From: Bremerella sp. P1
GTDB taxonomy: Bacteria > Planctomycetota > Planctomycetia > Pirellulales > Pirellulaceae
Direction: 5' to 3'
Assembly (NCBI RefSeq): GCF_028748185.1
Contig: NZ_CP118164.1
Coordinates: forward strand, 434,001 to 498,000
Length of the DNA stretch: 64,000 bases
Part shown: piece by piece, positions 1 to 64,000 of the stretch
Layout of the letters: every line of letters begins with the position of its first letter
Position numbering within the stretch: position 1 is the stretch's first letter
Program-made: the position numbers and the translations under genes
The notes under the pieces: model-generated
What the model was told of the DNA's origin: nothing
What the model saw: only the letters and a program-made list of their open reading frames with translations
The model's database searches: none

Positions 1-83
1 GCAATGGTGACCGCGAGATTGGCAGTCACGTTCGACTTTCCGGTGCCCCCGCGAAAGGAGTGAATAGATACGATTTTCGACAC
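1..83 (-). CDS. MinD/ParA-family P-loop ATPase, N-terminal fragment
   Basis: Only the first 27 codons lie in the window; the gene continues past the left edge. Reading from a GTG at 83, the protein begins MSKIVSIHSF and runs straight into RGGTGKSN (residues 11-18), the deviant Walker A loop of the MinD/ParA/CpaE ATPases, with Arg where the signature Lys usually stands. The family couples ATP hydrolysis to positioning of pili, chromosomes or other cargo. The gene lies 73 bp downstream of the FHA gene on the same strand, and FHA plus CpaE-like ATPase is a common start of Tad-like secretion loci, which is inference here. The GTG start is the first usable start codon; the frame is open back to a stop at 168-170, so a longer form cannot be excluded. 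Confidence 0.75.
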   Translation of the reverse strand, partial: MSKIVSIHSFRGGTGKSNVTANLAVTI

Positions 84-156
84 GCTGGATTTTCCCAGGG
101 GGGTAACACTTGTTGCAATTTCACGGAAGCCAAGCGGAAGACTGTTGCCTGAAAGA

Positions 157-648
157 CTACTTGTCCTTCATCTTTCGGGCTCGTTCCTGCAGCTCTCGAA
201 ATACTTCGGTATCGGCGATGTTCTTGACTTCTTCTTCCAATTGGCCTTCGTCAACCATGAGAAAGTCGAGTGCGATCGGATCGATTTCATTCAGTGTCTG
301 TAGACTGGAAACCGATTCACTGGTTGTCGAAAACTGAAATGACGGCCCAGTCGGTCCTAGCTGAAAGATCGCGTGATCATTCAACGGCTCGTCATTGATT
401 AACGCCCCGTCCAAGACGGTCCCATTGCGTCCTAACGAAACGAGCGCCCATGCGCCATCGCGTGCCAAGAGTTCGACATGCACTCGTGAGACCTGCGGAT
501 CGGCCAGACTGATATCGTTCTCGGCTGCCCGTCCGATCGTGACACGCTGACAGTCACTGAAGTTCCATGTCTGAATAGCATGTCCGCTTGAGGAGTCGAG
601 CAATTTGAGCGTAAACGGAAGTACTACCTCGTTGGTATTGTTTCCCAT
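157..648 (-). CDS. FHA domain protein
   Basis: This 163-residue cytoplasmic protein is mostly one FHA domain (about residues 12-105). The phosphothreonine-binding signature is visible: Gly-Arg at 39-40, Ser-Arg-Val-His at 54-57 and Asn-Gly at 75-76. The C-terminal third is acidic and helical without a recognised domain. FHA proteins bind phospho-Thr partners and often work beside Ser/Thr kinases or as assembly factors of secretion systems. It ends 73 bp before a MinD/ParA-like ATPase on the same strand, so the two probably form an operon, perhaps the start of a Tad-type cluster outside the window. The start is an ATG with normal family length. Confidence 0.85.
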   Translation of the reverse strand: MGNNTNEVVLPFTLKLLDSSSGHAIQTWNFSDCQRVTIGRAAENDISLADPQVSRVHVELLARDGAWALVSLGRNGTVLDGALINDEPLNDHAIFQLGPTGPSFQFSTTSESVSSLQTLNEIDPIALDFLMVDEGQLEEEVKNIADTEVFRELQERARKMKDK

Positions 649-860
649 GAACCGCCTCGTTCGAAAGGATTACCTAGGTCAGAGCCTTCATGCATGCAAG
701 TTACGTACCTCTCTTGCGAATCGCGCCAAGCTGTTTCCACAACTTTCTGTAAAGAAAGGAGTTACGAACTAGCGTTAGGATTTGGGCTCGGACGGCAGTG
801 CCCAATATTGCGGCATCTATCATGTCCGAAATGCTGAGAGGTTTGAGAATGCGAGAGATC

Positions 861-890
861 GCCTTCGCCTCGAAGGTATGAGGCGAAGGC
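861..890 (-). terminator. Perfect 11-bp hairpin after the 62-aa gene
   Basis: Arms 861-871 and 880-890 are perfect inverted repeats around an 8-nt loop. It lies 23 bp past the stop of the minus-strand gene at 913-1101. There is no clear U-tract on the minus strand, so it may be a transcript-end stabiliser rather than an intrinsic terminator. Confidence 0.4.
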
Positions 891-912
891 CTGAGTGCGG
901 CGGCAAGTGTGC

Positions 913-1101
913 TTACTTGGAAAGCTTCTTCTTGGCGGTAGTGATCCCTTTGCTCACCGTATCGAAAGCTTCGGCCGCGTCCATTTTGGCCAGCAGCAAG
1001 AAGGCCTCGCTCAATACGCGTTTGGTTTCCGCGACGGTGATTTCCGTTTTGTCCGTGTCGACGTGGCGGGATACTTCGTTGTAGAAATCGGTCAACTTCA
1101 T
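913..1101 (-). CDS. Small conserved-looking hypothetical protein (62 aa)
   Basis: A 62-residue soluble protein with high Ala/Lys/Thr content and predicted helices, beginning MKLTDFYNEV. No catalytic motif, signal peptide or membrane segment is visible. It has an ATG start, a preceding purine-rich stretch (AAAGGAAAG, 1108-1116, on the minus strand) and a hairpin after the stop, which together favour a real gene. It sits 95 bp downstream of the FloA-like gene on the same strand and may share its transcript. Its function is unknown; the size and helical character would suit a small adaptor or DNA-associated protein, but nothing in the sequence proves that. Confidence 0.6.
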   Translation of the reverse strand: MKLTDFYNEVSRHVDTDKTEITVAETKRVLSEAFLLLAKMDAAEAFDTVSKGITTAKKKLSK

Positions 1102-1196
1102 GGTGCTTTCCTTTTTGCCCCGGAGTTTAGTGGTTCAATGATGTGCCGTAATGTAACGGAATTCGTCACGTACGTCATCGTTTCCTGCGGCGATTT

Positions 1197-1532
1197 CTAG
1201 CCAGGCGTAGACATCCCCTGGTTTTGCTCCACCAGTTGCATCAGGTCGTGACTAGACATGATCGTCTGTTTGCGGGCAATGTACTGCGATTCGACCTGAC
1301 TCAACGATACCTTCTGCCCTCGCTGCACCAACATGATGTAGGCCTCGGTAACCAACTTCACATTCGAGCCACGCAGTCGCATCCCCAGAATTTGAAAGAC
1401 GGACGCTTTACCGCCAGACAACATGACCTGTAACCAGGGGCGAAAGATACTGAAGAAGGACGACAGCCCGTAAAGAATGACCGCCAGGATTAGACCTGCG
1501 AAGATTCCGTAGACGAAGCTTTTGGGATCCAT
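1197..1532 (-). CDS. Short FloA-like membrane protein lacking the SPFH domain
   Basis: The 111 residues match the N-terminal part of the flotillin-like protein FloA (YqfA): MDP start, one hydrophobic membrane segment (about residues 8-30), a second semi-hydrophobic stretch, then the FloA-type segment with ILGMRLRG and a later SQVESQYIA (FloA has SQLEAHYLA). Full FloA is about 330 residues and continues into an SPFH/band-7 domain and a coiled coil, both absent here. FloA marks lipid-raft-like membrane microdomains. The protein ends at a clean stop with no FloA continuation recognised in the following bases, so it looks like a stand-alone module rather than a recent truncation. Family assignment is from memory of the FloA sequence. 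Confidence 0.7.
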   Translation of the reverse strand: MDPKSFVYGIFAGLILAVILYGLSSFFSIFRPWLQVMLSGGKASVFQILGMRLRGSNVKLVTEAYIMLVQRGQKVSLSQVESQYIARKQTIMSSHDLMQLVEQNQGMSTPG

Positions 1533-1685
1533 GGAGCCGCCCTGACCAGAAGAGAATTACAGCAACATTGATGATACCGTAGAAACTCCGGAGACGAAAT
1601 CAAACCCTAGAATTCGCATGTCGCTCGGTTATCGACTACGATACGCAAGAGTCGCTCCCACCCTTACTCATCCACGAGAATCACC

Positions 1686-2519
1686 ATGCACAAAGTCCTC
1701 CTTTCCTCTGCAATCTTCCTGGTACTCGCCACGTCCGTTCTCGCCGCCAAGCCAGAAGGCAAACCAACCGTCTACAAAACGGTCGGCGACCGCGAACTAA
1801 CACTCTACATCACGAAGCCCGCTGACTGGAAGAAGACTGACAGCCGACCGGCGATTGTCTTCTTTCATGGCGGCGGCTGGGTTGGGGGTGCCCCGGGTCA
1901 ATTCACCGAGCACAGTAAACACCTGGCCGAGCACGGTATGGTTTGTGTTCAGGTCGAGTATCGTTTGTTGGATCGCAAAAGCGACGACCCACCGGTTACC
2001 TGCACCGAGGATGCTTTGGACGCGATGAAGTGGGTTCGCTCGCACGCCAAGGAGTTAGGTATCGACCCGGATCGTATCGCGACCGGTGGCGGCTCGGCGG
2101 GTGGGCACTTGGCCGCTTACCTCGGTACGGTCGACCAAGGGAAACAAGACGTTTCGACCAAGCCCAACGCGATGGTGCTGTTCAATCCGGTTTACGACAA
2201 CGGTCCCGGCGGCTGGGGAACCTCGCGTGTAAAAGACCGCTACAAGGAATTCTCTCCAGCCCATAACATCAGCGCCGATGATCCTCCTGCAATCGTGTTT
2301 CTCGGCTCCAAAGACAATCTGATCCCGGTTGCGACGGCCGAGCGATTTCAGGAAGCGATGAAAAAGGCTGGCGTCGACAGCGAACTTCGCGTGTACGAAG
2401 GGCAAGGGCACGGCTTCTTCAATCACGGCAAGGACAAAAACCGCTGGTACAACGAAACCGTGGCCGAGATGGACAAGTTCCTCACCTCTCTCGGATGGAT
2501 TTCTGCAGACAGCAAATAG
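1686..2519 (+). CDS. Secreted alpha/beta hydrolase (esterase)
   Basis: A 277-residue secreted serine hydrolase. Residues 1-20 are a signal peptide with an Ala-rich cleavage region. The mature part has the oxyanion-hole motif HGGGW (61-65), the nucleophile elbow GGSAGG with Ser137, and a probable triad of Ser137, Asp210 (SKDN) and His242 (GHGF). This is the arrangement of the hormone-sensitive-lipase/BD-FAE and acetylxylan-esterase-like families, acting on short acyl esters, plausibly on plant or algal polysaccharides. It converges with the GH71/99-like gene with only 5 bp between the stops. The substrate cannot be read from sequence. Confidence 0.88.
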   Translation: MHKVLLSSAIFLVLATSVLAAKPEGKPTVYKTVGDRELTLYITKPADWKKTDSRPAIVFFHGGGWVGGAPGQFTEHSKHLAEHGMVCVQVEYRLLDRKSDDPPVTCTEDALDAMKWVRSHAKELGIDPDRIATGGGSAGGHLAAYLGTVDQGKQDVSTKPNAMVLFNPVYDNGPGGWGTSRVKDRYKEFSPAHNISADDPPAIVFLGSKDNLIPVATAERFQEAMKKAGVDSELRVYEGQGHGFFNHGKDKNRWYNETVAEMDKFLTSLGWISADSK

Positions 2520-2524
2520 CCGTA

Positions 2525-3784
2525 TTAAGGTCGGATGGGGATTCGCTCGCTCAAGGGCGTATCCCCGCGGATCATCTTGGTGCCTTCGCCGGTTAGCCGC
2601 AGGTACCAATCGGACGGCAGTCCCTCGTAGGTCGCACAGTTGGCTTCCAACGGCGGGTCGTTGGTCACCTTGTAGATTGCCGTGGCCTCGTCGACTTCGT
2701 CAAACATCGCGACATACGCCATCCCGCTGCCTAACTTCTTCGCCGCCACAAACTGTTCCCACATGAACTCACCGTCGCGGCGTGAGATGGTATCTTTTTG
2801 AGCCAGCGGACCTTTTAGATTCATCCAATTGAAGCCGGGATAGATGACCGGCAGAAACCTGGCGCCGGATTGTTTGGCTTCGGTCAAATCTTCTTGCCAC
2901 ACGTGCGTGTGGGCGACCTTTTCTCCATTGCGCACCTCGATGTTACCCACGTTCCAGGGGCTGATCACATCAAGCTTACGAAACGCCGATGCCCAGCGTG
3001 CGTTATTCTCACTCCGCCAATCTGGCGGGACACCCCCAATGACCGTCGCGTGGTAAGGGCCTTCTTCGTGGAAAAAGTCGATCAGTTGATGGGCAATGTC
3101 GGCCGAGAATCGATCCGGGTAGAGCCCCCAGATAAAAACGACCGGCAAGCCATTGTGATCGAGGTAACGCTCGTCGCGGGTCACCTTGCGCTCGTCACAA
3201 AGCTGCTTCCAATCGTCGGTCAATCGATCGACGATGCGATCGGCCGGATAGCCTGACAAATCGTAGCAGATGCCAAACGTTCGCCCGGTATCCTTGGCCG
3301 AAGTGCGAACGTGTTCCAGGATGGTATCGAATGACGGCTGCCGTAGGTTGACCAGAAACCGCTGCACAAACACGCCGTCGATACCGTACTGCTGCATCCA
3401 CTGGAAGTGACGCTCGATCGTCTTCTGGTGCACGCTGCTGTAAAGGTACGCAGGCGTTCCGTCAGGATAAGTCATGCCGGGGACCGCATACTTTTCCGAG
3501 GGCGTGAACTCCGACAGGTCAGGCCACATCTGAAAGGTAAGCGACTGCGATGTGATCGTCGGCCGACGGCTCCAATGCTGCCAAGCGGAGTTCGTTCCGT
3601 CGTCGGGGCAACGAAACCAAGCCTGATAGCCGCACATCACCTTGCCATCGAGCGTGGTCGCATCGACCGGCTGCGACTGTTGGGCGAATAGAAGGCTCGT
3701 CGTCATGCTGATCGCCGCGAAGCATACAACGATCAGCCACTTACCCAACACGCGGGGCAGGAAAAGGGATGCCCAGATTTGCAT
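2525..3784 (-). CDS. Secreted glycoside hydrolase, GH71/99-like
   Basis: A 419-residue exported protein: an N-terminal hydrophobic signal (about 15-35, ending near LLFAQQ) followed by a TIM-barrel hydrolase of the GH71/GH99-like group. Recognisable pieces are GYQAWFRCP near the N-terminus, the IERHFQWMQQYGIDGVFVQR strand-helix region, and a late FDEVDEATAIYK segment that carries acidic residues in the place where GH99 enzymes keep their catalytic Glu pair. Relatives act as endo-alpha-mannosidases or alpha-1,3-glucanases; the substrate here is unknown. It is convergent with the esterase gene and lies downstream of two di-haem oxidoreductases on the same strand. Confidence 0.8.
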   Translation of the reverse strand: MQIWASLFLPRVLGKWLIVVCFAAISMTTSLLFAQQSQPVDATTLDGKVMCGYQAWFRCPDDGTNSAWQHWSRRPTITSQSLTFQMWPDLSEFTPSEKYAVPGMTYPDGTPAYLYSSVHQKTIERHFQWMQQYGIDGVFVQRFLVNLRQPSFDTILEHVRTSAKDTGRTFGICYDLSGYPADRIVDRLTDDWKQLCDERKVTRDERYLDHNGLPVVFIWGLYPDRFSADIAHQLIDFFHEEGPYHATVIGGVPPDWRSENNARWASAFRKLDVISPWNVGNIEVRNGEKVAHTHVWQEDLTEAKQSGARFLPVIYPGFNWMNLKGPLAQKDTISRRDGEFMWEQFVAAKKLGSGMAYVAMFDEVDEATAIYKVTNDPPLEANCATYEGLPSDWYLRLTGEGTKMIRGDTPLSERIPIRP

Positions 3785-3827
3785 AGCGAATCCTTAGGAG
3801 TTCCAACCAAAGCGTCCTATCGCGGCC

Positions 3828-5318
3828 CTACTTTCGCACGGCCACGGCCTTGATTGTACCACTGGGGATGCCGGAAATCTTCTGGTCACCGGGCTCGGAA
3901 GACTCATTGCCGGCAATCGGGTTCGTAGCCTCTTCGGTTACCTGAGGCGCCTTCAGCGTTTCGAGGAATTTTAGAATCGCGACTTGCTCTCGTTCGCTGA
4001 GCCGAGCGAAGTTTGACGTCGATGCTAACGCCTCGCCCCCGTGCCATTCAATCGCCGCTCGCAGCGTGGTTGCCCGACCGTCGTGCAGGTAAGGAGCCGA
4101 ATCGGCAACGCCCCACAGCGGCGGCGTGCGGTATTCTTTGTAGTGATTTTGCTCTTCTACCGTATAGAAGGTCTCGGTATAGCGAATCGGCTCAGAACCA
4201 TAGTAGGTAGGCATCGTCATGCCTGCGGTAACTTCCGTCGCTTTGACCTTCTTGGCCGGGATGGGATCCTCGAACTCCGATCCCATGTCATGCAACAAGA
4301 AGTCCGAGAAGACGCCTTCTACTTGCCCGACATCCCTCACATGACATTCGGCACAGCCAATCGCATCGAACAGAACCGCACCTTGATTGACGTAGCTGCG
4401 TTCATTGGGATCTTCTGGCATGACTTGCTCAGGACGGGGTAGAGACCGGACGAAGGCCACAAGTTGGTTGGTTTGCTCCGCCGTGAGATCCGTCCCCTTA
4501 AGCTGGTAGTCTGGCTTTAACGGGTCTTTCGATTGGTTCATCTCTTGAACCTGCAAGCCAACTTCCGCGGCACAGGCACCTTTGACGAAGAGATCGAGAT
4601 CCTCAAGCTGCCCGCGCCATCCAAACCGTCCCGTGAAGCGTCCTGAAACGCCGTTGTTGCTTTGCATTTGCTGCCGTGCGATGGCTTCGATCTCAGCATC
4701 ACTAATCATCGTAGCAATCAAATGCGTGCCGAAGAGCTGCGGTGGGTTGCGTTCGGCCAGCGCGTATTGCATGTCGTGGTCATGGATCACCAGCTTGAGC
4801 GGCAAGAGCGAAACTTCGGAAATACCCCGACGATTCAGCATGCGACGAATTCGCGTACGTGACGCGATGGTCTCATCCAGCGGTGTCGTTACTTTCTCGT
4901 GCACCTCAGCGTACTCAGGCGTGGTGCTGTAGCGGTGCAGCAGAATACCGGTGTAATAGCGTCCCTCGGAATCGACGAACTCGGGATGCATCGTTTTCAG
5001 ACGATTAAGAAACGATTTGATCGTACGCTTATTGAGTTGCCCTGGCTCGGGAACAATCGCCAACATCTGGGCGTTGTGATCTTCGGAACCACTTCCTCCC
5101 ACGCCGCCTTGGGAATGACACGCGGCACAACTGGTCGCGTTGTACAAAGGCCCGAGGCCGTCACCGTTGGGGCTTAACTTATCGCCTGGTTCCCACTGGT
5201 GAACGAACAGTTCGCGGCCGCGAGCCACTGTTTCGTCATCGACGACAAATTGAGCGAAGAGGGGAGAACTGGTCACGAGAACAGCGCCGAGCGCGAGGAG
5301 TAACTTAAGTCGGGTCAT
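3828..5318 (-). CDS. Di-haem c-type oxidoreductase (DHOR family), copy 1
   Basis: A 496-residue exported cytochrome. The reading frame is open to 5516, but that start would overlap the upstream gene and leave a signal peptide buried at residue 67; the ATG at 5318 gives a proper signal (LLLALGAVLVTSSPLFA). Two CxxCH haem sites are seen: CAACH at 64-68 and CAECH in the C-terminal half, plus the conserved TPPLWGVADSAPYLHDGRA segment near the end. Members of the DHOR (thiol-oxidoreductase/di-haem peroxidase-like) family act in the periplasm as electron carriers or peroxidases. It is a paralogue of the gene just upstream (5485-6936), 166 bp away, probably the same operon. Confidence 0.85.
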   Translation of the reverse strand: MTRLKLLLALGAVLVTSSPLFAQFVVDDETVARGRELFVHQWEPGDKLSPNGDGLGPLYNATSCAACHSQGGVGGSGSEDHNAQMLAIVPEPGQLNKRTIKSFLNRLKTMHPEFVDSEGRYYTGILLHRYSTTPEYAEVHEKVTTPLDETIASRTRIRRMLNRRGISEVSLLPLKLVIHDHDMQYALAERNPPQLFGTHLIATMISDAEIEAIARQQMQSNNGVSGRFTGRFGWRGQLEDLDLFVKGACAAEVGLQVQEMNQSKDPLKPDYQLKGTDLTAEQTNQLVAFVRSLPRPEQVMPEDPNERSYVNQGAVLFDAIGCAECHVRDVGQVEGVFSDFLLHDMGSEFEDPIPAKKVKATEVTAGMTMPTYYGSEPIRYTETFYTVEEQNHYKEYRTPPLWGVADSAPYLHDGRATTLRAAIEWHGGEALASTSNFARLSEREQVAILKFLETLKAPQVTEEATNPIAGNESSEPGDQKISGIPSGTIKAVAVRK

Positions 5319-5484
5319 CTTGATTCCCTTTTCCAACAAAGCGGTTTGGCAGCCTGATAAGAGGGTGTGCCTCCCATCACTGTTTATGCCATCGCTACGA
5401 TGCTGGCAAACAATTTGCAGAGATGAACCCGACAGTCTGCTGCGAGAGATTCGTCCCAAACGCATCAAGAATCCGCGATGGGAA

Positions 5485-6936
5485 CTAAAATGACGGTGCG
5501 GCGATACTCGCCACATTGTCGATCAGATCCGCAGGCACTTCCTCGGCGTTGTTGGGGCCTTTGAGCGACTCCAGGAATTTAAGCAAGCTGAACTGCTTCT
5601 CTTCACTCATCAGCGAAAAACGTCGGTAGGACGAGTAGGCCTCGCCTCCGTGCCATTCGATGGCGGCCCGCAGCGTTGTCGCGCGACCGTCATGCATGTA
5701 AGGGGCCGAGTCCGCGACGCCCCAAAGCGGCGGCGTTTTGTATTCGGTGTGCTGCTCGGGCCCAACTTCCATCGTCTTGACCAATTCGGTAGTGATCGCG
5801 CGACGTCTCATGCCGTGATAAGTAGTAATCACGTCCATTCGCTGGTGTTCGGTGAATTTCGCAACCGGCTCGGCAGGAATGGGGTCTTCGAACTGTTGGC
5901 CCATGTGATGTAGCAAGAAGTCCGAGTAGACGCCGGAGAGCGTCCCAACCTTTTCCACATGGCATTCAGCACAGCCGATCCCGGTAAACAACTTCTTCCC
6001 TTCGGCGACCATCTCACGCTGCTTGGGATCGGCGGGAATCGCCTGGCGAGGCACGCCCAGCGAACGGACGTAACGAATCAGATCGCCTACCTGCTCTTGG
6101 CTCAGGTCGTTTCCTTTCAAGACGTAGTCTTGGCGAAGAGGATCTTTGGTTTGTTCAAATTCATGAACCTGAAGACCGATCTCCGTCGCACAGGCTCCCT
6201 TGATGAACAGATCGAGACTTCGCATTTGACCTCGCCAGCCAAACTTACCGGCCATGCGGCCAGAGACTCCAGTGCGGCTTTTCTCTTGAGCTGCGACGAG
6301 GTTCTTCAGGTCACCCTCAGTGATTCCTTGGTCGATCTCGTTCAGGCCAAACAGTTGCGGTGGGTTGCGTTCGGCCAACGCATATTGCAGTTCATCTTGA
6401 TAGGTCACCAGCTTGAGCGGCAAGGCATCGACCGGGCGAATGTTCCGTTTGCTGAGCATCCGCCGAATGCGCAGTCGCGAGTCGTAATTCGATGGCAGCG
6501 GCGCCGTCACTTCGTCATGAATCTCAGCGTATTCAGGCGTTGTACTTTGCCGATGCAGCAGAACGCCGAACGAGAACTGATCTTTCTCGTCGACAAAATC
6601 AGGATGCATGCCTCTCAAGCGACCGAGAAAGCTCTTGATCGCATCATCTGTGAATTTGCCGGACTCTGGCAGGAAGGAAAGAAACTGGGCGTTTCGCTTG
6701 TTATCGCCACTACCACCAACGCCCCCCAGCGAATGGCACTCGACACAGCTCCTTCCGTTGAACATAGGGCCTAAGCCGTCGCCCTGAGGGCTCAGCTTGT
6801 CCCCCTGCGTCCATTGGTGCAGAAAGAGTTCTCTTCCACGGGCAACTGGGTCGTCCGCCGCCACGGTTTGAGCGAGGAGAGAGTCGACCGAAAAGAAGAG
6901 AATCGCGACGAATAGTAGGGGGCTGATGCGACTCAC
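5485..6936 (-). CDS. Di-haem c-type oxidoreductase (DHOR family), copy 2
   Basis: A 483-residue exported di-haem protein and close paralogue of the next gene. It has a signal peptide (LLFVAILFFSVDSLLA), haem motifs CVECH (near residue 64) and CAECH (C-terminal half), and the same conserved blocks: VARGRELFLHQW after the signal, LPLKLV and ALAERNPPQLFG in the middle, and PLWGVADSAPYMHDGRA near the end. Both copies share the same domain order, so they arose by tandem duplication. The role is periplasmic electron transfer or peroxide/thiol redox chemistry by family; the physiological partner is unknown. It is divergent from msrB, with about 200 bp for promoters between. Confidence 0.85.
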   Translation of the reverse strand: MSRISPLLFVAILFFSVDSLLAQTVAADDPVARGRELFLHQWTQGDKLSPQGDGLGPMFNGRSCVECHSLGGVGGSGDNKRNAQFLSFLPESGKFTDDAIKSFLGRLRGMHPDFVDEKDQFSFGVLLHRQSTTPEYAEIHDEVTAPLPSNYDSRLRIRRMLSKRNIRPVDALPLKLVTYQDELQYALAERNPPQLFGLNEIDQGITEGDLKNLVAAQEKSRTGVSGRMAGKFGWRGQMRSLDLFIKGACATEIGLQVHEFEQTKDPLRQDYVLKGNDLSQEQVGDLIRYVRSLGVPRQAIPADPKQREMVAEGKKLFTGIGCAECHVEKVGTLSGVYSDFLLHHMGQQFEDPIPAEPVAKFTEHQRMDVITTYHGMRRRAITTELVKTMEVGPEQHTEYKTPPLWGVADSAPYMHDGRATTLRAAIEWHGGEAYSSYRRFSLMSEEKQFSLLKFLESLKGPNNAEEVPADLIDNVASIAAPSF

Positions 6937-7135
6937 ACGAGTGTCCTTTGTCAGCTGGCTAGCACGAACGCAGGCAATAAATCCACCACTTGTTTAGGCC
7001 AACTTTGCAAAGGAAGCAACGAAATTGTACGGGAAATCCCGTAGACCCAACGAACCTCATAGCCGAGACTGTCATGCTGCGTAAAATAGAGGGATAGTCC
7101 TGAGACCGAACACGTTCACTCGATTGGGCCGCAAC

Positions 7136-7531
7136 ATGCCTCAATACAACCCACTGAACGACGCCGAACGTCACGTGATTCATAATAAGGGAACCGAGTA
7201 CCCACACACGGGCGAATACACCGATCACGAGGACGATGGCACGTTCATTTGCCGTCAGTGCAACATGCCGATCTATCACTCGGAAGATAAGTTCCACAGC
7301 GGCTGCGGCTGGCCCAGCTTCGACGAGCATCTTCCCAACGCCGTGCAACGTGTCCCGGATATCGACGGACGCCGCACGGAAATCGTATGTGCCAACTGCG
7401 GAGGGCACCTGGGGCACGTCTTTGAAGGAGAAGGGTTTACCATCAAAGACACGCGTCACTGCGTGAACTCGATTTCGATGCGATTCATTCCCGAAGGCGA
7501 ACCGTTGCCGGAAGTCATTCGTCCGCATTAA
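7136..7531 (+). CDS. msrB: Peptide-methionine (R)-S-oxide reductase MsrB
   Basis: A 131-residue MsrB that repairs oxidised methionine (R-sulfoxide) using thioredoxin. The fold signatures are present: two zinc CxxC pairs (CRQC and CANC), the SGCGWPSF segment, and the catalytic [11 protein letters not shown] motif with the nucleophilic Cys. The frame opens at a TTG at 7124, but the ATG at 7136 gives a standard N-terminus; neither has a strong ribosome-binding site. There is no signal peptide, so it is cytoplasmic. It lies 110 bp ahead of an OxyR homologue on the same strand, a sensible pairing of oxidative repair with peroxide sensing. Confidence 0.95.
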
Positions 7532-7569
7532 AACAACTCGCAACCTGGCCCGCGTTGGCATGGCACACA

Positions 7570-7622
7570 AGATGCATATCATGCATAATCATGTCCTGCA
7601 TCATGTATTTCTTGCATCGATC
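7570..7622 (+). promoter_or_regulatory. ATGCAT-type repeat cluster upstream of oxyR
   Basis: Between msrB and oxyR the motif ATGCAT occurs twice within 14 bases (7572-7577 and 7581-7586), followed by ATCATG, GCATCATG and TTGCAT. The halves are partly palindromic, as expected for a LysR-type operator near its own gene. The position just upstream of the oxyR start suggests autoregulation or control of the msrB-oxyR region. No classical OxyR tetra-ATAG pattern is visible, so this is a candidate only. Confidence 0.35.
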
Positions 7623-7641
7623 AGAATCGCAGGCCACGCCA

Positions 7642-8538
7642 ATGGAAATCGAGCAGCTCCAGCAATTTCTTAAAGTCGCCGAACTGGGCAACTTCACCCG
7701 AGCCGCCGAATGTCTGGCGATCTCGCAGCCGGCCCTCAGCCGTTCGATAGCCCGCCTGGAAGAAGCCCTGGGGCAACCTCTGTTCGAGCGACAATCGCGG
7801 AAGGTCACCCTGACCGATGCCGGACAACTGCTGCTTCCCAGAGCGCATCGCATTGTGGCGTTGGTCGAAGATACCAAGGCCGAGATTTCGGATGATGGGG
7901 AAAGTGGAAGAATTCGACTCGGTGCAATTCCGACGATCGCTCCATTCTTCTTGCCGGAGATGCTCAGCCCTTTTGCCGAGTCCTTCCCCAAAGCGCATCT
8001 GACCGTTCAAGAGGACACGACGGACAATTTGTTGCGGCGATGTCAGCAAGGCGAGATTGACCTGGCGATCCTGGCACTTCCGATTTCAGCCAAGCATCTG
8101 GAAGTGGAGCCGCTCTTCGATGAAGAACTGCTGCTGGTGCTGCCGGTCGATCACCCACTGTGCTCGAAGAAGCAGATCAAACTAGCGGACGTCGAACCCT
8201 ATCCGTTCATCTTGCTGGACGAAGCTCATTGCCTGTCGGATAACATCGTAACCTTCTGCCGCCATCGATCGTTCAATCCGGTGTCGGTCGAAAGAACCAG
8301 CCAATTGGCGACCGTGCAGGAACTTGTGTCACTACGGCATGGCGTTTCGATGATTCCCGAAATGGCGAAACAACTCGACGCGAGCAAACGTCGCGTCTAC
8401 CGATCGCTGTCTGGCACCAAGCCGACCCGCACGATCGCGATGATCTGGAATCCGTATCGCTTCCAGTGCAAACTGCTGGATCGCTTCAAAGAACACGTTC
8501 GACAGTTCGCACACGAGTTTCCCTCGAAGACCGTCTAA
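7642..8538 (+). CDS. oxyR: LysR-type peroxide sensor OxyR
   Basis: A 298-residue LysR-family regulator. Residues 1-60 form the winged helix-turn-helix ([19 protein letters not shown]), followed by the substrate/redox domain. It carries Cys197 and Cys206 in [13 protein letters not shown], with exactly the spacing of the redox pair Cys199/Cys208 of E. coli OxyR and similar surroundings (HCLRDQ...FC there). This supports a true peroxide-responsive OxyR rather than a general LysR (CynR-like) protein. The open frame begins at 7555, but the ATG at 7642 gives the usual LysR N-terminus MEIEQLQQF. The stop overlaps the convergent MgtC gene by 3 bp. It sits downstream of msrB. Confidence 0.88.
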
Positions 8539-9026
8539 GACTCAGGCTCGTCCTTGGCGGGAAAATAAAACCGCTCGAAAGCTCCAACCACGACCAGCGT
8601 TAATATTGCCAGAGCAATCGCCATGATGCTCAGGCCATAGTATCCCATGCCACAGGCAACGCCCGTGGCCGCAGCAACCCAGATGGAAGCTGCCGTGGTC
8701 AGCCCTCGGACATCTCCGCGTGATTCGATGATGGAACCAGCCCCCAAGAAGCCGACACCTCCAATGATCCCAGAAACGATGCGAAACAGATCGGCCTGCA
8801 CCCACGAAGGCTCGGCCTGACCAAGCGTCTCGGAATAGTGCAGTCCTGCCAGCAGGAATGTCGCCGCCCCCAGCGAAACCATCATATGCGTTCGCAGACC
8901 GGCAGGTTTCGCCTTACGTTCTCGTTCCCATCCCAGGGCCGCGCCACAGATGGTGGCCAATACCAGTCGCAGTAAAGATTCAATGTCCCACACCGAACCG
9001 GTCGATAGGACCAAGATTTCTTCCAT
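8535..9026 (-). CDS. MgtC/SapB-family membrane protein
   Basis: A 163-residue inner-membrane protein with about four transmembrane helices, typical of the N-terminal MgtC/SapB domain: [18 protein letters not shown], a [15 protein letters not shown] segment, and [12 protein letters not shown] followed by [10 protein letters not shown]. Family members are linked to Mg2+ limitation, intramacrophage survival or ATP synthase control, but the short forms in free-living bacteria are poorly understood. The ATG at 9026 is preferred over a GTG at 9035 because AGGTGA lies at suitable distance. The long C-terminal ACT-like domain of some MgtC proteins is absent. It is convergent with oxyR. Confidence 0.88.
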
Positions 9027-9150
9027 CACTTTCACCTAACGTTTCGTAACGGCAATTTCGATTCTCTATCCATTGTCCTGCAGAAACGATGCCAAGTCAT
9101 CACAAAACCGTATCCTTCCACAATGGCTTCAAGCACGACATCGGCGCACG

Positions 9151-9186
9151 AAAAAAGGGTTTCTCGCGAAACCCTTTTCGTTTTGA
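9151..9186 (-). terminator. Intrinsic terminator of the two-PDZ gene
   Basis: Perfect 11-bp stem (9153-9163 with 9168-9178) around a TCGC loop; on the minus strand it is followed by six T residues. It lies 27 bp past the stop of the minus-strand gene at 9213. Confidence 0.85.
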
Positions 9187-9212
9187 GCATGATGAACCCT
9201 CGAGAGGAATCA

Positions 9213-10319
9213 CTAGAGATCGGTCGAGGATTTGAGAGCGCGGAGTTCTTCGCGTAGCTGACGGACCTCTTGTTCGAGATCTCGCACCCGGCGACTCAGC
9301 GAATCGACTTGTTCCTGGGTCGCAATTCCTGCCGGCATTTCACCCCCTTCGATAGCGCCAATGGCCTTCTGCAACATTCGCAGGGCAGGACGGTCGTCGT
9401 CATATGCAGGATCACCACCCGGTCCAATCCCAGGCTGCGGCGGCAATGCCCGCGGATCGCCAAAGAAGAGCTGCGTCGACTCCATGCGGTTCCCGTAGTA
9501 ATAGTTGACCGGAATCATGCGATCGGCCGGGGAACTACGAACCAACTGAATAAGCCCTACCGCATCGTCAACACGTCGACCATCGTACGACACGATCACG
9601 GCACCGACAGGAATATTGCCACGGTCGGCTACGCTACCGCGACTCACACTTTCGACGTAGGCCCCACGGCGAACCGAGATGCCTGTCTGGGCACGGATTT
9701 GATCAGAAAGCGGCACGACGCGAACCCCTAGCACGCGCGGCGAGTCATCAACCGGCGGCGGTGGAAGCGGCTCCGATGGTCGCGGCATGTCTCCTTCGAC
9801 GTCCAGCGGATCGTATGGTCGAGGTGGGATAGGTTGTGCTGGGCGGACAGGAACCTCGACTTCACGGCTACCTAAAGTCAGCGTCATGCCGACCGTGTGA
9901 TCATTGTTGCGGATGGCCTTGATAATCACGCGATCACCCGGCTTCATGGTTTCCATCCAATTACCAACACCGTCGACCGTATCGAACGACTTATCGTTGA
10001 ACGAGATGATGCGATCCCCATCTTTCAAACCCGCTTTTTCGGCGGGACCGCCTGGGTTCACTTTCGTGACGAGCACCCCGCGAGGCTGCCCCGCTTGAAT
10101 GTCACCGTCCACCGTATCGAGCATAGCCCCCAGATAGGGTCTCGCGACGGTCATGGTCTGAGGTGCCGGTCGGTCGGGCCGATCAGGGCGGTTTTGTTGT
10201 ACTTGATTAAGAATGTCTCCCAGCTTATCCAGGGCTCCTTGAGCCATGACCGCTTTTGGAGCGAGGAGAAGAATCCCTCCCAAAACGATGGACAGTCCGA
10301 GTAAGTATCGTGTCCGCAT
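9213..10319 (-). CDS. Exported protein with two PDZ domains and C-terminal coiled coil
   Basis: A 368-residue protein with a signal peptide (GLSIVLGGILLLAPKAVMA), a first PDZ domain (about 60-155, YLGAML...AGLKDGDRIISFNDK), a Pro-rich linker, a second PDZ domain (about 190-285, VLGVRVVPL...GNIPVGAVIVSYDGR) and a coiled-coil tail (about 330-365). There is no protease domain in front of the PDZs, unlike HtrA/DegP, so it is more likely a periplasmic scaffold or peptide-binding adaptor. It has a strong Shine-Dalgarno (AAGGAGGA) before the ATG and a clear terminator. It appears monocistronic. Confidence 0.85.
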   Translation of the reverse strand: MRTRYLLGLSIVLGGILLLAPKAVMAQGALDKLGDILNQVQQNRPDRPDRPAPQTMTVARPYLGAMLDTVDGDIQAGQPRGVLVTKVNPGGPAEKAGLKDGDRIISFNDKSFDTVDGVGNWMETMKPGDRVIIKAIRNNDHTVGMTLTLGSREVEVPVRPAQPIPPRPYDPLDVEGDMPRPSEPLPPPPVDDSPRVLGVRVVPLSDQIRAQTGISVRRGAYVESVSRGSVADRGNIPVGAVIVSYDGRRVDDAVGLIQLVRSSPADRMIPVNYYYGNRMESTQLFFGDPRALPPQPGIGPGGDPAYDDDRPALRMLQKAIGAIEGGEMPAGIATQEQVDSLSRRVRDLEQEVRQLREELRALKSSTDL

Positions 10320-10484
10320 ATGATCCTCCTTCTCTGGGTTTTGTCAGAACGTCCCCGCGTCTGACCAATTTACCTTGCCGCCCTTATTGTCGCGCATCCA
10401 CCCCAAGAAGGAAAGCGAATCCTCGCTGTTGGTGCGGCAAAATCCATGAAGACACGAGCGGGCCTCGCTGTTAATCTAAGGACT

Positions 10485-11432
10485 ATGAACCCTAACGACG
10501 CCCCAGATCATCCTGAAATCGGAGCCGCCTCGCCGGAACACTACGGTGCAGCTTTGTGGATGGCTACCGGAGGACGCTCGCGACACGCTCACCGAGGCCG
10601 GGTCACCGCACTGTTGGCGGCAGAAAAGCAGGGCAAAATTAGTTTCGACGGGCTCATGACCGCGACACGTGGCAATCGGGTCGTTTCTTCAATCTGGTGT
10701 TTGAGTCAGCCAGGAAAGATAGGCACCGTATGGGGTCCAGGCATCCTGTCCGAAGAATCGGACTCGACGGCTGATTTGCTCATTCAACAAGCCGTGCAAT
10801 TTGCCAAACATCATGATTGCCATCTATTACAAAGCCTGGTCGGGCCCGAAAACCGGCCCGCCGGCAACTTACTCGCAGGGTGTGGCTTTCAATCGATTAC
10901 GCTTCTAAGCCACCTCGAAGCGCTAACGGAAGACGTTCCGGCAGAGCCTCCCCATAGCGACTTGCAGTTTCGTCGCTGCGATGACTTTCAGTCGGAAGCT
11001 TTTCGAAATCTGGTCGCCCAGACTTACGAGAACAGTCTCGACTGCCCAGAACTGGACGGCATGCGGGATGTCGCGGATGTCCTGGAGGGTTACCACGCGA
11101 CCAGTAATAAGTCGACTTACAACTGGTACACGCTTGAGAACGATGGCGAGATGATCGGTGTCGTCATCACTGCTCATCATGCCGAGCCACAGCAGTTGGA
11201 ACTGATCTACTTTGGCCTGACCCCGCGTTATCGACAGTTGGGGCTGGGCAAAGAGATCCTTCGCTTCGTTCTGCAGCTCGCCCAATTCCTAGGCTGCCGT
11301 TCCACCATTACGGGGGTCGACCAACGAAATACCCCCGCGATCGCCCTGTATCGCCGCTTCGGGTTCGAGCAAGCCAGCGTGAAAGAACTGTTCCTACTCC
11401 CTCTCCGTTTGCCGAACATTGCCGTTGCTTAA
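10485..11432 (+). CDS. GNAT-family N-acetyltransferase with tandem GNAT halves
   Basis: A 315-residue cytoplasmic protein. The C-terminal half carries the acetyl-CoA loop of GNAT enzymes (LTPRYRQLGLGKEILRF) followed by NTPAIALYRRFGFE. The N-terminal half resembles a degenerate GNAT fold, giving the two-domain layout also seen in mycothiol-synthase-like proteins. The start at 10485 is chosen over 10446 because AAGGA precedes that ATG by 5 bases. It likely acetylates a small amine or a protein N-terminus; the substrate is unknown. It lies divergent from the PDZ gene and upstream of dnaA. Confidence 0.85.
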   Translation: MNPNDAPDHPEIGAASPEHYGAALWMATGGRSRHAHRGRVTALLAAEKQGKISFDGLMTATRGNRVVSSIWCLSQPGKIGTVWGPGILSEESDSTADLLIQQAVQFAKHHDCHLLQSLVGPENRPAGNLLAGCGFQSITLLSHLEALTEDVPAEPPHSDLQFRRCDDFQSEAFRNLVAQTYENSLDCPELDGMRDVADVLEGYHATSNKSTYNWYTLENDGEMIGVVITAHHAEPQQLELIYFGLTPRYRQLGLGKEILRFVLQLAQFLGCRSTITGVDQRNTPAIALYRRFGFEQASVKELFLLPLRLPNIAVA

Positions 11433-11880
11433 GTAAGCATGCCAGAAGCCGTGCTTACCGTCTCTTCCAACGATCTTCATAATGCGTGACCAACCGTGTC
11501 CCCACCCTAATTGGGACTTCCATCAGCTATAAAGTGTTGCGAAATAAGAGATTGGGATGACATATCGGTGATGTCTTGAATCAGATTTGTCAGGTTTCGA
11601 CAATTTATCCACGGTCGTGTTCAGATCGTGTTAGAAAATGGAAAGCCGCAGCTCGCAGCAAATCTCCGGGAAATCGCGGGCATTCGGCAGGTCCGATATG
11701 TCCCCTTCTCTTTTTTTCTTCCAGGGTGCTTCCGAGAGGTTTGACAGGGGTGCTAGCTTGCCTACAATCATCCTCCACGCGGTTAATGATGCCGCCTGTT
11801 TTTGCCTCTCTCCCGTCTGGGGTTGAAGGACGATTTTCGGATTGGAAATCGGAAATTCAACTCGCTGAAAGAGTCAGCCT
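11433..11880 (+). promoter_or_regulatory. Intergenic region and sigma70-type promoter of dnaA
   Basis: This 448-bp gap contains a strong promoter: TTGACA at 11741-11746, 16-bp spacer, TACAAT at 11763-11768, giving a leader of about 105 nt for dnaA. A DnaA-box-like TTATCCACG (one mismatch to TTATCCACA) lies near 11605, which could be an autoregulatory site. A 7-bp inverted repeat (GTAAGCA...TGCTTAC, about 11434-11459) after the GNAT gene may be a weak terminator. Only one box was seen, so there is no case for an origin here. Confidence 0.65.
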
Positions 11881-13290
11881 GTGGTCACGGAAGACATCGA
11901 AATTCTACCTGCGTTGCGTCTCGCAATGATCGAGAGGGTAGGACAAGATCGCTTCGAGCTTTGGTTCGGTACCAACAACACTCAGCTTCGTTTGAGCGAA
12001 GGCTGTTTGCTGATTGAATCGACCAGCCGAGTGAATCTCGACTTCCTCCGCAAGAATTTCCATGAGGCCATTCGTCAGGCTCTTTCCGACGTGCAATTGC
12101 CAGGGCATCAAGTGATCTACCGCGAAGGATCCGCCCCTGCTTCTAAAGCTCCATCACCATCCGCCGTTAAAGCGGAAAAGAAGATGCCTCCTGCGGCTAC
12201 GAGTACGCAACCGACTCGCGCTTCGTCGAGCAGTTCGACGATTATCCAGCGCCGCCGGTTCGCCTCGCTGAAAGACTTTGTCGTCAGCGATTGCAACTCG
12301 ATGGCTAAAACGGCAGCGACGATGGTCTTGCAGCAGCCGGGACAGATCTCGCCACTATATATTCATGGTCCCTCCGGCAGCGGGAAAACCCACTTGCTGG
12401 AAGGTATCTACGGCCTGGCTCAGCAGAAGAAGGAACTGGGGCGTGTCGTGTATCTCTCGGCTGAGCAGTTCACGACTTACTTCCTGGAAGCTTTGCAGTC
12501 TTCTGGCGTAGCCAGTTTCCGCCGCAAGTATCGCGACGTCGGCGTGTTGATCATTGACGACGTGCAGTTCTTTGCCGGCAAACGAGCCACCAAGACGGAA
12601 CTGCTGCATACGCTCGATGCGATCACGCGTCGTGGTGGGCAGGTCGTTCTGGCCGGCAATCAGCGTCCCACCGAACTATCGGCCCTGGGTACCGAATTGG
12701 TTGCTCGCTTCTCCAGCGGTTTGATCTGCAAGGTCGATCCTCTGGACGAAACGTGCAAAACGGCCATGATCCAGCGATTGGCCGAGAAACGGGGCGTCCA
12801 ACTAACCGAATCAATCGCTCACTGGCTAACGCGTCAACTTCCAGGCGAAGGCCGACTCGTCTCGGGTGCAATCAACCGGTTGTGGGCCTACTGTGCGGTC
12901 GAAGGCAACACGCTTTCGATTCCTATACTGGAAAACCTGCTTGCCGATCTCATCCCGCAGCGCAGCAGCATGATGCGACTGGATGACGTCGAGCAAGCCG
13001 TCTGCCGCGTGTTTGGTGTCGATACCAAACTGCTGCGTTCGCAATCCAAATCACGCCGAGCCAGCAACCCTCGCATGTTGGCGATGTGGTTGGCCCGCAA
13101 ACACACGGGTGCTGCTCTCTCGGACATCTGCTTGCACTTTCAACGTCGTAGTCACAGCACGGTGATCTCGGCGGAGAAGAAGGTGAACAAGTGGCTGGCC
13201 GACGATTCGATCGTGCAGATTGCCGATCGTTCTCTGAAAGCTCAAGAGGCCATCGAATTGGCCGAGGCCGAGCTTCGCTCGAGCCGATAA
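11881..13290 (+). CDS. dnaA: Replication initiator DnaA (divergent)
   Basis: A 469-residue DnaA. Domain I spans about 1-80, a Ser/Ala/Pro linker 85-120, and the AAA+ domain 125-320 with Walker A GPSGSGKT (163-170), Walker B LIIDD (223-227) and the box VII arginine (Arg276, VARFSSG). Domain IV ends with MLAMWLARKHTGAALSDICLHF followed by RRSHSTV (422-428), corresponding to the DnaA-box-reading RDHTTV of E. coli with Asp and one Thr replaced by Ser. It opens and loads replication origins. The start is GTG at 11881. No dnaN, recF or gyrB follows, which is unusual for bacteria at large. It converges on the next gene across a strong terminator. Confidence 0.88.
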   Translation: MVTEDIEILPALRLAMIERVGQDRFELWFGTNNTQLRLSEGCLLIESTSRVNLDFLRKNFHEAIRQALSDVQLPGHQVIYREGSAPASKAPSPSAVKAEKKMPPAATSTQPTRASSSSSTIIQRRRFASLKDFVVSDCNSMAKTAATMVLQQPGQISPLYIHGPSGSGKTHLLEGIYGLAQQKKELGRVVYLSAEQFTTYFLEALQSSGVASFRRKYRDVGVLIIDDVQFFAGKRATKTELLHTLDAITRRGGQVVLAGNQRPTELSALGTELVARFSSGLICKVDPLDETCKTAMIQRLAEKRGVQLTESIAHWLTRQLPGEGRLVSGAINRLWAYCAVEGNTLSIPILENLLADLIPQRSSMMRLDDVEQAVCRVFGVDTKLLRSQSKSRRASNPRMLAMWLARKHTGAALSDICLHFQRRSHSTVISAEKKVNKWLADDSIVQIADRSLKAQEAIELAEAELRSSR

Positions 13291-13296
13291 TCATAG

Positions 13297-13346
13297 AAAA
13301 TCCTGTCCCCTCGCCCCTGCAAACCGGGGGCGAGGGACAGGATTTT
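13297..13346. terminator. Bidirectional intrinsic terminator between dnaA and 13348-14124
   Basis: A long near-perfect inverted repeat with AAAATCCTGTCCC on the left and its complement on the right, ending in TTTT on both strands. It separates two convergent genes and should stop transcription from both sides. Confidence 0.88.
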
Positions 13347-13347
13347 G

Positions 13348-14124
13348 TTATTTGAAGCCCCAACGACCAGCGTGCTTGTCGCGGTCGACTATATTGGCCA
13401 TCTCAGGGCTGAGCGAGTAATAGCGTGATGGGCGGTTGATCTCCAAATCGATCTTCAACCGCGTATGGGGTAGGTTCTGATTGATCACGGCGGCCGGTTC
13501 GACGCGTAAGACGCTGACAGGCTCTCCGTTCCACTTCACCATATACAGCGAACCGGCAACGCTCGGTTCCGATTCGAACTTGTAGTGCTGCGTGAGCATG
13601 GCGACCAGGCGACGCTCGTCACCGGTGGTTCCATGAAAGGTGATTCGCTGCAAGACTTTGTCTTTGTCGAAGTAGTAAGTCAGCGAGCCAGCGATGTCGT
13701 CGATTCGCGATCCACTGACCAGCGGGACGCGCAGACCTTCGAGCCGAACGTCCGAAAGGGTCGTACTCACCCGGGGCCATGTTTCCATGATCCAGCGTGG
13801 GTTGGCATTGAAGTTGATGAAGTGATCGAACTGCTGAAACACGGGAGCAGCAGAAGGAGGTCCCATTGGCTTCGCGGCAGCGGCAGGCGTACTCGGGGCA
13901 CTCACCAGGTTTTGTTGGCCGGCGTTATCTTCACCGGCAATCGAGGCCGCAGGAGCAGCTTCCCCCGATGGCATTAATTCGCTGGCCTTGTTCCAATAGG
14001 AACTGGCTGTTTCGCGCACGGTGGGGTTGTAATAGCTATACGGCACGCCAAAACTGGCGGCTGCGGCAACCCAGAACATGACCGTTCGACGAAACACAAC
14101 TGACTCCTTCCATTGATGATTCAT
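13348..14124 (-). CDS. Membrane-anchored hypothetical protein (258 aa)
   Basis: The protein has a hydrophobic N-terminal anchor or signal (about 12-28, VMFWVAAAASFGVPYS), a low-complexity Ala/Ser/Pro stretch (50-90), and a C-terminal domain of about 160 residues with predicted mixed alpha/beta content starting FDHFINFNANPRWI. No catalytic motif was recognised. The conserved-looking C-terminal part with the extracytoplasmic anchor suggests an envelope role in planctomycetes, which is inference. It converges with dnaA, and its divergent neighbour is the methyltransferase gene. I cannot name the family with certainty. Confidence 0.7.
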   Translation of the reverse strand: MNHQWKESVVFRRTVMFWVAAAASFGVPYSYYNPTVRETASSYWNKASELMPSGEAAPAASIAGEDNAGQQNLVSAPSTPAAAAKPMGPPSAAPVFQQFDHFINFNANPRWIMETWPRVSTTLSDVRLEGLRVPLVSGSRIDDIAGSLTYYFDKDKVLQRITFHGTTGDERRLVAMLTQHYKFESEPSVAGSLYMVKWNGEPVSVLRVEPAAVINQNLPHTRLKIDLEINRPSRYYSLSPEMANIVDRDKHAGRWGFK

Positions 14125-14222
14125 CCATAGTCATCATCGAGTCCCAGGCACACCTCGCATGAAGGTGATGCCAGCACCTCGTAAGATCCGAGCCGTCGCC
14201 ACATTTTTCGCAGACCAAAGAA

Positions 14223-15416
14223 ATGCCATCTCCCGACCAATCGGAATCTCTTACCACCTCGCAGTGGCTCGTCTCGGACGAAGCCAAGTCGTGGTTTGAT
14301 TGGCTCGGCGAGGTCAATGTCAACGCGATCGGAACCCTCACCCGGCTTCGCCAGGAACTTAGTGGCGAACAGTCCGCGGCACTGTTGAGCCAAGCTGAAC
14401 TCCGCAAACGAGCCAAGCGGAAGTTCGCTCATGCCGAGGCAATGTTCTTCACCGACATCGGTCTGCAGCAGTCCACTGATCAAGAGATCGCCGCGTATAA
14501 AGCTCAGCGTTTCCCGACCGACCAGCCACTAGCCGATTTATGCTGCGGCATCGGCGGTGATCTGATTGCGCTGGCTCAGCGCGGTCCGACGACCGCAGTG
14601 GATGCCTCGGCCGATCATCTTTGCTTTGCCGATGCGAACGTTTCTGCACATGGCGCAAAGCTTGCCGATACGCGTTGCGGCTTGGCCGAAGACACACCGC
14701 TCGAACAGTTCGCGGCCTGGCATATCGATCCCGATCGGCGACACGAAGATCGCCGTACGATTCGCCTGGACAGCTTCAGCCCAAGCCTCGACCAACTGGA
14801 GGCCATGCTGCGGCGCAACCGCAACGCGGCCATGAAGCTGGCCCCAGCGAGTCGTCTGCCGGAAGCCTGGGAAGAGGAAGGCCAGTGCGAATGGATCTCG
14901 CACCACCGCGAATGCAAACAATTGGTCGTGTGGTTGGGTGAACTTGCCCAGAAGCCAGGCACACGCAGGGCTGCGCGGATCGACCCTGCGGGACAGGTCG
15001 ACTTTTTCGAGGGCATGGTCCGATCGCCAGTATCGTCGACGGAAGTTGGTCTCTATCTCTTCGACCCCGACCCTGCGCTGGTCGCTTCCGGATTGGTCGA
15101 TACCTTGGCCGCGAGTCTTCAGTTGACACGCGTGTCGCCAGATTCGCACTATCTGACGGGTAGCGATACACTCGCACACCCATTACTTCAGACGTTCGAA
15201 GTGCTCACGCAGGAGAAGGTAGATGCCAAGCGGCTGAAGAAAGCCGTTGCGCAGGTCGAGTGGGGTACGCTAGAGCTCAAACAAAGAGGCCTCGAGTTGA
15301 AACTCGAGGCCATGCGAAAGCAACTAAAGCCGCGCGGCAAAGGGGAGGGGACGATTGTTTTCACCCCGACCGTGGCAGGGAATCGAGCGATTCTCTGCCG
15401 CCGCGCCGCTTGCTGA
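14223..15416 (+). CDS. Class I SAM-dependent methyltransferase with THUMP-like domain
   Basis: A 397-residue cytoplasmic enzyme. The SAM-binding motif I is DLCCGIGGDLIAL (about 102-115), followed by the VDAS motif II region. A later WHIDPDRR motif in place of DPPY-type signatures and a C-terminal THUMP-like section are typical of the planctomycete/actinobacterial Thump_like methyltransferase family. Targets are probably RNA, but not known. Its stop lies 3 bp from the convergent stop of the next gene. It is divergent from the 258-aa protein gene. Confidence 0.8.
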   Translation: MPSPDQSESLTTSQWLVSDEAKSWFDWLGEVNVNAIGTLTRLRQELSGEQSAALLSQAELRKRAKRKFAHAEAMFFTDIGLQQSTDQEIAAYKAQRFPTDQPLADLCCGIGGDLIALAQRGPTTAVDASADHLCFADANVSAHGAKLADTRCGLAEDTPLEQFAAWHIDPDRRHEDRRTIRLDSFSPSLDQLEAMLRRNRNAAMKLAPASRLPEAWEEEGQCEWISHHRECKQLVVWLGELAQKPGTRRAARIDPAGQVDFFEGMVRSPVSSTEVGLYLFDPDPALVASGLVDTLAASLQLTRVSPDSHYLTGSDTLAHPLLQTFEVLTQEKVDAKRLKKAVAQVEWGTLELKQRGLELKLEAMRKQLKPRGKGEGTIVFTPTVAGNRAILCRRAAC

Positions 15417-15419
15417 TGT

Positions 15420-16535
15420 TTACTCTTGTTCCGGTGCGTCGAGCTTAAGCTCTTCTTCTTCCTCAACCGGCTTGGTAGCTGGATCGGCCAGGGTAGGCAC
15501 ACCTTCGATTCGCGGTCGCTCGGGCTTGGTCGCCACCTTGGCGGCAGGCTCGTTCGATTCAAACGTTTCCGGCTCCGCGGAACCTTCGATCAACTTGTCC
15601 CACGACTTCCCTTCGGCAACCTCTTCTTGCACTGGCTTCGAAGCAGTCTTCGGCAGGGCAGGTACTTCCTTCAGCTTCTTGGGTGCCATCGGTACGGCAG
15701 CGACCTTGGCAGGAGCTTCTTGAATCAGCTCTTCGGTCATGCGGCCGAGGTAATTCATCACACTGGTCTCGCCCTGGAATCCGATGATCGTCTCATCGAG
15801 ATCAAGTTGCTGCGAGGCGACACGACCTGCTTCGATGTCGAACTTGATCGTTCCACGAGTCAGCTTCTGGATAAGCTCGACCTTTAGCATTGGATCGTCG
15901 ATCGGAGTCAGAATTTGAGTTTCCGTCGAGATGGTCGCGATACCACCGGACACGCTCTTCAGGCGGAAGACCTGACGCGTCTTGATGTGCTTTTGAGCAC
16001 CGCTACCGGTACGCACGGTAATGTCGTCTGGCGAATACCAAGCAGCACCGACAGCGATTGGCTCGGCAGGCAGGATCGGCAAGATCTGCGACTCACTGCT
16101 GGGCGTACCACCAAGCTGTTCGCGATCGACCAGGCGACCCATCGAATCGACGGTGATCTTGGCTAGTGGAATACCAACACTCTTAGCAGCTTCGCTATAG
16201 ATCGCTGGAGGAATCTCGTCCTTCTCGCTGTTGTAGCGTTGTTCGGGTCGGTCGGTAACCTTCTGCCACATGTCGATATTTTCGACCGAGTGGATGAAGG
16301 TCGCGTCACCATCTGCGTTTACTTCTTGAATCTTCCAATTCTTGGTCGAGATACTACGAGACTGAGCCGTCTGCGTCGTTCCCTTGATCTTGGTTTCGAC
16401 CGTGGAGAGATGCACGACCTTCGAGCGAATCACGTCACCGACGGCGAACTTGTATTCGAGTTTGACCTTGGCATCTTCGGCCATCGCCACGGTGGAAGTG
16501 GCAACCAGCAGCGCGAGAGTCGCGAGCATTCTCAT
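15420..16535 (-). CDS. Exported hypothetical protein, DUF6263-like
   Basis: A 371-residue secreted protein with a clear signal peptide (LATLALLVATSTVAMA). The mature part is beta-rich: LEYKFAVGDVIRSK followed by alternating strands, then a Glu/Lys/Pro-rich tail (about 275-371). This matches the layout of planctomycete proteins placed in DUF6263, though that assignment is from memory. No active site is visible. It lies on the same strand as nadK, separated by an unusual heptamer inverted repeat. The acidic tail probably forms a disordered region. Confidence 0.7.
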   Translation of the reverse strand: MRMLATLALLVATSTVAMAEDAKVKLEYKFAVGDVIRSKVVHLSTVETKIKGTTQTAQSRSISTKNWKIQEVNADGDATFIHSVENIDMWQKVTDRPEQRYNSEKDEIPPAIYSEAAKSVGIPLAKITVDSMGRLVDREQLGGTPSSESQILPILPAEPIAVGAAWYSPDDITVRTGSGAQKHIKTRQVFRLKSVSGGIATISTETQILTPIDDPMLKVELIQKLTRGTIKFDIEAGRVASQQLDLDETIIGFQGETSVMNYLGRMTEELIQEAPAKVAAVPMAPKKLKEVPALPKTASKPVQEEVAEGKSWDKLIEGSAEPETFESNEPAAKVATKPERPRIEGVPTLADPATKPVEEEEELKLDAPEQE

Positions 16536-16573
16536 GATTTTGCATCCTTGCAGTTTTGGGTCGTTTGGTGCAA

Positions 16574-16675
16574 GTTTTCAGTTTTCAGTGTTCAGGTTTC
16601 AGCGGGAGATCGAAAAGTGAAGCCATCACTTGGCATTCCTCTCTTGCTGAAAACTGAAAACTGAACACTTCAAAC
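16574..16675. repeat. Inverted arrays of heptamer repeats
   Basis: Four tandem copies of a GTTTTCA-type heptamer at 16574-16601 face four copies of the complementary TGAAAAC-type at 16648-16675. The two arrays can pair into a long stem with a 46-bp loop. It lies between nadK and the DUF6263-like gene, both on the minus strand, where it could attenuate or stabilise transcripts. Confidence 0.75.
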
Positions 16676-16679
16676 TAGT

Positions 16680-17573
16680 CTATCTACCGTGATCGATTTG
16701 ACCGCCCCAGCCCAGCTTTTCGCGGAGCGTGCGGTAATAGTTATGGTCATGGGTTGCGACGAGCTTGAATCGCGGCTGTGCCTGATCGACGCGAACGCGG
16801 TGATCGCTGGTGACCGGGCTGAGCACTCGACCGTCGACCACTACCGACATCGTTCGGTCCGATCCGCGCAAGTGCATCTCGAAACATCGATCGCCGGTGT
16901 CGACCACGCTCCGCATGGTCAACGTGTGGGGGCTGATGGGACTGACGACAAAGGCCCGCAAGTCGGCCCGTAAAATAGGACCGCCTGCCGACAGGTTATG
17001 GGCCGTCGACCCGACCGGAGTGCTGATGATTAAGCCATCGCAGCTATATGATGTCGCTAATTGGTTGTCTACGTAAAGATCAATCGTGCGGATTTGGAAG
17101 GGTGGTCCGCCCAGAAGTGCCATTTCGTTCAGACCGATCCGCTCTGCGATCACCTCGTCATCCTTGAAAACGCGGCATCGCAGCATCATATGCTCGATGA
17201 TCTGACAATCGCCCGCGCATAACGCCGCGAGCTGTTCGACCACATGGTCCGGTGTGAAGGCCGCCAGAAACCCGAGCTTACCCATATTTACGCCGATAAT
17301 GGGAATCTGCTTGTTTCCCATACTACGGGCAGCCCCGAGGATCGAACCATCGCCACCGAGCACAATCGCAAAATCAGCTTCGATTTCAGACAGATCCGCT
17401 TCCCACTCAAGATCGGTATGCACGACCTCTGCAAATTGCGGAAGCAGGTGAGAAAGTCGTTCGGCTTCTTCCTCGACATGAGGACGATTACCGGCCCCCA
17501 GCAGCATGACACGCGGCTTTTCTTTCCCAGTCCAGGGTGGTTTCTTCGGGGAAGCAGGATCGACGGTGGTCAT
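16680..17573 (-). CDS. nadK: NAD kinase
   Basis: A 297-residue NAD kinase making NADP+ from NAD+ and ATP or polyphosphate. The hallmark GGDGS (ATP-binding, in VLGGDGSILGAAR) and the conserved NEMALLGG and STPVGSTAHNLSAGGPIL segments are present. An N-terminal extension of about 15 residues is Pro/Lys rich. It lies downstream of dxs on the same strand across a 146-bp gap with a hairpin at 17688-17705, so it may be a separate unit or the last gene of the xseA-dxs operon. NADPH supply for isoprenoid synthesis makes the neighbourhood sensible. Confidence 0.95.
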   Translation of the reverse strand: MTTVDPASPKKPPWTGKEKPRVMLLGAGNRPHVEEEAERLSHLLPQFAEVVHTDLEWEADLSEIEADFAIVLGGDGSILGAARSMGNKQIPIIGVNMGKLGFLAAFTPDHVVEQLAALCAGDCQIIEHMMLRCRVFKDDEVIAERIGLNEMALLGGPPFQIRTIDLYVDNQLATSYSCDGLIISTPVGSTAHNLSAGGPILRADLRAFVVSPISPHTLTMRSVVDTGDRCFEMHLRGSDRTMSVVVDGRVLSPVTSDHRVRVDQAQPRFKLVATHDHNYYRTLREKLGWGGQIDHGR

Positions 17574-17687
17574 CGTTCATGTTCCCTCTCCTGTGAACGA
17601 AGAGGGCAGGGGGTGAGGAATATTGATGTGTCTACAGAAAGCTGAGAGCAGGAGACGCCGCCGTCAGCTTTCAATCCTCAACCCTGT

Positions 17688-17705
17688 CCCCAATGGAAAT
17701 TGGGG
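17688..17705 (-). terminator. Short hairpin between dxs and nadK
   Basis: Perfect 7-bp stem CCCCAAT/ATTGGGG around a GGAA loop, 15 bp past the dxs stop. No U-tract follows on the minus strand, so it may only attenuate read-through into nadK. Confidence 0.35.
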
Positions 17706-17719
17706 AACGGAGAGGCATT

Positions 17720-19624
17720 TTAATGCTGCGAGGAAATCTGATCGTGGGCGGCTGCAAGCTCTCGACAGACCTTGGCAATGCCCAAGGAGTCGAGTTGCAG
17801 TTCGGCCAGGATTTCCGCTCTATCTCCATGTTGTACGAAGACATCGGGAATTCCAAGCCGTTTTACATGACTGGCGTCAACTCCCGCTTCATTGGCCGCT
17901 TCGAGCAGGGCACTACCGAAGCCAGTCATCAAAGCCGCTTCTTCAACGGTCACGACGAAGGGAGACTCTTTCAGAATCGGTAGGATCGTCTCGCTATCGA
18001 TTGGCTTGGCAAAACGAGCGTTCACCAGCGTGACGTTGATTCCATCTTTGGCCAGCAGTTCGGCTGCTTTCTTCGCTTCGGGTAATTGTGTCCCGTAACA
18101 GATGACCGCGCCGTCGGATCCCTGCTGCAGCACCTCGGCCTTGCCAAGTTCGATCGGCTGGCGATCTCGGCTGATATTCTCGGCGTTGGTCTTGGGGTAT
18201 CGGATAGCCGTCGGGTGATCGACCGAAACGGCAAAGTTGACCATCTCGGTCAGTTCGTCCGCATCGCCGGGGGCCATCACGATCATATTGGGGAACAGAC
18301 GCATGTAACCGATGTCGTACATGCCGTGATGCGTTGGACCATCAGCCGCCGTAATGCCAGCTCGATCCATGGTGAAGACGACCGGCAAGTCCTGCAAAGC
18401 GACTTCCTGAAAGACCTGGTCGAAGCTTCGTTGCAGGAACGTGCTGTAGATGTTCACGATCGGACGCAGACCCGCTTTTGCCTGACCAGCCGCGAATGCA
18501 ACCGTGTGCGATTCGCAAATGCCGGTATCGAAGAAGCGGTCGCCGAACTCGTCACGCAGCGGCTCCATCTTCGTCCCTTGGCACATCGCCGCGGTCATGA
18601 CGGTCACGCTCTCGTTCTTCCGCATCACCTCGGCAATCGCATCGCGAGCGTAGTTGGTATACGCCTTCGAGCCGCCGCTTGTCTTCGGAGCTTCGCAGCT
18701 GTCTTCGTTCTTTTTCAGGACCGGTGGAGTGTGATAGTAGACCGGATCCTCGGCAGCCGGATCGTATCCATGCCCCTTTTCTGTGACCACATGCAGAAGC
18801 GTTGGGCCCTTCTGCGTTTTAACCATTTCCAGGTACTTCCGCAGAAGCTGAATGTTATGACCGTCGATTGGGCCGATGTAGTTGATGCCCAATTCCTCGA
18901 ACAGCATTCCGCCGTGCAGCCCCGCTTTGACTCCCTCTTTAAGCTGAGCCAGGAAGCGTTCGGTCGGATCGCCGAAGACCGGAACCATATTCAGGGCTTT
19001 GACGACTTCATTCTTGAAACCGGTGTAGAACGGATTCATCCGCAGTCGATCGAAGTAATCGGCCACGCCGCCGACCCGAGGACAGATCGACATCTTGTTA
19101 TCGTTCAAGATGATCAGCAGATTGCCGTTAAGGGCCTTGGCGTTGTTGAGGGCCTCGAAGACCATCCCGCTGGGGAACGCCCCGTCGCCGATAACCGCCA
19201 CCGAGTGACGATCGGGATTGCTGTTCAAAAAATCGCCGCTGGCCAGCCCCATAACCGTCGAGACGCTTGCCCCGGCGTGGCCAGTCATGAAGAGGTCGTA
19301 CTCACTTTCATGCGGGTTGGGATAGCCCATCAGGCCACCCTTGGTCCGCATGGTGTTGAACTGGTCATATCGACCGGTGACCAACTTGTGCGGATAGACC
19401 TGGTGACCAGTATCCCAAATCAGTCGATCTTGGGTGAAGTCGAATGTCCGGTGCAGAGCAATGCAAAGCTCGACCACGCCCAGGTTCGAGGCGAAGTGTG
19501 CCGTTCGAGTCGCTACCAGATTGCAGAGGACTTCCCGAATCTCGGCCGCCAACTGATCCAATTGCGCGGCATTGAAACCTTTCAGGTCCTCTGGCGATTT
19601 TATCGTGGGGAGTAGTTCCGGCAT
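17720..19624 (-). CDS. dxs: 1-deoxy-D-xylulose-5-phosphate synthase
   Basis: A 634-residue thiamine-diphosphate enzyme that joins pyruvate and glyceraldehyde-3-phosphate, the first step of the MEP isoprenoid pathway. Signatures include the GHAGASVST loop, the TPP/Mg2+ site GDGAFPSGM...NDNKMS, HVVTEKGHGYDPAE-type linker, and the DRAGITAADGPTHHG motif of the pyrimidine domain. Length fits the family (about 620-640). The start is ATG with the ispA stop only 5 bp away, so the two genes are tightly coupled. It belongs to the xseA-xseB-ispA-dxs run. Confidence 0.97.
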   Translation of the reverse strand: MPELLPTIKSPEDLKGFNAAQLDQLAAEIREVLCNLVATRTAHFASNLGVVELCIALHRTFDFTQDRLIWDTGHQVYPHKLVTGRYDQFNTMRTKGGLMGYPNPHESEYDLFMTGHAGASVSTVMGLASGDFLNSNPDRHSVAVIGDGAFPSGMVFEALNNAKALNGNLLIILNDNKMSICPRVGGVADYFDRLRMNPFYTGFKNEVVKALNMVPVFGDPTERFLAQLKEGVKAGLHGGMLFEELGINYIGPIDGHNIQLLRKYLEMVKTQKGPTLLHVVTEKGHGYDPAAEDPVYYHTPPVLKKNEDSCEAPKTSGGSKAYTNYARDAIAEVMRKNESVTVMTAAMCQGTKMEPLRDEFGDRFFDTGICESHTVAFAAGQAKAGLRPIVNIYSTFLQRSFDQVFQEVALQDLPVVFTMDRAGITAADGPTHHGMYDIGYMRLFPNMIVMAPGDADELTEMVNFAVSVDHPTAIRYPKTNAENISRDRQPIELGKAEVLQQGSDGAVICYGTQLPEAKKAAELLAKDGINVTLVNARFAKPIDSETILPILKESPFVVTVEEAALMTGFGSALLEAANEAGVDASHVKRLGIPDVFVQHGDRAEILAELQLDSLGIAKVCRELAAAHDQISSQH

Positions 19625-19629
19625 GGCGA

Positions 19630-20526
19630 TCAGTGATTCCTTTCCAGCACGTAGTGAGCCAGGGAAATGAGGGGGTCGCCTCCACTGGGGAGTTGGGCGG
19701 CTGCTTCACATGCCTGATGGATTAATTGTTCCGCTTTTCGACGGCTCTCTTCAATCCCCCAAACCCCTGGGAAGGTCATTTTGCCTTTGTCGGCATCCTT
19801 ACCCACGCGTTTGCCCATCGACTTCTCATCTCCTTGAACGTCTAAAAGGTCGTCCGTGATTTGAAAAGCCAAGCCCAGGCAATCGCCATACTTGGTCAAA
19901 AGTGTTAACAGGGCCTCGTCCGCTCCCGCAGCGATCCCGCCCAGGCGAAGCGAAACGGTGATCATCGCTCCCGTTTTTCGCCGATGGATGGCTGCCAGGT
20001 CATCGGCCGTTCCTTCGAGTTTCTCGAAACGGAGATCGTCCACCTGCCCACCGACCAATTGGCTGGCACCGGCGGCATGAGTTAATTCGCGAAGACATCG
20101 CCGAGATTGCTCCGCATCGGCGATTTCGGTCGCTAATATGTCGAAGGCCCGCGTCAGGAGGGCATCGCCAGCCAAGATGGCCGTCGCTTCGTCGAACTGG
20201 CGATGGCAAGTCGGACGCCCGCGTCGCAGGTCATCGTCATCCATGGCCGGCAGGTCATCATGGATCAATGAATACGCATGGATCATCTCGACTGCACATG
20301 CCGGGACAATCGCTGTACTGCTTTGAGAACCGCATGCTTCGGCGGCCAGCAACGCCAAGACGGGTCGTAACCGCTTACCCGGCGCGAGCAGACTGTAGCG
20401 AATCGCTTCGCGCAGGCGTTCGGGGCAATCTTGGTCGAACTCCGTCAGTCGGGTCAGAGCCGCGTCGATTTCGGGGCGGAGTCGGTCGGAAACTTCCCGA
20501 AAGGTCTCGGTCGACACTTCGGCCAT
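19630..20526 (-). CDS. ispA: Polyprenyl synthetase (farnesyl/geranylgeranyl diphosphate synthase type)
   Basis: A 298-residue trans-prenyltransferase that condenses IPP with allylic diphosphates. The first Asp-rich motif DDLPAMDDDDLRRG and the second DDLLDVQGD are intact. By family it makes C15 or C20 diphosphates; chain length cannot be fixed by eye. The ATG at 20526 is preferred over a TTG at 20532 because AGGA precedes it by 6 bases. The position between xseB and dxs matches the common bacterial order, consistent with co-expression of the MEP pathway entry and its product-using enzyme. Confidence 0.93.
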   Translation of the reverse strand: MAEVSTETFREVSDRLRPEIDAALTRLTEFDQDCPERLREAIRYSLLAPGKRLRPVLALLAAEACGSQSSTAIVPACAVEMIHAYSLIHDDLPAMDDDDLRRGRPTCHRQFDEATAILAGDALLTRAFDILATEIADAEQSRRCLRELTHAAGASQLVGGQVDDLRFEKLEGTADDLAAIHRRKTGAMITVSLRLGGIAAGADEALLTLLTKYGDCLGLAFQITDDLLDVQGDEKSMGKRVGKDADKGKMTFPGVWGIEESRRKAEQLIHQACEAAAQLPSGGDPLISLAHYVLERNH

Positions 20527-20616
20527 TCTCAATCCTGGATTGTCGTGGGGAATTTGGGCAATCGCGGCATGGTACTATCGCGGCCTCCGAGCCGCATCCC
20601 GCTGCAACATACGATT

Positions 20617-21006
20617 TTAGAACAACTTGCGTTCGTCGTCCACGATATCCGAGCTTGATTTACCCTCAGATTTCTTGGAACTTCCCCGGCGTTTAGCCCG
20701 CGATTGGGCCTTCTCGTCGAGCGACATTTCCTCGTCCTCAAACGGCTGGGTAACGGGGTTTCCTTCCGCATCGACGCCGGAAAGAAGTTCGATCTTTCGT
20801 TCGGTCGTTTTCAGAACGCCATGACACTGCTTGAGGACCTCGATTCCACGCTGATATTTTTCCAGCGCCGCGTCCAGGCCCAACTGTCCTGCTTCTAGCT
20901 GCTGGACTATTTGCTGCAGTTCCGCCAGCCCTTCTTCAAAATTCGGGGGCGCTTGTTCTTCGCTTTGCTTCTTCTTAGCCAATGGTCGTTCCTTGTTGGA
21001 TGTCAC
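20617..21006 (-). CDS. xseB: Exodeoxyribonuclease VII small subunit
   Basis: The protein has the XseB core (about residues 20-85: FEEGLAELQQIVQQLEAGQL...ALEKYQRGIEVLKQC), which coats the XseA coiled coil to form exonuclease VII, a single-strand DNA nuclease. At 129 residues it is longer than the usual 70-85; the extra C-terminal tail is highly charged (Glu, Lys, Arg, Ser) and likely disordered. The GTG start overlaps the xseA TGA in a 4-bp GTGA (21003-21006), showing translational coupling with xseA. ispA follows after 90 bp. Confidence 0.9.
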   Translation of the reverse strand: MTSNKERPLAKKKQSEEQAPPNFEEGLAELQQIVQQLEAGQLGLDAALEKYQRGIEVLKQCHGVLKTTERKIELLSGVDAEGNPVTQPFEDEEMSLDEKAQSRAKRRGSSKKSEGKSSSDIVDDERKLF

Positions 21007-22226
21007 TGGACGCGGCTTCGGATGCGGCCTTTTTCCAGTATGGTTTCAATTTCGTCCCCCGGCTGCACTTGAGACGGATCGCGCAGAACCTCCTCGTCCG
21101 CACTGAGCGTCACCGAGTACCCTCGCGAAAGCACCGCCAGAGGCGACATGGCCTCGAGTTGAGCGGCCCGTCGCGCCAACGCTTCCTGGGCCTGCTGCAA
21201 TCGCTGATGCATAGCCCGGGTCGCCGCGGTATCCAGTTCGTCGAGCGTGCGCTGGTGGTCGTGTATCATCTCGAACGGATGGGTAAACACTCGGCTGCGG
21301 GAAAGTAGTTCTACCTTCGCTGCCGCACGGTCGTAGGTTGCCCTCAGACCAGTTGCCAAACGCGACTGCATCCCACTCAAGCGATCTTGAATTTCCGGCA
21401 TCGACGGCACGGCCAATTCGGCTGCTTCGCTGGGTGTTAACGCACGTTTATCAGCCGCGAAGTCCGCCAAGGTGACGTCGATTTCGTGCCCCACGGCCGA
21501 GATGGTCGGAATCCCTGATTCGGCGATGGCCCGCACGACGATTTCTTCGTTGAAACACCACAAGTCTTCCATGCTTCCGCCGCCACGTCCCACCACTAGC
21601 ACGTCCGGTTTGATCGCCAATTGATTGGCTCGCTTGATACCGGCAGCGATTTCCGCGGCGGCTCCTTCCCCTTGAACGCGGGCCGGGATGATCAACACCT
21701 CGACATTACGCCACCGCCGATTCATCACTTCCAGAAAGTCACGAACGGCGGCACCTGTTGGGCTGGTTACGAAGGCGATGCGTTTGGGAAACTTGGGAAT
21801 GGGCCGCTTACGTTCTGCCTCGAAGAGTCCTTCCGCGGCCAGCTTTTGCTGGAGCTGTCGCAACTTGAGCTGCAACGAACCGACACCGCGCGGTTCGATC
21901 TCGCGGATAACCAGTTGATAACTTCCGCGCGGCGGATAGACATCCAACTGGCCATGGCACAAGACTTCCTGGCCATCTTCCAATTCAAAGGGAAGCTTGG
22001 CGGCTGTGTTGCGCCAGATGACGGCCCGGATCTGGGCATCGTCATCCTTGAGCGTCAGATAAACGTGCCCCGAGCGCGGCTGCGATAGATTCGAGATTTC
22101 GCCGGAAACCCACACCGGCGGTATGGCCATTTCCAGCGTTCCCTGAATCAGGGCCGTCAGCTGCGAAACAGATAACACCGGCGGCTTCTCGCCGGGACCA
22201 TCCCATTGTGCGTCTTCGGCGTCCAT
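21003..22226 (-). CDS. xseA: Exodeoxyribonuclease VII large subunit
   Basis: A 407-residue catalytic subunit. It opens with an OB-fold (about 15-110, VSGEISNLSQPRSGHVYLTLKD), then the catalytic domain with RIAFVTSPTGAAVRDFL and VGRGGGSMEDLWCFNEE, and finishes with a helical region that binds XseB. It degrades single-stranded DNA from both ends into oligonucleotides. It is the first gene of the xseA-xseB-ispA-dxs operon. Codon and family features are normal; the Asp/His residues of the catalytic part appear intact. Confidence 0.95.
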   Translation of the reverse strand: MDAEDAQWDGPGEKPPVLSVSQLTALIQGTLEMAIPPVWVSGEISNLSQPRSGHVYLTLKDDDAQIRAVIWRNTAAKLPFELEDGQEVLCHGQLDVYPPRGSYQLVIREIEPRGVGSLQLKLRQLQQKLAAEGLFEAERKRPIPKFPKRIAFVTSPTGAAVRDFLEVMNRRWRNVEVLIIPARVQGEGAAAEIAAGIKRANQLAIKPDVLVVGRGGGSMEDLWCFNEEIVVRAIAESGIPTISAVGHEIDVTLADFAADKRALTPSEAAELAVPSMPEIQDRLSGMQSRLATGLRATYDRAAAKVELLSRSRVFTHPFEMIHDHQRTLDELDTAATRAMHQRLQQAQEALARRAAQLEAMSPLAVLSRGYSVTLSADEEVLRDPSQVQPGDEIETILEKGRIRSRVQ

Positions 22227-22347
22227 GTCGATCGTAAAACTTTGAAAAAAATCGGTTTCTTACGCAGCGTGCGAGGTCTCGATGATAGAACAGTTTTTGG
22301 GAAATCGGAAGGTCCGGCACCAAGTGAGGGACGACAGAATCAGCCCC

Positions 22348-22378
22348 GCAGGCTAATATATAAATGTGCGCAGCCTGC
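22348..22378 (+). promoter_or_regulatory. Inverted repeat flanking an AT-rich -10-like box
   Basis: GCAGGCT (22348-22354) and its complement AGCCTGC (22372-22378) flank TAATATATAAAT, which resembles a -10 element. It lies 33 bp upstream of the metalloprotease start and could be an operator over the promoter. No good -35 was seen. Confidence 0.4.
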
Positions 22379-22410
22379 CTTCCTACCAACCTCCCCAGGA
22401 TTCCTTCCCC

Positions 22411-24216
22411 ATGCTGAAATACGTTCTCGCATTTTGTTTGATTCTGACCGCTGGCGGAGTCTGTCAGGCCGATCAGTCGTCGGTAGCTAAATCGCTTCAG
22501 GCACGTGTGCGAGCGTTCCACCAAGATGCACCGAAGGAAGACCTCAAGCTGCGAGTCGTCTACTTCTATCCCGCCGACCGCCATCCGCAGGCCAACTACC
22601 GCGCGCGCGTGAATCGGATGGTTCTCGATATCAAGGACTTTTACGACACCGAGTTCGCCAGAATCGGCCTGACCAACTCTCCACTCCCGGTCGAGATGGA
22701 TGGAGACGAGGTAAAGATCCACATGGTCCAAGGGGCCGAGAACCACGACGGGTACGGCTACGACGGTTCCTACGGGCGAAAAATCCTTCGCGAGATCGGC
22801 CACCAACTGCGAGGCAAGGTCGATCCCGATCGCGAGTTCCTCCTGATTCTGTGTGCTTTGTGCGACAAGCAGGAAGATGGCCGCTACAAAATCTACTCGC
22901 CCTATTACGGTTTGGGTGGGGCGAACCAGGTTCGCGGGATCTGCTTTGCGGCCGACTGCGAAATGCTCGACACGCTGAATCTGACCAAGAAAGATGAAGT
23001 CTTTCGCTACAACGAACACAACCGCGATCAACAACGTTCGCTGGCAGACTTCAATACGGTCTTCATCGGGGGCATGGCCCACGAACTGGGGCATGGCTTG
23101 AGCCTGCCACATAACCGCGAGCTACCTTCCGAGCGGTCGAAGGGAACCGCGCTGATGGGCTCAGGCAACTACACCTATCGAGCCGAACTGGTCGGTAAGA
23201 AGGGAAGCTTCATGACCTTGGCCAGTGCGACACGGATGATGTGTCACCCGCTACTGACGCAAAGCAACAAGCAGCGATTCGAGCGGACCAGCCTTGAAGT
23301 CACCGACATCGAGTTCAGCGGAAACGGCAAAGCAATGACCGTCCGCGGGAAAGTTAAATCGAATGTCGAACCCTTCGCCGTCATCGCCTACAGCGACGCG
23401 GAAGGGGGCAATAACTACGACGCTTACCAATGGACTTCCGAAGTCGCCCCGGATGGAACATTCGAGGTCACGCTCGATGTGCACAAGCCGGGCAACAACG
23501 CTCTGCGGCTAAGCTTCTGCCATGCTAACGGAGCGACCAACGACGTGAGCTATCCGTTTACAGCCAACAAGCAAGGCGAACCGGATGTCCTGCCGCTGAA
23601 AGATGGCCTGGCGATTGCCTCGCTCGAAAAGGAGATGCTCGCCGGCAACATTTCGCAGGCCCGTCAGTTCGCCCAGGAGTACCTGAAAGCGAATCCAAAA
23701 TCGCAACTGCAACCGATGCTCGAATACGTTCTGGCATTCGACGCCAGCGCGAAGCCAGTCGAACTGAGCGAGATCTCCGAAGGCGACGCGTTTCTCTCCG
23801 ATGTCGAAGCCATGAGCGCCAAGGTGGGCTACGGCCGTCCAACACGTAATAGCTATTTGCCACTTCGGAGTCGCCAGGACGGTGGTTTCTTTCTCCGACC
23901 TGGTGGTCAGTTTCATGCCAAGGGATTTTACGCTCACGCACCGTCCGAGTTCACCTTTGACCTTAACGGCGAGTGGAAGCGATTCACGGCGGTAGCCGGC
24001 ATGCAAGCAGGTACCCAGCGAGGGGCATCGGCGATCTTTATCGTCAAAGGCGACGGCAAAGAACTGTACCGTTCCGACAAGTTGCGAACGACCAATGTCG
24101 AGAACGTAGACATCGACGTCAGCGGCATCAAAAAGTTGGAATTGATCACCGAGACGGGCGAAAACAACATTCGCGGATGCTGGTCGGTCTGGGGTTCGCC
24201 CAAGCTCAGCCGCTAA
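22411..24216 (+). CDS. Secreted metzincin-like protease with C-terminal NPCBM domain
   Basis: A 601-residue exported protein: signal peptide (1-20, LAFCLILTAGGVCQA), an N-terminal metallopeptidase domain with the zinc motif HELGHGLSLPH (His224, Glu225, His228, His234) and a C-terminal NPCBM/NEW2 carbohydrate-binding domain (about 460-600). The third His spacing is that of metzincins, but the usual Gly between is Ser231. It presumably cleaves proteins or glycoproteins attached to polysaccharide. The start at 22411 is chosen because it begins the signal peptide; the frame is open from 22366. It converges with the acyltransferase gene (10-bp gap). Confidence 0.82.
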   Translation: MLKYVLAFCLILTAGGVCQADQSSVAKSLQARVRAFHQDAPKEDLKLRVVYFYPADRHPQANYRARVNRMVLDIKDFYDTEFARIGLTNSPLPVEMDGDEVKIHMVQGAENHDGYGYDGSYGRKILREIGHQLRGKVDPDREFLLILCALCDKQEDGRYKIYSPYYGLGGANQVRGICFAADCEMLDTLNLTKKDEVFRYNEHNRDQQRSLADFNTVFIGGMAHELGHGLSLPHNRELPSERSKGTALMGSGNYTYRAELVGKKGSFMTLASATRMMCHPLLTQSNKQRFERTSLEVTDIEFSGNGKAMTVRGKVKSNVEPFAVIAYSDAEGGNNYDAYQWTSEVAPDGTFEVTLDVHKPGNNALRLSFCHANGATNDVSYPFTANKQGEPDVLPLKDGLAIASLEKEMLAGNISQARQFAQEYLKANPKSQLQPMLEYVLAFDASAKPVELSEISEGDAFLSDVEAMSAKVGYGRPTRNSYLPLRSRQDGGFFLRPGGQFHAKGFYAHAPSEFTFDLNGEWKRFTAVAGMQAGTQRGASAIFIVKGDGKELYRSDKLRTTNVENVDIDVSGIKKLELITETGENNIRGCWSVWGSPKLSR

Positions 24217-24226
24217 TTAGCATTTG

Positions 24227-25081
24227 CTACGAAGCCGAGCGAAACGGCAAGATCGTGGGCTCGGCTTGTTCTGCGCTAGGTACTTCGACCGTCGGCTTGG
24301 CTACGAGATAGTCGCGCTGCGCGGCTTGGAGCCAAAAGCGACCTTTGGCGGAAGTTTCCTTTTGCTTTTCAAGCGGGGTGGCCGTTGCAAAGAAGGAGAC
24401 TTCGTTCTCGCCGGGCAGGTGTGACTCAGCCCACTTTTCCGCGGCGACCGTCAGGTGATTGAGAACACGCTGCACTTCGACGCGATGAAACTCGACGTCT
24501 TCCTTGGAAACCCTACGAGGGATTTCGATGGCCTGTCCCATGATCATGCGGGCTCGGCTGAAAGGGCGGGGGATAGCAAACTTATCCCACGTTCCGAGTC
24601 GATAGGGTCGGTCCATCCCAAAGCCCATCGGTATGATCGGCATCTGCAATTTGGAGGCGAGATAGATCGGACCTTGAGCCATTTCACGGCGTGGGCCTCG
24701 AGGTCCATCTGGCGTGATCGCCAAGTGCTGGGTACGCGAAACCTTGATCAGTTCCTTCAGCGCGGCGATACTTCCCCAGTTGGAAGAACCACGTACCGTA
24801 CCAAATCCCATGATTGAAGCCGCATGGGCCAGCCACTCGGCGTCACGATGTCGGCTTAAAAGCATCGACAGGTTGCAGTGCCCACGCAAGGCAAAGGGAA
24901 TGATGATGTACTCGTGCCAGAAGATGTAGATCCCTCGCCGCGGACAGAAGGGATTCGCCGGATCGTTCTGGGCCTGAACGTACATCGCTCGCACATCGAG
25001 CGAACTCATCATCGATTTAACCATCGTCACCAGGGCCGCGCCACCGGTACGGGCAATCCAGGGAGGATGAGTTTTTCGCAT
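24227..25081 (-). CDS. Lysophospholipid acyltransferase family protein (DUF374)
   Basis: A 284-residue membrane-associated acyltransferase of the DUF374 group. Conserved parts are IYIFWHEY (acceptor-site His), LSRHRDAEWLA, the TRQ/SRT-like region before LAITPDGPRGPRREMAQG, and IIPMGFGMDRPYRL. Family relatives attach acyl chains to lipid A or phospholipids; a lipid A late-acyltransferase-like role is an inference. The start at 25081 is preferred over 25165, because AAGGAAG precedes it and the longer form would overlap dapF. It lies 31 bp downstream of dapF and probably shares its operon. Confidence 0.8.
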   Translation of the reverse strand: MRKTHPPWIARTGGAALVTMVKSMMSSLDVRAMYVQAQNDPANPFCPRRGIYIFWHEYIIIPFALRGHCNLSMLLSRHRDAEWLAHAASIMGFGTVRGSSNWGSIAALKELIKVSRTQHLAITPDGPRGPRREMAQGPIYLASKLQMPIIPMGFGMDRPYRLGTWDKFAIPRPFSRARMIMGQAIEIPRRVSKEDVEFHRVEVQRVLNHLTVAAEKWAESHLPGENEVSFFATATPLEKQKETSAKGRFWLQAAQRDYLVAKPTVEVPSAEQAEPTILPFRSAS

Positions 25082-25112
25082 GGCTTCCTTGCCTTTTGCA
25101 GTGGGTTCAACT

Positions 25113-25991
25113 TTAGGCGAGTTGCGAATAAAGCGGCACGCCGTCAGGGATTGGCCAGATCCCACTGAATACTTCTTCGGCTGGACCCGTCATATAAACG
25201 TGATTGTCGGACTCGTTCCAGTGCAGTTCCAAATCACCACCCAGGAGATGATTCAGGATCCGTCGCTCTAACTTGCCGGTCAGTACGCCAGCGACACATA
25301 CGGCACTAGCGCCGGTGCCACAGGCCAGCGTTTCACCACTGCCACGTTCCCAAGTACGCTGACGCACTTCGGTGGGACTGATGATCTCGATGAACTCGAC
25401 GTTGACCCGAGCAGGGAACTGGGCCGCTTTCTCGATCTGCGGACCGATCTTCAAGACCAAGTCGTCATCGGCTTTATCAACGAAGATGACGCAGTGCGGA
25501 TTGCCCATCGAAACGCACGTTACTTCAAATTCGCGTCCGCCGGCTTCCAGACGTTGATTGACGACCGGGCTTTCACCGAAGGTTGTGGGAATCTTCGAGG
25601 CGTCGAGGATTGGCTCGCCCATGTTCACGGTGACACGCTTGGCCAAATCGCCGTCGGTTTCCAACTGCACCGAAAGCACACCAGCCCCCGTTTCCAGCGA
25701 TAGCTGGTCCTTTTTCGCGATGCCATGGTCGTAGACGTACTTAGCGACGCAGCGAAGCCCGTTGCCACACATTTCGGCTTCCGAGCCGTCTGCATTGAAC
25801 ATCCGCATCCGGGCATCAGCGACTTCGGACGGCGTGATCAAGATCAGGCCATCGCCCCCAATTCCGAAATGACGATCCGAAACCAAAGGAGCCAGCTTTT
25901 CGGGCGGGGCCGGAAGCTGTTCTTCAAACAAATTGACATACACGTAGTCGTTTCCGGCTCCGTGCATCTTGGTAAAACGCAGTTGCGACAT
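25113..25991 (-). CDS. dapF: Diaminopimelate epimerase
   Basis: A 292-residue enzyme converting LL- to meso-diaminopimelate for peptidoglycan and lysine synthesis. It has the twofold repeat with the two catalytic cysteines: Cys in [10 protein letters not shown] and Cys in TLACGTGAS, plus the MHGAGNDY N-terminus. All key residues are present, so it is expected to be active. Presence of DapF fits a planctomycete that makes peptidoglycan. It is followed by the DUF374 acyltransferase on the same strand. Confidence 0.96.
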
Positions 25992-26254
25992 CAGGTTCCC
26001 AGGCAGCAGTGCAAAGTGATCGATGCAGTGAAGTCCTTATCCTACCGTGAAGAGGCCTGAAACGTTAAGACCGTTCGCCCTTGGTGGCAAATTCGCAAGG
26101 CATTATTTCCGCCCCAGAATGGGACCGGATCATGAAGAGTCGATGGCAGCCAGGATACTCTCCACCCACCATCGCAAGCAGCTAAGTCGTTACCTGTTAA
26201 ACACATAGCATCCCCCCAAAGGCTTTCCGCTGAGGGGCAACAAGAGAAGAAGCT

Positions 26255-26596
26255 TCAGCCGCTCAGGTCGATCTCTCGCCCGGTGATGCCGGTGGGATCT
26301 TTTTGCTGGCTCGCATCGTAGGTAGCGTCGCCTTCGAGTTCGGCTTCCGGTTCATCGGATTCGTGGCCGGGGCGTTCCCAGGCACGACGTCCGTCGGCGT
26401 CTCTATCAGACGTTTTTTCGCTTTCTTCCGGGTCACCGATGCCGGCAGCTTTCTCAGCCTTCTCGGTCGATTCGACCACTCGAGCATGACTGCTGGTTGC
26501 CTGTTGAGCTCCGGAGACGTCCGAGGAATTGCGCTGGGCTAGATTGGTAGCCGCAACGGAACTGGCTATCGAAGCCCCCATCGGTCCTACGCTCAT
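26255..26596 (-). CDS. Conserved-looking hypothetical protein (113 aa)
   Basis: A small protein beginning MSVGPMGASIASS, rich in Ala, Glu, Ser and Asp, with a central AEKAAGIGDPEESEKTSDRD segment and the DADGRRAWE motif that I recall from other planctomycete proteins. It has no signal peptide or membrane segment and is probably largely disordered and acidic. The gene stands alone with about 260 bp upstream of dapF and 235 bp on the other side. Function is unknown. Confidence 0.6.
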   Translation of the reverse strand: MSVGPMGASIASSVAATNLAQRNSSDVSGAQQATSSHARVVESTEKAEKAAGIGDPEESEKTSDRDADGRRAWERPGHESDEPEAELEGDATYDASQQKDPTGITGREIDLSG

Positions 26597-26831
26597 AACT
26601 TCGACCCTCGTAGTGCCCCAGGCGATGCGGGTAGAAATAGCCCGCCGGCACGGCCTTCGACGATGAAGGGAGTGCTCTAAGGTGAACCCTTGGTCAGGCT
26701 CACCATCAAGTCAAACGGCTACGGATGCATGAAGGCGTATCGAGGTGATTTCCGCGTGAAAAATGCTTCTATCTGATATCATCGTCACGTCTTCCCCCCA
26801 TCTTAAGGAGACTTCTGAGGGGACATTCATG

Positions 26832-29800
26832 CTAGCGAGGAATGGAGTTTCCTCGACGAATGACCGCCGGCGAGTCCGACGCAGGAGGCGCGCCGATAGG
26901 AAGACGTACGGCTCTCGCAGGAAAAAGTTGCTCCAAAGTTTCGTTGACCATGGGGAAAATCTCCTGCTCAGTCGTCGGATTATCGACCGAACCACCCACA
27001 TGGATCACCATTAAATTGCGGCTGGCCTGACCAATCATCTGGCGGACAACCGGCACGTCGAATGTCTGATTCCCAAACTCGGTGTAGAACCGCATGCTGA
27101 TCTGGCCATCCAGATTGGCTTCGCCGTTGCCCTTGAGCGCCAACGTCTGGCCAGAAAGCTGCATGTCATCCAGATAGACATAGTTGCCAGCGACGCGGTA
27201 CTTGATATCCGCGGAGTTGAACGCATTGGTATCCGGAAATCGAGCGTTGAGAACGTTTAGCATGGCAACGGCCAGCGGCAGCTGATACATGTTCGCATCG
27301 CGCAACTGCAACGCCCCGGTACCATCCCAGGTATGCGTTCCTTCCAAGGTACCTGCCAGGCTGATATTGCCATAAAGTCGCCCAGACGTCTGGCCACGGT
27401 TTTGCTGTCCCAGGTCAATGAGCATCTGGCCGACCGTACCATTGACCAGCGTAATATCTGTTTGAAACGGCTGCGCGCCGGCTAACTGCATCCGACTGTC
27501 AATCGAGATCACACCACCGAAGGTATTCGCCGTGACATGCCGAGGTGGCTGACTTTCGGTTCGTGGCACATGACGCCCGGTAAGAAACTGCGTTTCATCA
27601 ATCCAGAATGGTCCCCGAACATTCGACAGAGGAATGCCGTTAGACGTGACGCTGTCTAAATGAAACTCACCGAACGATCGGGCCCCCGTCTCATCGGACT
27701 GCCCTTCGAAGCGGATCGCTCCATAAATGTTGCTGATGATGGCTCCGCGCCGAATCTGACCACCGGCCATGTGCACGGTCATATCCCAGTTCATCTGAAC
27801 CGCGCGGCCTGGGTTGGGATTGGAAAGCACGACCACGCCGTCGGCGTGAAAGAGTGGACCGATCTGTAGTTGCTGCAGCGACTTCTCCAGCTTCTCAGGC
27901 ACGGCCAACAGTAGGTCACGATCGACCACGATGTTTTCAATTCGCAGACCTTCAAACCGAACCTGCCAACGGCGGTCTTCGGGAAAGTAGCAGCTTCCTT
28001 GCGTCGAAACGCGAACGTCACCGTGTCGCGCAGTCAACTGATTGAGTGTGATCTGTCCGTTACGAAACTCGACAGTACCGACCACTTCGTCCAGCACATA
28101 AGGAAACCCGACCGGCTCGACCGAGATCGCGCGACCCGAGAGATTCCGACTGCGTTCCCACTTCTGAGCAGTTACCCACAGATCGCAATCACCTTCCTGG
28201 TTGGGCCAATGCAACTGGACATCCATGTGATCGATCGAACCGCGAGGACGCAGTTGATCCCAACCTTCCTGTGCCGAGCCTGGAATCGCCGCTTTGAGTT
28301 CGTCATCCAGGGGAACGTCTTTACAAGCAAACGTTACATTCAGATCACCACGCTTGTCTCCTGGAACCTCTTGCCAAGTGCCGCGACAAGTGACGTGCCC
28401 ACTGTCGTTGTAGCCTTGAAGCTGCTCAATGGTGACAAGGCCATCTTTCCAAACAATGTGGCCGTTGATCTTGGAAATGGGGTAGGGAAACTTCTCATAT
28501 TTGACCGAGGCATCGATGATTTCCATCCGCAGTGACTTGTCCGGTTTTCTTTCCGGCTGGCTATGCGTGACGATCGTGAAATCAACGTTCGCCGCGCCTT
28601 GCAGATGAAAGTCACGTGCCACATTGCAGACATCTTCTTGAGCCACATGCAACGCATGCTCGAACGTCGAATCCCAATGGATCGGATCAAGCGATCGGAC
28701 GCGAACCGGTCCGCTGCTGTTGGGTCCAGGGTCCATCACGCTTCCGACAATCGCGATCCGCGACTTGCCGGCGTGGGCGAGCAGATCGATGTTCAGCAAC
28801 CGATCCTTGAAGTCGATCTTGCCCCGAGCATCGGTTACCGGATAGGGAAATTCCTCGAAGACAAAATTCGTTCCGCGGCAATTGGCGTGAATCTCCGGTA
28901 CCCATTTCAGTCCGTTGAAATCAAGCTTCACAGAAGCATCAAGGGTGCCTGAAGGCTGGTAGCGGCCCCAACTTCGCTGCATACCACTGGGCAGCATGGT
29001 GGCCAGGCCTTGATGGAGCGTAATATTCTTGAGCGTCGCCGAAACATGGACCGGGCTGTTTGCCTGCCATCCGTTTCTCGAGAGTGATGCACTGACCGAA
29101 CCGTTCTCGTAGTACGCAATCAGCTTCTCCACGCGAATACCTGGGGGCGATGCAATGACACGGCCCTGGATTCGCTCGACGGTGCCAGGAATTCGTGGAT
29201 CACTCCAAGTTCCTTCACGCACATCGACCGTCGCCAGGTAGTTGGTCAGGCCAGACGAATTGCCAGAAACCTGAAACGCAGCATCCGCCGTGGCTTCGAG
29301 ATGCACGAGGTCCTTGATGTGCGATTTCCACTCGCCAGGACAGAGTCCCCACAGGTGATCATCGATCCGGAGGTTGGCGATATTGCCCTGGGCGGCGAAT
29401 GTCTTAGCCGTTTCGTCAATCAACCCTGTTACCGTGGCCGACTCCCAGTTCTGACAATTGAGGGTCGCCTTGATCCGCTTCTGGGTACGTGTTTGTCCGG
29501 CGTACTCACCCATGCCGGGCGCGACTTCGGTTTTGATTTGAAAGTCAACGTTGTCCAGGATTCGTCGGACGTTGCCCCCGCGACGGTCGGCCAGCAATAG
29601 GGACGCATCAAACACTTCAATCGCCGGATTGTCGTCTCCCCATTTGGGCATCGGGAAAAGATGCTTCAAGTTGGTACTTCCATCGGTATCGATGGTTGCC
29701 GTCAACCTGGGACGTCTTGCCACGATCTTGTCGACCTGAAAATCCCCCGATGCGAGCTTACGAGGATCGGTCGTGCAGTAGACCATGATCTCGTCGACCG

Positions 29801-30086
29801 ACACTAACTCTTGGGATTGATAGAGACTCGATCGCTGGGCCAGCGAAAGTCCGCGGATCTCGATTCCTTTGCCTTCGATGAAACGAGCCGAGCGGACCGA
29901 GACCAACAGATGGCTGTAATGGCTGGCGAACTTCTTCTCGACGTGCGAACGAATTTCGTTATTCAGGTTGTGATAGAGGTACAACCCAAGCGCGCACGCC
30001 AACACGGCCACGATTAACGTGGTCCATTTGATGAAGCGATACGAAGCAGAAAAAAACTGACTCACCCGGGATGGAATCCTTTCCAA
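26832..30086 (-). CDS. Large AsmA-like envelope protein
   Basis: A 1084-residue protein with a single N-terminal transmembrane helix (about 20-42, KWTTLIVAVLACALGLYLY) and a long periplasmic region typical of AsmA/YhdP/TamB-like proteins, which shuttle lipids between membranes. The start LNNEIRSHVEKKF is followed by many beta-strand repeats; an FPYP-type strand recurs near 413, 532 and 659, about 120 residues apart. The C-terminal part (DIKYRVAGNYVYLDDMQLSG...LKGNGEANLDGQISM) resembles the AsmA C-terminal domain. It lies upstream of no obvious partner; the adjacent GT39 gene is on the same strand (88-bp gap). Confidence 0.85.
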   Translation of the reverse strand: MERIPSRVSQFFSASYRFIKWTTLIVAVLACALGLYLYHNLNNEIRSHVEKKFASHYSHLLVSVRSARFIEGKGIEIRGLSLAQRSSLYQSQELVSVDEIMVYCTTDPRKLASGDFQVDKIVARRPRLTATIDTDGSTNLKHLFPMPKWGDDNPAIEVFDASLLLADRRGGNVRRILDNVDFQIKTEVAPGMGEYAGQTRTQKRIKATLNCQNWESATVTGLIDETAKTFAAQGNIANLRIDDHLWGLCPGEWKSHIKDLVHLEATADAAFQVSGNSSGLTNYLATVDVREGTWSDPRIPGTVERIQGRVIASPPGIRVEKLIAYYENGSVSASLSRNGWQANSPVHVSATLKNITLHQGLATMLPSGMQRSWGRYQPSGTLDASVKLDFNGLKWVPEIHANCRGTNFVFEEFPYPVTDARGKIDFKDRLLNIDLLAHAGKSRIAIVGSVMDPGPNSSGPVRVRSLDPIHWDSTFEHALHVAQEDVCNVARDFHLQGAANVDFTIVTHSQPERKPDKSLRMEIIDASVKYEKFPYPISKINGHIVWKDGLVTIEQLQGYNDSGHVTCRGTWQEVPGDKRGDLNVTFACKDVPLDDELKAAIPGSAQEGWDQLRPRGSIDHMDVQLHWPNQEGDCDLWVTAQKWERSRNLSGRAISVEPVGFPYVLDEVVGTVEFRNGQITLNQLTARHGDVRVSTQGSCYFPEDRRWQVRFEGLRIENIVVDRDLLLAVPEKLEKSLQQLQIGPLFHADGVVVLSNPNPGRAVQMNWDMTVHMAGGQIRRGAIISNIYGAIRFEGQSDETGARSFGEFHLDSVTSNGIPLSNVRGPFWIDETQFLTGRHVPRTESQPPRHVTANTFGGVISIDSRMQLAGAQPFQTDITLVNGTVGQMLIDLGQQNRGQTSGRLYGNISLAGTLEGTHTWDGTGALQLRDANMYQLPLAVAMLNVLNARFPDTNAFNSADIKYRVAGNYVYLDDMQLSGQTLALKGNGEANLDGQISMRFYTEFGNQTFDVPVVRQMIGQASRNLMVIHVGGSVDNPTTEQEIFPMVNETLEQLFPARAVRLPIGAPPASDSPAVIRRGNSIPR

Positions 30087-30174
30087 ACGGACAGATGTCG
30101 CTAAATCTTGGCAGAATCAGGCCTTCGGGTAAACGTCGGTTTGGATGCTGGCAGCCGTTTTCTGCGGCCCGATT

Positions 30175-31476
30175 TCAGTTTTCGTTGGGAGAATCCGTCG
30201 CGGACTTGTTCCAGTAACTTCGCCACCAGCCAGCCAGTAGGCCGGCACTAAGGATCGCCAGGGCTAGCATTGGCGGCTGGCGATACCGAATCGAACTGAC
30301 AAATACCAAGTGCAAGAAGCAGAAGTAGAAGAGAGGCAAGGCCAGCAGAAAGTAGATCCACATGCGTCGGGCATAGAGCACCGTTGCCAGCAAACCAGTC
30401 ACAACGATGGGTAGGTAGCCCAAAGCGGTCACAATGTCCATTTTGCCGATCACATCTGGATTATTCCCCACCGGGGTCCAGTACCGCCAAAACTTGACGC
30501 CAGCCAACTGGATCACCTTGCCCGGGTTTTGCTTGGCCCAATCGATGGCAGCCTGCTTCATTCGTTCGTCGAGACGCGATTCAAACGTGCCTGGGAGAGA
30601 GTCTTCCAGGTCCGCTTCTTCAGCAGCCAGATCATGTTTGAATCCAGGCACGTAGCTCATATCGCTGGCCCCGGTCGCCATGGGGCTGATTCCATCGTAC
30701 AGACTTGCCCCCACCTGAAGGGTCGTCGGCACGAACTTGCCAATCACCATGTAGTTCCGCACCCACCACGGCATCAGCACCATTGCTGCGACAACCGCAG
30801 CCGTTGCGTAGGAGAACAATTGCTGCTTTCGGTTTTCGTAGAAAAGTAGCCCGATCGGTGCCGCGAATAGCGGAAACATCAACCAACTCGGCCGTATCAA
30901 AATGGCCAGCCCGAATGCCAGTCCCGATAGGGCTGCGAATTTCTTCCGACGCGACGATTCGTCTGCTTTCAGCGCAACAATCAGCCAGCCGAGATTCAAA
31001 AGCATCAGCGGAACAAACGGGGCCTCACTCAGGATAAAGACGCTCATTCCGATGGCTCCGGGATAGAACGCAACCAGCATCGCAGCCAGTACGCCGGCGA
31101 CCGGATCGAACAGCATCCGAGCAATCCACGCCGCCAACCCAATCGTGATCGTCCCGCAAACGATACCGACCAATCGCAACGCAAAGGTGGGCGGTGGATC
31201 GGCAAACCAATAGACGGGAGCCAGAAGCAATGGATAACCAGGCGTCCGCGCGACCTGGGCGTCGCCGTAGACGAAGTCTTCTCCCCGCGCAAGATGCTGA
31301 GCCAACACCTCGTAGCTGAGACTATCCCCGAAGAAAAAACGTTCTCCCTCGGGGATCCTCGATTCCCACCAAACAGCGGCACCAAGTCGAACCAGCGCGC
31401 CTAAAACGACAATCGTTACCAAAAGCCAGACTAATTCTCGCTTTTGAGGCTCCGCAACTTGTTGGTTACTAGACAT
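30175..31476 (-). CDS. GT39-type integral membrane glycosyltransferase (ArnT/PMT-like)
   Basis: A 433-residue polytopic membrane protein, about 10-12 helices. The first periplasmic loop has the acidic DSLSYEVLAQHLARGEDFVYGD followed by RTPGYPLLLAPVY, characteristic of dolichyl/polyprenyl-phosphate sugar transferases. Such enzymes move a sugar from a lipid carrier to lipid A, protein or glycan on the outer side of the membrane. The acceptor is unknown. It starts with ATG and precedes the AsmA-like gene on the same strand. Confidence 0.82.
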   Translation of the reverse strand: MSSNQQVAEPQKRELVWLLVTIVVLGALVRLGAAVWWESRIPEGERFFFGDSLSYEVLAQHLARGEDFVYGDAQVARTPGYPLLLAPVYWFADPPPTFALRLVGIVCGTITIGLAAWIARMLFDPVAGVLAAMLVAFYPGAIGMSVFILSEAPFVPLMLLNLGWLIVALKADESSRRKKFAALSGLAFGLAILIRPSWLMFPLFAAPIGLLFYENRKQQLFSYATAAVVAAMVLMPWWVRNYMVIGKFVPTTLQVGASLYDGISPMATGASDMSYVPGFKHDLAAEEADLEDSLPGTFESRLDERMKQAAIDWAKQNPGKVIQLAGVKFWRYWTPVGNNPDVIGKMDIVTALGYLPIVVTGLLATVLYARRMWIYFLLALPLFYFCFLHLVFVSSIRYRQPPMLALAILSAGLLAGWWRSYWNKSATDSPNEN

Positions 31477-31808
31477 TTAGGTGACCGGCAACTTTGGGAC
31501 GATCGCGACATCAACGAATCGCCTGAGGAGAAAACTGGCAAACCAGGCAAGCTGTACGCGTTTGTGTAATATTAGCGCCTTAGGGAAAATCTTGCCCGAA
31601 ATCACCCCAGGACAATAGTTTACTTCCATGAATCAGTCGGTATACTCGGACTGCCACGCTATATGCGAGGCACTAATTCACGTTTTTCTCGTCTTCTCCG
31701 GTTCCACCCCATGAACTGGTCAAACTTGATCTAGTACTGCCCACACCAAGAGCGGTCGTCAATACTGCCCCCCATTATGCACAGTTTTGTGTAGGAGATT
31801 TTCTTCCC
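31477..31808 (+). promoter_or_regulatory. Intergenic region with promoter of the MFS gene
   Basis: This 332-bp gap separates the divergent GT39 and MFS genes. A plausible plus-strand promoter is TTTACT (31619-31624), 16 bp, TATACT (31641-31646). A ribosome-binding sequence TAGGAG precedes the MFS ATG, though slightly far (11 bases). No RNA gene or repeat was seen. Confidence 0.5.
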
Positions 31809-33407
31809 ATGTCCAACGATTCTTCCGCTGCCAGCCCGACTTATCATCGGATGGCACTTCTCATCGCCAGCTTCATGACCCTGATCGCCGCGGGGGTTGG
31901 TTTTGGTGTTCGTGCTGGGATTTTGAACGACTGGGCCATCCGCTACGGTTTCACCAAGGTGGAACTCGGAACGATCACCGGGGGCGGTCTGGTTGGTTTC
32001 GGCTTTACCATTATCTTCTTCAGCTTCCTGGCGGATAATCTGTTGGGCTACAAGAAGCTGCTGGTCCTGGCATTCGTGCTGCACGTTTTGTCGGTGGTCA
32101 TCACTTTGGCCGCGACACCTGTGTTTGGAATTGCCGGTAAAGACGCCACTTACTGGTGCTTGTACATCGGTGTGTTCATCTTCGCTCTGGCCAATGGTGT
32201 TTGCGAAGCGGTGATCAACCCGCTGGTCGCGACCCTCTTCCCGAAAGAGAAGACGCACTATCTCAACATCCTGCACGCTGGCTGGCCGGCTGGTCTGATC
32301 ATCGGCGGTATCATTGGCTACATGTTCTGCGGCGACAATGCTGCGATCAGCCATCTGCCGTGGGAAGTTCCGCTGGCGATGTACATGATTCCGACCCTGG
32401 TCTACGGTTTCATGGTCTTGAAGGAAGCCTTCCCACCATCGGAAGCTGCTGCCGCCGGTGTGACCACCAAGGAAATGTTGCTGCAATTCCTTTCGCCACT
32501 GTTGTTGTTCCTGTTCGTGATTCACGCGATGGTGGGTTACGTGGAACTGGGTACCGACAGCTGGATCACGAACATCATGGAAAACGTGATTTCCGGTAAA
32601 GCGTTCCTCCTGTTCATCTACACCTCGGCGATCATGTTCGTCCTGCGATTTTTCGCCGGTCCGATCGTTCACCAGATCAACCCGCTGGGTCTGCTGTTTG
32701 TTTGTGCGATCTTCGGTTGCAGCGGCCTTTACTGGCTCGGTTCCGCCAACACTGGCTGGGCGATCATCGCTGCCGCGACCGTTTACGGTTTGGGTAAAAC
32801 CTTCTTCTGGCCAACAATGCTTGGTGTGGTCGGCGAACGCTTCCCACGCGGTGGTGCCATCACCATGGGCGTGATGGGTGGTATCGGGATGCTCTCGGCC
32901 GGTTTGCTGGGTGGTCCTGGTATCGGTTACAAGCAGGACTACTTCGCCACGCAGAAGATGCAGCAACTGGACGACGCCTTGTTTGAAGAATACCGTTCGC
33001 AGAGCAAGAAGTCGTTTCTGTTCTTCCCTGAAGTTTACGCTTTGGACGGTGCCAAGGTTGGTGTGCTGAAGGACGACGGGGCTGAACTGGCTCGTCGTAC
33101 GGAAATCGAAACCGCTGAAGGCAAGGTTTCCGAACAAACCGAGGCCCTAAACGCCTGGTGGGAAGCCAACAAACCAGCGAACGAAGAAACACGTACTCAC
33201 GAACTGGAAACGATCGAAACGGCCAACATCTACGGTGGTCGAATGGCATTGAAGTGGACGGCCATCATCCCTGCGACGATGGGCCTCTGCTACTTGCTGC
33301 TGGTGATCTACTTCTGGAGTCAGGGTGGTTACAAGCAGGTGGTGCTGCACGGCGAAGAATCGGAAACCGAGCAGTACACCGGTGGTGTCGAAGGTCCTGT
33401 GGAATAA
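31809..33407 (+). CDS. MFS transporter with a large soluble loop before the last helix
   Basis: A 532-residue major-facilitator protein resembling sugar permeases (FucP-like). Helices start at about residue 15 (LLIASFMTLIAAGVGFGV) and the cytoplasmic loop ADNLLGYKKLL (75-85) matches the A-motif region. After about eleven helices there is an unusual hydrophilic segment of about 105 residues (373-478, many Glu, Lys and Gln) before a final helix (LKWTAIIPATMGLCYLLLVIYF). With N-inside topology this loop should be periplasmic. The substrate is not defined. A strong terminator follows. Confidence 0.85.
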   Translation: MSNDSSAASPTYHRMALLIASFMTLIAAGVGFGVRAGILNDWAIRYGFTKVELGTITGGGLVGFGFTIIFFSFLADNLLGYKKLLVLAFVLHVLSVVITLAATPVFGIAGKDATYWCLYIGVFIFALANGVCEAVINPLVATLFPKEKTHYLNILHAGWPAGLIIGGIIGYMFCGDNAAISHLPWEVPLAMYMIPTLVYGFMVLKEAFPPSEAAAAGVTTKEMLLQFLSPLLLFLFVIHAMVGYVELGTDSWITNIMENVISGKAFLLFIYTSAIMFVLRFFAGPIVHQINPLGLLFVCAIFGCSGLYWLGSANTGWAIIAAATVYGLGKTFFWPTMLGVVGERFPRGGAITMGVMGGIGMLSAGLLGGPGIGYKQDYFATQKMQQLDDALFEEYRSQSKKSFLFFPEVYALDGAKVGVLKDDGAELARRTEIETAEGKVSEQTEALNAWWEANKPANEETRTHELETIETANIYGGRMALKWTAIIPATMGLCYLLLVIYFWSQGGYKQVVLHGEESETEQYTGGVEGPVE

Positions 33408-33440
33408 CTCCAAAAGCTTCGATTCTCGCGTTCAAAACAG

Positions 33441-33477
33441 AAGGCGAGCCTCATTTGGGGCTCGCCTTTTTCGTTTA
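33441..33477 (+). terminator. Intrinsic terminator of the MFS gene
   Basis: Perfect 10-bp stem (33441-33450 with 33459-33468) and a following TTTTTCGTTT tract on the plus strand, 33 bp after the stop. Confidence 0.9.
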
Positions 33478-33496
33478 GGGCTATCCTGGCGAGAGT

Positions 33497-34522
33497 CTAG
33501 CGTTTCAAAGTCAAAACATCTGCTTCACGAGCCGCTCGAATTGCCCCTGGCAGGACGTCCGCCACGGCATCTGCTTGCCCGAAAGCGAGCTCGCTGAGCT
33601 TTTGCCAGTGAAGCTGCGACATCTCTTGCCGTGGCCAATTCTGTTCTCGCCAAACCCGAACAAATAGTTCGCGCACGAGGTACGGGCGAACGCCGTTTAA
33701 CTTGCGAAGATCGATGCGTACAACGCTCGGATCGACAATCGTGACGGCGACATCCATCAGTTCACCGACCAGATCATCGATCACTTCCTGGCACTCGGCC
33801 GCCTGATACGAAAGTCTCGCGAGCGATTGATCGACCTGCTCGCCGAACGCTTCGCGAAGCTTCGGTAGCAGGTCGTTGCGAATCTTATTGCGGGTAAAAT
33901 CCTGGCCGGCATTGGTGGCATCTTCTCGCCACGGCTGGCCAATCGCTTCCAGGTACTCGATGATCTCGCTGCGGGTAAATGGAAGCAGCGGACGCACCAG
34001 CCCCACGCCCGGCAGCCACTGACGAGCCTTGGCGATGCCTTGCAGACCAGCGATACCTGTTCCTCGCAGAATACGGTGCAGGACCGTTTCGATTTGATCG
34101 TCCTGGTGGTGCGCTGTTACCAGGTAGCGGGCTTCGACCTCCAGGGCCACTTCGGCAAAGAACGCATAGCGTGCAGCGCGAGCGGCGGCCTCCAGCCCAT
34201 CGACGGTTTGCCCAGGCGAAAGGGCATCGGCGGATAGGGAACGCGTGCGAACGTTCAGCCCTAGGCTTTCCGCCGACTCGACCACAAACCGCTGGTCATC
34301 CTCCGATGCCTGACCACGGAGGCCGTGATTCACATGCACGACCCATAGCTTTTCACGGCCTGCGGAACCAAGAGAGTCGGCCATGAGCCGGAAAAGGGCC
34401 ATGCTATCAGCCCCGCCAGACACGGCGACGAGCGTGACGCGACCATGCCAAGCTTCCGGTGGCCAGCTTTCGAGAAATCGTTGCGGGAATGTCGACGTGT
34501 CTTGCGGATTCAGCAATTGCAA
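33497..34522 (-). CDS. tilS: tRNA(Ile)-lysidine synthase
   Basis: A 341-residue N-type ATP pyrophosphatase that converts C34 to lysidine in tRNA-Ile(CAU), so AUA is read as Ile. The PP-loop SGGADS is at 35-40, followed by VVHVNHGLRGQASEDD and the HHQDDQIETVLHRILRGTG signature. It lacks the long C-terminal domain of E. coli TilS (about 430 residues), as in many short bacterial forms. It is convergent with the MFS gene and lies before a 709-bp gap. Confidence 0.95.
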   Translation of the reverse strand: MQLLNPQDTSTFPQRFLESWPPEAWHGRVTLVAVSGGADSMALFRLMADSLGSAGREKLWVVHVNHGLRGQASEDDQRFVVESAESLGLNVRTRSLSADALSPGQTVDGLEAAARAARYAFFAEVALEVEARYLVTAHHQDDQIETVLHRILRGTGIAGLQGIAKARQWLPGVGLVRPLLPFTRSEIIEYLEAIGQPWREDATNAGQDFTRNKIRNDLLPKLREAFGEQVDQSLARLSYQAAECQEVIDDLVGELMDVAVTIVDPSVVRIDLRKLNGVRPYLVRELFVRVWREQNWPRQEMSQLHWQKLSELAFGQADAVADVLPGAIRAAREADVLTLKR

Positions 34523-35231
34523 GCAGCCCGATTTTGAATTGTTAAGAACGATTCCCGCAAGAAAAAAATGAATGCTTCCCTCCGACGGGGAACTCTGTTA
34601 ATATAACGTGAACGGGTTAGGCGCACTACCATTGTGCGCAGAGCCCAACGATTGTGTTACCTAAGCGCTTAACGAGATTGGCAAACACGTTTGCCAGACG
34701 ATCGATTAGGGAAAGCAGTCGATGTGCCGGATTGGTAAATCCTCTAGCCCCATTGGCTTTTCGGAGGGCAGATAAGCGTGCAACTACTCCTTCTTTTTCT
34801 GATACGGCTCCTTCTGGCGCTTTGTCCATGGAAGGTTGAAATCTTGAGCCCAGCTCGCGTTCGCGCGAAATCGGCCCAGCGACACGCAAATTCTCAACGA
34901 GAAACCGCAGTGGTTCATTTGCCACTGATTGGTTGGCTGGAAATTGACGCCCATCTTCTTCCCCATGATGCCTGTAAACGAGCTCGACAAGGCTCCTCGA
35001 AACGAGCAGGCCCAGGCTCCGGAAACTCTTCCGGAAAACGATCTGACTACTGACCTTCATGGGGCATACTGCGCCCAAGGTTTAGTCGTTCGGGGGAACG
35101 AATTTCAAGTCTGGCACTTCGATGGCCTTCTCGACATCGCGTTGGTACGTCACTGAAGATGCATCATCTTTTCGTCTGCAAATACTTGCCACGTTAAACG
35201 CTATTCCATCCAGCTACAGGAGTAGTGGAAC
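34523..35231 (+). other. 709-bp gap with promoter-like element and structured RNA candidate
   Basis: No convincing long gene. An extended -10 (TGTTAATAT, about 34596-34604) is followed by a strong hairpin whose arms GGGTT-aG-GCGCAC and GTGCGC-ag-AGCCC lie at about 34615-34647. A second perfect hairpin (GGCAAAC/GTTTGCC, 34680-34695) and a third (GGATT/AATCC, 34729-34742) follow. Such a start plus ordered stems would fit a small non-coding RNA or a long leader of rny. The 3' end is undefined. Comparison with 6S, SRP, RNase P and tmRNA signatures recalled from memory found no match. Confidence 0.35.
34965..35156 (+). CDS. Possible small ORF (63 aa) upstream of rny
   Basis: Begins with two ATGs (MMPVNELDKAPRNE) and ends shortly before rny. 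It is acidic/Pro-rich at first and then reads GLVVRGNEFQVWHFDGLLDIA. No ribosome-binding site is visible and no family recognised; it could be a leader peptide or spurious. The rest of the gap shows frame changes that do not support a longer protein. Confidence 0.25.
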   Translation: MMPVNELDKAPRNEQAQAPETLPENDLTTDLHGAYCAQGLVVRGNEFQVWHFDGLLDIALVRH

Positions 35232-36782
35232 GTGACTGGGTTGTATTATGCATTGACAGCGGCAATTGCGGCGATAGGCACGTTTTTGCTCGTCAAGTTT
35301 TTCGACCGGCTCCGAAAAAAGGACGTGGAGACCGAGGCCCAACAGATTCTCGAGAAAGCCAAACAAGAATCTGAAAACCTCAAAAAAGAAGCTTTGCTCG
35401 AAGCAAAAGAAGAAGCTCTACGCCAGAAAACGGACGCCGAAAAAGACCTCTCCAAACAACGCGACGAAATCCGCGAACGCGAAAAGTCGCTCGACCGCCG
35501 CGAAGAATCGATCGAACAACAAGCAACTCACTTGCGCAAGCAAGAGAATATGGTCGAGACTACACAGCGGCGACTAACGGAAAAAATCGAAGAGAACGAC
35601 AAGCGTTCAACCAACCTCGAAAGCATCATCCGCGATCAACAGGAACGCCTGCACCGGATGAGCGGCCTCAACGCCGAAGAAGCCAAGAGCGAACTGCTGA
35701 AGCTTCTCGACCAACAACTTCAATCGGAAACCGGCGCAATCGTGCTGAAGCACCAGCGACGGATGGAAGAAGAAGTTCGCCCTATCGTTCAAGACATGCT
35801 GCTAACCGCGATGCAGCGTTTCGCCGCGGCCCACACGGCCGAATCGACGACCAGCACAGTCGATATTCCCAGCGACGAAATGAAGGGGCGAATCATCGGT
35901 CGTGAAGGCCGTAACATTCGCAGCTTCGAGAAGGAAACCGGCGTCGACGTAATCATCGACGATACACCTGGCGTGGTGATCGTCAGTGGCTTTGATCCGG
36001 TCCGCCGCGAGATCGCTCGACAATCGCTCAACAAACTGATCGCCGACGGCCGTATTCACCCCTCGCGTATCGAAGAAGTGGTCAAAGAAACCCAGGCCGA
36101 TATCGAAACCACGATTCGGAAAAAGGGGGAAGAAGCGACCACCGAAATTAACGTGATGGGGCTGCATCCCCGCCTGATCGAGATGCTGGGAAGACTCCAC
36201 TTCCGAACCAGCTACAGCCAGAACGTGTTGCGTCACAGTATTGAAGTCGGTTTCATTGCCGGGCTACTCGCCGAAATGATCGGCCTCGATCCGCAAATTG
36301 CACGGCGTGCCGGATTGCTTCATGATATTGGTAAAGCGGCGGATCACGAACTCGAAGGCGGGCACCCCAAGATTGGTGCTGACCTGCTGAAGCGTCACGG
36401 GGAATCGCCCGAGGTGGTTCACGCGGCGTTTGGTCATCATGACGAGATCATTACCGAGTACCCCTACACCATGCTGGTCGCTACGGCAGATGCCTGTAGT
36501 GCCTCGCGTCCGGGTGCTCGCCGCGAGACGCTCGAGCGATACATCAAACGCATGGAAGAGCTCGAGTCGATCGCCACTGGCTTCCACGGTGTCGAACAGG
36601 CCTTCGCCATTCAAGCGGGTCGCGAGCTTCGCGTGATCGCATCGGCCAAGGAAGTCAACGACGAGATGGCCGCCAAGATTTGTCGCGATATCGCCAAGGC
36701 GTTTGAAGAACAGCTGACGTACCCTGGCGAAATCAAGGTCACCATGGTCCGCGAGTCCCGGTTTACGGAATTCGCTCGCTAA
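35232..36782 (+). CDS. rny: Ribonuclease Y
   Basis: A 516-residue membrane-bound endoribonuclease initiating mRNA decay. Layout: N-terminal transmembrane helix (4-22), long charged coiled coil (about 25-150), KH domain (about 210-270, [24 protein letters not shown]) and HD domain with HSIEV and LLHDIGKA motifs. Length equals the family norm. The start is GTG. Together with the following YmdB-type phosphodiesterase it forms the rny-ymdB pair known in Firmicutes and other phyla, 27 bp apart. Confidence 0.95.
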
Positions 36783-36809
36783 TTACTCATCACGGAAAGG
36801 TTGACTCCC

Positions 36810-37622
36810 TTGAGGATTCTGCACATCGGAGACATCGTCGGGAAGGTAGGTCGTGACATCGCTCGCGACGTCATCCCTGGCCTCCGTGAGAAGTACAACC
36901 TTTCCCTGGTGGTAGCCAATGCAGAAAACGCATGCGGCGGCTCGGGACTCACCCCGGCCGCCCATCGCGAGTTGATCGATTCCCGGGTCGATTGCATCAC
37001 CATGGGAGATCACATCTATCGGCGCAAGGAACTGAACAAGACCCTTGAGTCGCAGCCCAACATTGTCAAACCGGCCAACTATCCAACTGCCGCACCCGGC
37101 AAAGACTTTGCCATCGTCCAGTCGAAAGAAGGCTTGCGCGTCGCGGTCATCAGCGTGATGGGACGAGTCTTCATGCGTCCGGTTGATTGCCCTTGGACGG
37201 CGATCGATCGCGTTCTTTCGCAGATTCCATCCGACATCAAAATCCGCTGCGTTGATTTCCACGCCGAAGCAACCAGCGACAAGCAGTTGATGGGACGGCA
37301 TCTCGACGGGCGAGTCAGTTACTGCCTTGGTACGCATACGCACGTAGCGACCGCGGACGAACAGATCTTTCCCCGAGGCACCGCGTTCATGTGCGACATC
37401 GGCATGACTGGGCCGCACGAGAGCATCATCGGACGACGTATCGATCGCGTTCTCGAAACGACCGTTACGTTTCGACCAACGCTGTTCGATGTCGCCAAGG
37501 ACGATGTCCGCCTGAACGGGGCCATCGTCGACGTCGACCCTCAGACCGGCAAGGCGACGGCGATCGAGCGTCTCCAAGTCCGGGAAGACCAAGTCAAAGA
37601 GTTGAAGCTCGAACGACCGTAG
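36810..37622 (+). CDS. YmdB-type metallophosphoesterase (TIGR00282 family)
   Basis: A 270-residue calcineurin-like phosphodiesterase acting on 2',3'- or 3',5'-cyclic nucleotides in characterised homologues. It starts MRILHIGDIVGK with Asp8 of the metal site; a Glu in NAENACGG, and histidines in GTHTHVATAD fit the binuclear centre. The typical GNH motif reads GDH (MGDHIYRRKE), replacing the conserved Asn. The frame opens at TTG 36801, but TTG at 36810 leaves a 9-base spacing to GGAAAGG and gives the standard N-terminus. It is translationally close to rny. Confidence 0.88.
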   Translation: MRILHIGDIVGKVGRDIARDVIPGLREKYNLSLVVANAENACGGSGLTPAAHRELIDSRVDCITMGDHIYRRKELNKTLESQPNIVKPANYPTAAPGKDFAIVQSKEGLRVAVISVMGRVFMRPVDCPWTAIDRVLSQIPSDIKIRCVDFHAEATSDKQLMGRHLDGRVSYCLGTHTHVATADEQIFPRGTAFMCDIGMTGPHESIIGRRIDRVLETTVTFRPTLFDVAKDDVRLNGAIVDVDPQTGKATAIERLQVREDQVKELKLERP

Positions 37623-37635
37623 GACTGCCGCTTAC

Positions 37636-38517
37636 CTACAGCCGCAACTTCTTGGTCAGCATCTCGGCCTGCTCGTCGGTGAGCGGATCCCATTTGATCT
37701 CAACGCCGGGCATCGCCGACTTCAGTTTCTCGACATCGGCTTCCGAGATATCCACTTGGCTGATCTTGATCGTCTTTAGATTCGGCAGATCCTTGAGCTG
37801 AACCACGGCGTCGTAATTCAATCGTGCCTCCGTCAACTCAATCGATTCCAACGAAGGAATCTTCGCTAGGATTGCGATCGAATCGTTGTCGAAGCTCGCT
37901 GGCGTATCTTTTCCCCAGTTTGGTAGTCGTTGCCCCAAGCGAACCGATTTCAGATTCTTCAGCTTGGTCAGATGCTTCAGGCCATCACTCGTTTCGGTAT
38001 TGTGCCACTCGCGGAAGCTTTCGAGTTGCGTCAGTTGCCCCACGGCTTCCAGGGCCTCATCTCCTGCGGTTGCCCCGGCGAACGTAAGCGACTCAAGTGC
38101 CGGCAAGTCTTTCAAATGAGCAAGCCCCGAACCGTTGAATGCTTCCAGCTTGCGCGATGGATGAAAGATCGAAAGCTTCGTCAGCTTGGGAAACGCGGTA
38201 AAGTGCTGGTAACCGTCGTCAGTCAGCACGGTGCCGTTGATCATGATCGATTCGAGGTTCTTCAATCCCGAGAGCATCTTCAACTGCTCATCGTTCAGGT
38301 CTTTCCCACTGAGGGAAAGGGACTTCAGCGTCGTCAGTTTACCGATCAGCTGGTACTCCTGGTCGGTGTAGCCATCGCAATTGGCCGACAACGAATGGAC
38401 AGCCCCATCCCGCACCTGAACTTTCGCGTTAATCTTCTCGAACGCAGCCTGACTGGGCTCTTCGGCAAGCAGGAGGGCAGGTGAAAGCACGATCACAATG
38501 GCAAGCAGGGTCTTCAT
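37636..38517 (-). CDS. Secreted leucine-rich-repeat protein
   Basis: A 293-residue exported protein: signal peptide (LLAIVIVLSPALLLA) and a series of leucine-rich repeats of about 23-25 residues with LKSLSLSGKDLNDEQLKMLSG-like periodicity. The solenoid covers most of the mature chain and ends near the C-terminus with a short non-repeat tail. LRR proteins of planctomycetes probably mediate protein or surface contacts; no enzyme motif is present. It converges with the YmdB-type gene (13 bp between stops). Confidence 0.85.
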   Translation of the reverse strand: MKTLLAIVIVLSPALLLAEEPSQAAFEKINAKVQVRDGAVHSLSANCDGYTDQEYQLIGKLTTLKSLSLSGKDLNDEQLKMLSGLKNLESIMINGTVLTDDGYQHFTAFPKLTKLSIFHPSRKLEAFNGSGLAHLKDLPALESLTFAGATAGDEALEAVGQLTQLESFREWHNTETSDGLKHLTKLKNLKSVRLGQRLPNWGKDTPASFDNDSIAILAKIPSLESIELTEARLNYDAVVQLKDLPNLKTIKISQVDISEADVEKLKSAMPGVEIKWDPLTDEQAEMLTKKLRL

Positions 38518-38660
38518 GAAAGCTCCTTAGAAGTTAGATCAGGCCTCGATTATAGTCCGCCATGCCCCACGCATTTCAACCAAATTCGAGCCTATTTTCC
38601 TACGGCGATCTAGAATCGATGTCAGCAGGGGCAAGGCCGCTCACCTCGAGGAGGCTCTCT

Positions 38661-39074
38661 ATGTCCCCATCTGACAAAACGCCCTGCAAAAAGTGCGGGG
38701 CCATGATTCTGTCAACCACTTCCGCACAGTATGGAGGGATCTGTGCCAAGTGCCACCATCAGCCCAAACGCAGCGGCTTTGTCGACGCATTCGAAGTCCT
38801 TATCGGTCTCTTATTCCCTCTCATCATGATCGGCGTATTTGTCTTCGGCATCCCGTTGGGCCATTACCTCTTTTTCGGCGGTCGCGACACCGATCTGCAC
38901 CGCGGAATTACGAAAACCGTTACGCTCGTTGCCGATGTGCCCAACGTGGATCTTAATGGCAAACCTGCTAGGGTTACGACCCGCTATCTCGTAGTGGATA
39001 CGGGTGACGGGGAAACCGTTTGGATTCCAGATGAAAACGTCGCAGGCGTTGAATTCGAGTCCCCAGGCAATTGA
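38661..39074 (+). CDS. Zinc-ribbon membrane protein
   Basis: A 137-residue protein with an N-terminal zinc ribbon (CKKC...CAKC), a single transmembrane helix (about 42-67, LIGLLFPLIMIGVFVFGIPLG) and a short C-terminal beta domain. The ATG at 38661 has GAGGAGG upstream, whereas the open frame to 38562 lacks one. The function is unknown; the design suggests a membrane-tethered metal-binding module. A hairpin with a T-rich tail follows the stop. Confidence 0.75.
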   Translation: MSPSDKTPCKKCGAMILSTTSAQYGGICAKCHHQPKRSGFVDAFEVLIGLLFPLIMIGVFVFGIPLGHYLFFGGRDTDLHRGITKTVTLVADVPNVDLNGKPARVTTRYLVVDTGDGETVWIPDENVAGVEFESPGN

Positions 39075-39113
39075 TATATCGAATTATCAACTTAGAACTG
39101 GACTTCCGGACGG

Positions 39114-39158
39114 AGGCAGGCTAGAACTGAAATCGTTCCAGCCTGCCTGTCTTCTTCC
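39114..39158 (+). terminator. Hairpin terminator after the zinc-ribbon gene
   Basis: Inverted repeat AGGCAGGCTaGAAC / GTTCcAGCCTGCCT around a 7-nt loop, then TGTCTTCTTCC. It sits 40 bp past the stop and just upstream of the next start, so it may also mark the PVC cytochrome promoter region. Confidence 0.7.
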
Positions 39159-39173
39159 TACCCACTGATCGCC

Positions 39174-42100
39174 ATGACGCACCGAAGCCGCTCGATCATC
39201 GCTGCCAAATTCATTCTCCTTCTATGTGTCGCCTCATCGGCCTGGGGCCAAGAGGACGGCAGCAAAGCGAAGTCTCTCGATGCAGCCAACAACGAAGCCG
39301 TTCGCGAACACATCCGCAACTTTGAGGGACGCGGGCAAACGGCCGATTTCTCGGTGCCGGCCCTTTCTCCCGAGCAAGCGGAAAAGGCATTCGTCACGCC
39401 TGACGACATCACGATTAAAGCCGCACTGACCGAACCGGAAGTTCGCCAGCCGGTGTGCATCAACTTCGACGAGAAAGGACGTATGTGGGTAGTGCAATAC
39501 CTGCAATATCCTTTTCCCGCAGGCCTGAAGATTGTGAAATACGACGAACACCTGCGTGCCGTGTTCGATAAAGTTCCGCCAGCACCACCGAATCATGATC
39601 GCGGTGCCGACAAGATTACGATCCACGAAGACACCGACGGGGACGGCACCTTTGATACGCACAAAACATTCGTCGACGGACTGAACATCGCTACCAGCGC
39701 GCTGCCAGGACGGGGTGGCGTTTGGGTGATGAACCCGCCGTACCTGTTGTTCTATCCCGACAAGAATCAAGACGACGTCCCGGATGCGGATCCCGAGGTT
39801 CACCTGTCTGGCTTCGGATTGGAAGACACCCACGCCGTCGCAAACAGTCTGACCTGGGGTCCCGATGGGTGGCTCTACGGAGCTCAGGGAAGCACCTGCT
39901 GGGCGACGGTGAACGCACTGAAGAACCCTTCACAATTGCCAGTTCATTTCAAAGGACAGGCCATCTGGCGTTACCATCCCGAGAGCCATCAGTTCGAAGT
40001 CTTTGCCGAAGGAGGCGGCAATACATTTGCGGTCGAGTTCGACGCCAAGGGTCGGCTCTACTCGGGACACAACGGAGGCAACACGCGAGGCTTTCACTAC
40101 GTCCAAGGCGGCTACTATCAGAAAAGCTGGGGTAAGCACGGCCCATTGACCAACCCACACGCGTACGGCTATTTCCCGGCTATGAAACACGCACCGGCCG
40201 AGCGGTTCAGCCACACGTTAGTCAAGTATGAGAGTGACACGTTGCCGAAACGATACCATGAGCATCTCATCGCCCCGGTTCCGCTTCACAACTATGTTGC
40301 GGTCTCCAAGATGTTGCCCAATGGATCGACTTGGCAGACTGAAGATGAGTTCCATGTCATGGCTACCGACGACATCTGGTTTCGGCCCGTCGATATCAAA
40401 GTCGGCCCCGACGGATGCGTCTATGTCGTCGATTGGTGCGACACACGACTCACGCACGTCGATCCTCGCGATACGTGGGATCGCGCACGCGGTAGAATCT
40501 GGCGAATCGAGCCAAACCAATACACAGGGCAAAAGCCTTTCAACCTACGCGACCTATCGACCCAGCAGCTGATTGAAAAACTGGCCAGCCCTAACAAGCG
40601 ACTGCGACAACTCACGCAGCGAGTCCTCCGTGAAAAGGGAGACCCTGCGGCAGCCACTTCGCTGATTAAAGAACTACCGGAGGCTCAAGGGCAGCTCGCG
40701 CTCGAGCTACTTTGGGCGATTCATGCCCTGGGACATTTCGACAAAGAAGTCGCCAAGGCTGCACTTGTACATGACGATCCCTATGTTCGTATCTGGGGCG
40801 TTCGACTTCTCTCAGAAGACCAGGCACGAGCTTTGTCTGATACGCTGTTTACCTTGGCATCAAGCGAAACTCATCTGGAAGTGTGTAGCCAGCTCGCATC
40901 GACAGCAAAACGAATCCCCGGCCCCGTGGGCCTGGAAATGGCTCAACGACTCGCTTCACGCGACGAATTGGCATCCGATCCGCACATTCCACTATTAACC
41001 TGGTGGGCGATCGAATCGCATGCTGACGACTCGTCCCTTTCGGTGACCGATCTGGCCAGCTCGCTATCCACCACTCAGATCGGCGGCCAGATTCTCTTGC
41101 CGCGTCTTGCTCAGCGTCTGGCCGCGGTAGCCGATGCCGGAAGTTTGCTCAAACTGGCTCAGCTTATTCAAGCCACCGACGACGCGGCACTTCGCACAAA
41201 ACTGCTTGAATCGGTCGATGAAGCGTTCACCGGCAGAAAGATTGAGCGTCTGCCTGAGGAATTGCGCGAAGCGATTGTTGCCTCGGCGTCGGGAAGCTCA
41301 TCGGCCCAATTGGCGTTGCTGGTTCGAGCAGGGCAGGGCGAGGCGGAACAAACGGCGATTGCCAAAATCACCAACGAGAAGACACCCCAGAAAGAACGCG
41401 TGAAATTCATTCAGCTGCTTGGGCAGGTCGGCTCAAAGGAAGCACGAACCGCACTCCTGAAGCTGGCAACCTCGACGGCACCTCAGGCCATCCGCATTGC
41501 CGCGATCAGCTCCTTAGGATCATTCGACGATACCAACATCGCACAGCAATTGCTCACACGTTACCCCGACGAGCCAGAAGCGATTCAGTCGGCAATCATC
41601 GACAACGTCACATCACGCCCAGCGGCTGCCCATCAGCTACTCGATGCGATCGAAGCCAAACAAGTATCGCAGCAGGCCGTATCGGTGGACCTGCTGGAGA
41701 ATTTGAAACTACATGGCGATGAAAAACTGAACGAGCGAATCGCCAAGCTTTGGGGAGCGACCAGGGCAACCCCGGCAGAACTGGCCCTACAGCTTGAACA
41801 AGTAGCAACCTTATTGAAGACGGGCCAGGGGACTGCCTCGCAAGGAAAGCAGCTGTTCACCAAGCGATGTGGGACCTGCCACAAGCTGCACGGTGAAGGA
41901 GCGGACATCGGACCTGACCTGACAGGCTACGAACGGACCAATCTCGACTTCATGCTTCTTTCGATCGTCGACCCGAGTGCTGCGATCCGAGAAGAGTACA
42001 CCAACTACCGCGTCCTGACGATCGACGGACGTGTGCTGTCAGGTTTTCTGAAAAACCAGGACGACAAGACGATCACCCTCCAAAACGCGGACAATCCGGC

Positions 42101-42236
42101 GCTCGTCATTCCACGTGACGAAATCGAAGCCGGCCCACTGGCGATCGACAAATCGTTGATGCCTGACCGCCTTTTAGAAGACCTGACGGCTACCGAGGTT
42201 CGCGATCTGTTTGGCTATCTTCAGAGTCAGAAGTGA
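39174..42236 (+). CDS. PVC-type c-type cytochrome/membrane-bound dehydrogenase with HEAT repeats
   Basis: A 1020-residue exported protein: signal peptide (about 10-22, IIAAKFILLLCVASSAWG), a sorbosone-dehydrogenase-like beta-propeller (about 75-450, VCINFDEKGRMWVVQYLQYP, VVDWCDTRLTH), a helical HEAT-repeat region (about 460-860), and a single c-type haem domain with CGTCH near residue 899 followed by HGEGADIGPDLTGYERTN and the PVC-specific YRVLTIDGRVLSGFL tail. These proteins are abundant in planctomycetes and probably oxidise sugars and pass electrons to the haem. The substrate is unknown. Confidence 0.9.
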   Translation: MTHRSRSIIAAKFILLLCVASSAWGQEDGSKAKSLDAANNEAVREHIRNFEGRGQTADFSVPALSPEQAEKAFVTPDDITIKAALTEPEVRQPVCINFDEKGRMWVVQYLQYPFPAGLKIVKYDEHLRAVFDKVPPAPPNHDRGADKITIHEDTDGDGTFDTHKTFVDGLNIATSALPGRGGVWVMNPPYLLFYPDKNQDDVPDADPEVHLSGFGLEDTHAVANSLTWGPDGWLYGAQGSTCWATVNALKNPSQLPVHFKGQAIWRYHPESHQFEVFAEGGGNTFAVEFDAKGRLYSGHNGGNTRGFHYVQGGYYQKSWGKHGPLTNPHAYGYFPAMKHAPAERFSHTLVKYESDTLPKRYHEHLIAPVPLHNYVAVSKMLPNGSTWQTEDEFHVMATDDIWFRPVDIKVGPDGCVYVVDWCDTRLTHVDPRDTWDRARGRIWRIEPNQYTGQKPFNLRDLSTQQLIEKLASPNKRLRQLTQRVLREKGDPAAATSLIKELPEAQGQLALELLWAIHALGHFDKEVAKAALVHDDPYVRIWGVRLLSEDQARALSDTLFTLASSETHLEVCSQLASTAKRIPGPVGLEMAQRLASRDELASDPHIPLLTWWAIESHADDSSLSVTDLASSLSTTQIGGQILLPRLAQRLAAVADAGSLLKLAQLIQATDDAALRTKLLESVDEAFTGRKIERLPEELREAIVASASGSSSAQLALLVRAGQGEAEQTAIAKITNEKTPQKERVKFIQLLGQVGSKEARTALLKLATSTAPQAIRIAAISSLGSFDDTNIAQQLLTRYPDEPEAIQSAIIDNVTSRPAAAHQLLDAIEAKQVSQQAVSVDLLENLKLHGDEKLNERIAKLWGATRATPAELALQLEQVATLLKTGQGTASQGKQLFTKRCGTCHKLHGEGADIGPDLTGYERTNLDFMLLSIVDPSAAIREEYTNYRVLTIDGRVLSGFLKNQDDKTITLQNADNPALVIPRDEIEAGPLAIDKSLMPDRLLEDLTATEVRDLFGYLQSQK

Positions 42237-42377
42237 TAGCACATCGTGCCGTCGATGAAACATTGACTCGCCTTTCTAGCTTTCGGAATCCGTGATAGCA
42301 TCGAGAATGCGAATCTTGACTTGTTTGGTTTGCTGGTTTTCGGTATCGTTCGCGCCCGATGGAAGAGTAATTGTGTC

Positions 42378-42812
42378 ATGGCTGAAGCGGCCACCATTTC
42401 ACCACTTCGTTGGTATCAGCGAATCCTCATGGGAATTGGAGGCGGTATTTTAGCCATACTACTGGCTACCGCTGCCTGGCTGACTCCTAGCGTTCGAGGA
42501 ATGGGAACGCATCAGCAGCTGGGGCTTCCGCCTTGTACGCTGGTGCAGTTGACCGGTATGCGATGCCCTTCGTGCGGGATGACCACAAGCTGGTCGCACC
42601 TGATGAAAGGGAACGTGTGGGGCTCGCTCAAGGCGAACACCGCCGGCTGCCTGCTAGGGCTGATTGCTCTTTTCCTCGCCCCGTGGATGTTGAGTTCGGC
42701 CTTCCTGGGCAGGCTCACCGTCGCGGCTCCTAGTGACGCAGTACTGATCACGATCACGATCCTGGTCGTGGCTGTCACTCTGGGAGATTGGATCGTAAGA
42801 CTCAACCTTTGA
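42378..42812 (+). CDS. DUF2752 membrane protein
   Basis: A 144-residue inner-membrane protein with about three helices and the DUF2752 signature CTLVQLTGMRCPSCGMTTSW. The conserved Cys residues of the RCPSCGMT motif lie close to the membrane and may bind metal or form a disulfide. Function is unknown. The start at 42378 is preferred over 42321, as the extra N-terminus is not typical and GGAAG lies upstream. A short hairpin follows (42821-42841). Confidence 0.85.
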   Translation: MAEAATISPLRWYQRILMGIGGGILAILLATAAWLTPSVRGMGTHQQLGLPPCTLVQLTGMRCPSCGMTTSWSHLMKGNVWGSLKANTAGCLLGLIALFLAPWMLSSAFLGRLTVAAPSDAVLITITILVVAVTLGDWIVRLNL

Positions 42813-42820
42813 CATATACC

Positions 42821-42841
42821 TGGCTTGCACGAGGCAAGCCA
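42821..42841 (+). terminator. Short hairpin after the DUF2752 gene
   Basis: Perfect 8-bp stem TGGCTTGC/GCAAGCCA around an ACGAG loop, then only ATTTG. A weak terminator or attenuator 8 bp past the stop. Confidence 0.5.
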
Positions 42842-42859
42842 TTTGATAGATCACCACGG

Positions 42860-43543
42860 ATGAACCAAGTCATGAGCCAAGGACGGTATCGACTTTCGCC
42901 CCAGATTTTTTCCGGTATCCTGCCGCTTGGGCTGATCTGCTTGCTACTTGTTGGCAACAGTGGCTGCGTCGGCCTCTTGGCCGTTTTACTGCAGAAGGGG
43001 GACTACGCACCGGCCAATTTCAAAGGACTGTCCGAGAAAAAGGTCGCCGTTCTGTGTGTGGCTGGCCCTTCGTTCTACTCCGAGAATTCGACCTCGCGCC
43101 GCCTTGCTGAGCGAGTCGAGGCCCTGATTCTGGCCAACGGCGACGAAGTGAAGGTCATTCCTCAGCAAAAAATTGATGACTGGAAGGACCGCAGCGGCTG
43201 GGACAACATGGATTACCGCGAGGCCGGCAAGGCATTGAAAGCCGACATGGTCGTCGCCATCGACCTGTCACGCTTCGAGATCCAACCGAATCCTGGCGTT
43301 TACAAGGGTTCCGCCGAATATGTCGTCTCTGTCTACGATATCAATCATGACGGCAAACTCGTCTTCCAGGACACACCAAGGCCGATCGAATTCCCTGTAA
43401 ACGGCCTAGGCTCAACCTCGCAAAGCGAACGAGAGTTCCGAGATTCGTTTCTACGCCTGCTCTCGCACCGAATTGCCCGTAACTTCTACAAGTACAACGT
43501 CCGAGAAGACTTGATGCTGGATGAGACCTTTGTTGCCAACTAA
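42860..43543 (+). CDS. Probable lipoprotein of unknown function (227 aa)
   Basis: An exported protein with a hydrophobic segment (LGLICLLLVGNSGC) and a Cys that may be lipidated, though the -3 position is Asn, not the usual Leu. The mature part begins with a region reading KKVAVLCVAGPSFYSE and contains mixed alpha/beta segments, with no known catalytic motif. An opening at 42788 uses a non-standard start, so the ATG at 42860 was chosen; 42872 is possible. The neighbours are a DUF2752 protein and a secreted hydrolase. Confidence 0.65.
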   Translation: MNQVMSQGRYRLSPQIFSGILPLGLICLLLVGNSGCVGLLAVLLQKGDYAPANFKGLSEKKVAVLCVAGPSFYSENSTSRRLAERVEALILANGDEVKVIPQQKIDDWKDRSGWDNMDYREAGKALKADMVVAIDLSRFEIQPNPGVYKGSAEYVVSVYDINHDGKLVFQDTPRPIEFPVNGLGSTSQSEREFRDSFLRLLSHRIARNFYKYNVREDLMLDETFVAN

Positions 43544-43678
43544 CTCGGGAAGCAAGTTGCCCGAAAATTTGACCGGCCGGTAAACTGCGTCTAACATTTA
43601 GTAAAGTCAAATACGGACTTACGTTGCGTCGCTTAGACGTCCTTTTCCGAATCCGACCTTTCAACCCATCCAGCCAAG

Positions 43679-44623
43679 ATGCGTTTGCAAATTCTCTCGC
43701 TTTTCGTCGCGCTGTGCGCAATGTCGATCCTTGACCTCTCGATCGTCCAAGCTCAGCCTCCGGCTAAGCCTGCCGTGCGAAAAGATATTCCGCCACCGGA
43801 AGCCGTAACGGTGACCACGAAAGATGGCGTGATCATTCACGGAACATACTTCGGAAGCAATCTCGGCAAGAAGGCGATCCCTGTGATCATGCTGCCAGGC
43901 TGGGAACGAAGCCAGAAAGACCTGACAGGCTTGGCGATGGCCATGCAGAAAGAAGGCTTGGCGGTGCTGACGGTCGACCTACGTGGCCATGGTGCCAGCA
44001 AGTCGATCCAAGGGCCAGGCGGCCAGATTGTCGAGATTGACCTGGACCGCATTCGCGCCAGCGACTTTGATGCGTTCGTTGCTCAAGACCTAGAAGCCGT
44101 GAAAAGCTTCCTGATGCAAGAGAACAACAAGGGCAACTTGAACATCGAGATGCTTACAATCATCGGCTGCGATTTCAGTGCTACGGCCGCGTTGAATTTC
44201 GCTGCCCAAGACTGGAGCTGGCCGATCCTGCCGTCGATCAAGCAGGGACAGGACGTGAAGGGGCTGATCCTTATCTCGCCACCAAAGACGTTCAAGGGCT
44301 TCAACGCCAATCGTGCACTGCAAACGCCTGTGCTTAAGAATCAGATTTCGCTCATGATCATTGCTGGCGAGGGAGACCGCACCAGCTTCAGCGATGCGAA
44401 GCGTATCTTCAGCACGATTGACAAGATTCGCCAGAAGAACATGAGCGATGCCAAAGACCGAACGGTCTTCTTTGCAGGCAAGCCCAACGCCTTGGAAGGG
44501 ACCGAACTGTTGGTCGACCCTCGCTCGAATTGCTTGAAAGATATTCTCTTCTTTACGAAGGTCCATCTGGCGGAACTGCAAGCCACGGATCCTTGGACCG
44601 ATCGAACGACACCACTTCAATAA
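43679..44623 (+). CDS. Secreted alpha/beta hydrolase-like protein, altered nucleophile motif
   Basis: A 314-residue exported protein with signal peptide (LSLFVALCAMSILDLSIVQA). It has the alpha/beta-hydrolase N-terminal pattern VPVIMLPGWERS and LTVDLRGHGASKS, but the nucleophile elbow reads GCDFS (163-167) instead of GxSxG, placing Asp165 where Ser would be. It may be an Asp-nucleophile enzyme (as in haloalkane dehalogenase/epoxide hydrolase) or inactive. The LRGHGASK box is conserved. No operon partner is evident; the LysM gene converges. Confidence 0.75.
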   Translation: MRLQILSLFVALCAMSILDLSIVQAQPPAKPAVRKDIPPPEAVTVTTKDGVIIHGTYFGSNLGKKAIPVIMLPGWERSQKDLTGLAMAMQKEGLAVLTVDLRGHGASKSIQGPGGQIVEIDLDRIRASDFDAFVAQDLEAVKSFLMQENNKGNLNIEMLTIIGCDFSATAALNFAAQDWSWPILPSIKQGQDVKGLILISPPKTFKGFNANRALQTPVLKNQISLMIIAGEGDRTSFSDAKRIFSTIDKIRQKNMSDAKDRTVFFAGKPNALEGTELLVDPRSNCLKDILFFTKVHLAELQATDPWTDRTTPLQ

Positions 44624-44665
44624 GGCATGGCCTACTAACGCCAGCCAAGGCCGCTAGGAACCAGT

Positions 44666-45553
44666 CTAGGTTCCCGGCGGCGATAGTGTTGTCCAAGGTT
44701 GATCTCCACCGCGCGGGTCAGCGGCGGTGGAAACCGGACGCAGACGGGTCATCGGTCTGAGTCGCCCATCAATCTCGGGAGCGGCTTCTTCCACAATCGC
44801 AGAACTGGGAATCGCCAGGGTTATGCCGATCGGCAACAGCTCGGGGTTATCGAGCTGAGACCGGTTGGCTCGAAAGATCGTGTCCGCGAGGAGCGGATCG
44901 CCGAGGTATTTCTCGGCAATCGACTCCAGGCTATCACCATCTCGTACGCGGTGCTCCCGCGTTATCGCTGATCCGCTGTTACTCGCGCCGTGACTAGGTG
45001 GCGCGATACGGGGTAGGGGAGTGAACTGCTGCTGGACTTGCGTCTCTGGCAGTTCCGGCTTCATAACCTGCCGCGTGGTAATCACCGGTGAGGTCACCGT
45101 TGGCGGCAGCGGTTTCGCTGAGCCTGGGATCTCGATCGGAACCACCGCGTGTGAGGCAGTCTTCGGTGCGTTCATGTCTTCTACGCGAGAAGCCAACGAG
45201 ACGCTACCGACTTGATTGATGGGCACGTTCGCCAAAATTGGCTGGGCTGCGACCGGAGTCGCTTGCTGCATGTCCATCGAAAGGGAAGGAATCTGGGCAG
45301 GGTTATCAAGCCCCATACTTTGCCCGCCGCGAGGCGTTAGCGTCACGACATCGGGCCGGGATACTTGTTGATCCCAGTATTGCTGCGCGGTGAACTGAGG
45401 TTCAGCCGCTGGTTGCGGTGCCGCCGGTTGGGCGGTGGAAATCTCAGGCGGAGCCTGATCGGGAGCCGACCATGCCGACCAATAGGGCATGGCGGAACCA
45501 AGGCCAATCACTCCTAGTGCGGCCAAGGTAAGAAGTTTTGAATCGCCGTTCAT
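44666..45553 (-). CDS. LysM-domain membrane-anchored protein
   Basis: A 295-residue protein with an N-terminal transmembrane or signal segment (about 8-26, LLTLAALGVIGLGSAMPYWSA), a long Pro/Ala/Gln/Thr-rich spacer and a single LysM domain near residues 200-250 (VRDGDSLESIAEKYLGDP...RANRSQL). LysM binds peptidoglycan GlcNAc, so it is likely a cell-wall-linked envelope protein. The stop overlaps a hairpin in the convergent intergenic region (44649-44682). Upstream lies a 543-bp gap. Confidence 0.85.
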   Translation of the reverse strand: MNGDSKLLTLAALGVIGLGSAMPYWSAWSAPDQAPPEISTAQPAAPQPAAEPQFTAQQYWDQQVSRPDVVTLTPRGGQSMGLDNPAQIPSLSMDMQQATPVAAQPILANVPINQVGSVSLASRVEDMNAPKTASHAVVPIEIPGSAKPLPPTVTSPVITTRQVMKPELPETQVQQQFTPLPRIAPPSHGASNSGSAITREHRVRDGDSLESIAEKYLGDPLLADTIFRANRSQLDNPELLPIGITLAIPSSAIVEEAAPEIDGRLRPMTRLRPVSTAADPRGGDQPWTTLSPPGT

Positions 45554-46096
45554 GTTGCGTACCGTCGTCTTGGGGAGTCACGTGTACGCCATCCATTGCA
45601 TTACTCTTCGAAGACCATCCTGATGCTTCGTTTCATCGACGCATGCTAGCGTCGCTCTCTTCAATTTCTGTTGTGCTTCAGCACGTTTTTCTCCTGGCCG
45701 GGGTGCGAACGTAAGCGACGCGCGTGTCAGGCAAACTTTGCGCTGGAAGACTTTTCCGGCTACGAAAAACGTGGTGAATGCAACAGTCGATTGAAGGTGC
45801 CACTGCCGAGCTCGTCTCGTGAAAGATTGAGCCATGCGGTCTGCTTCAGGACCCGATCCGAAGTTCGCCGGAAAACCGACGAAGTCCGCAGGGCTCATTC
45901 TTGGAAACCCAAGCACGAGCCAGCAGTGACACCTATCCCAACCGAAGAGGAACACTGTTACCACAATCTCATACGCGATGCTTGCGCTGGCCAGTTCGTG
46001 CAGAAGCGTTCGGTTTGCGCGCAAAAAAAGAAGCCGGCATCACATGATGCCGACTTCGTAAAGTTTGTCGATTAGCGAAGCTGAGGGCTTTCCCCT
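45554..46096. other. Gap between the LysM gene and secDF, no supported gene
   Basis: This 543-bp stretch contains a 148-codon minus-strand frame (45578-46024) that starts with TTG, has no ribosome-binding site and a composition unlike a folded protein; I do not support it as a gene. A short GACGC...GCGTC inverted repeat sits near 45637-45652. At its right end lies the secDF terminator (46023-46056). Confidence 0.55.
46023..46056 (-). terminator. Intrinsic terminator of secDF
   Basis: On the minus strand the hairpin GTCGGCATCA-TGTGATGCCGGC is followed by TTCTTTTTTT. It lies about 40 bp past the secDF stop. Confidence 0.88.
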
Positions 46097-49000
46097 TTAG
46101 GCTTCCGCCTTCTTGGAACCCTTATCGCGGTTCATCAACCAGATAAGAACCGGGCAAGCGATGAAGACCGTACTGTAGGTACCGGCGATCACACCAATAA
46201 CCAACGAGAACGAGAAGCTATGAATTCCTTCACCACCAATGAAGTAAAGGATCAGCACCACGATCAACGTCGTGAGCGATGTTAGCAACGTACGCCCCAG
46301 GGTTTGGTTGATGCTAATGTTGACCATCTCGCTGGTCAGCTGAGGGCTCTTGCCGCGGACTTCACGGATCCGGTCGAAGATCACGATCGTATCGTTCAGC
46401 GAATACCCGATGATTGTCAAGAAGGCTGCAACGACCGGCAGGCTGATCTTGAATTCCGTCACCTGAAGGAAGCCAAACACAGGTGCCAGCCAAACGCTGA
46501 GAGCAATGAAGCCCAGCGTAACCAACACGTCGTGAACCAAGGCGACCACAGCGGCAACACCAAAGGCGACGCTTTGGAAGCGGAACCAAATGTAACCTAC
46601 GATCCCGATCAGACAGAAACTGATGGCGAAGATCGCCATGGTTTGCATGTCGCCGGCAACCTTACTACCGATCTTGCTGGACGAAGGCCAGACGGGCGTT
46701 GAATCGAGCTTCTTGCTGACCTGCTCCAGAATCTTGGCAGACTCATCCGGCGTGGTCGAAAGCTTGACCGTCCAAGTCGTCTGGCTGACGCGACTGTCAA
46801 CTGGCAGCGGTTTGCCTTCATTGTCCAACAGAGCAATCTCCGGACGAGCGACTCGCAAGGCATCCGCCGCATCGTTGACCAAAGTACGCACGGTTTCGGC
46901 GCTGATACCTTCGTCAAACGACATTTCAGTCTGCGTGTTGAAGCGAGGAGCTTCCGCAGCCGGGGCCAAAGGACCAAGTGGATCAACCGCTGGGCCTTCC
47001 GCAGGAGGCTCTTCCATCGGTGCATCAGCCATCGGCGTTTCGGCAGCCGGAGCTTCTTCCATTGGAGCGGCCGGCTCTTCAGCTGGCTTGTCCTCCATCG
47101 GAGCCTCTTCCATCGGCTTATCATCTGCCGGTGGCGTTTCTGCTGGTTTCTCTTCTGCCGGCTTTTCCTCAGCAGGAGCGTCTTCAGCAGGCTTCTCAGG
47201 TGCCGGAGCTTCTTCTTCGCCGTTGTCTTGCAGAAGCATGTCCATTGAGACGTGCCACGGCAGCATGGCGATCAGGCGGGAAGAAACAGGAGCCAGGAAC
47301 GATTGCATATCACCTTCGGGAGTCTCAGGCTTTTCTTCCGGAGTTTCCGCAGGTGCTTCTTCTTTCTTATCTTCGGTCGCTTCTGGTTCAGGAGCCGATT
47401 CAGCTGGCTCTGTCGTTGTCGGCGAAGTCTCTGGAGCTTCGACCTCAGCTGGCGGCGTGCTCTGAGCACCGGACGCTGCCGCTGGTGGAGCGAAGTCCAT
47501 GTTGTGCATCACCAGCTGGCTTTCGCCATTGGGGCCGGTGAACACTTGCGAGATCCGATCCTGAACAACTTCCACACCCGCGGGAATAGCGCCGGTGTTG
47601 TACCGCAAAGCATCCGTACTGAAGTTCATGCGCAGGTGATCCGCGGTCTGCGTGTCATCATCAACATTCTTAACCGACATCGAACCGGAATCAGCACCGG
47701 TCTCGTCTTGGAATTCGATTCCGTCACCGTCGGTGTTCTGCAGAACAGCCACACCAACTTCGGCGGAGGCCAGACGGTCGATGATTCCTGTCAGGGTTTC
47801 TACGCCGGCCAGGTCAACCTCGGCCGAAGCTCCGGTGCGGTCGGTAATCACGACCTTACCAAGCTGCCCGTACTCCGACATCGAAGTATCTACCTTGTAG
47901 ATACGATCTTCGTAGCCTTCCATTGTCACGGCACTGACCGAGAGGTCAGGCAGGACGCCGGTCAACTTGCTACGAACCTCGGAAATCGCCATCGGTTCTT
48001 CTAGGAAGACCTGAACCGAGGAACCACCGTTGAAGTCAATGTCGAAGATATCTTTGCCACGAACACCAACCCCGATCATGCCGACCAGAATTACTACCAG
48101 CGAGATCATCCCGGCAATCTTCTGCTTGCCGATGAAGTCGTAGCCAATGCTGGAGGCCGACGGCATGAACTTGAGCGTCGAAAGAATACGCTTCTTTTCG
48201 AGAATGTCGAAAATGCCACGCGAAACATAGATCGCGGTAAACATACTCATCAAAATACCGACAAACAAAGTCACGGCGAAACCACGCACCTGGTCAGTAC
48301 CAATGCGGTACAGCACGGCGGCGGTGATGAGCGTCGTAATATTGGCGTCCACAATGGTCGACATGGCTTTGCCGAAACCATTGGAAAGGGCAACTTTCAA
48401 TGAAGCCCCGCCACTTAATTCTTCACGTATACGCTCATAGATCAGCACGTTCGCATCGACCGCCATACCCACGGTTAACACCAAACCGGCGATACCTGGT
48501 AGCGTGAGGTCGGCCTTGATCGCAATCATGACGGCCAAGATCAAGATCAGGTTGAAGACCAGGGCAAAACATGCCACCAAGCCGGCAACTTGGTAGTAAA
48601 TCGCCATGAAGATCAAGACAGCGATCAACGAGATGGTGATCGCGATACGACCTTTACGGATCGTGTCGTCACCCAGCGTAGCGCTGATCTTTTGTTCGCT
48701 GATTGGTTCTTTGCGAAGCACGACCGGCAGCTTACCGCTGCGAAGCACCTGAACCAGGTCAGTCACTTCCTGCTGCGTGAAATCACCGGTGATGATACCG
48801 CGATCGGTAATCATCGCATTGATACGTGGAGCCGAGATCAGGAAGTTATCCATCACGATCCCCAGCTTACGCGGGATGTTCGGCTCACTCAGATTCTCTT
48901 GCGAAAGCCGTCCCATGCGGTTGGCACCATCGACGCCAAACTCGAAGGAGACTGCCGGCTTACCATATTCATCTCGGGTAACGGCCGAGGATGAAAGGTG

Positions 49001-49963
49001 CTTACCACCCAGGCGAGCCTCGGGACGTTCAACACGCATCAGCACTTCAAACGGCACGCCTGGCCCACCGCCACGCACCAGGTGACGTTGGCTATTGAGG
49101 TAGGGCGTCAAGTTTGGGTTGGCGAAGTTAGGCTCGCCCACGGCGCCCCGGGCGTCGTCGTCGACGCGAACCCAGCGGCCGATACGGTTGCCTTCGCGGT
49201 CGGTGACAAAGGTCACACCGATCTGAGCTTCATCTTCCGCACGCGTGATCAGGTAATCGTGGTCTTGCTTGTTGGCCACGATCATGAAGTCGAGCACACC
49301 AGCCTTGGTGATGAGCCGCTTGATCGAGTCGAGGTCCGCCGATTCAGCTTGTGGAACAATGACTTCCACCTGGTTTTCGCCGTAAGGACGAATAACCACC
49401 TCGGAAACACCGGACGGATTGATACGCTTTTGCAGCTGCGTGATCAACTGAGCCGTACCTTGCTCAAGCTGCTTTTCGGGAGTCGTATCAAAGCCTTGGC
49501 TGTCGGAGTCCGAAGCCAAGAGGTCCAAGCTGGCCTGCTCGTCGACTTCGTAAACCAGAATGACACCACCTTGCAGGTCGATACCAAACTTGGGAGGCCA
49601 CAGCAGAAAACAAATCGTGACACTGCACACCAGGCTGGCAAAGATAATGCCCAGCTTACGGCTCAGCTCTGGCAAGCGAATCGCAGTCGCCAACCAAAAG
49701 CCTAAGATGTACGGCACCACAATCGTGAGGAGAATAATCCCCAGCACGTTGAATGTCTCTGAACTTCCAGAACTCGGCGTTTCAGCTGGTGCGGCATCAA
49801 CAGTAGGGACCGGTACTTCAGGCGAAGGCGCTTCTTGTGCCATCGCGGTTGAGCCCAGCCACGAACTTCCGCCGGCGTCCAGCCCGAAATCGACGCCGGT
49901 CAACAATGTGACGGTCAGCGTCAGCACGAGCATGACAGCAAAAATCGTGCAACTCTTCTGCAT
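46097..49963 (-). CDS. secDF: Fused SecD-SecF protein translocase subunit with large acidic insert
   Basis: A 1288-residue fusion of SecD and SecF, proton-driven factors pulling proteins out of SecYEG on the periplasmic side. The SecD part holds the P1 domain and the GLVLTVGMAVDANVLIYERI helix; the SecF part holds the DFNGG start and YSLNDTIVIFDRIREVRGK. Between residues about 830 and 1005 (genomic 46945-47480) the SecF periplasmic domain carries a Pro/Glu/Ala/Met-rich low-complexity insert. The ATG at 49963 has GGAGA upstream and begins the first hydrophobic helix; the frame is open to 50053 just after yajC. It follows yajC directly. Confidence 0.93.
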   Translation of the reverse strand: MQKSCTIFAVMLVLTLTVTLLTGVDFGLDAGGSSWLGSTAMAQEAPSPEVPVPTVDAAPAETPSSGSSETFNVLGIILLTIVVPYILGFWLATAIRLPELSRKLGIIFASLVCSVTICFLLWPPKFGIDLQGGVILVYEVDEQASLDLLASDSDSQGFDTTPEKQLEQGTAQLITQLQKRINPSGVSEVVIRPYGENQVEVIVPQAESADLDSIKRLITKAGVLDFMIVANKQDHDYLITRAEDEAQIGVTFVTDREGNRIGRWVRVDDDARGAVGEPNFANPNLTPYLNSQRHLVRGGGPGVPFEVLMRVERPEARLGGKHLSSSAVTRDEYGKPAVSFEFGVDGANRMGRLSQENLSEPNIPRKLGIVMDNFLISAPRINAMITDRGIITGDFTQQEVTDLVQVLRSGKLPVVLRKEPISEQKISATLGDDTIRKGRIAITISLIAVLIFMAIYYQVAGLVACFALVFNLILILAVMIAIKADLTLPGIAGLVLTVGMAVDANVLIYERIREELSGGASLKVALSNGFGKAMSTIVDANITTLITAAVLYRIGTDQVRGFAVTLFVGILMSMFTAIYVSRGIFDILEKKRILSTLKFMPSASSIGYDFIGKQKIAGMISLVVILVGMIGVGVRGKDIFDIDFNGGSSVQVFLEEPMAISEVRSKLTGVLPDLSVSAVTMEGYEDRIYKVDTSMSEYGQLGKVVITDRTGASAEVDLAGVETLTGIIDRLASAEVGVAVLQNTDGDGIEFQDETGADSGSMSVKNVDDDTQTADHLRMNFSTDALRYNTGAIPAGVEVVQDRISQVFTGPNGESQLVMHNMDFAPPAAASGAQSTPPAEVEAPETSPTTTEPAESAPEPEATEDKKEEAPAETPEEKPETPEGDMQSFLAPVSSRLIAMLPWHVSMDMLLQDNGEEEAPAPEKPAEDAPAEEKPAEEKPAETPPADDKPMEEAPMEDKPAEEPAAPMEEAPAAETPMADAPMEEPPAEGPAVDPLGPLAPAAEAPRFNTQTEMSFDEGISAETVRTLVNDAADALRVARPEIALLDNEGKPLPVDSRVSQTTWTVKLSTTPDESAKILEQVSKKLDSTPVWPSSSKIGSKVAGDMQTMAIFAISFCLIGIVGYIWFRFQSVAFGVAAVVALVHDVLVTLGFIALSVWLAPVFGFLQVTEFKISLPVVAAFLTIIGYSLNDTIVIFDRIREVRGKSPQLTSEMVNISINQTLGRTLLTSLTTLIVVLILYFIGGEGIHSFSFSLVIGVIAGTYSTVFIACPVLIWLMNRDKGSKKAEA

Positions 49964-50053
49964 TGCGTGTCTCCAAGCCGTGGGAACTTCTGCGGTCCCA
50001 GGCAAGTCGTATGGTGGAATATGGAAAGGGGAATTCGTCCTTGAATCGTCCAT

Positions 50054-50428
50054 TTAAGCCGAAGCAGGCGGAGTCTTGGATTCGGCGTTATCGCTCGCTT
50101 TTCCCTCTCGCGAGAGAACAGTGGCAATCGCTCGCAAACGAACCCGCATCTCTGTGCCCGACTTGTCGTCCAGGCGAAGTACAACCTCTTGCTGGTCTTT
50201 CTTCACGCTAACCACCGTGGCGATGATCCCTCCGATCGTCTCCACGCGGTCATTCTTCTTGATCCCTTCCAGCATTTTCTGGGCATCGGAGGCTTTTTTC
50301 TGCTCCGGCCGGATCAACATGAAGTAACCCAACACCAGAATGGCCACGATGGGCAACCAGGTCAGAGGATTCGTGAAACCGCCTTCTTGCGCTAAGATGT
50401 GAACCGGCATAGCCGTCAAATCAAACAT
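50054..50428 (-). CDS. yajC: Preprotein translocase subunit YajC
   Basis: A 124-residue accessory of SecDF with one transmembrane helix (TWLPIVAILVLGYFMLIRP, about 23-42) followed by the conserved QKKASDAQKMLEGIKKNDRVETIGGI region. The C-terminus is slightly extended and charged. It sits directly before secDF (stop and downstream gene adjoin), the usual yajC-secD order. The stop TAA at 50054 touches the open frame of secDF. Confidence 0.95.
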   Translation of the reverse strand: MFDLTAMPVHILAQEGGFTNPLTWLPIVAILVLGYFMLIRPEQKKASDAQKMLEGIKKNDRVETIGGIIATVVSVKKDQQEVVLRLDDKSGTEMRVRLRAIATVLSREGKASDNAESKTPPASA

Positions 50429-50735
50429 TTCCGCCGACGCTTCCTACCACTTGCCTGGCTCCCTGATAGCATTCCGCTGCCCCAGTTGTCGCCGCGTCCC
50501 CCTAAGGGCCGCCGCCACTCCTGAATAAGGTCAGAATCACCGAGAGAATGGACTTGCTTCTGTACCGTCCACAAAGTGACAGCACATTGAAACCGCTCAT
50601 GATAAGAGTTTCGTTCTATACCGGCAATAGCGGCCAAGACGCCCAAAAACAGCAAAAGGTGGCCTTATAGACCACCTTTTGCCCTCCGCCTTACGGTTGT
50701 CGGCGACAGGGATTACCCAAACCACCCTGTCGAGT
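50429..50735 (-). terminator. Gap with intrinsic terminator of the PQQ-propeller gene
   Basis: Within this 307-bp gap the hairpin AAAAGGTGG (50654-50662) with CCACCTTTT (50672-50680) forms a perfect 9-bp stem, followed on the minus strand by TTTTGCTGTTTTT. It is suited to end the gene at 50736-52091. The remaining part is likely the yajC promoter; no other gene is supported. Confidence 0.8.
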
Positions 50736-52091
50736 CTATTTTTGCTCCAGATCGACGGCGACCAGTTCTTTGTCGTTGCGGAAAAAGCCCGTTTGCTGTG
50801 CATAAGCAGGGTGCGTCCAGACAACCTCTCGGCCGAAAGCCTCGCTCGTGGGATCGAGAACATGGAAGCTTCCTAGCGACTCGAAGCCGCTTTTGGTCAT
50901 TTTAGCAATCAACAAATCACCCACTTCGCTGAAAAGCAGGTACCGGTCACTATCCCCAAGTCGCGTCACAAACGCCGTTCCATGCTTGATGAACCTAGTT
51001 TCGTCGGGCACGGTCGCCTCGAACGTGGTCCACAGACGATCCCCGTTTTCGGCATCCACGGCAATCAAGCTACCGACGTTACAGTCACTCCCGTAGACCA
51101 CGCCATCCACAAAAACTGGAGTCGAGGTGCCGCTGTAGACCGAAGTCTTGGGTTCTCCATGCCAAAGCGCTTTTGCCCCCGGATGGCTCTCATCGAGCTC
51201 GATCATGACCGATTGGTTACCAATTCCGCTGGCATACATGCGGTTTCCATCGACCATCGGACGAGCGACTGACATCTCATACCCAGGCTCAATGGGAACT
51301 TGCCAGTACTGCTCACCTGTCTTGGGATTGAGCGAAGCCACCCCTTCCGGGTGATAGATGATCAGCTGCCGCGTGCCGGCCGCTTCAATAATCGATGGCG
51401 GAGCGTAGCCCATCTTCGTATCGAGTGCCTTCCACTGCACTTCGCCAGATCGCTTATCAAGGGCCACAACACCCTGGCCCTCGCCACCAACCATGATGTA
51501 AAGCAAGTCGCCATCGACCAGCGGATGCCCGGCGCACCCCCAGATTGGGATCTTGGCCCCAAAATCATCGACCAAACTCCGACGCCACGCCAACTCGCCC
51601 GTTTCGACCTGCAGGCAGACGAGATCTCCCTCGGCACCCATCCAGTAAAGCAGCTCACCGTCGACGGTCGGAGTGCATCGCGGACCGACGGCATAACTAA
51701 TGGAGTAGGGACGATCGTAGGCATATTCCCACAGTTTTTTGCCGGACTCGGCGTCGAAAGCGAGTACGCGCTCTTTGCCTTGGCGATCCTGGCGAGCACC
51801 AGGGTTGTTTGAGATCTCGTTCGACTCGGACAGATAGTCGGTCACAAAAACACGACCGTTGGCCACCGCTGGGCCGGCATAGCCTCCGGAAATCGGAACT
51901 CGCCACTTTACCTTCAATCCATCATCGGGAATGGCACGGATCACGCCCGACTCGTGGTAAACATCATCACGCTGCGGTCCCATCCATTGGGGCCAATCAT
52001 CCGCAAATACTGCCTGGCCAGCAAAGCAGTTCAGGGCGAGGGAAAACAGAATGGCCAACAGGACTCGCCCAGTCGTGGCAGAGAGATGCAT
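50736..52091 (-). CDS. Exported PQQ-like beta-propeller protein
   Basis: A 451-residue exported protein: signal peptide (VLLAILFSLALNCFAGQAVFA) and a beta-propeller of PQQ-like repeats, each reading like GRVFVTDYL...LAFDAESGKKLWEY and LIAVDAENGDRLWTT. This fold occurs in BamB and in alcohol dehydrogenases, but the latter's catalytic Asp/Glu set is not obvious here. ATG at 52091 has AGGAG upstream and starts the signal; the frame runs open to 52124. It lies between tgt and yajC, possibly a scaffold for outer-membrane assembly (inference). Confidence 0.85.
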   Translation of the reverse strand: MHLSATTGRVLLAILFSLALNCFAGQAVFADDWPQWMGPQRDDVYHESGVIRAIPDDGLKVKWRVPISGGYAGPAVANGRVFVTDYLSESNEISNNPGARQDRQGKERVLAFDAESGKKLWEYAYDRPYSISYAVGPRCTPTVDGELLYWMGAEGDLVCLQVETGELAWRRSLVDDFGAKIPIWGCAGHPLVDGDLLYIMVGGEGQGVVALDKRSGEVQWKALDTKMGYAPPSIIEAAGTRQLIIYHPEGVASLNPKTGEQYWQVPIEPGYEMSVARPMVDGNRMYASGIGNQSVMIELDESHPGAKALWHGEPKTSVYSGTSTPVFVDGVVYGSDCNVGSLIAVDAENGDRLWTTFEATVPDETRFIKHGTAFVTRLGDSDRYLLFSEVGDLLIAKMTKSGFESLGSFHVLDPTSEAFGREVVWTHPAYAQQTGFFRNDKELVAVDLEQK

Positions 52092-52200
52092 CAGAAGCTC
52101 CTTCGGGATTCGGCGCGCAGGCATAGAGGTCGACGTACCCTCTTGGAAGCCGAAGAGCGGTGAGAGGATTCACGAACTTTGCGAAGAATCCAAGAAAGAC

Positions 52201-53367
52201 TCAGTTGCCGGACGCCCAGCCTGCCATCTTTTGCTCGTAATAGGCCTCGAATCGATCTTCTTCAATCGCCTGGCGAGCCTCACGCATCAGCCGCTGGTAA
52301 TATGCCACGTTGTGCAAGGACAACAAGATCGGCCCCAGCATCTCTTTCGCCATGAATAAATGACGGAAATAAGCCCGGCTGAGCCCGGCCACCTGAGGCA
52401 CGCTCTTAGGATCCAGCGGCGTCGGATCTCGCTGATACTTCGCGTTGCGGAGACGAACGGTTCCTTCGTCGGTGAAGGCCAGGGCATTGCGTCCGTTTCG
52501 CGTCGGCATCACGCAGTCGAACAGATCGACCCCGCGGCGAATCCCTTCCAGCAGGTCCTCCGGTCGACCGACTCCCATCAAGTACCGCGGCTTGCTGGTC
52601 GGCAGAGCAGGGCAGGTCGCATCAAGAATTCGATACATCTCCGGAGGCGGCTCACCGACGCTCAACCCGCCAATGGCATAGCCGGGGAACTCCAGTTCCG
52701 CCAAACGCTCGGCACATTCGACGCGAAGACCTTCATCCAGGCCTCCCTGAACGATCGCGAATTGAGCCTGATCCTTACGGGTTGCGGCATCCTGACATCG
52801 CTTGGCCCAGCGAATCGAGCGGTCCATCGCTTCGCGAATCACTTTCGTTTCGTTGGGCAACTCGACCACATGATCAAGGACCATCGCAATATCACTGCCG
52901 AGGTTCTCTTGGATCTCGATACTGCGTTCTGGCGAAAGATGAATCTTGCGACCGTCGATATGCGACTGAAAGATCGCCTCTTTCTCGGTGATCTTTCGCA
53001 TCTGCGCCAGACTGAAGATCTGAAAGCCGCCACTGTCTGTCAGAATGGGGCCATGCCAGTCCATAAACTTATGCAGGCCGCCTAGCTCGGCAACGATATC
53101 ATCGCCTGGCCGCAGCGAGAGATGATATGTGTTGCCCAAGATCATCTCAGCACCGGCCTGACGCACCATGCCGATCTCGAGACCTTTAACCGTTCCCTGG
53201 GTGCCCACCGGCATGAACGCCGGCGTTTGCACGACACCGTGTGGCGTCACGAACTCCCCGCGACGCGCCTTCGACGTGGTGTCTTCATGCTTCAGGTTGT
53301 ACTGAAACCAGTCGACTTCCGGGGGACGATCAAACGCATATTGATCCAAAGTGTCTCGAAGCTCCAT
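52201..53367 (-). CDS. tgt: tRNA-guanine transglycosylase lacking the zinc-site cysteines
   Basis: A 388-residue Tgt exchanging G34 in tRNAs with GUN anticodons for a 7-deazaguanine base. Catalytic Asp111 ([11 protein letters not shown]) and Asp284 ([13 protein letters not shown]) are intact, as are GGLSVGE (234-240) and SRAYFRHL. The family's zinc site (CxCxxC...H) is gone: the segment after PLDP reads KSVPQVAGL (321-329), with only His352 left. Val167 occupies the position of Z. mobilis Cys158, as in eukaryotic queuine-specific enzymes, while Val237 keeps the bacterial residue. The ATG at 53367 is preferred; a GTG at 53379 lies inside the preceding terminator. Confidence 0.9.
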
Positions 53368-53371
53368 GAAA

Positions 53372-53402
53372 AAACCCACGCGGCTAACCGCATGGGTTTG
53401 AG
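53372..53402 (-). terminator. Intrinsic terminator between the TPR/alpha-CTD gene and tgt
   Basis: On the minus strand AAACCCaTGCGG-TTAG-CCGCGtGGGTTT is followed by TTTC. It ends the upstream gene 30 bp past its stop and lies just ahead of the tgt start. Confidence 0.85.
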
Positions 53403-53431
53403 TTTTAGGCCACGGGCCGCACGGCGAATAA

Positions 53432-54763
53432 TTAGTCGCCGCGAAGCTTCAGATTGTAGGAAGTCAGCTTCTCGCGAACTTCGTTCAAGCTGGTCACACC
53501 GAAGTTCTTGCATTCGAGAAGTTCGTCGCCGGTGCGTCGAACCAGTTCGCCGATGGTCGAGATACCCAAGCGAACCATGCACTTGCGGGCACGAACCGAC
53601 AAGCTGAGCTCGGCAATCGGACGATCCAGCAGAGCCTGTTCGTCTGGCGAGAGCCCCGAGGTGTCGTAGCTGACTTCAGGCGTCGATGGCTTTTCGTTCG
53701 ACATCTGGCCCAATTCCAGGCCCTTGGAACGCAGCATATCGCGAATTTCAATCAGCGACGTTTCGCCGAAGTTCTTACTTGCCAGAAGCTCTTGCTCCGA
53801 GCAGCGGCACAGGTCGCCGAGGGTCATGATGCCCATCTTCTGCAGGCAGTTCCGGCTGCGGACCGACAATTCGAAGTCGGTAACCGGAATGCTGAGAACC
53901 TGCGACATGCGGTCGCGTTTCTTTTGTTCTTCTTCGTCGTAGTACATGTCACCAGATGCTTGGGCATCCTTCATGTACATACGAGCTCGCTTCTCGGTCG
54001 GATACGAATCGAGAACGCGCTGGTAGCAGTGCGTCGCACGATCGTATTCACCACGATCTTCGTGCAGCAAACCAAGGTTCAAAAGAGCACCGACGTGGGT
54101 TGGGAAAACGGCGGCAGCATTCTGGTAAAGCTGCAAGGCCATCGCGTCGTTACCGCGACGATCGTTTTCCAAAGCCAGACCGAAGAGAGCCCCAGCGTGA
54201 CCAGGATCCGCTTCCACGGCTCGCTCGTAAAGAGCAACCACTTCCGCCGGGTTACCGCCCAGCGAAGCGATCGTAGCACCACGCTGATACAGGTAGTTAG
54301 CGGTCGATTCGATCGGGCCGAACATGTTGTCCAGCATCTGCAGGGCCTGCTCGGAATCGCCCTTGCTGCGAAGCGACTCGATGATGCCTAGCTGACAATC
54401 GTCTTTGTTGTAACCAGCAGTCTGAGCGGACTGGAAGGCTTCGATCGCCTTGTCGAAGTCTTGCATGCAGAAGTAGCTGCGACCCAGGTAGTAGTGGGCT
54501 AGGGCTCCACCGTCGGCGGCCGAAAGCGTTTGAACGGCACCGCTGTAGTTACCCATGATGAACTGGCACACGCCCAACCGAACGTTGGTGGCCGGCGAAC
54601 GTTCTTCCGACTGGCCTTCCAATTCGGAAACGCTGTCGCGAAGCGTCGAGAAAGCGTTGTAGTCGCGTCCTACGGTTCGCAGGATCTGACGAATTTCCTC
54701 CGGACCGAAGGAAGAGTTCGTGAGAACAACGCTCTTAAGGTCGAAATCGATTCCTTGAATCAT
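53432..54763 (-). CDS. TPR protein with two C-terminal RNA polymerase alpha-CTD modules
   Basis: A 443-residue cytoplasmic protein. The N-terminal part (about 60-270) has tetratricopeptide repeats such as [22 protein letters not shown] and [19 protein letters not shown]. The C-terminal part contains two alpha-CTD-like helix-hairpin-helix domains (about 288-355 and 376-443). E. coli Arg265 has counterparts Arg302 and Arg391; Asn268 is kept as Asn305 but Lys394 in the second; Gly296 and Ser299 are kept, Lys298 is Thr in both. The ATG at 54763 is preferred because GGAG lies 8 bases upstream. It follows a tRNA-Thr gene on the same strand. Confidence 0.88.
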
Positions 54764-54916
54764 CAACGGGGCTCCAAACGTTTTTGTCGAGGCCCAAGTG
54801 CGAAAGCTCGGGGGAGATAACTGGGCACTATGTTTCCCCGCTTTTCTTAACCAAGTTAAGGACCGGTCCCTACTGGAAGCGAGTCAAATACCCATCCGCA
54901 TTTGGGAAACAAGAAG

Positions 54917-54990
54917 AGCCAGCGACGAGAGTCGAACTCGTAACCCCAGCATTACGAATGCTGTGCTCTGCCAATTGAAGCTACGCTGGC
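54917..54990 (-). tRNA. tRNA-Thr (anticodon CGT)
   Basis: The minus strand folds into a full cloverleaf: acceptor GCCAGCG/CGCTGGC, D-arm with AGCTTCAATTGGCAGAGC, anticodon stem CAGCA/TGCTG with loop TTCGTAA (anticodon CGT, reading ACG), and TPsiC loop with GTTCGACTC. The discriminator is T and CCA is not encoded. It lies 150 bp upstream of the TPR/alpha-CTD gene on the same strand. Confidence 0.95.
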
Positions 54991-55750
54991 TTATTCGCGA
55001 GTCGCGAATCAAAACGCTCCAAGATACTGAAGCTCATGGATTGCGTCAACTTACCCTAACCATTGATTTTAGAAACAAAGGCAGGGTCGGACCTGCACGC
55101 CAATTACCCAGTTTAACCTTGGACTCAAAAGCTCGCAGAAAACCAAGCTAAACCAAGGAAGAAATGCCACTTAGGGAGAGAGAGTCCCAAGAAAAAATCG
55201 AGGGACCGCTGTCGTACCAACCCGCGTTGGAGAAGCTGAATCGTCAGGGGCAAGGCAAACCATCCAGCTTAAGTTCGACAGCGGCCCCACGGGCCAGCTT
55301 ACCGACTCCTCCGAGGAGCCGATGATCTCCCAATGTGCAACTGCCGAACCAAACTGGTGAAAAATCTGAACATTCATCCGAACTTGCTTGCACGTAGAAC
55401 TTTATAAAAAGTGCGTTAGGGCACCCATAAATAGCGACAAATGTGAATTTTGCAGACGTGACTCAAGATTCCACAAAGAAATAATACACACCCCTATTTT
55501 TGACTATTTTTGGCAGTAATTTTCCTGACCATTTGTCTGAAATCGAGATGTATCCTCGTAAGATGCTTTATACAAATGCTTTAGCACGACAGGAGGCGTT
55601 TTCATTTTGAGACATGCCCGATATTGACCGCAACATCAGGGTGAAAACGTCTCAAATTGAAATGCCACGGCGTGGTCCTTCGTTTTTTACCGACAGACCG
55701 ATAGGATGAAGACATCCTTTGCCTGACCTAACTACAAGAGCATTGCAGCT
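54991..55750 (+). other. Gene-poor AT-rich stretch and possible leader of the diacylglycerol kinase gene
   Basis: A 760-bp region without a supported gene. A 68-codon minus-strand frame at 55171-55377 (MNVQIFHQFG) lacks a family or ribosome-binding site. From about 55380 it turns AT-rich. Near the 3' end, TTTTCATTTTGAGAC (55599-55613) can pair with GTCTCAAATTGAAA (55649-55662), while CGTTTTC (55597-55603) can alternatively pair with GAAAACG (55643-55649); a hairpin AGGATG-aaga-CATCCT (55703-55718) follows. This suggests a structured leader for the gene starting at 55751. Confidence 0.4.
54993..55009. repeat. Palindrome just upstream of tRNA-Thr
   Basis: Perfect inverted repeat ATTCGCGA-g-TCGCGAAT, ending 2 bp from the tRNA 5' end. 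It could be a regulatory site or a hairpin in the pre-tRNA leader affecting RNase P processing. Confidence 0.55.
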
Positions 55751-56680
55751 GTGACCACGACGGACACTCGCCAAGCCACTTCCACAGATACCGCTTGGCT
55801 ATTCATCAATCGCATTGCCGGCGGCTATGACAAGCCGCAGCGACATGCGAGTCTGCGCCGACTTCTGCAGGACTTAGGGCTGAATACAGTCGAGATCAAC
55901 TCTCCAGAGCAATTGGCTTGCCAATGGGCAGACGACACGGCTGCACGGCCAGAATTCATCGTCTCTGTGGGGGGGGACGGAACGGCTGCCATGATCGCAG
56001 GCCAAACCGGCGGGACGGTGCCCATCGCGATCTACCCAGCGGGAACCGAGAACATCCTGGCGAAATATTTGCGAATCCCTACCGATATCGGTGCATTCGC
56101 AAAGATGTTGTCGAAGCGTGTTGTTAAGCGACTGGATGCCGGGCAGATCGATGACCGGACCTTCCTATTGATGCTCTCAGTCGGGTTTGAAGCGGAAGTC
56201 GTCCACCATGTGCACGGACGACGGAGTGGGCATCTCACCAAGTTTCATTACGTAAAACCGACTTTTGAGATGCTGGCGAAGTACCCGTACCCCAAGTTGG
56301 AACTCGATATCGAACTTGCCGATGGCAGTCGAACCCAAACCGAAGGCTACTGGGTATTTGCTTTTAACGTGCCGCGGTATGCGTTGGGGCTTGAAATGAC
56401 GCCCGATGCCGTCCCCGATGACGGTCTGCTCGATATCTGCGTGCTGACGCAAAAGGGGTTTGGCGCGACCACTTCGTACATTACATCGCTTCTTTCTGGC
56501 AGAATGCCCTACCGCAGTGACGTAAAACGTTTCCAAGCGAAATCGGCGGAAATCCGCTGTGCAACGGGTCCGGTCGCAATGCAAACCGATGGCGATCCGG
56601 CCGGCTTCACTGACACGCGACTCTCGGTGCTTCCGAACTATCTCCCGCTGATTGTGCCGCCGAAGCGATCTTCCGATTAA
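55751..56680 (+). CDS. Diacylglycerol kinase family lipid kinase
   Basis: A 309-residue cytoplasmic kinase of the DAGK-catalytic/NAD-kinase superfamily. Motifs VSVGGDGTAAMIAGQT and the family loop AIYPAGTENILAKYL are present, along with PDDGLLDICVL near the C-terminus. Relatives phosphorylate diacylglycerol, sphingoid bases or undecaprenol; the substrate is open. The start is GTG at 55751 with no strong ribosome-binding site, perhaps because of leader structure upstream. It is followed by kdsA (178-bp gap). Confidence 0.85.
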   Translation: MTTTDTRQATSTDTAWLFINRIAGGYDKPQRHASLRRLLQDLGLNTVEINSPEQLACQWADDTAARPEFIVSVGGDGTAAMIAGQTGGTVPIAIYPAGTENILAKYLRIPTDIGAFAKMLSKRVVKRLDAGQIDDRTFLLMLSVGFEAEVVHHVHGRRSGHLTKFHYVKPTFEMLAKYPYPKLELDIELADGSRTQTEGYWVFAFNVPRYALGLEMTPDAVPDDGLLDICVLTQKGFGATTSYITSLLSGRMPYRSDVKRFQAKSAEIRCATGPVAMQTDGDPAGFTDTRLSVLPNYLPLIVPPKRSSD

Positions 56681-56858
56681 ATCGCTTGCGCCCATGTCGG
56701 GCACCGAGGACGGATGGGAATTTCTGTGAACTCGTGGCAAAATACGGCTAACCAAGATTTCGCCCTAAGTCTTTGCGAATAATTAACCTGAGACGCCCTG
56801 GGAGAATCTTCGGCGGGAAAATAGGATGGATGATTCCCTACTAGTCACGAGATAGCCC

Positions 56859-57683
56859 TTGAACGCTTCGGCCCCAAATTCATCGACGTTTGCCCTGAAT
56901 AATGAAGGGCGATTGCTTCTCATCGCAGGCCCCTGTGTGCTCGAGTCGCGCGAATTAGCATTCCCAATCGCGGAGCATTTGTGCCAACTGGCCGAGCGAC
57001 TGCCGATTCAGTTGGTCTTCAAAGCTTCGTTTGATAAAGCGAACCGTACTAGCATTCATTCGTACAGAGGATTAGGGCTCGAGGAAGGTTTGAAGCTATT
57101 AGAAGCCGTTCGAACCGAGTTCCAAGTTCCCGTCACGACTGATCTCCACGAGTCTTATCAGGCCGCTCCCGTGGGCCAAGTTTGCGATATCCTTCAGATC
57201 CCAGCCTTTCTCGCTCGGCAAACCGACTTGCTCGTTGCTGCGGCACAGACCGGAAAGTCGGTCAACGTGAAGAAGGGGCAGTTCATGGCTCCCTGGGATA
57301 TGAAGCACGTTGTTGAGAAGCTCAAAGAAGCCGGTGCGAAAGAAACCTTTTTGACCGAACGCGGAACGTTCTTCGGCTATGGTCGCCTCGTCAATGACAT
57401 GCGAGGCTTGATCGAAATGCGATCGCTCGGCGTACCGGTCGTGTTCGATGCCACCCACAGCGTTCAAGAACCTGGCGGACTGGGTAGCCAGACAGGCGGA
57501 AACCGCGCGATGGTTCTTCCCCTTGCCAAGGCCGCCGCGGCGGTCGGAATCGACGGACTGTTTTTGGAAACCCATCCCGAGCCCGACAAGTCACCCAGCG
57601 ACGGTCCGAATATGGTTCCGTTGTCAGACCTGGAAAACTTACTTCAGCGTATTTTGGCCGTCCGCGCAGCGGCCCAAGGTTAA
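56859..57683 (+). CDS. kdsA: 3-deoxy-8-phosphooctulonate synthase (metal-dependent type)
   Basis: A 274-residue KDO8P synthase joining arabinose-5-phosphate and PEP for KDO of LPS. It has [14 protein letters not shown], where the Cys in AGPC marks the metal-dependent class II (E. coli has Asn), and [29 protein letters not shown] and [14 protein letters not shown]. The start is TTG at 56859. The next gene starts 9 bp later, indicating an operon. It is strong evidence for a KDO-containing envelope. Confidence 0.95.
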
Positions 57684-57692
57684 TCAATCCCC

Positions 57693-59549
57693 ATGATCCG
57701 CACCCATCGAACCTCTGTCATCTTGCTGTTGCTTCTCGTTTTTGTGCTGGGATGCGGTGGACGGAAGATTCGCCCGCAGGTCGATGACACGAAAGCGAAC
57801 GTCGCGTCTGACGCCGGCAGTTCCAAGCAATTTGTCGATCAAGCGATCACTTACCTGCGCGACCTGGATCGATACCCATCGGGAAAAGTAAAGGTTGAAG
57901 TCCTTGAGCGCATGAATCGCTGGTTGATGTCGCAAAAGCTCGATCCCAACTGGCAGCCTGATCCGATGGTAGCGGAACTCCCAGACGCAATTCAGAGCCT
58001 GCCAGGGCTACAGGACTTAGAAAGTCGAGGATTTCTCGATCAGCCAGAAAAGTTCGCCTCGGCTACTTTTCGTGGCAGTGAGTTTGACTTTCTGGTCGGT
58101 ACTTATTGGGCCAAAACCATCTCGGACTGGGTCCGCAAGAATCAGACGCCTCCGGCGGATATCCAGGCCTTTCTGGACGCTCAAGTCAATCAAACGCTCG
58201 ACGACAGCCAGGTGAATGACCTCGGATTGGCTTACTTGCTATTTGACTGGACGGTCCGGCACATTCACCCGGTTCGTACCAATGAACTGGAGCAGGGGAA
58301 GTTCGCCCCGGGAACGAGTCGCGATGCCTGGAATGCCCTGCAGTTGAACGAAGGAGACGCGTTAGAACGGGCTCGAGTCTTCATCCATCTGTGTCGCCAA
58401 CAAGGCCTGGACGCTGTCGTTGTGAAATTTGGCCAGGACGAGGACGCTCCCCAGGTAGTCGGCGTTGCGATCGGTCAAGAGTTGTTCCTCTTTGACATGG
58501 CCTACGCACTTCCTATCTCGGAAAAGGATGGCAAGGGAATTCAACGCCTGTCCCATTTGGTAGAGAATCCCGAAGACCTGCAGGCGATGGCGTCCAAGAA
58601 CTACAAGTATCCGGCAACCGCCGAAGATCTCGAGAAGGTCACGCTTCTGATCGAAGCCCCATCGACCTCGCTAACTCAAGCAACGCAGTTGCTCGAAGGG
58701 GTCCTCTCAGGCGACGCCACGATGAAAGTTCACGTAGAACCATCTTCGTTGAAGGACCGACTATCGAGCTTCAAGGGAGTTACCGACATTCAACTGTGGA
58801 CCGCCCCATTCGAAGCTGAAACGGCAATTGCCAAACGTTTATCCGACCCAGTGCTAGGACAACTCTTCCAGGTTGAACGGTGGATTTACGATACGATGAC
58901 TCCCTTCGCCACCGCGCGAACGTTACAACTTATGTGCAAATTCAGCGACGAGTCGCAGCAACTGGGTGCCCGGACAATGTTCATGGATACGCGTGTGATG
59001 GAACGTCAATTCCGAATCGCCAATCCTCGTGAACAACTCGAAATGCTGGCGGTTGGCGGCATGGACTTGCCGGACGATCCTAAGGTTCAGCAGTTCTTTC
59101 TCGACCGGGTTCGAAAAAACGTCTTGTTGTGGCGAGAGCTTTCCAGCTTCAACCTGGGCGTGATCGCTCTAGCAGACGGGCAGTACGATTCGGCAATCTA
59201 CTTCTTTGAAGATGGAACCTTGAAAGAGTTCCCTGGGACACGATTCAAGTCGGCAGCGTTCTATGGCATCGGTCGCAGTGCCGAAGCACTCGCACGGCAA
59301 GACGAAAACAAGGAGATGGCTCAGAAAGCCTTCGACTTTTATACCGATGACGACGACGTCCTTTCCCCGTATCGCCGCGGCAATGCCCTGCGGGCTGAGC
59401 GTTTGCCACTTCTGGAATCAAAAGCAGATGCTGAGGAGAAGCAACAGCCTGCCGAAGATACTGAAGTAAAGGACAAGCCCGAGGAGACCAAAGAGGAAGA
59501 AGCGAGCAAGCCGGAGTCGACTCAGCCCGAGCCAACCTCCGAAAGCTAA
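57693..59549 (+). CDS. Lipoprotein with transglutaminase-like and TPR-like regions
   Basis: A 618-residue lipoprotein: signal peptide and lipobox VLGC with Cys21. The middle (about 180-290) reads LLFDWTVRHIHPVRTNELE...ERARVFIHLCRQQGLDAVVVKF, similar to transglutaminase-like folds; whether the catalytic Cys-His-Asp set remains is unclear. The C-terminal part has helix pairs like TPRs (about 480-560) and ends in a Glu/Lys/Pro-rich tail. It follows kdsA with 9 bp between. Function is unknown, likely an envelope-associated protein. Confidence 0.75.
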   Translation: MIRTHRTSVILLLLLVFVLGCGGRKIRPQVDDTKANVASDAGSSKQFVDQAITYLRDLDRYPSGKVKVEVLERMNRWLMSQKLDPNWQPDPMVAELPDAIQSLPGLQDLESRGFLDQPEKFASATFRGSEFDFLVGTYWAKTISDWVRKNQTPPADIQAFLDAQVNQTLDDSQVNDLGLAYLLFDWTVRHIHPVRTNELEQGKFAPGTSRDAWNALQLNEGDALERARVFIHLCRQQGLDAVVVKFGQDEDAPQVVGVAIGQELFLFDMAYALPISEKDGKGIQRLSHLVENPEDLQAMASKNYKYPATAEDLEKVTLLIEAPSTSLTQATQLLEGVLSGDATMKVHVEPSSLKDRLSSFKGVTDIQLWTAPFEAETAIAKRLSDPVLGQLFQVERWIYDTMTPFATARTLQLMCKFSDESQQLGARTMFMDTRVMERQFRIANPREQLEMLAVGGMDLPDDPKVQQFFLDRVRKNVLLWRELSSFNLGVIALADGQYDSAIYFFEDGTLKEFPGTRFKSAAFYGIGRSAEALARQDENKEMAQKAFDFYTDDDDVLSPYRRGNALRAERLPLLESKADAEEKQQPAEDTEVKDKPEETKEEEASKPESTQPEPTSES

Positions 59550-59562
59550 CTCCCTGAAGTCA

Positions 59563-60423
<861 letters not shown>

Positions 60424-60700
60424 GTTTTTCCGATTCGAGTCGCTTAAAAGGATATACTGAGTATTCGGAGCCAAATGATCGATCCAGTCGCATTGGCCCG
60501 TTCAACCGGCATTTTGCCATAGCCCGTGCGTGTGAAACAGACCTAGCAAGCTCGATTACCGGCAGAGTTGCTCTAGGCGACATACCCCACGAGATGGACA
60601 TTTTCGTGGTTCATCCGAGCATGGCCGACGATTAGAATTGAAGGAGCGTGCTATCACGCGGGGAAAGTAGCATGATTGGCATTCTCGATAACCCCCATGA

Positions 60701-62212
60701 ATGAGAGCGAGCCGGGTTTTGCCCAAGATAACGTTTCGACTTCCTAACGAATTAACCATCTCGGACGAGGACTGCCGTGTGATCCACGCGGTTGGTTGCG
60801 ATCGATTGGTTCGCGCTACGTCCGTCAAACGATCGGACGACCGTCTCGTTCTCGAAGTCTTGGAAACAGACGGGGTCAAGGTCAAGATTCCTTATCGAAA
60901 CGATCGCCGATCCGCTCAGATCCTGTCGACTTGCGCCCTTCGAGTCGACAACAAAACACCCTACAGCCTGATGCTCGAACTGGCTCGCGGGTCACTGTTC
61001 CGCTTTCGCACGCTTACCAACGCCTGTCTGGACGCAGAACTCGACCTGCTAGATGTGACTAAGAAACATCTGCAGGATGCCATCAATTACTTTGCCAGAG
61101 CTGCCGTAACGAAAGACAATCCCGCCGAGTCGGACGCCTTGGCGATTAAGAGCCTGACGTTCTCGCTACAGGGTCTGACGCACCTGGAACACGTTTACGC
61201 GACGGCATCGTTTCATGCCATCTCGAACCAAGCTGGCGAGCGAGCGTTCCTTCGCGGAATCGCTTTGACCGAGCCCCTGTCGGCCGAGATCAAGCCGCTA
61301 CTGACCGATTCGCTGAATACGATTCTCGTCGAACCCAATTGGAAACAGTGCGAACCGGAAGTTGGCCATCATGACTGGGCAGAAGTCGACGCCACTTTAG
61401 ATGCGGTCCGCGAGCAAGGGCATGCCACGGTTCTCGGGCCGATGTTCTGCCTCGATCGATTCGCGACGCCTGACTGGCTCTACCTTTGGGAAAACGACTT
61501 CGAGGAAGTGCTCAGCGCTGTCTCGAAGTACACCAACGCACTCATCCAGCACTACCGCAATCGCGTTGATCTCTGGTACTGTGCGGCCGGCCTAAACGCT
61601 CATACTTCGCTCGATCTGAAAGAAGAGCAGAAGCTTCAAGTACTGCTGCATATCATTCAAACGATTCGCACCACCGGCCTGCGAGCTCCGCTTTTGGTCA
61701 GCTTCGCCAAGCCATGGGGCGAATACATGACTAGCCGCGATCGCGAGTTGGCTCCTATTCATTTTGCGGAAGAGCTCGTCCGAGCACGAGTTGGCATTAC
61801 CGGGATTGGACTCGAACTGAACTTTGGTGAGTTGTCGCCGGCAACCTACTTCCGAGGTTTCTTCGATGTGGTCGACCTGCTCGACTACTGGAGCCTGTTA
61901 GGCGTGCCGCTGTTCGTTACCCTATCGGCCCCGAGTTCCTGGCGTCCAGATGAGTCAGCCATCTACGATGCCCATCGTGAAGAAGAACCGCAGGAACGAA
62001 TCAGTCGACGCACCCAACGAGAATTAGTCGAGCATGTCCTGCCGGCGCTGTTGACCCATCCACAGGTGCAGGGCGTCTTCTGGAGCCAGGTCTCCGACAC
62101 GCAACCTCACCGATTTCCTCATGCGGGACTACTCGATCCACGCGGACGTCCTAAATCCGCTGTGACCAAGATGACCGAATTGATCCGCACCTACTTCCCT
62201 GAAAATATTTAG
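60701..62212 (+). CDS. Planctomycete GH10-like TIM-barrel protein without signal peptide
   Basis: A 503-residue protein with an N-terminal beta-sandwich-like part (about 1-150) and a C-terminal TIM barrel resembling GH10 endo-xylanases: VDLWYCAAGLNAHTS, LLVSFAKPWGEY, ITGIGLELNFGE and VQGVFWSQVSDTQPHRFPHAGLLD. The usual acid/base Glu (NE) is not in its place, reading AGLNAH; a Glu in GLELNFG may be the other one. There is no signal peptide. It could be a glycan-binding or non-canonical hydrolase. It starts with ATG without Shine-Dalgarno and is divergent from purC. Confidence 0.75.
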   Translation: MRASRVLPKITFRLPNELTISDEDCRVIHAVGCDRLVRATSVKRSDDRLVLEVLETDGVKVKIPYRNDRRSAQILSTCALRVDNKTPYSLMLELARGSLFRFRTLTNACLDAELDLLDVTKKHLQDAINYFARAAVTKDNPAESDALAIKSLTFSLQGLTHLEHVYATASFHAISNQAGERAFLRGIALTEPLSAEIKPLLTDSLNTILVEPNWKQCEPEVGHHDWAEVDATLDAVREQGHATVLGPMFCLDRFATPDWLYLWENDFEEVLSAVSKYTNALIQHYRNRVDLWYCAAGLNAHTSLDLKEEQKLQVLLHIIQTIRTTGLRAPLLVSFAKPWGEYMTSRDRELAPIHFAEELVRARVGITGIGLELNFGELSPATYFRGFFDVVDLLDYWSLLGVPLFVTLSAPSSWRPDESAIYDAHREEEPQERISRRTQRELVEHVLPALLTHPQVQGVFWSQVSDTQPHRFPHAGLLDPRGRPKSAVTKMTELIRTYFPENI

Positions 62213-62318
62213 AAAAGGTTAAGGGGGTACGTTTTTTCGGAAGCCCGCAGCCCCTACAATTAGGGTCTTGGCGTTCCCGCCACGATATTTTGCTTTTGAC
62301 GCTTAGGAGTTTTTCGCC

Positions 62319-62570
62319 ATGTCAGTTTTAAAGTGGATGTGCTCGGCCAGCTTGGTCATGGGCTTGATGGTATTCTCGATTGGTTGTGATACGAAGACCG
62401 CTGAACCACCGGTCGAAGAAACGCCCGAACCAGAAATCACCATGCCAGCCGAAGGTGAAGCACCGGCTGAAGAAGCTGCTCCAGCCGCCGAAGAGGCCGC
62501 TCCTGCCGCTGAAGAAGCAGCACCTGCGGAAGAAGAGAAGCCTGCCGAAGAAGAAAAGACCGAAGAGTAA
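62319..62570 (+). CDS. Small lipoprotein with Pro-Ala-Glu-Glu repeats
   Basis: An 83-residue lipoprotein: signal peptide with lipobox SIGC (Cys23), then a low-complexity tail of PAEE/AAPAAEE units (about 40-83). It has AGGAG 9 bases before ATG and a strong terminator. The same kind of repeat occurs in the SecDF insert. Its likely role is a flexible, acidic outer- or inner-membrane anchored rod; no domain is present. Confidence 0.85.
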   Translation: MSVLKWMCSASLVMGLMVFSIGCDTKTAEPPVEETPEPEITMPAEGEAPAEEAAPAAEEAAPAAEEAAPAEEEKPAEEEKTEE

Positions 62571-62596
62571 ACCAATCGGCATAACTCGCAAAACAC

Positions 62597-62627
62597 AAAA
62601 GCACCCGGCATGTACTGGGTGCTTTTT
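62597..62627 (+). terminator. Intrinsic terminator of the small lipoprotein gene
   Basis: Perfect 10-bp stem AAAAGCACCC/GGGTGCTTTT (62597-62606, 62617-62626) and continuing T-run. Confidence 0.9.
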
Positions 62628-62805
62628 CATGCGCGGAACGAGGAAATCGAGAATAACTCTCTGAAAACTTGATTCCTTTTGCCCCAGTATTCAAACTAGA
62701 CTTTCTTACCCATCCCCCACAAACCAACTACTGAATCATCTTCCTTGGCCGCGTCGATTCGCCGCCAGACGCCAAGGTCAAGTATCGTCGGTCGGAGTTT
62801 CCATC

Positions 62806-64000
62806 ATGTCGTTCTACCGTGCATTGTTTTCCCTGCTGATCATCACCTCGCTGCTCGCCGGTCCGGCGGTCGGACTCGATTCGTCTGCCAAGAAGGACGA
62901 CGACCGCGCAGAAAAGAAAGACGAAGCGAAAAAAGATTCCCCAAAGCACGACTCGAAAGAACACCACAAGAAGAAGCACGAAGCAGACAAAAAGGGTGGT
63001 AAAGACCACAAGGGCCACGAGCACCACGATAAAAAGAAGGCCAAGCCACAAGCGTCCGACAAGAAGAATTCATCCAAGGACAAAGTGAAAGAGAAACCGG
63101 AAAAGAAGGGGGACAAGCCCAAGCAAGATGCTCCCAAGAAGGAGATGAAGCCGGCACCCAAAAAAGAAGAACCGAAGAAAGAAGAGAAGCCGAAGCCATC
63201 GAAGGATGACGCCAAGGCGAAAGTCGAAAAGAAAGACTCAGGCGATAAACCGGTCAAGGAAGCTCCTAAGAAGGAGTTGAAGCCCGAACCGAAAAAGAAA
63301 GAGCCGAAGAAGAACGAGCCGACTCCCGCCAAGAAGCCTGCTCCCGAACCCAAAATGGAAAAGGAAGCACCCAAAAAACTGGAATCGAAGTTGGAGCCAA
63401 AACCAGAAAAGAAGCCTGAAGAGATTCCTCCTCCGAAAGAAGCCCCCAAGCCGCAGCCCAAGCCGGCTCCCCAACCTCAACCGAAGCCCAATCCGCAGAA
63501 GTTTGCGGTGACGGATCTGGCCAAGGTCGATGAAGACTTTGCCTTCCAGGGCGAATACTACGGAAAGCTGCGATTGCCGGGCGGGATCCTCGAAACGACC
63601 GGTATCCAAGTCATTGCTCGCGGTGACGGCAACTTCGTCGGTCGCCAACTGCGAGGTGGATTGCCTGGAAATGGTTGGCGCAACGATCCCATGATCGACC
63701 TGAGCGGTAAGCGAGATGGCGACAAGCTTGTCCTCAGCCAGGGCAATTACCAGGTGGTTATTACCGGCAACAAGGCCACGGTAATCAACTCGACCGGCAG
63801 CACCCTCGGTATTCTCACGAAGGTCCAACGCCGCAGCGAATTGCTGGGGCTCAAGCCAAGTTCCAATGCCACGGTTTTGTTCGACGGAAAGTCGGCCGAC
63901 GGTTTTGTTGATGCCAAGATCAACGAAAAAGGGGAATTGCAAATCGGCACGATCACGAAAGATCCTGTCCAGGACTTCCGCCTGCACCTCGAGTTCCGCC
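62806..64000 (+). CDS. Exported DUF1080-type protein with long Lys/Pro/Glu linker (partial)
   Basis: The gene runs off the right edge. Starting at ATG 62806 (GGAG 8 bases upstream) it has a signal peptide (LFSLLIITSLLAGPAVG), then about 210 residues of Lys/Glu/Pro/Asp repeats, then a folded domain (from about residue 230) with VTDLAKVDEDFAFQGEYYG, LRLPGGILETTGIQV and VLFDGKSADGFVDAK, and a final DFRLHLEFR segment that begins the 3-keto-disaccharide hydrolase (DUF1080) domain. Reading frame checks at several positions confirm continuity. It is probably a surface or periplasmic sugar hydrolase or binding protein. Confidence 0.85.
   Translation, partial: MSFYRALFSLLIITSLLAGPAVGLDSSAKKDDDRAEKKDEAKKDSPKHDSKEHHKKKHEADKKGGKDHKGHEHHDKKKAKPQASDKKNSSKDKVKEKPEKKGDKPKQDAPKKEMKPAPKKEEPKKEEKPKPSKDDAKAKVEKKDSGDKPVKEAPKKELKPEPKKKEPKKNEPTPAKKPAPEPKMEKEAPKKLESKLEPKPEKKPEEIPPPKEAPKPQPKPAPQPQPKPNPQKFAVTDLAKVDEDFAFQGEYYGKLRLPGGILETTGIQVIARGDGNFVGRQLRGGLPGNGWRNDPMIDLSGKRDGDKLVLSQGNYQVVITGNKATVINSTGSTLGILTKVQRRSELLGLKPSSNATVLFDGKSADGFVDAKINEKGELQIGTITKDPVQDFRLHLEFR

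Follow-up and report, generated by a model that had tools for sequence, protein, structure and literature searches.

The window, a 64,000-nucleotide stretch of the Bremerella sp. P1 genome, encodes a tRNA-guanine transglycosylase (Tgt), the enzyme with which queuosine modification of tRNA begins; its Cys-Cys-Cys-His structural zinc site has been replaced by Ser-Pro-Ala-His. Comparison with relatives indicates that this is a real, conserved variant of the enzyme lacking the zinc site, and its sequence features suggest that the variant is most likely an active preQ1 enzyme. We put at roughly 0.8 the probability that the window gene is an ordinary, single-copy, preQ1-inserting orthologue of bacterial tgt that has lost its structural zinc; both the activity and the absence of the metal are what we infer. 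Zinc may thus be dispensable in Tgt, although a zinc-binding domain is one of two TGT hallmarks according to PMC6165067, and PMC9508795 says that TGT needs zinc for activity (citing Chong, 1995). No report of a zinc-less Tgt was found in the literature searched, outside the scope of which most subscription papers lay, and the available extracts of PMC11570991 and PMC13416341 hold nothing on zinc.

The window gene and its zinc-ligand positions

The tgt gene (52201..53379, minus strand) encodes 392 aa from a GTG at 53379; an alternative start, the ATG at 53367, would give 388 aa. In a profile search the product scores 472.9 bits against the equivalog TIGR00430, above the cut-off of 306.75, and 511.1 bits against PF01702. 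The Bremerella genome (6.96 Mb, single contig) contains no other PF01702 match. Residue numbers refer to the 392-aa form; the sequence-only reading counted from the ATG, and the residues that it named, Asp111, Asp284, Val167 and Val237, are all found when so numbered. The nucleophile Asp280 of Z. mobilis corresponds to Asp288 (52516..52518, minus strand) and the general acid/base Asp102 to Asp115 (53035..53037, minus strand), each being the same in all aligned rows with a letter at that position. These and the other Z. mobilis equivalences are taken in part from alignments.

Alignment to relatives places KSVPQVAG (52384..52407, minus strand) where the zinc knuckle CxCxxC would be expected. Ser, Pro and Ala occupy the positions of Z. 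mobilis Cys318, Cys320 and Cys323, and the initial proposal that all three knuckle cysteines are lost is borne out. The fourth ligand position, His349 of Z. mobilis, is kept as His356 (52312..52314, minus strand). As Ser-Pro-Ala-His stands in place of the structural site Cys-Cys-Cys-His, the protein is classed as a zinc-site-less variant and not as a standard Tgt. Its remaining cysteines (195, 222, 256 and 289) are about equally common in zinc-type relatives and therefore do not form a substitute zinc site. All six genomes read of the window's genus (L001, L130 and L142–L145) have Ser-Pro-Ala-His, which excludes a sequencing accident, and KSVPQVAG is identical amongst them save for one Val-to-Ala change in L144.

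The window protein shares with the bacterial Tgt of Z. mobilis and E. coli (EC 2.4.2.29) its fold, the catalytic and base-binding residues, Val233, the yajC–secDF neighbourhood and the partner genes queA, queC, queF and queG. It differs from them in lacking CxCxxC and in having Val for Cys158, and from most other Tgt rows in a knuckle segment shorter by one residue.

Distribution of the variant and number of losses

The ligand positions were read in 299 Tgt rows, one further row (L066) ending before the site. Of these, 253 have Cys-Cys-Cys-His and 46 do not, the latter including L290 with only one column changed, which was left out of the zinc-less count. The Tgt of L290, a planctomycete, has CGGPCC for CxCxxC; its three Cys stand at shifted positions and may form an alternative ligand set. 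The 299 rows do not represent 299 independent genomes, since L053/L164, L045/L183 and L041/L314 are apparently the same contigs. A phylum-wide search found Tgt in 274 of 294 genomes, and the ligand site was read in part of these; for the window's family, the Pirellulaceae, there were matches in 143 of 149 genomes, and 117 were read. Two divergent second copies (L112 and L117, both Cys-Cys-Cys-His) and a weak, unaligned second match (L186) were dropped from the family count. Other phyla were sampled sparsely, and in the genus Gimesia G069 and G227 were left out.

Within the family the zinc site is absent in 37 of the 117 genomes read, and the zinc-less rows span 16 genus codes. No ligand Cys remains in 35 of the 37, while two (L209 and L308) retain the first. 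His remains at the fourth ligand position in 32 and is replaced by Gln in five. In a second genus all four rows are zinc-less and the ligand His is also replaced by Gln; zinc-less rows from 14 further genus codes show varied letters at the ligand positions. Outside the family, the six rows of the Gimesia clade read CDSPGS and L252, from another class, reads CDSYPS; in each case the first Cys and the His remain, while the second and third Cys have gone. A different combination is seen in L069:6001-7083, from a metagenome-assembled genome (MAG) labelled Geminicoccaceae, where SGCPAS (ligand letters SCSN) has lost Cys318 and Cys323, retains the middle Cys and has Asn for the His. Loss of the zinc site in several distant lineages is therefore well supported.

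How many times the site was lost within the Pirellulaceae is less firmly indicated. A quick tree of 151 rows, which included the Gimesia clade and was built with the knuckle and His columns removed, requires a minimum of five changes, three of them forced by starred branches. A tree of 63 Pirellulaceae rows requires four changes, with only one forced by starred branches, and a single zinc-less clade appears in none of its 200 bootstrap trees, the bootstrap being one that had not settled. L252 and L069 are absent from both trees. In an AU test with the zinc-less Pirellulaceae rows constrained to one clade, p was 0.472, so that a single clade is not rejected. Several separate losses inside the Pirellulaceae are possible on the basis of these sequences.

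Structure and a possible substitute for the metal

The AlphaFold2 model of the window Tgt has a mean pLDDT of 90.1, with blocks of 94–97 over residues 311–350, and that of a zinc-type relative (L159) has 93.7; a short knuckle helix is present in both, and such a native-like fold would be expected from the homologues even if the protein were unstable in the zinc-free state. In comparison with the PDB the best 50 rows are all Tgt, and the predicted TIM-barrel fold matches that of Z. mobilis Tgt Y106F (1ozm) with a Z score of 52.7 and 1.4 Å over 365 residues. The zinc-free Tgt of the sequence-only reading thus has in its favour the sequence, its recurrence in relatives, selection (see below) and a confident model, while the absence of zinc itself is a step that we infer.

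The knuckle segment has 13 residues in all 37 zinc-less family rows and in 72 of the 80 zinc-type family rows, and 14 in 155 of 182 other rows. As the shorter segment is already present in zinc-type members of the family, the shortening is not a consequence of zinc loss. Three nearby positions differ between the two types. Residue 333 of the window numbering is Leu, Phe, Tyr or Val in 31/37 zinc-less family rows and His or Arg in 80/80 zinc-type rows; at residue 330, 23/37 have Val or Tyr, against Ala in 74/80; and at residue 359, which follows the ligand His by three places, 33/37 have Ala, against Thr in 72/80. Ala at the 359 position also occurs in zinc-type enzymes of other groups, and this linked change may therefore be partly a matter of inheritance. 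More generally, a single loss in the zinc-less Pirellulaceae tested is compatible with the tree, so that the linked changes may in part reflect shared ancestry.

These changes suggest how the enzyme could do without the metal. The knuckle would retain its fold, with a small hydrophobic core replacing the zinc; the mostly hydrophobic residue before SRAY and the usual Ala three after the ligand His probably help to pack the loop on the C-terminal helices. The packed loop would keep the surface for tRNA and dimer contacts in position, and the zinc-free Tgt could then exchange G34 of GUN tRNAs for preQ1, leaving QueA and QueG to complete queuosine.

Retention of the ligand His in most zinc-less family rows is explained neither by bare loss of zinc nor by a hydrophobic core. 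The frequency (32/37) is above expectation for a useless residue, and one ligand Cys is also left in the Gimesia clade, L252, L209 and L308. On this evidence the window Tgt might still hold zinc, or some other metal, by a different ligand set that could include His356 and residues of the other subunit. This is unlikely, as five family rows have Gln at the His356 position, and the replacements (Ser/Pro/Ala, Thr/Ser/Ser, Leu/Thr/Ser and others) share no common metal-binding pattern. Moreover, the biggest gains of Cys in zinc-less over zinc-type family rows are 9/37 against 1/80 and 7/37 against 2/80, and the window Tgt has neither.

Loss of zinc could also be linked to a changed oligomer or changed tRNA recognition, such as a less tightly bound homodimer, a different partner or another set of tRNAs. 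Trp326, Tyr330 and His333 of the reference enzyme, just past the knuckle in sequence, lie in the dimer hot spot according to PMC5395182, and residue 333 of the window protein, aligned with Trp326, is strongly unlike between zinc-less and zinc-type rows. The other two hot-spot positions argue against such a change: the Tyr330 equivalent is Tyr in 35/37 zinc-less rows and the His333 equivalent is His in 37/37. The equivalents of Arg286 and Arg289 are kept as well, and a changed oligomer or tRNA set is accordingly quite unlikely.

A naturally zinc-free Tgt that keeps its ordinary role would have a parallel in the glutamyl-tRNA synthetase (GluRS) of the Burkholderia thailandensis type, also a tRNA enzyme naturally without zinc ligands where its relatives carry zinc; its zinc-free domain was functional inside E. 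coli GluRS (PMC4381286). GluRS is an unrelated protein, and its zinc-free function is experimental, whereas that of Tgt is predicted here. A broader proposal, to which we give a little less than even odds, is that zinc is dispensable in Tgt and that fully active zinc-free enzymes arose repeatedly and independently in planctomycetes and in one or more other lineages, with the knuckle turned into a hydrophobic mini-core; in the Pirellulaceae, shortening of the loop by one residue would have come first and made the loss tolerable. Zinc-type and zinc-less orthologues at 60–70% identity form a natural series on which the part played by zinc in fold, dimer and tRNA binding can be examined.

Base specificity, queuosine pathway and maintenance of the gene

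Two residues bear on the base that is inserted. Val171 (52867..52869, minus strand) occupies the Cys158 position, where Val is usual in Tgt of the Pirellulales with or without the zinc cysteines. Val241 (52657..52659, minus strand) occupies the Val233 position and is the bacterial residue that interferes with queuine (PMC3660597; PMC6165067; see also PMC4425180). From the first of these residues the sequence-only reading had suggested that queuine or another base may be inserted in place of preQ1, after the manner of the eukaryotic enzymes. Human QTRT1 does have Val where Z. mobilis has Cys158 and Phe where it has Tyr106. Neither residue is distinctive. Outside the family, 144 of the 180 rows readable at the Tyr106 position have Phe. 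In the family, Val fills the Cys158 position in 34/36 zinc-less and 77/78 zinc-type rows that can be read there, the rest having Leu, and being near-universal in the zinc-type rows it is not tied to zinc loss; outside the family it occurs in 27/180 rows, 23 of which are among the nearest named loci and one of which is the same-order genome G167. A single eukaryote-like residue that is common throughout the Pirellulales rows is thus no guide to queuine use.

The Val233 position points the other way. A queuine-type enzyme would have a small residue (Gly) there; the window protein has Val241, and no family row readable at this position departs from Val. Eukaryotic QTRT1 has Gly232 where the window Tgt has Val, and has kept its zinc (PMC6165067). 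The Z. mobilis enzyme has been studied by mutation (PMC3660597): Cys158Val raised the KM for preQ1 about 10-fold and lowered kcat 3-fold, with queuine still no substrate, and Val233Gly opens space for queuine, yet neither this mutant nor the double mutant inserted it.

The gene content of the genome also fits the use of preQ1. A host of a queuine-type enzyme would be expected to lack the preQ1 route and QueA and to have an uptake route; queC, queF, queA and queG are instead present and PF02592 is absent. QueA acts downstream of preQ1 insertion. In the profile search QueC, QueF, QueA and QueG matches were above their cut-offs and there were three PTPS (QueD-type) matches. A QueE-like gene adjoins queF; it falls below the TIGR03365 cut-off, which only one of 14 control genomes passed. 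The search for queC/D/E/F and queA/G proposed with the sequence-only reading thus recovered all of them, queD as a QueD-type and queE as a QueE-like gene. No match to YhhQ (PF02592), the one transporter family included, was found in this genome by profile search. With Val233 kept, Val158 shared with zinc-type rows and the preQ1 route, QueA and QueG in place, insertion of queuine or another base is very unlikely, and preQ1 insertion by the window Tgt is the preferred reading.

The pathway was surveyed in 28 genomes, 19 with zinc-less and nine with zinc-type Tgt. QueA, QueC, QueF, QueG and PTPS/QueD-type matches are present in all 28, although for G334 the best QueC match is fragmentary and a stop interrupts QueA of G321; QueE-like matches are present in 27 of the 28, none above the cut-off. 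YhhQ was found in four (G319, G321, G337 and G357), all zinc-less. In these four QueC is strongly diverged (E 1e-30 to 1e-40), which sets them apart from the Bremerella genome, and extra salvage of preQ0/preQ1 is possible in them.

General zinc sparing was considered for Bremerella and rejected on the evidence of one protein, ribosomal protein L36, which retains the zinc-type pattern CxxC...C...H. The same pattern is present in 18 of the 19 genomes with zinc-less Tgt; G334 and five of the nine zinc-type genomes were not readable by the simple pattern used.

Purifying selection on zinc-less Tgt is as strong as on zinc-type Tgt. Omega was 0.018–0.049 in 12 zinc-less pairs from four groups, against 0.027–0.058 in three zinc-type pairs, values that are rough for the pairs with dS above 1 (5/12 zinc-less and 1/3 zinc-type). 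Catalytic, base-binding and tRNA-contact residues are conserved: the equivalents of Asp102, Asp280, Gln203, Gly230, Glu235, Arg286, Arg289 and His333 recur in all zinc-less family rows readable at these positions. That the window Tgt is a decaying, inactive enzyme, as might be supposed where the ligands of a supposedly essential metal have gone (PMC9508795), is hardly tenable in view of these omega values and kept catalytic residues, the single copy, the pathway kept in its own genome and the occurrence of zinc-less Tgt in 16 genus codes of the family.

The gene neighbourhood was also compared. Downstream of tgt lies yajC (50054..50428, minus strand; PF02699, 78.7 bits), followed by a secDF fusion (46097..50053, minus strand; PF02355, PF22599 and PF21760), and the order of tgt and yajC is the same in related loci. 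A yajC or secDF gene lies downstream on the same strand in all 10 zinc-less planctomycete loci of at least 6 kb, which represent three clades only, the window's genus (four), the next genus (four) and the Gimesia clade (two). The corresponding counts are 14/32 for zinc-type planctomycete loci and 40/44 for zinc-type loci of other organisms, and neither YajC nor SecDF was found in the 3.6 kb of sequence downstream of the zinc-less L069 Tgt. The neighbourhood therefore backs the orthology of the window tgt without being universal. Between tgt and yajC is a gene for a PQQ/BamB-type beta-propeller (50736-52124, minus strand), found there also in L142, L143 and L145 of the window's genus; the next genus, represented by L146 and L147, lacks it at this place. 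Just upstream of tgt, a gene at 53432-54766 (minus strand) encodes TPR repeats fused to two RNA polymerase alpha C-terminal domains, and a gene of this type is present in several related loci.
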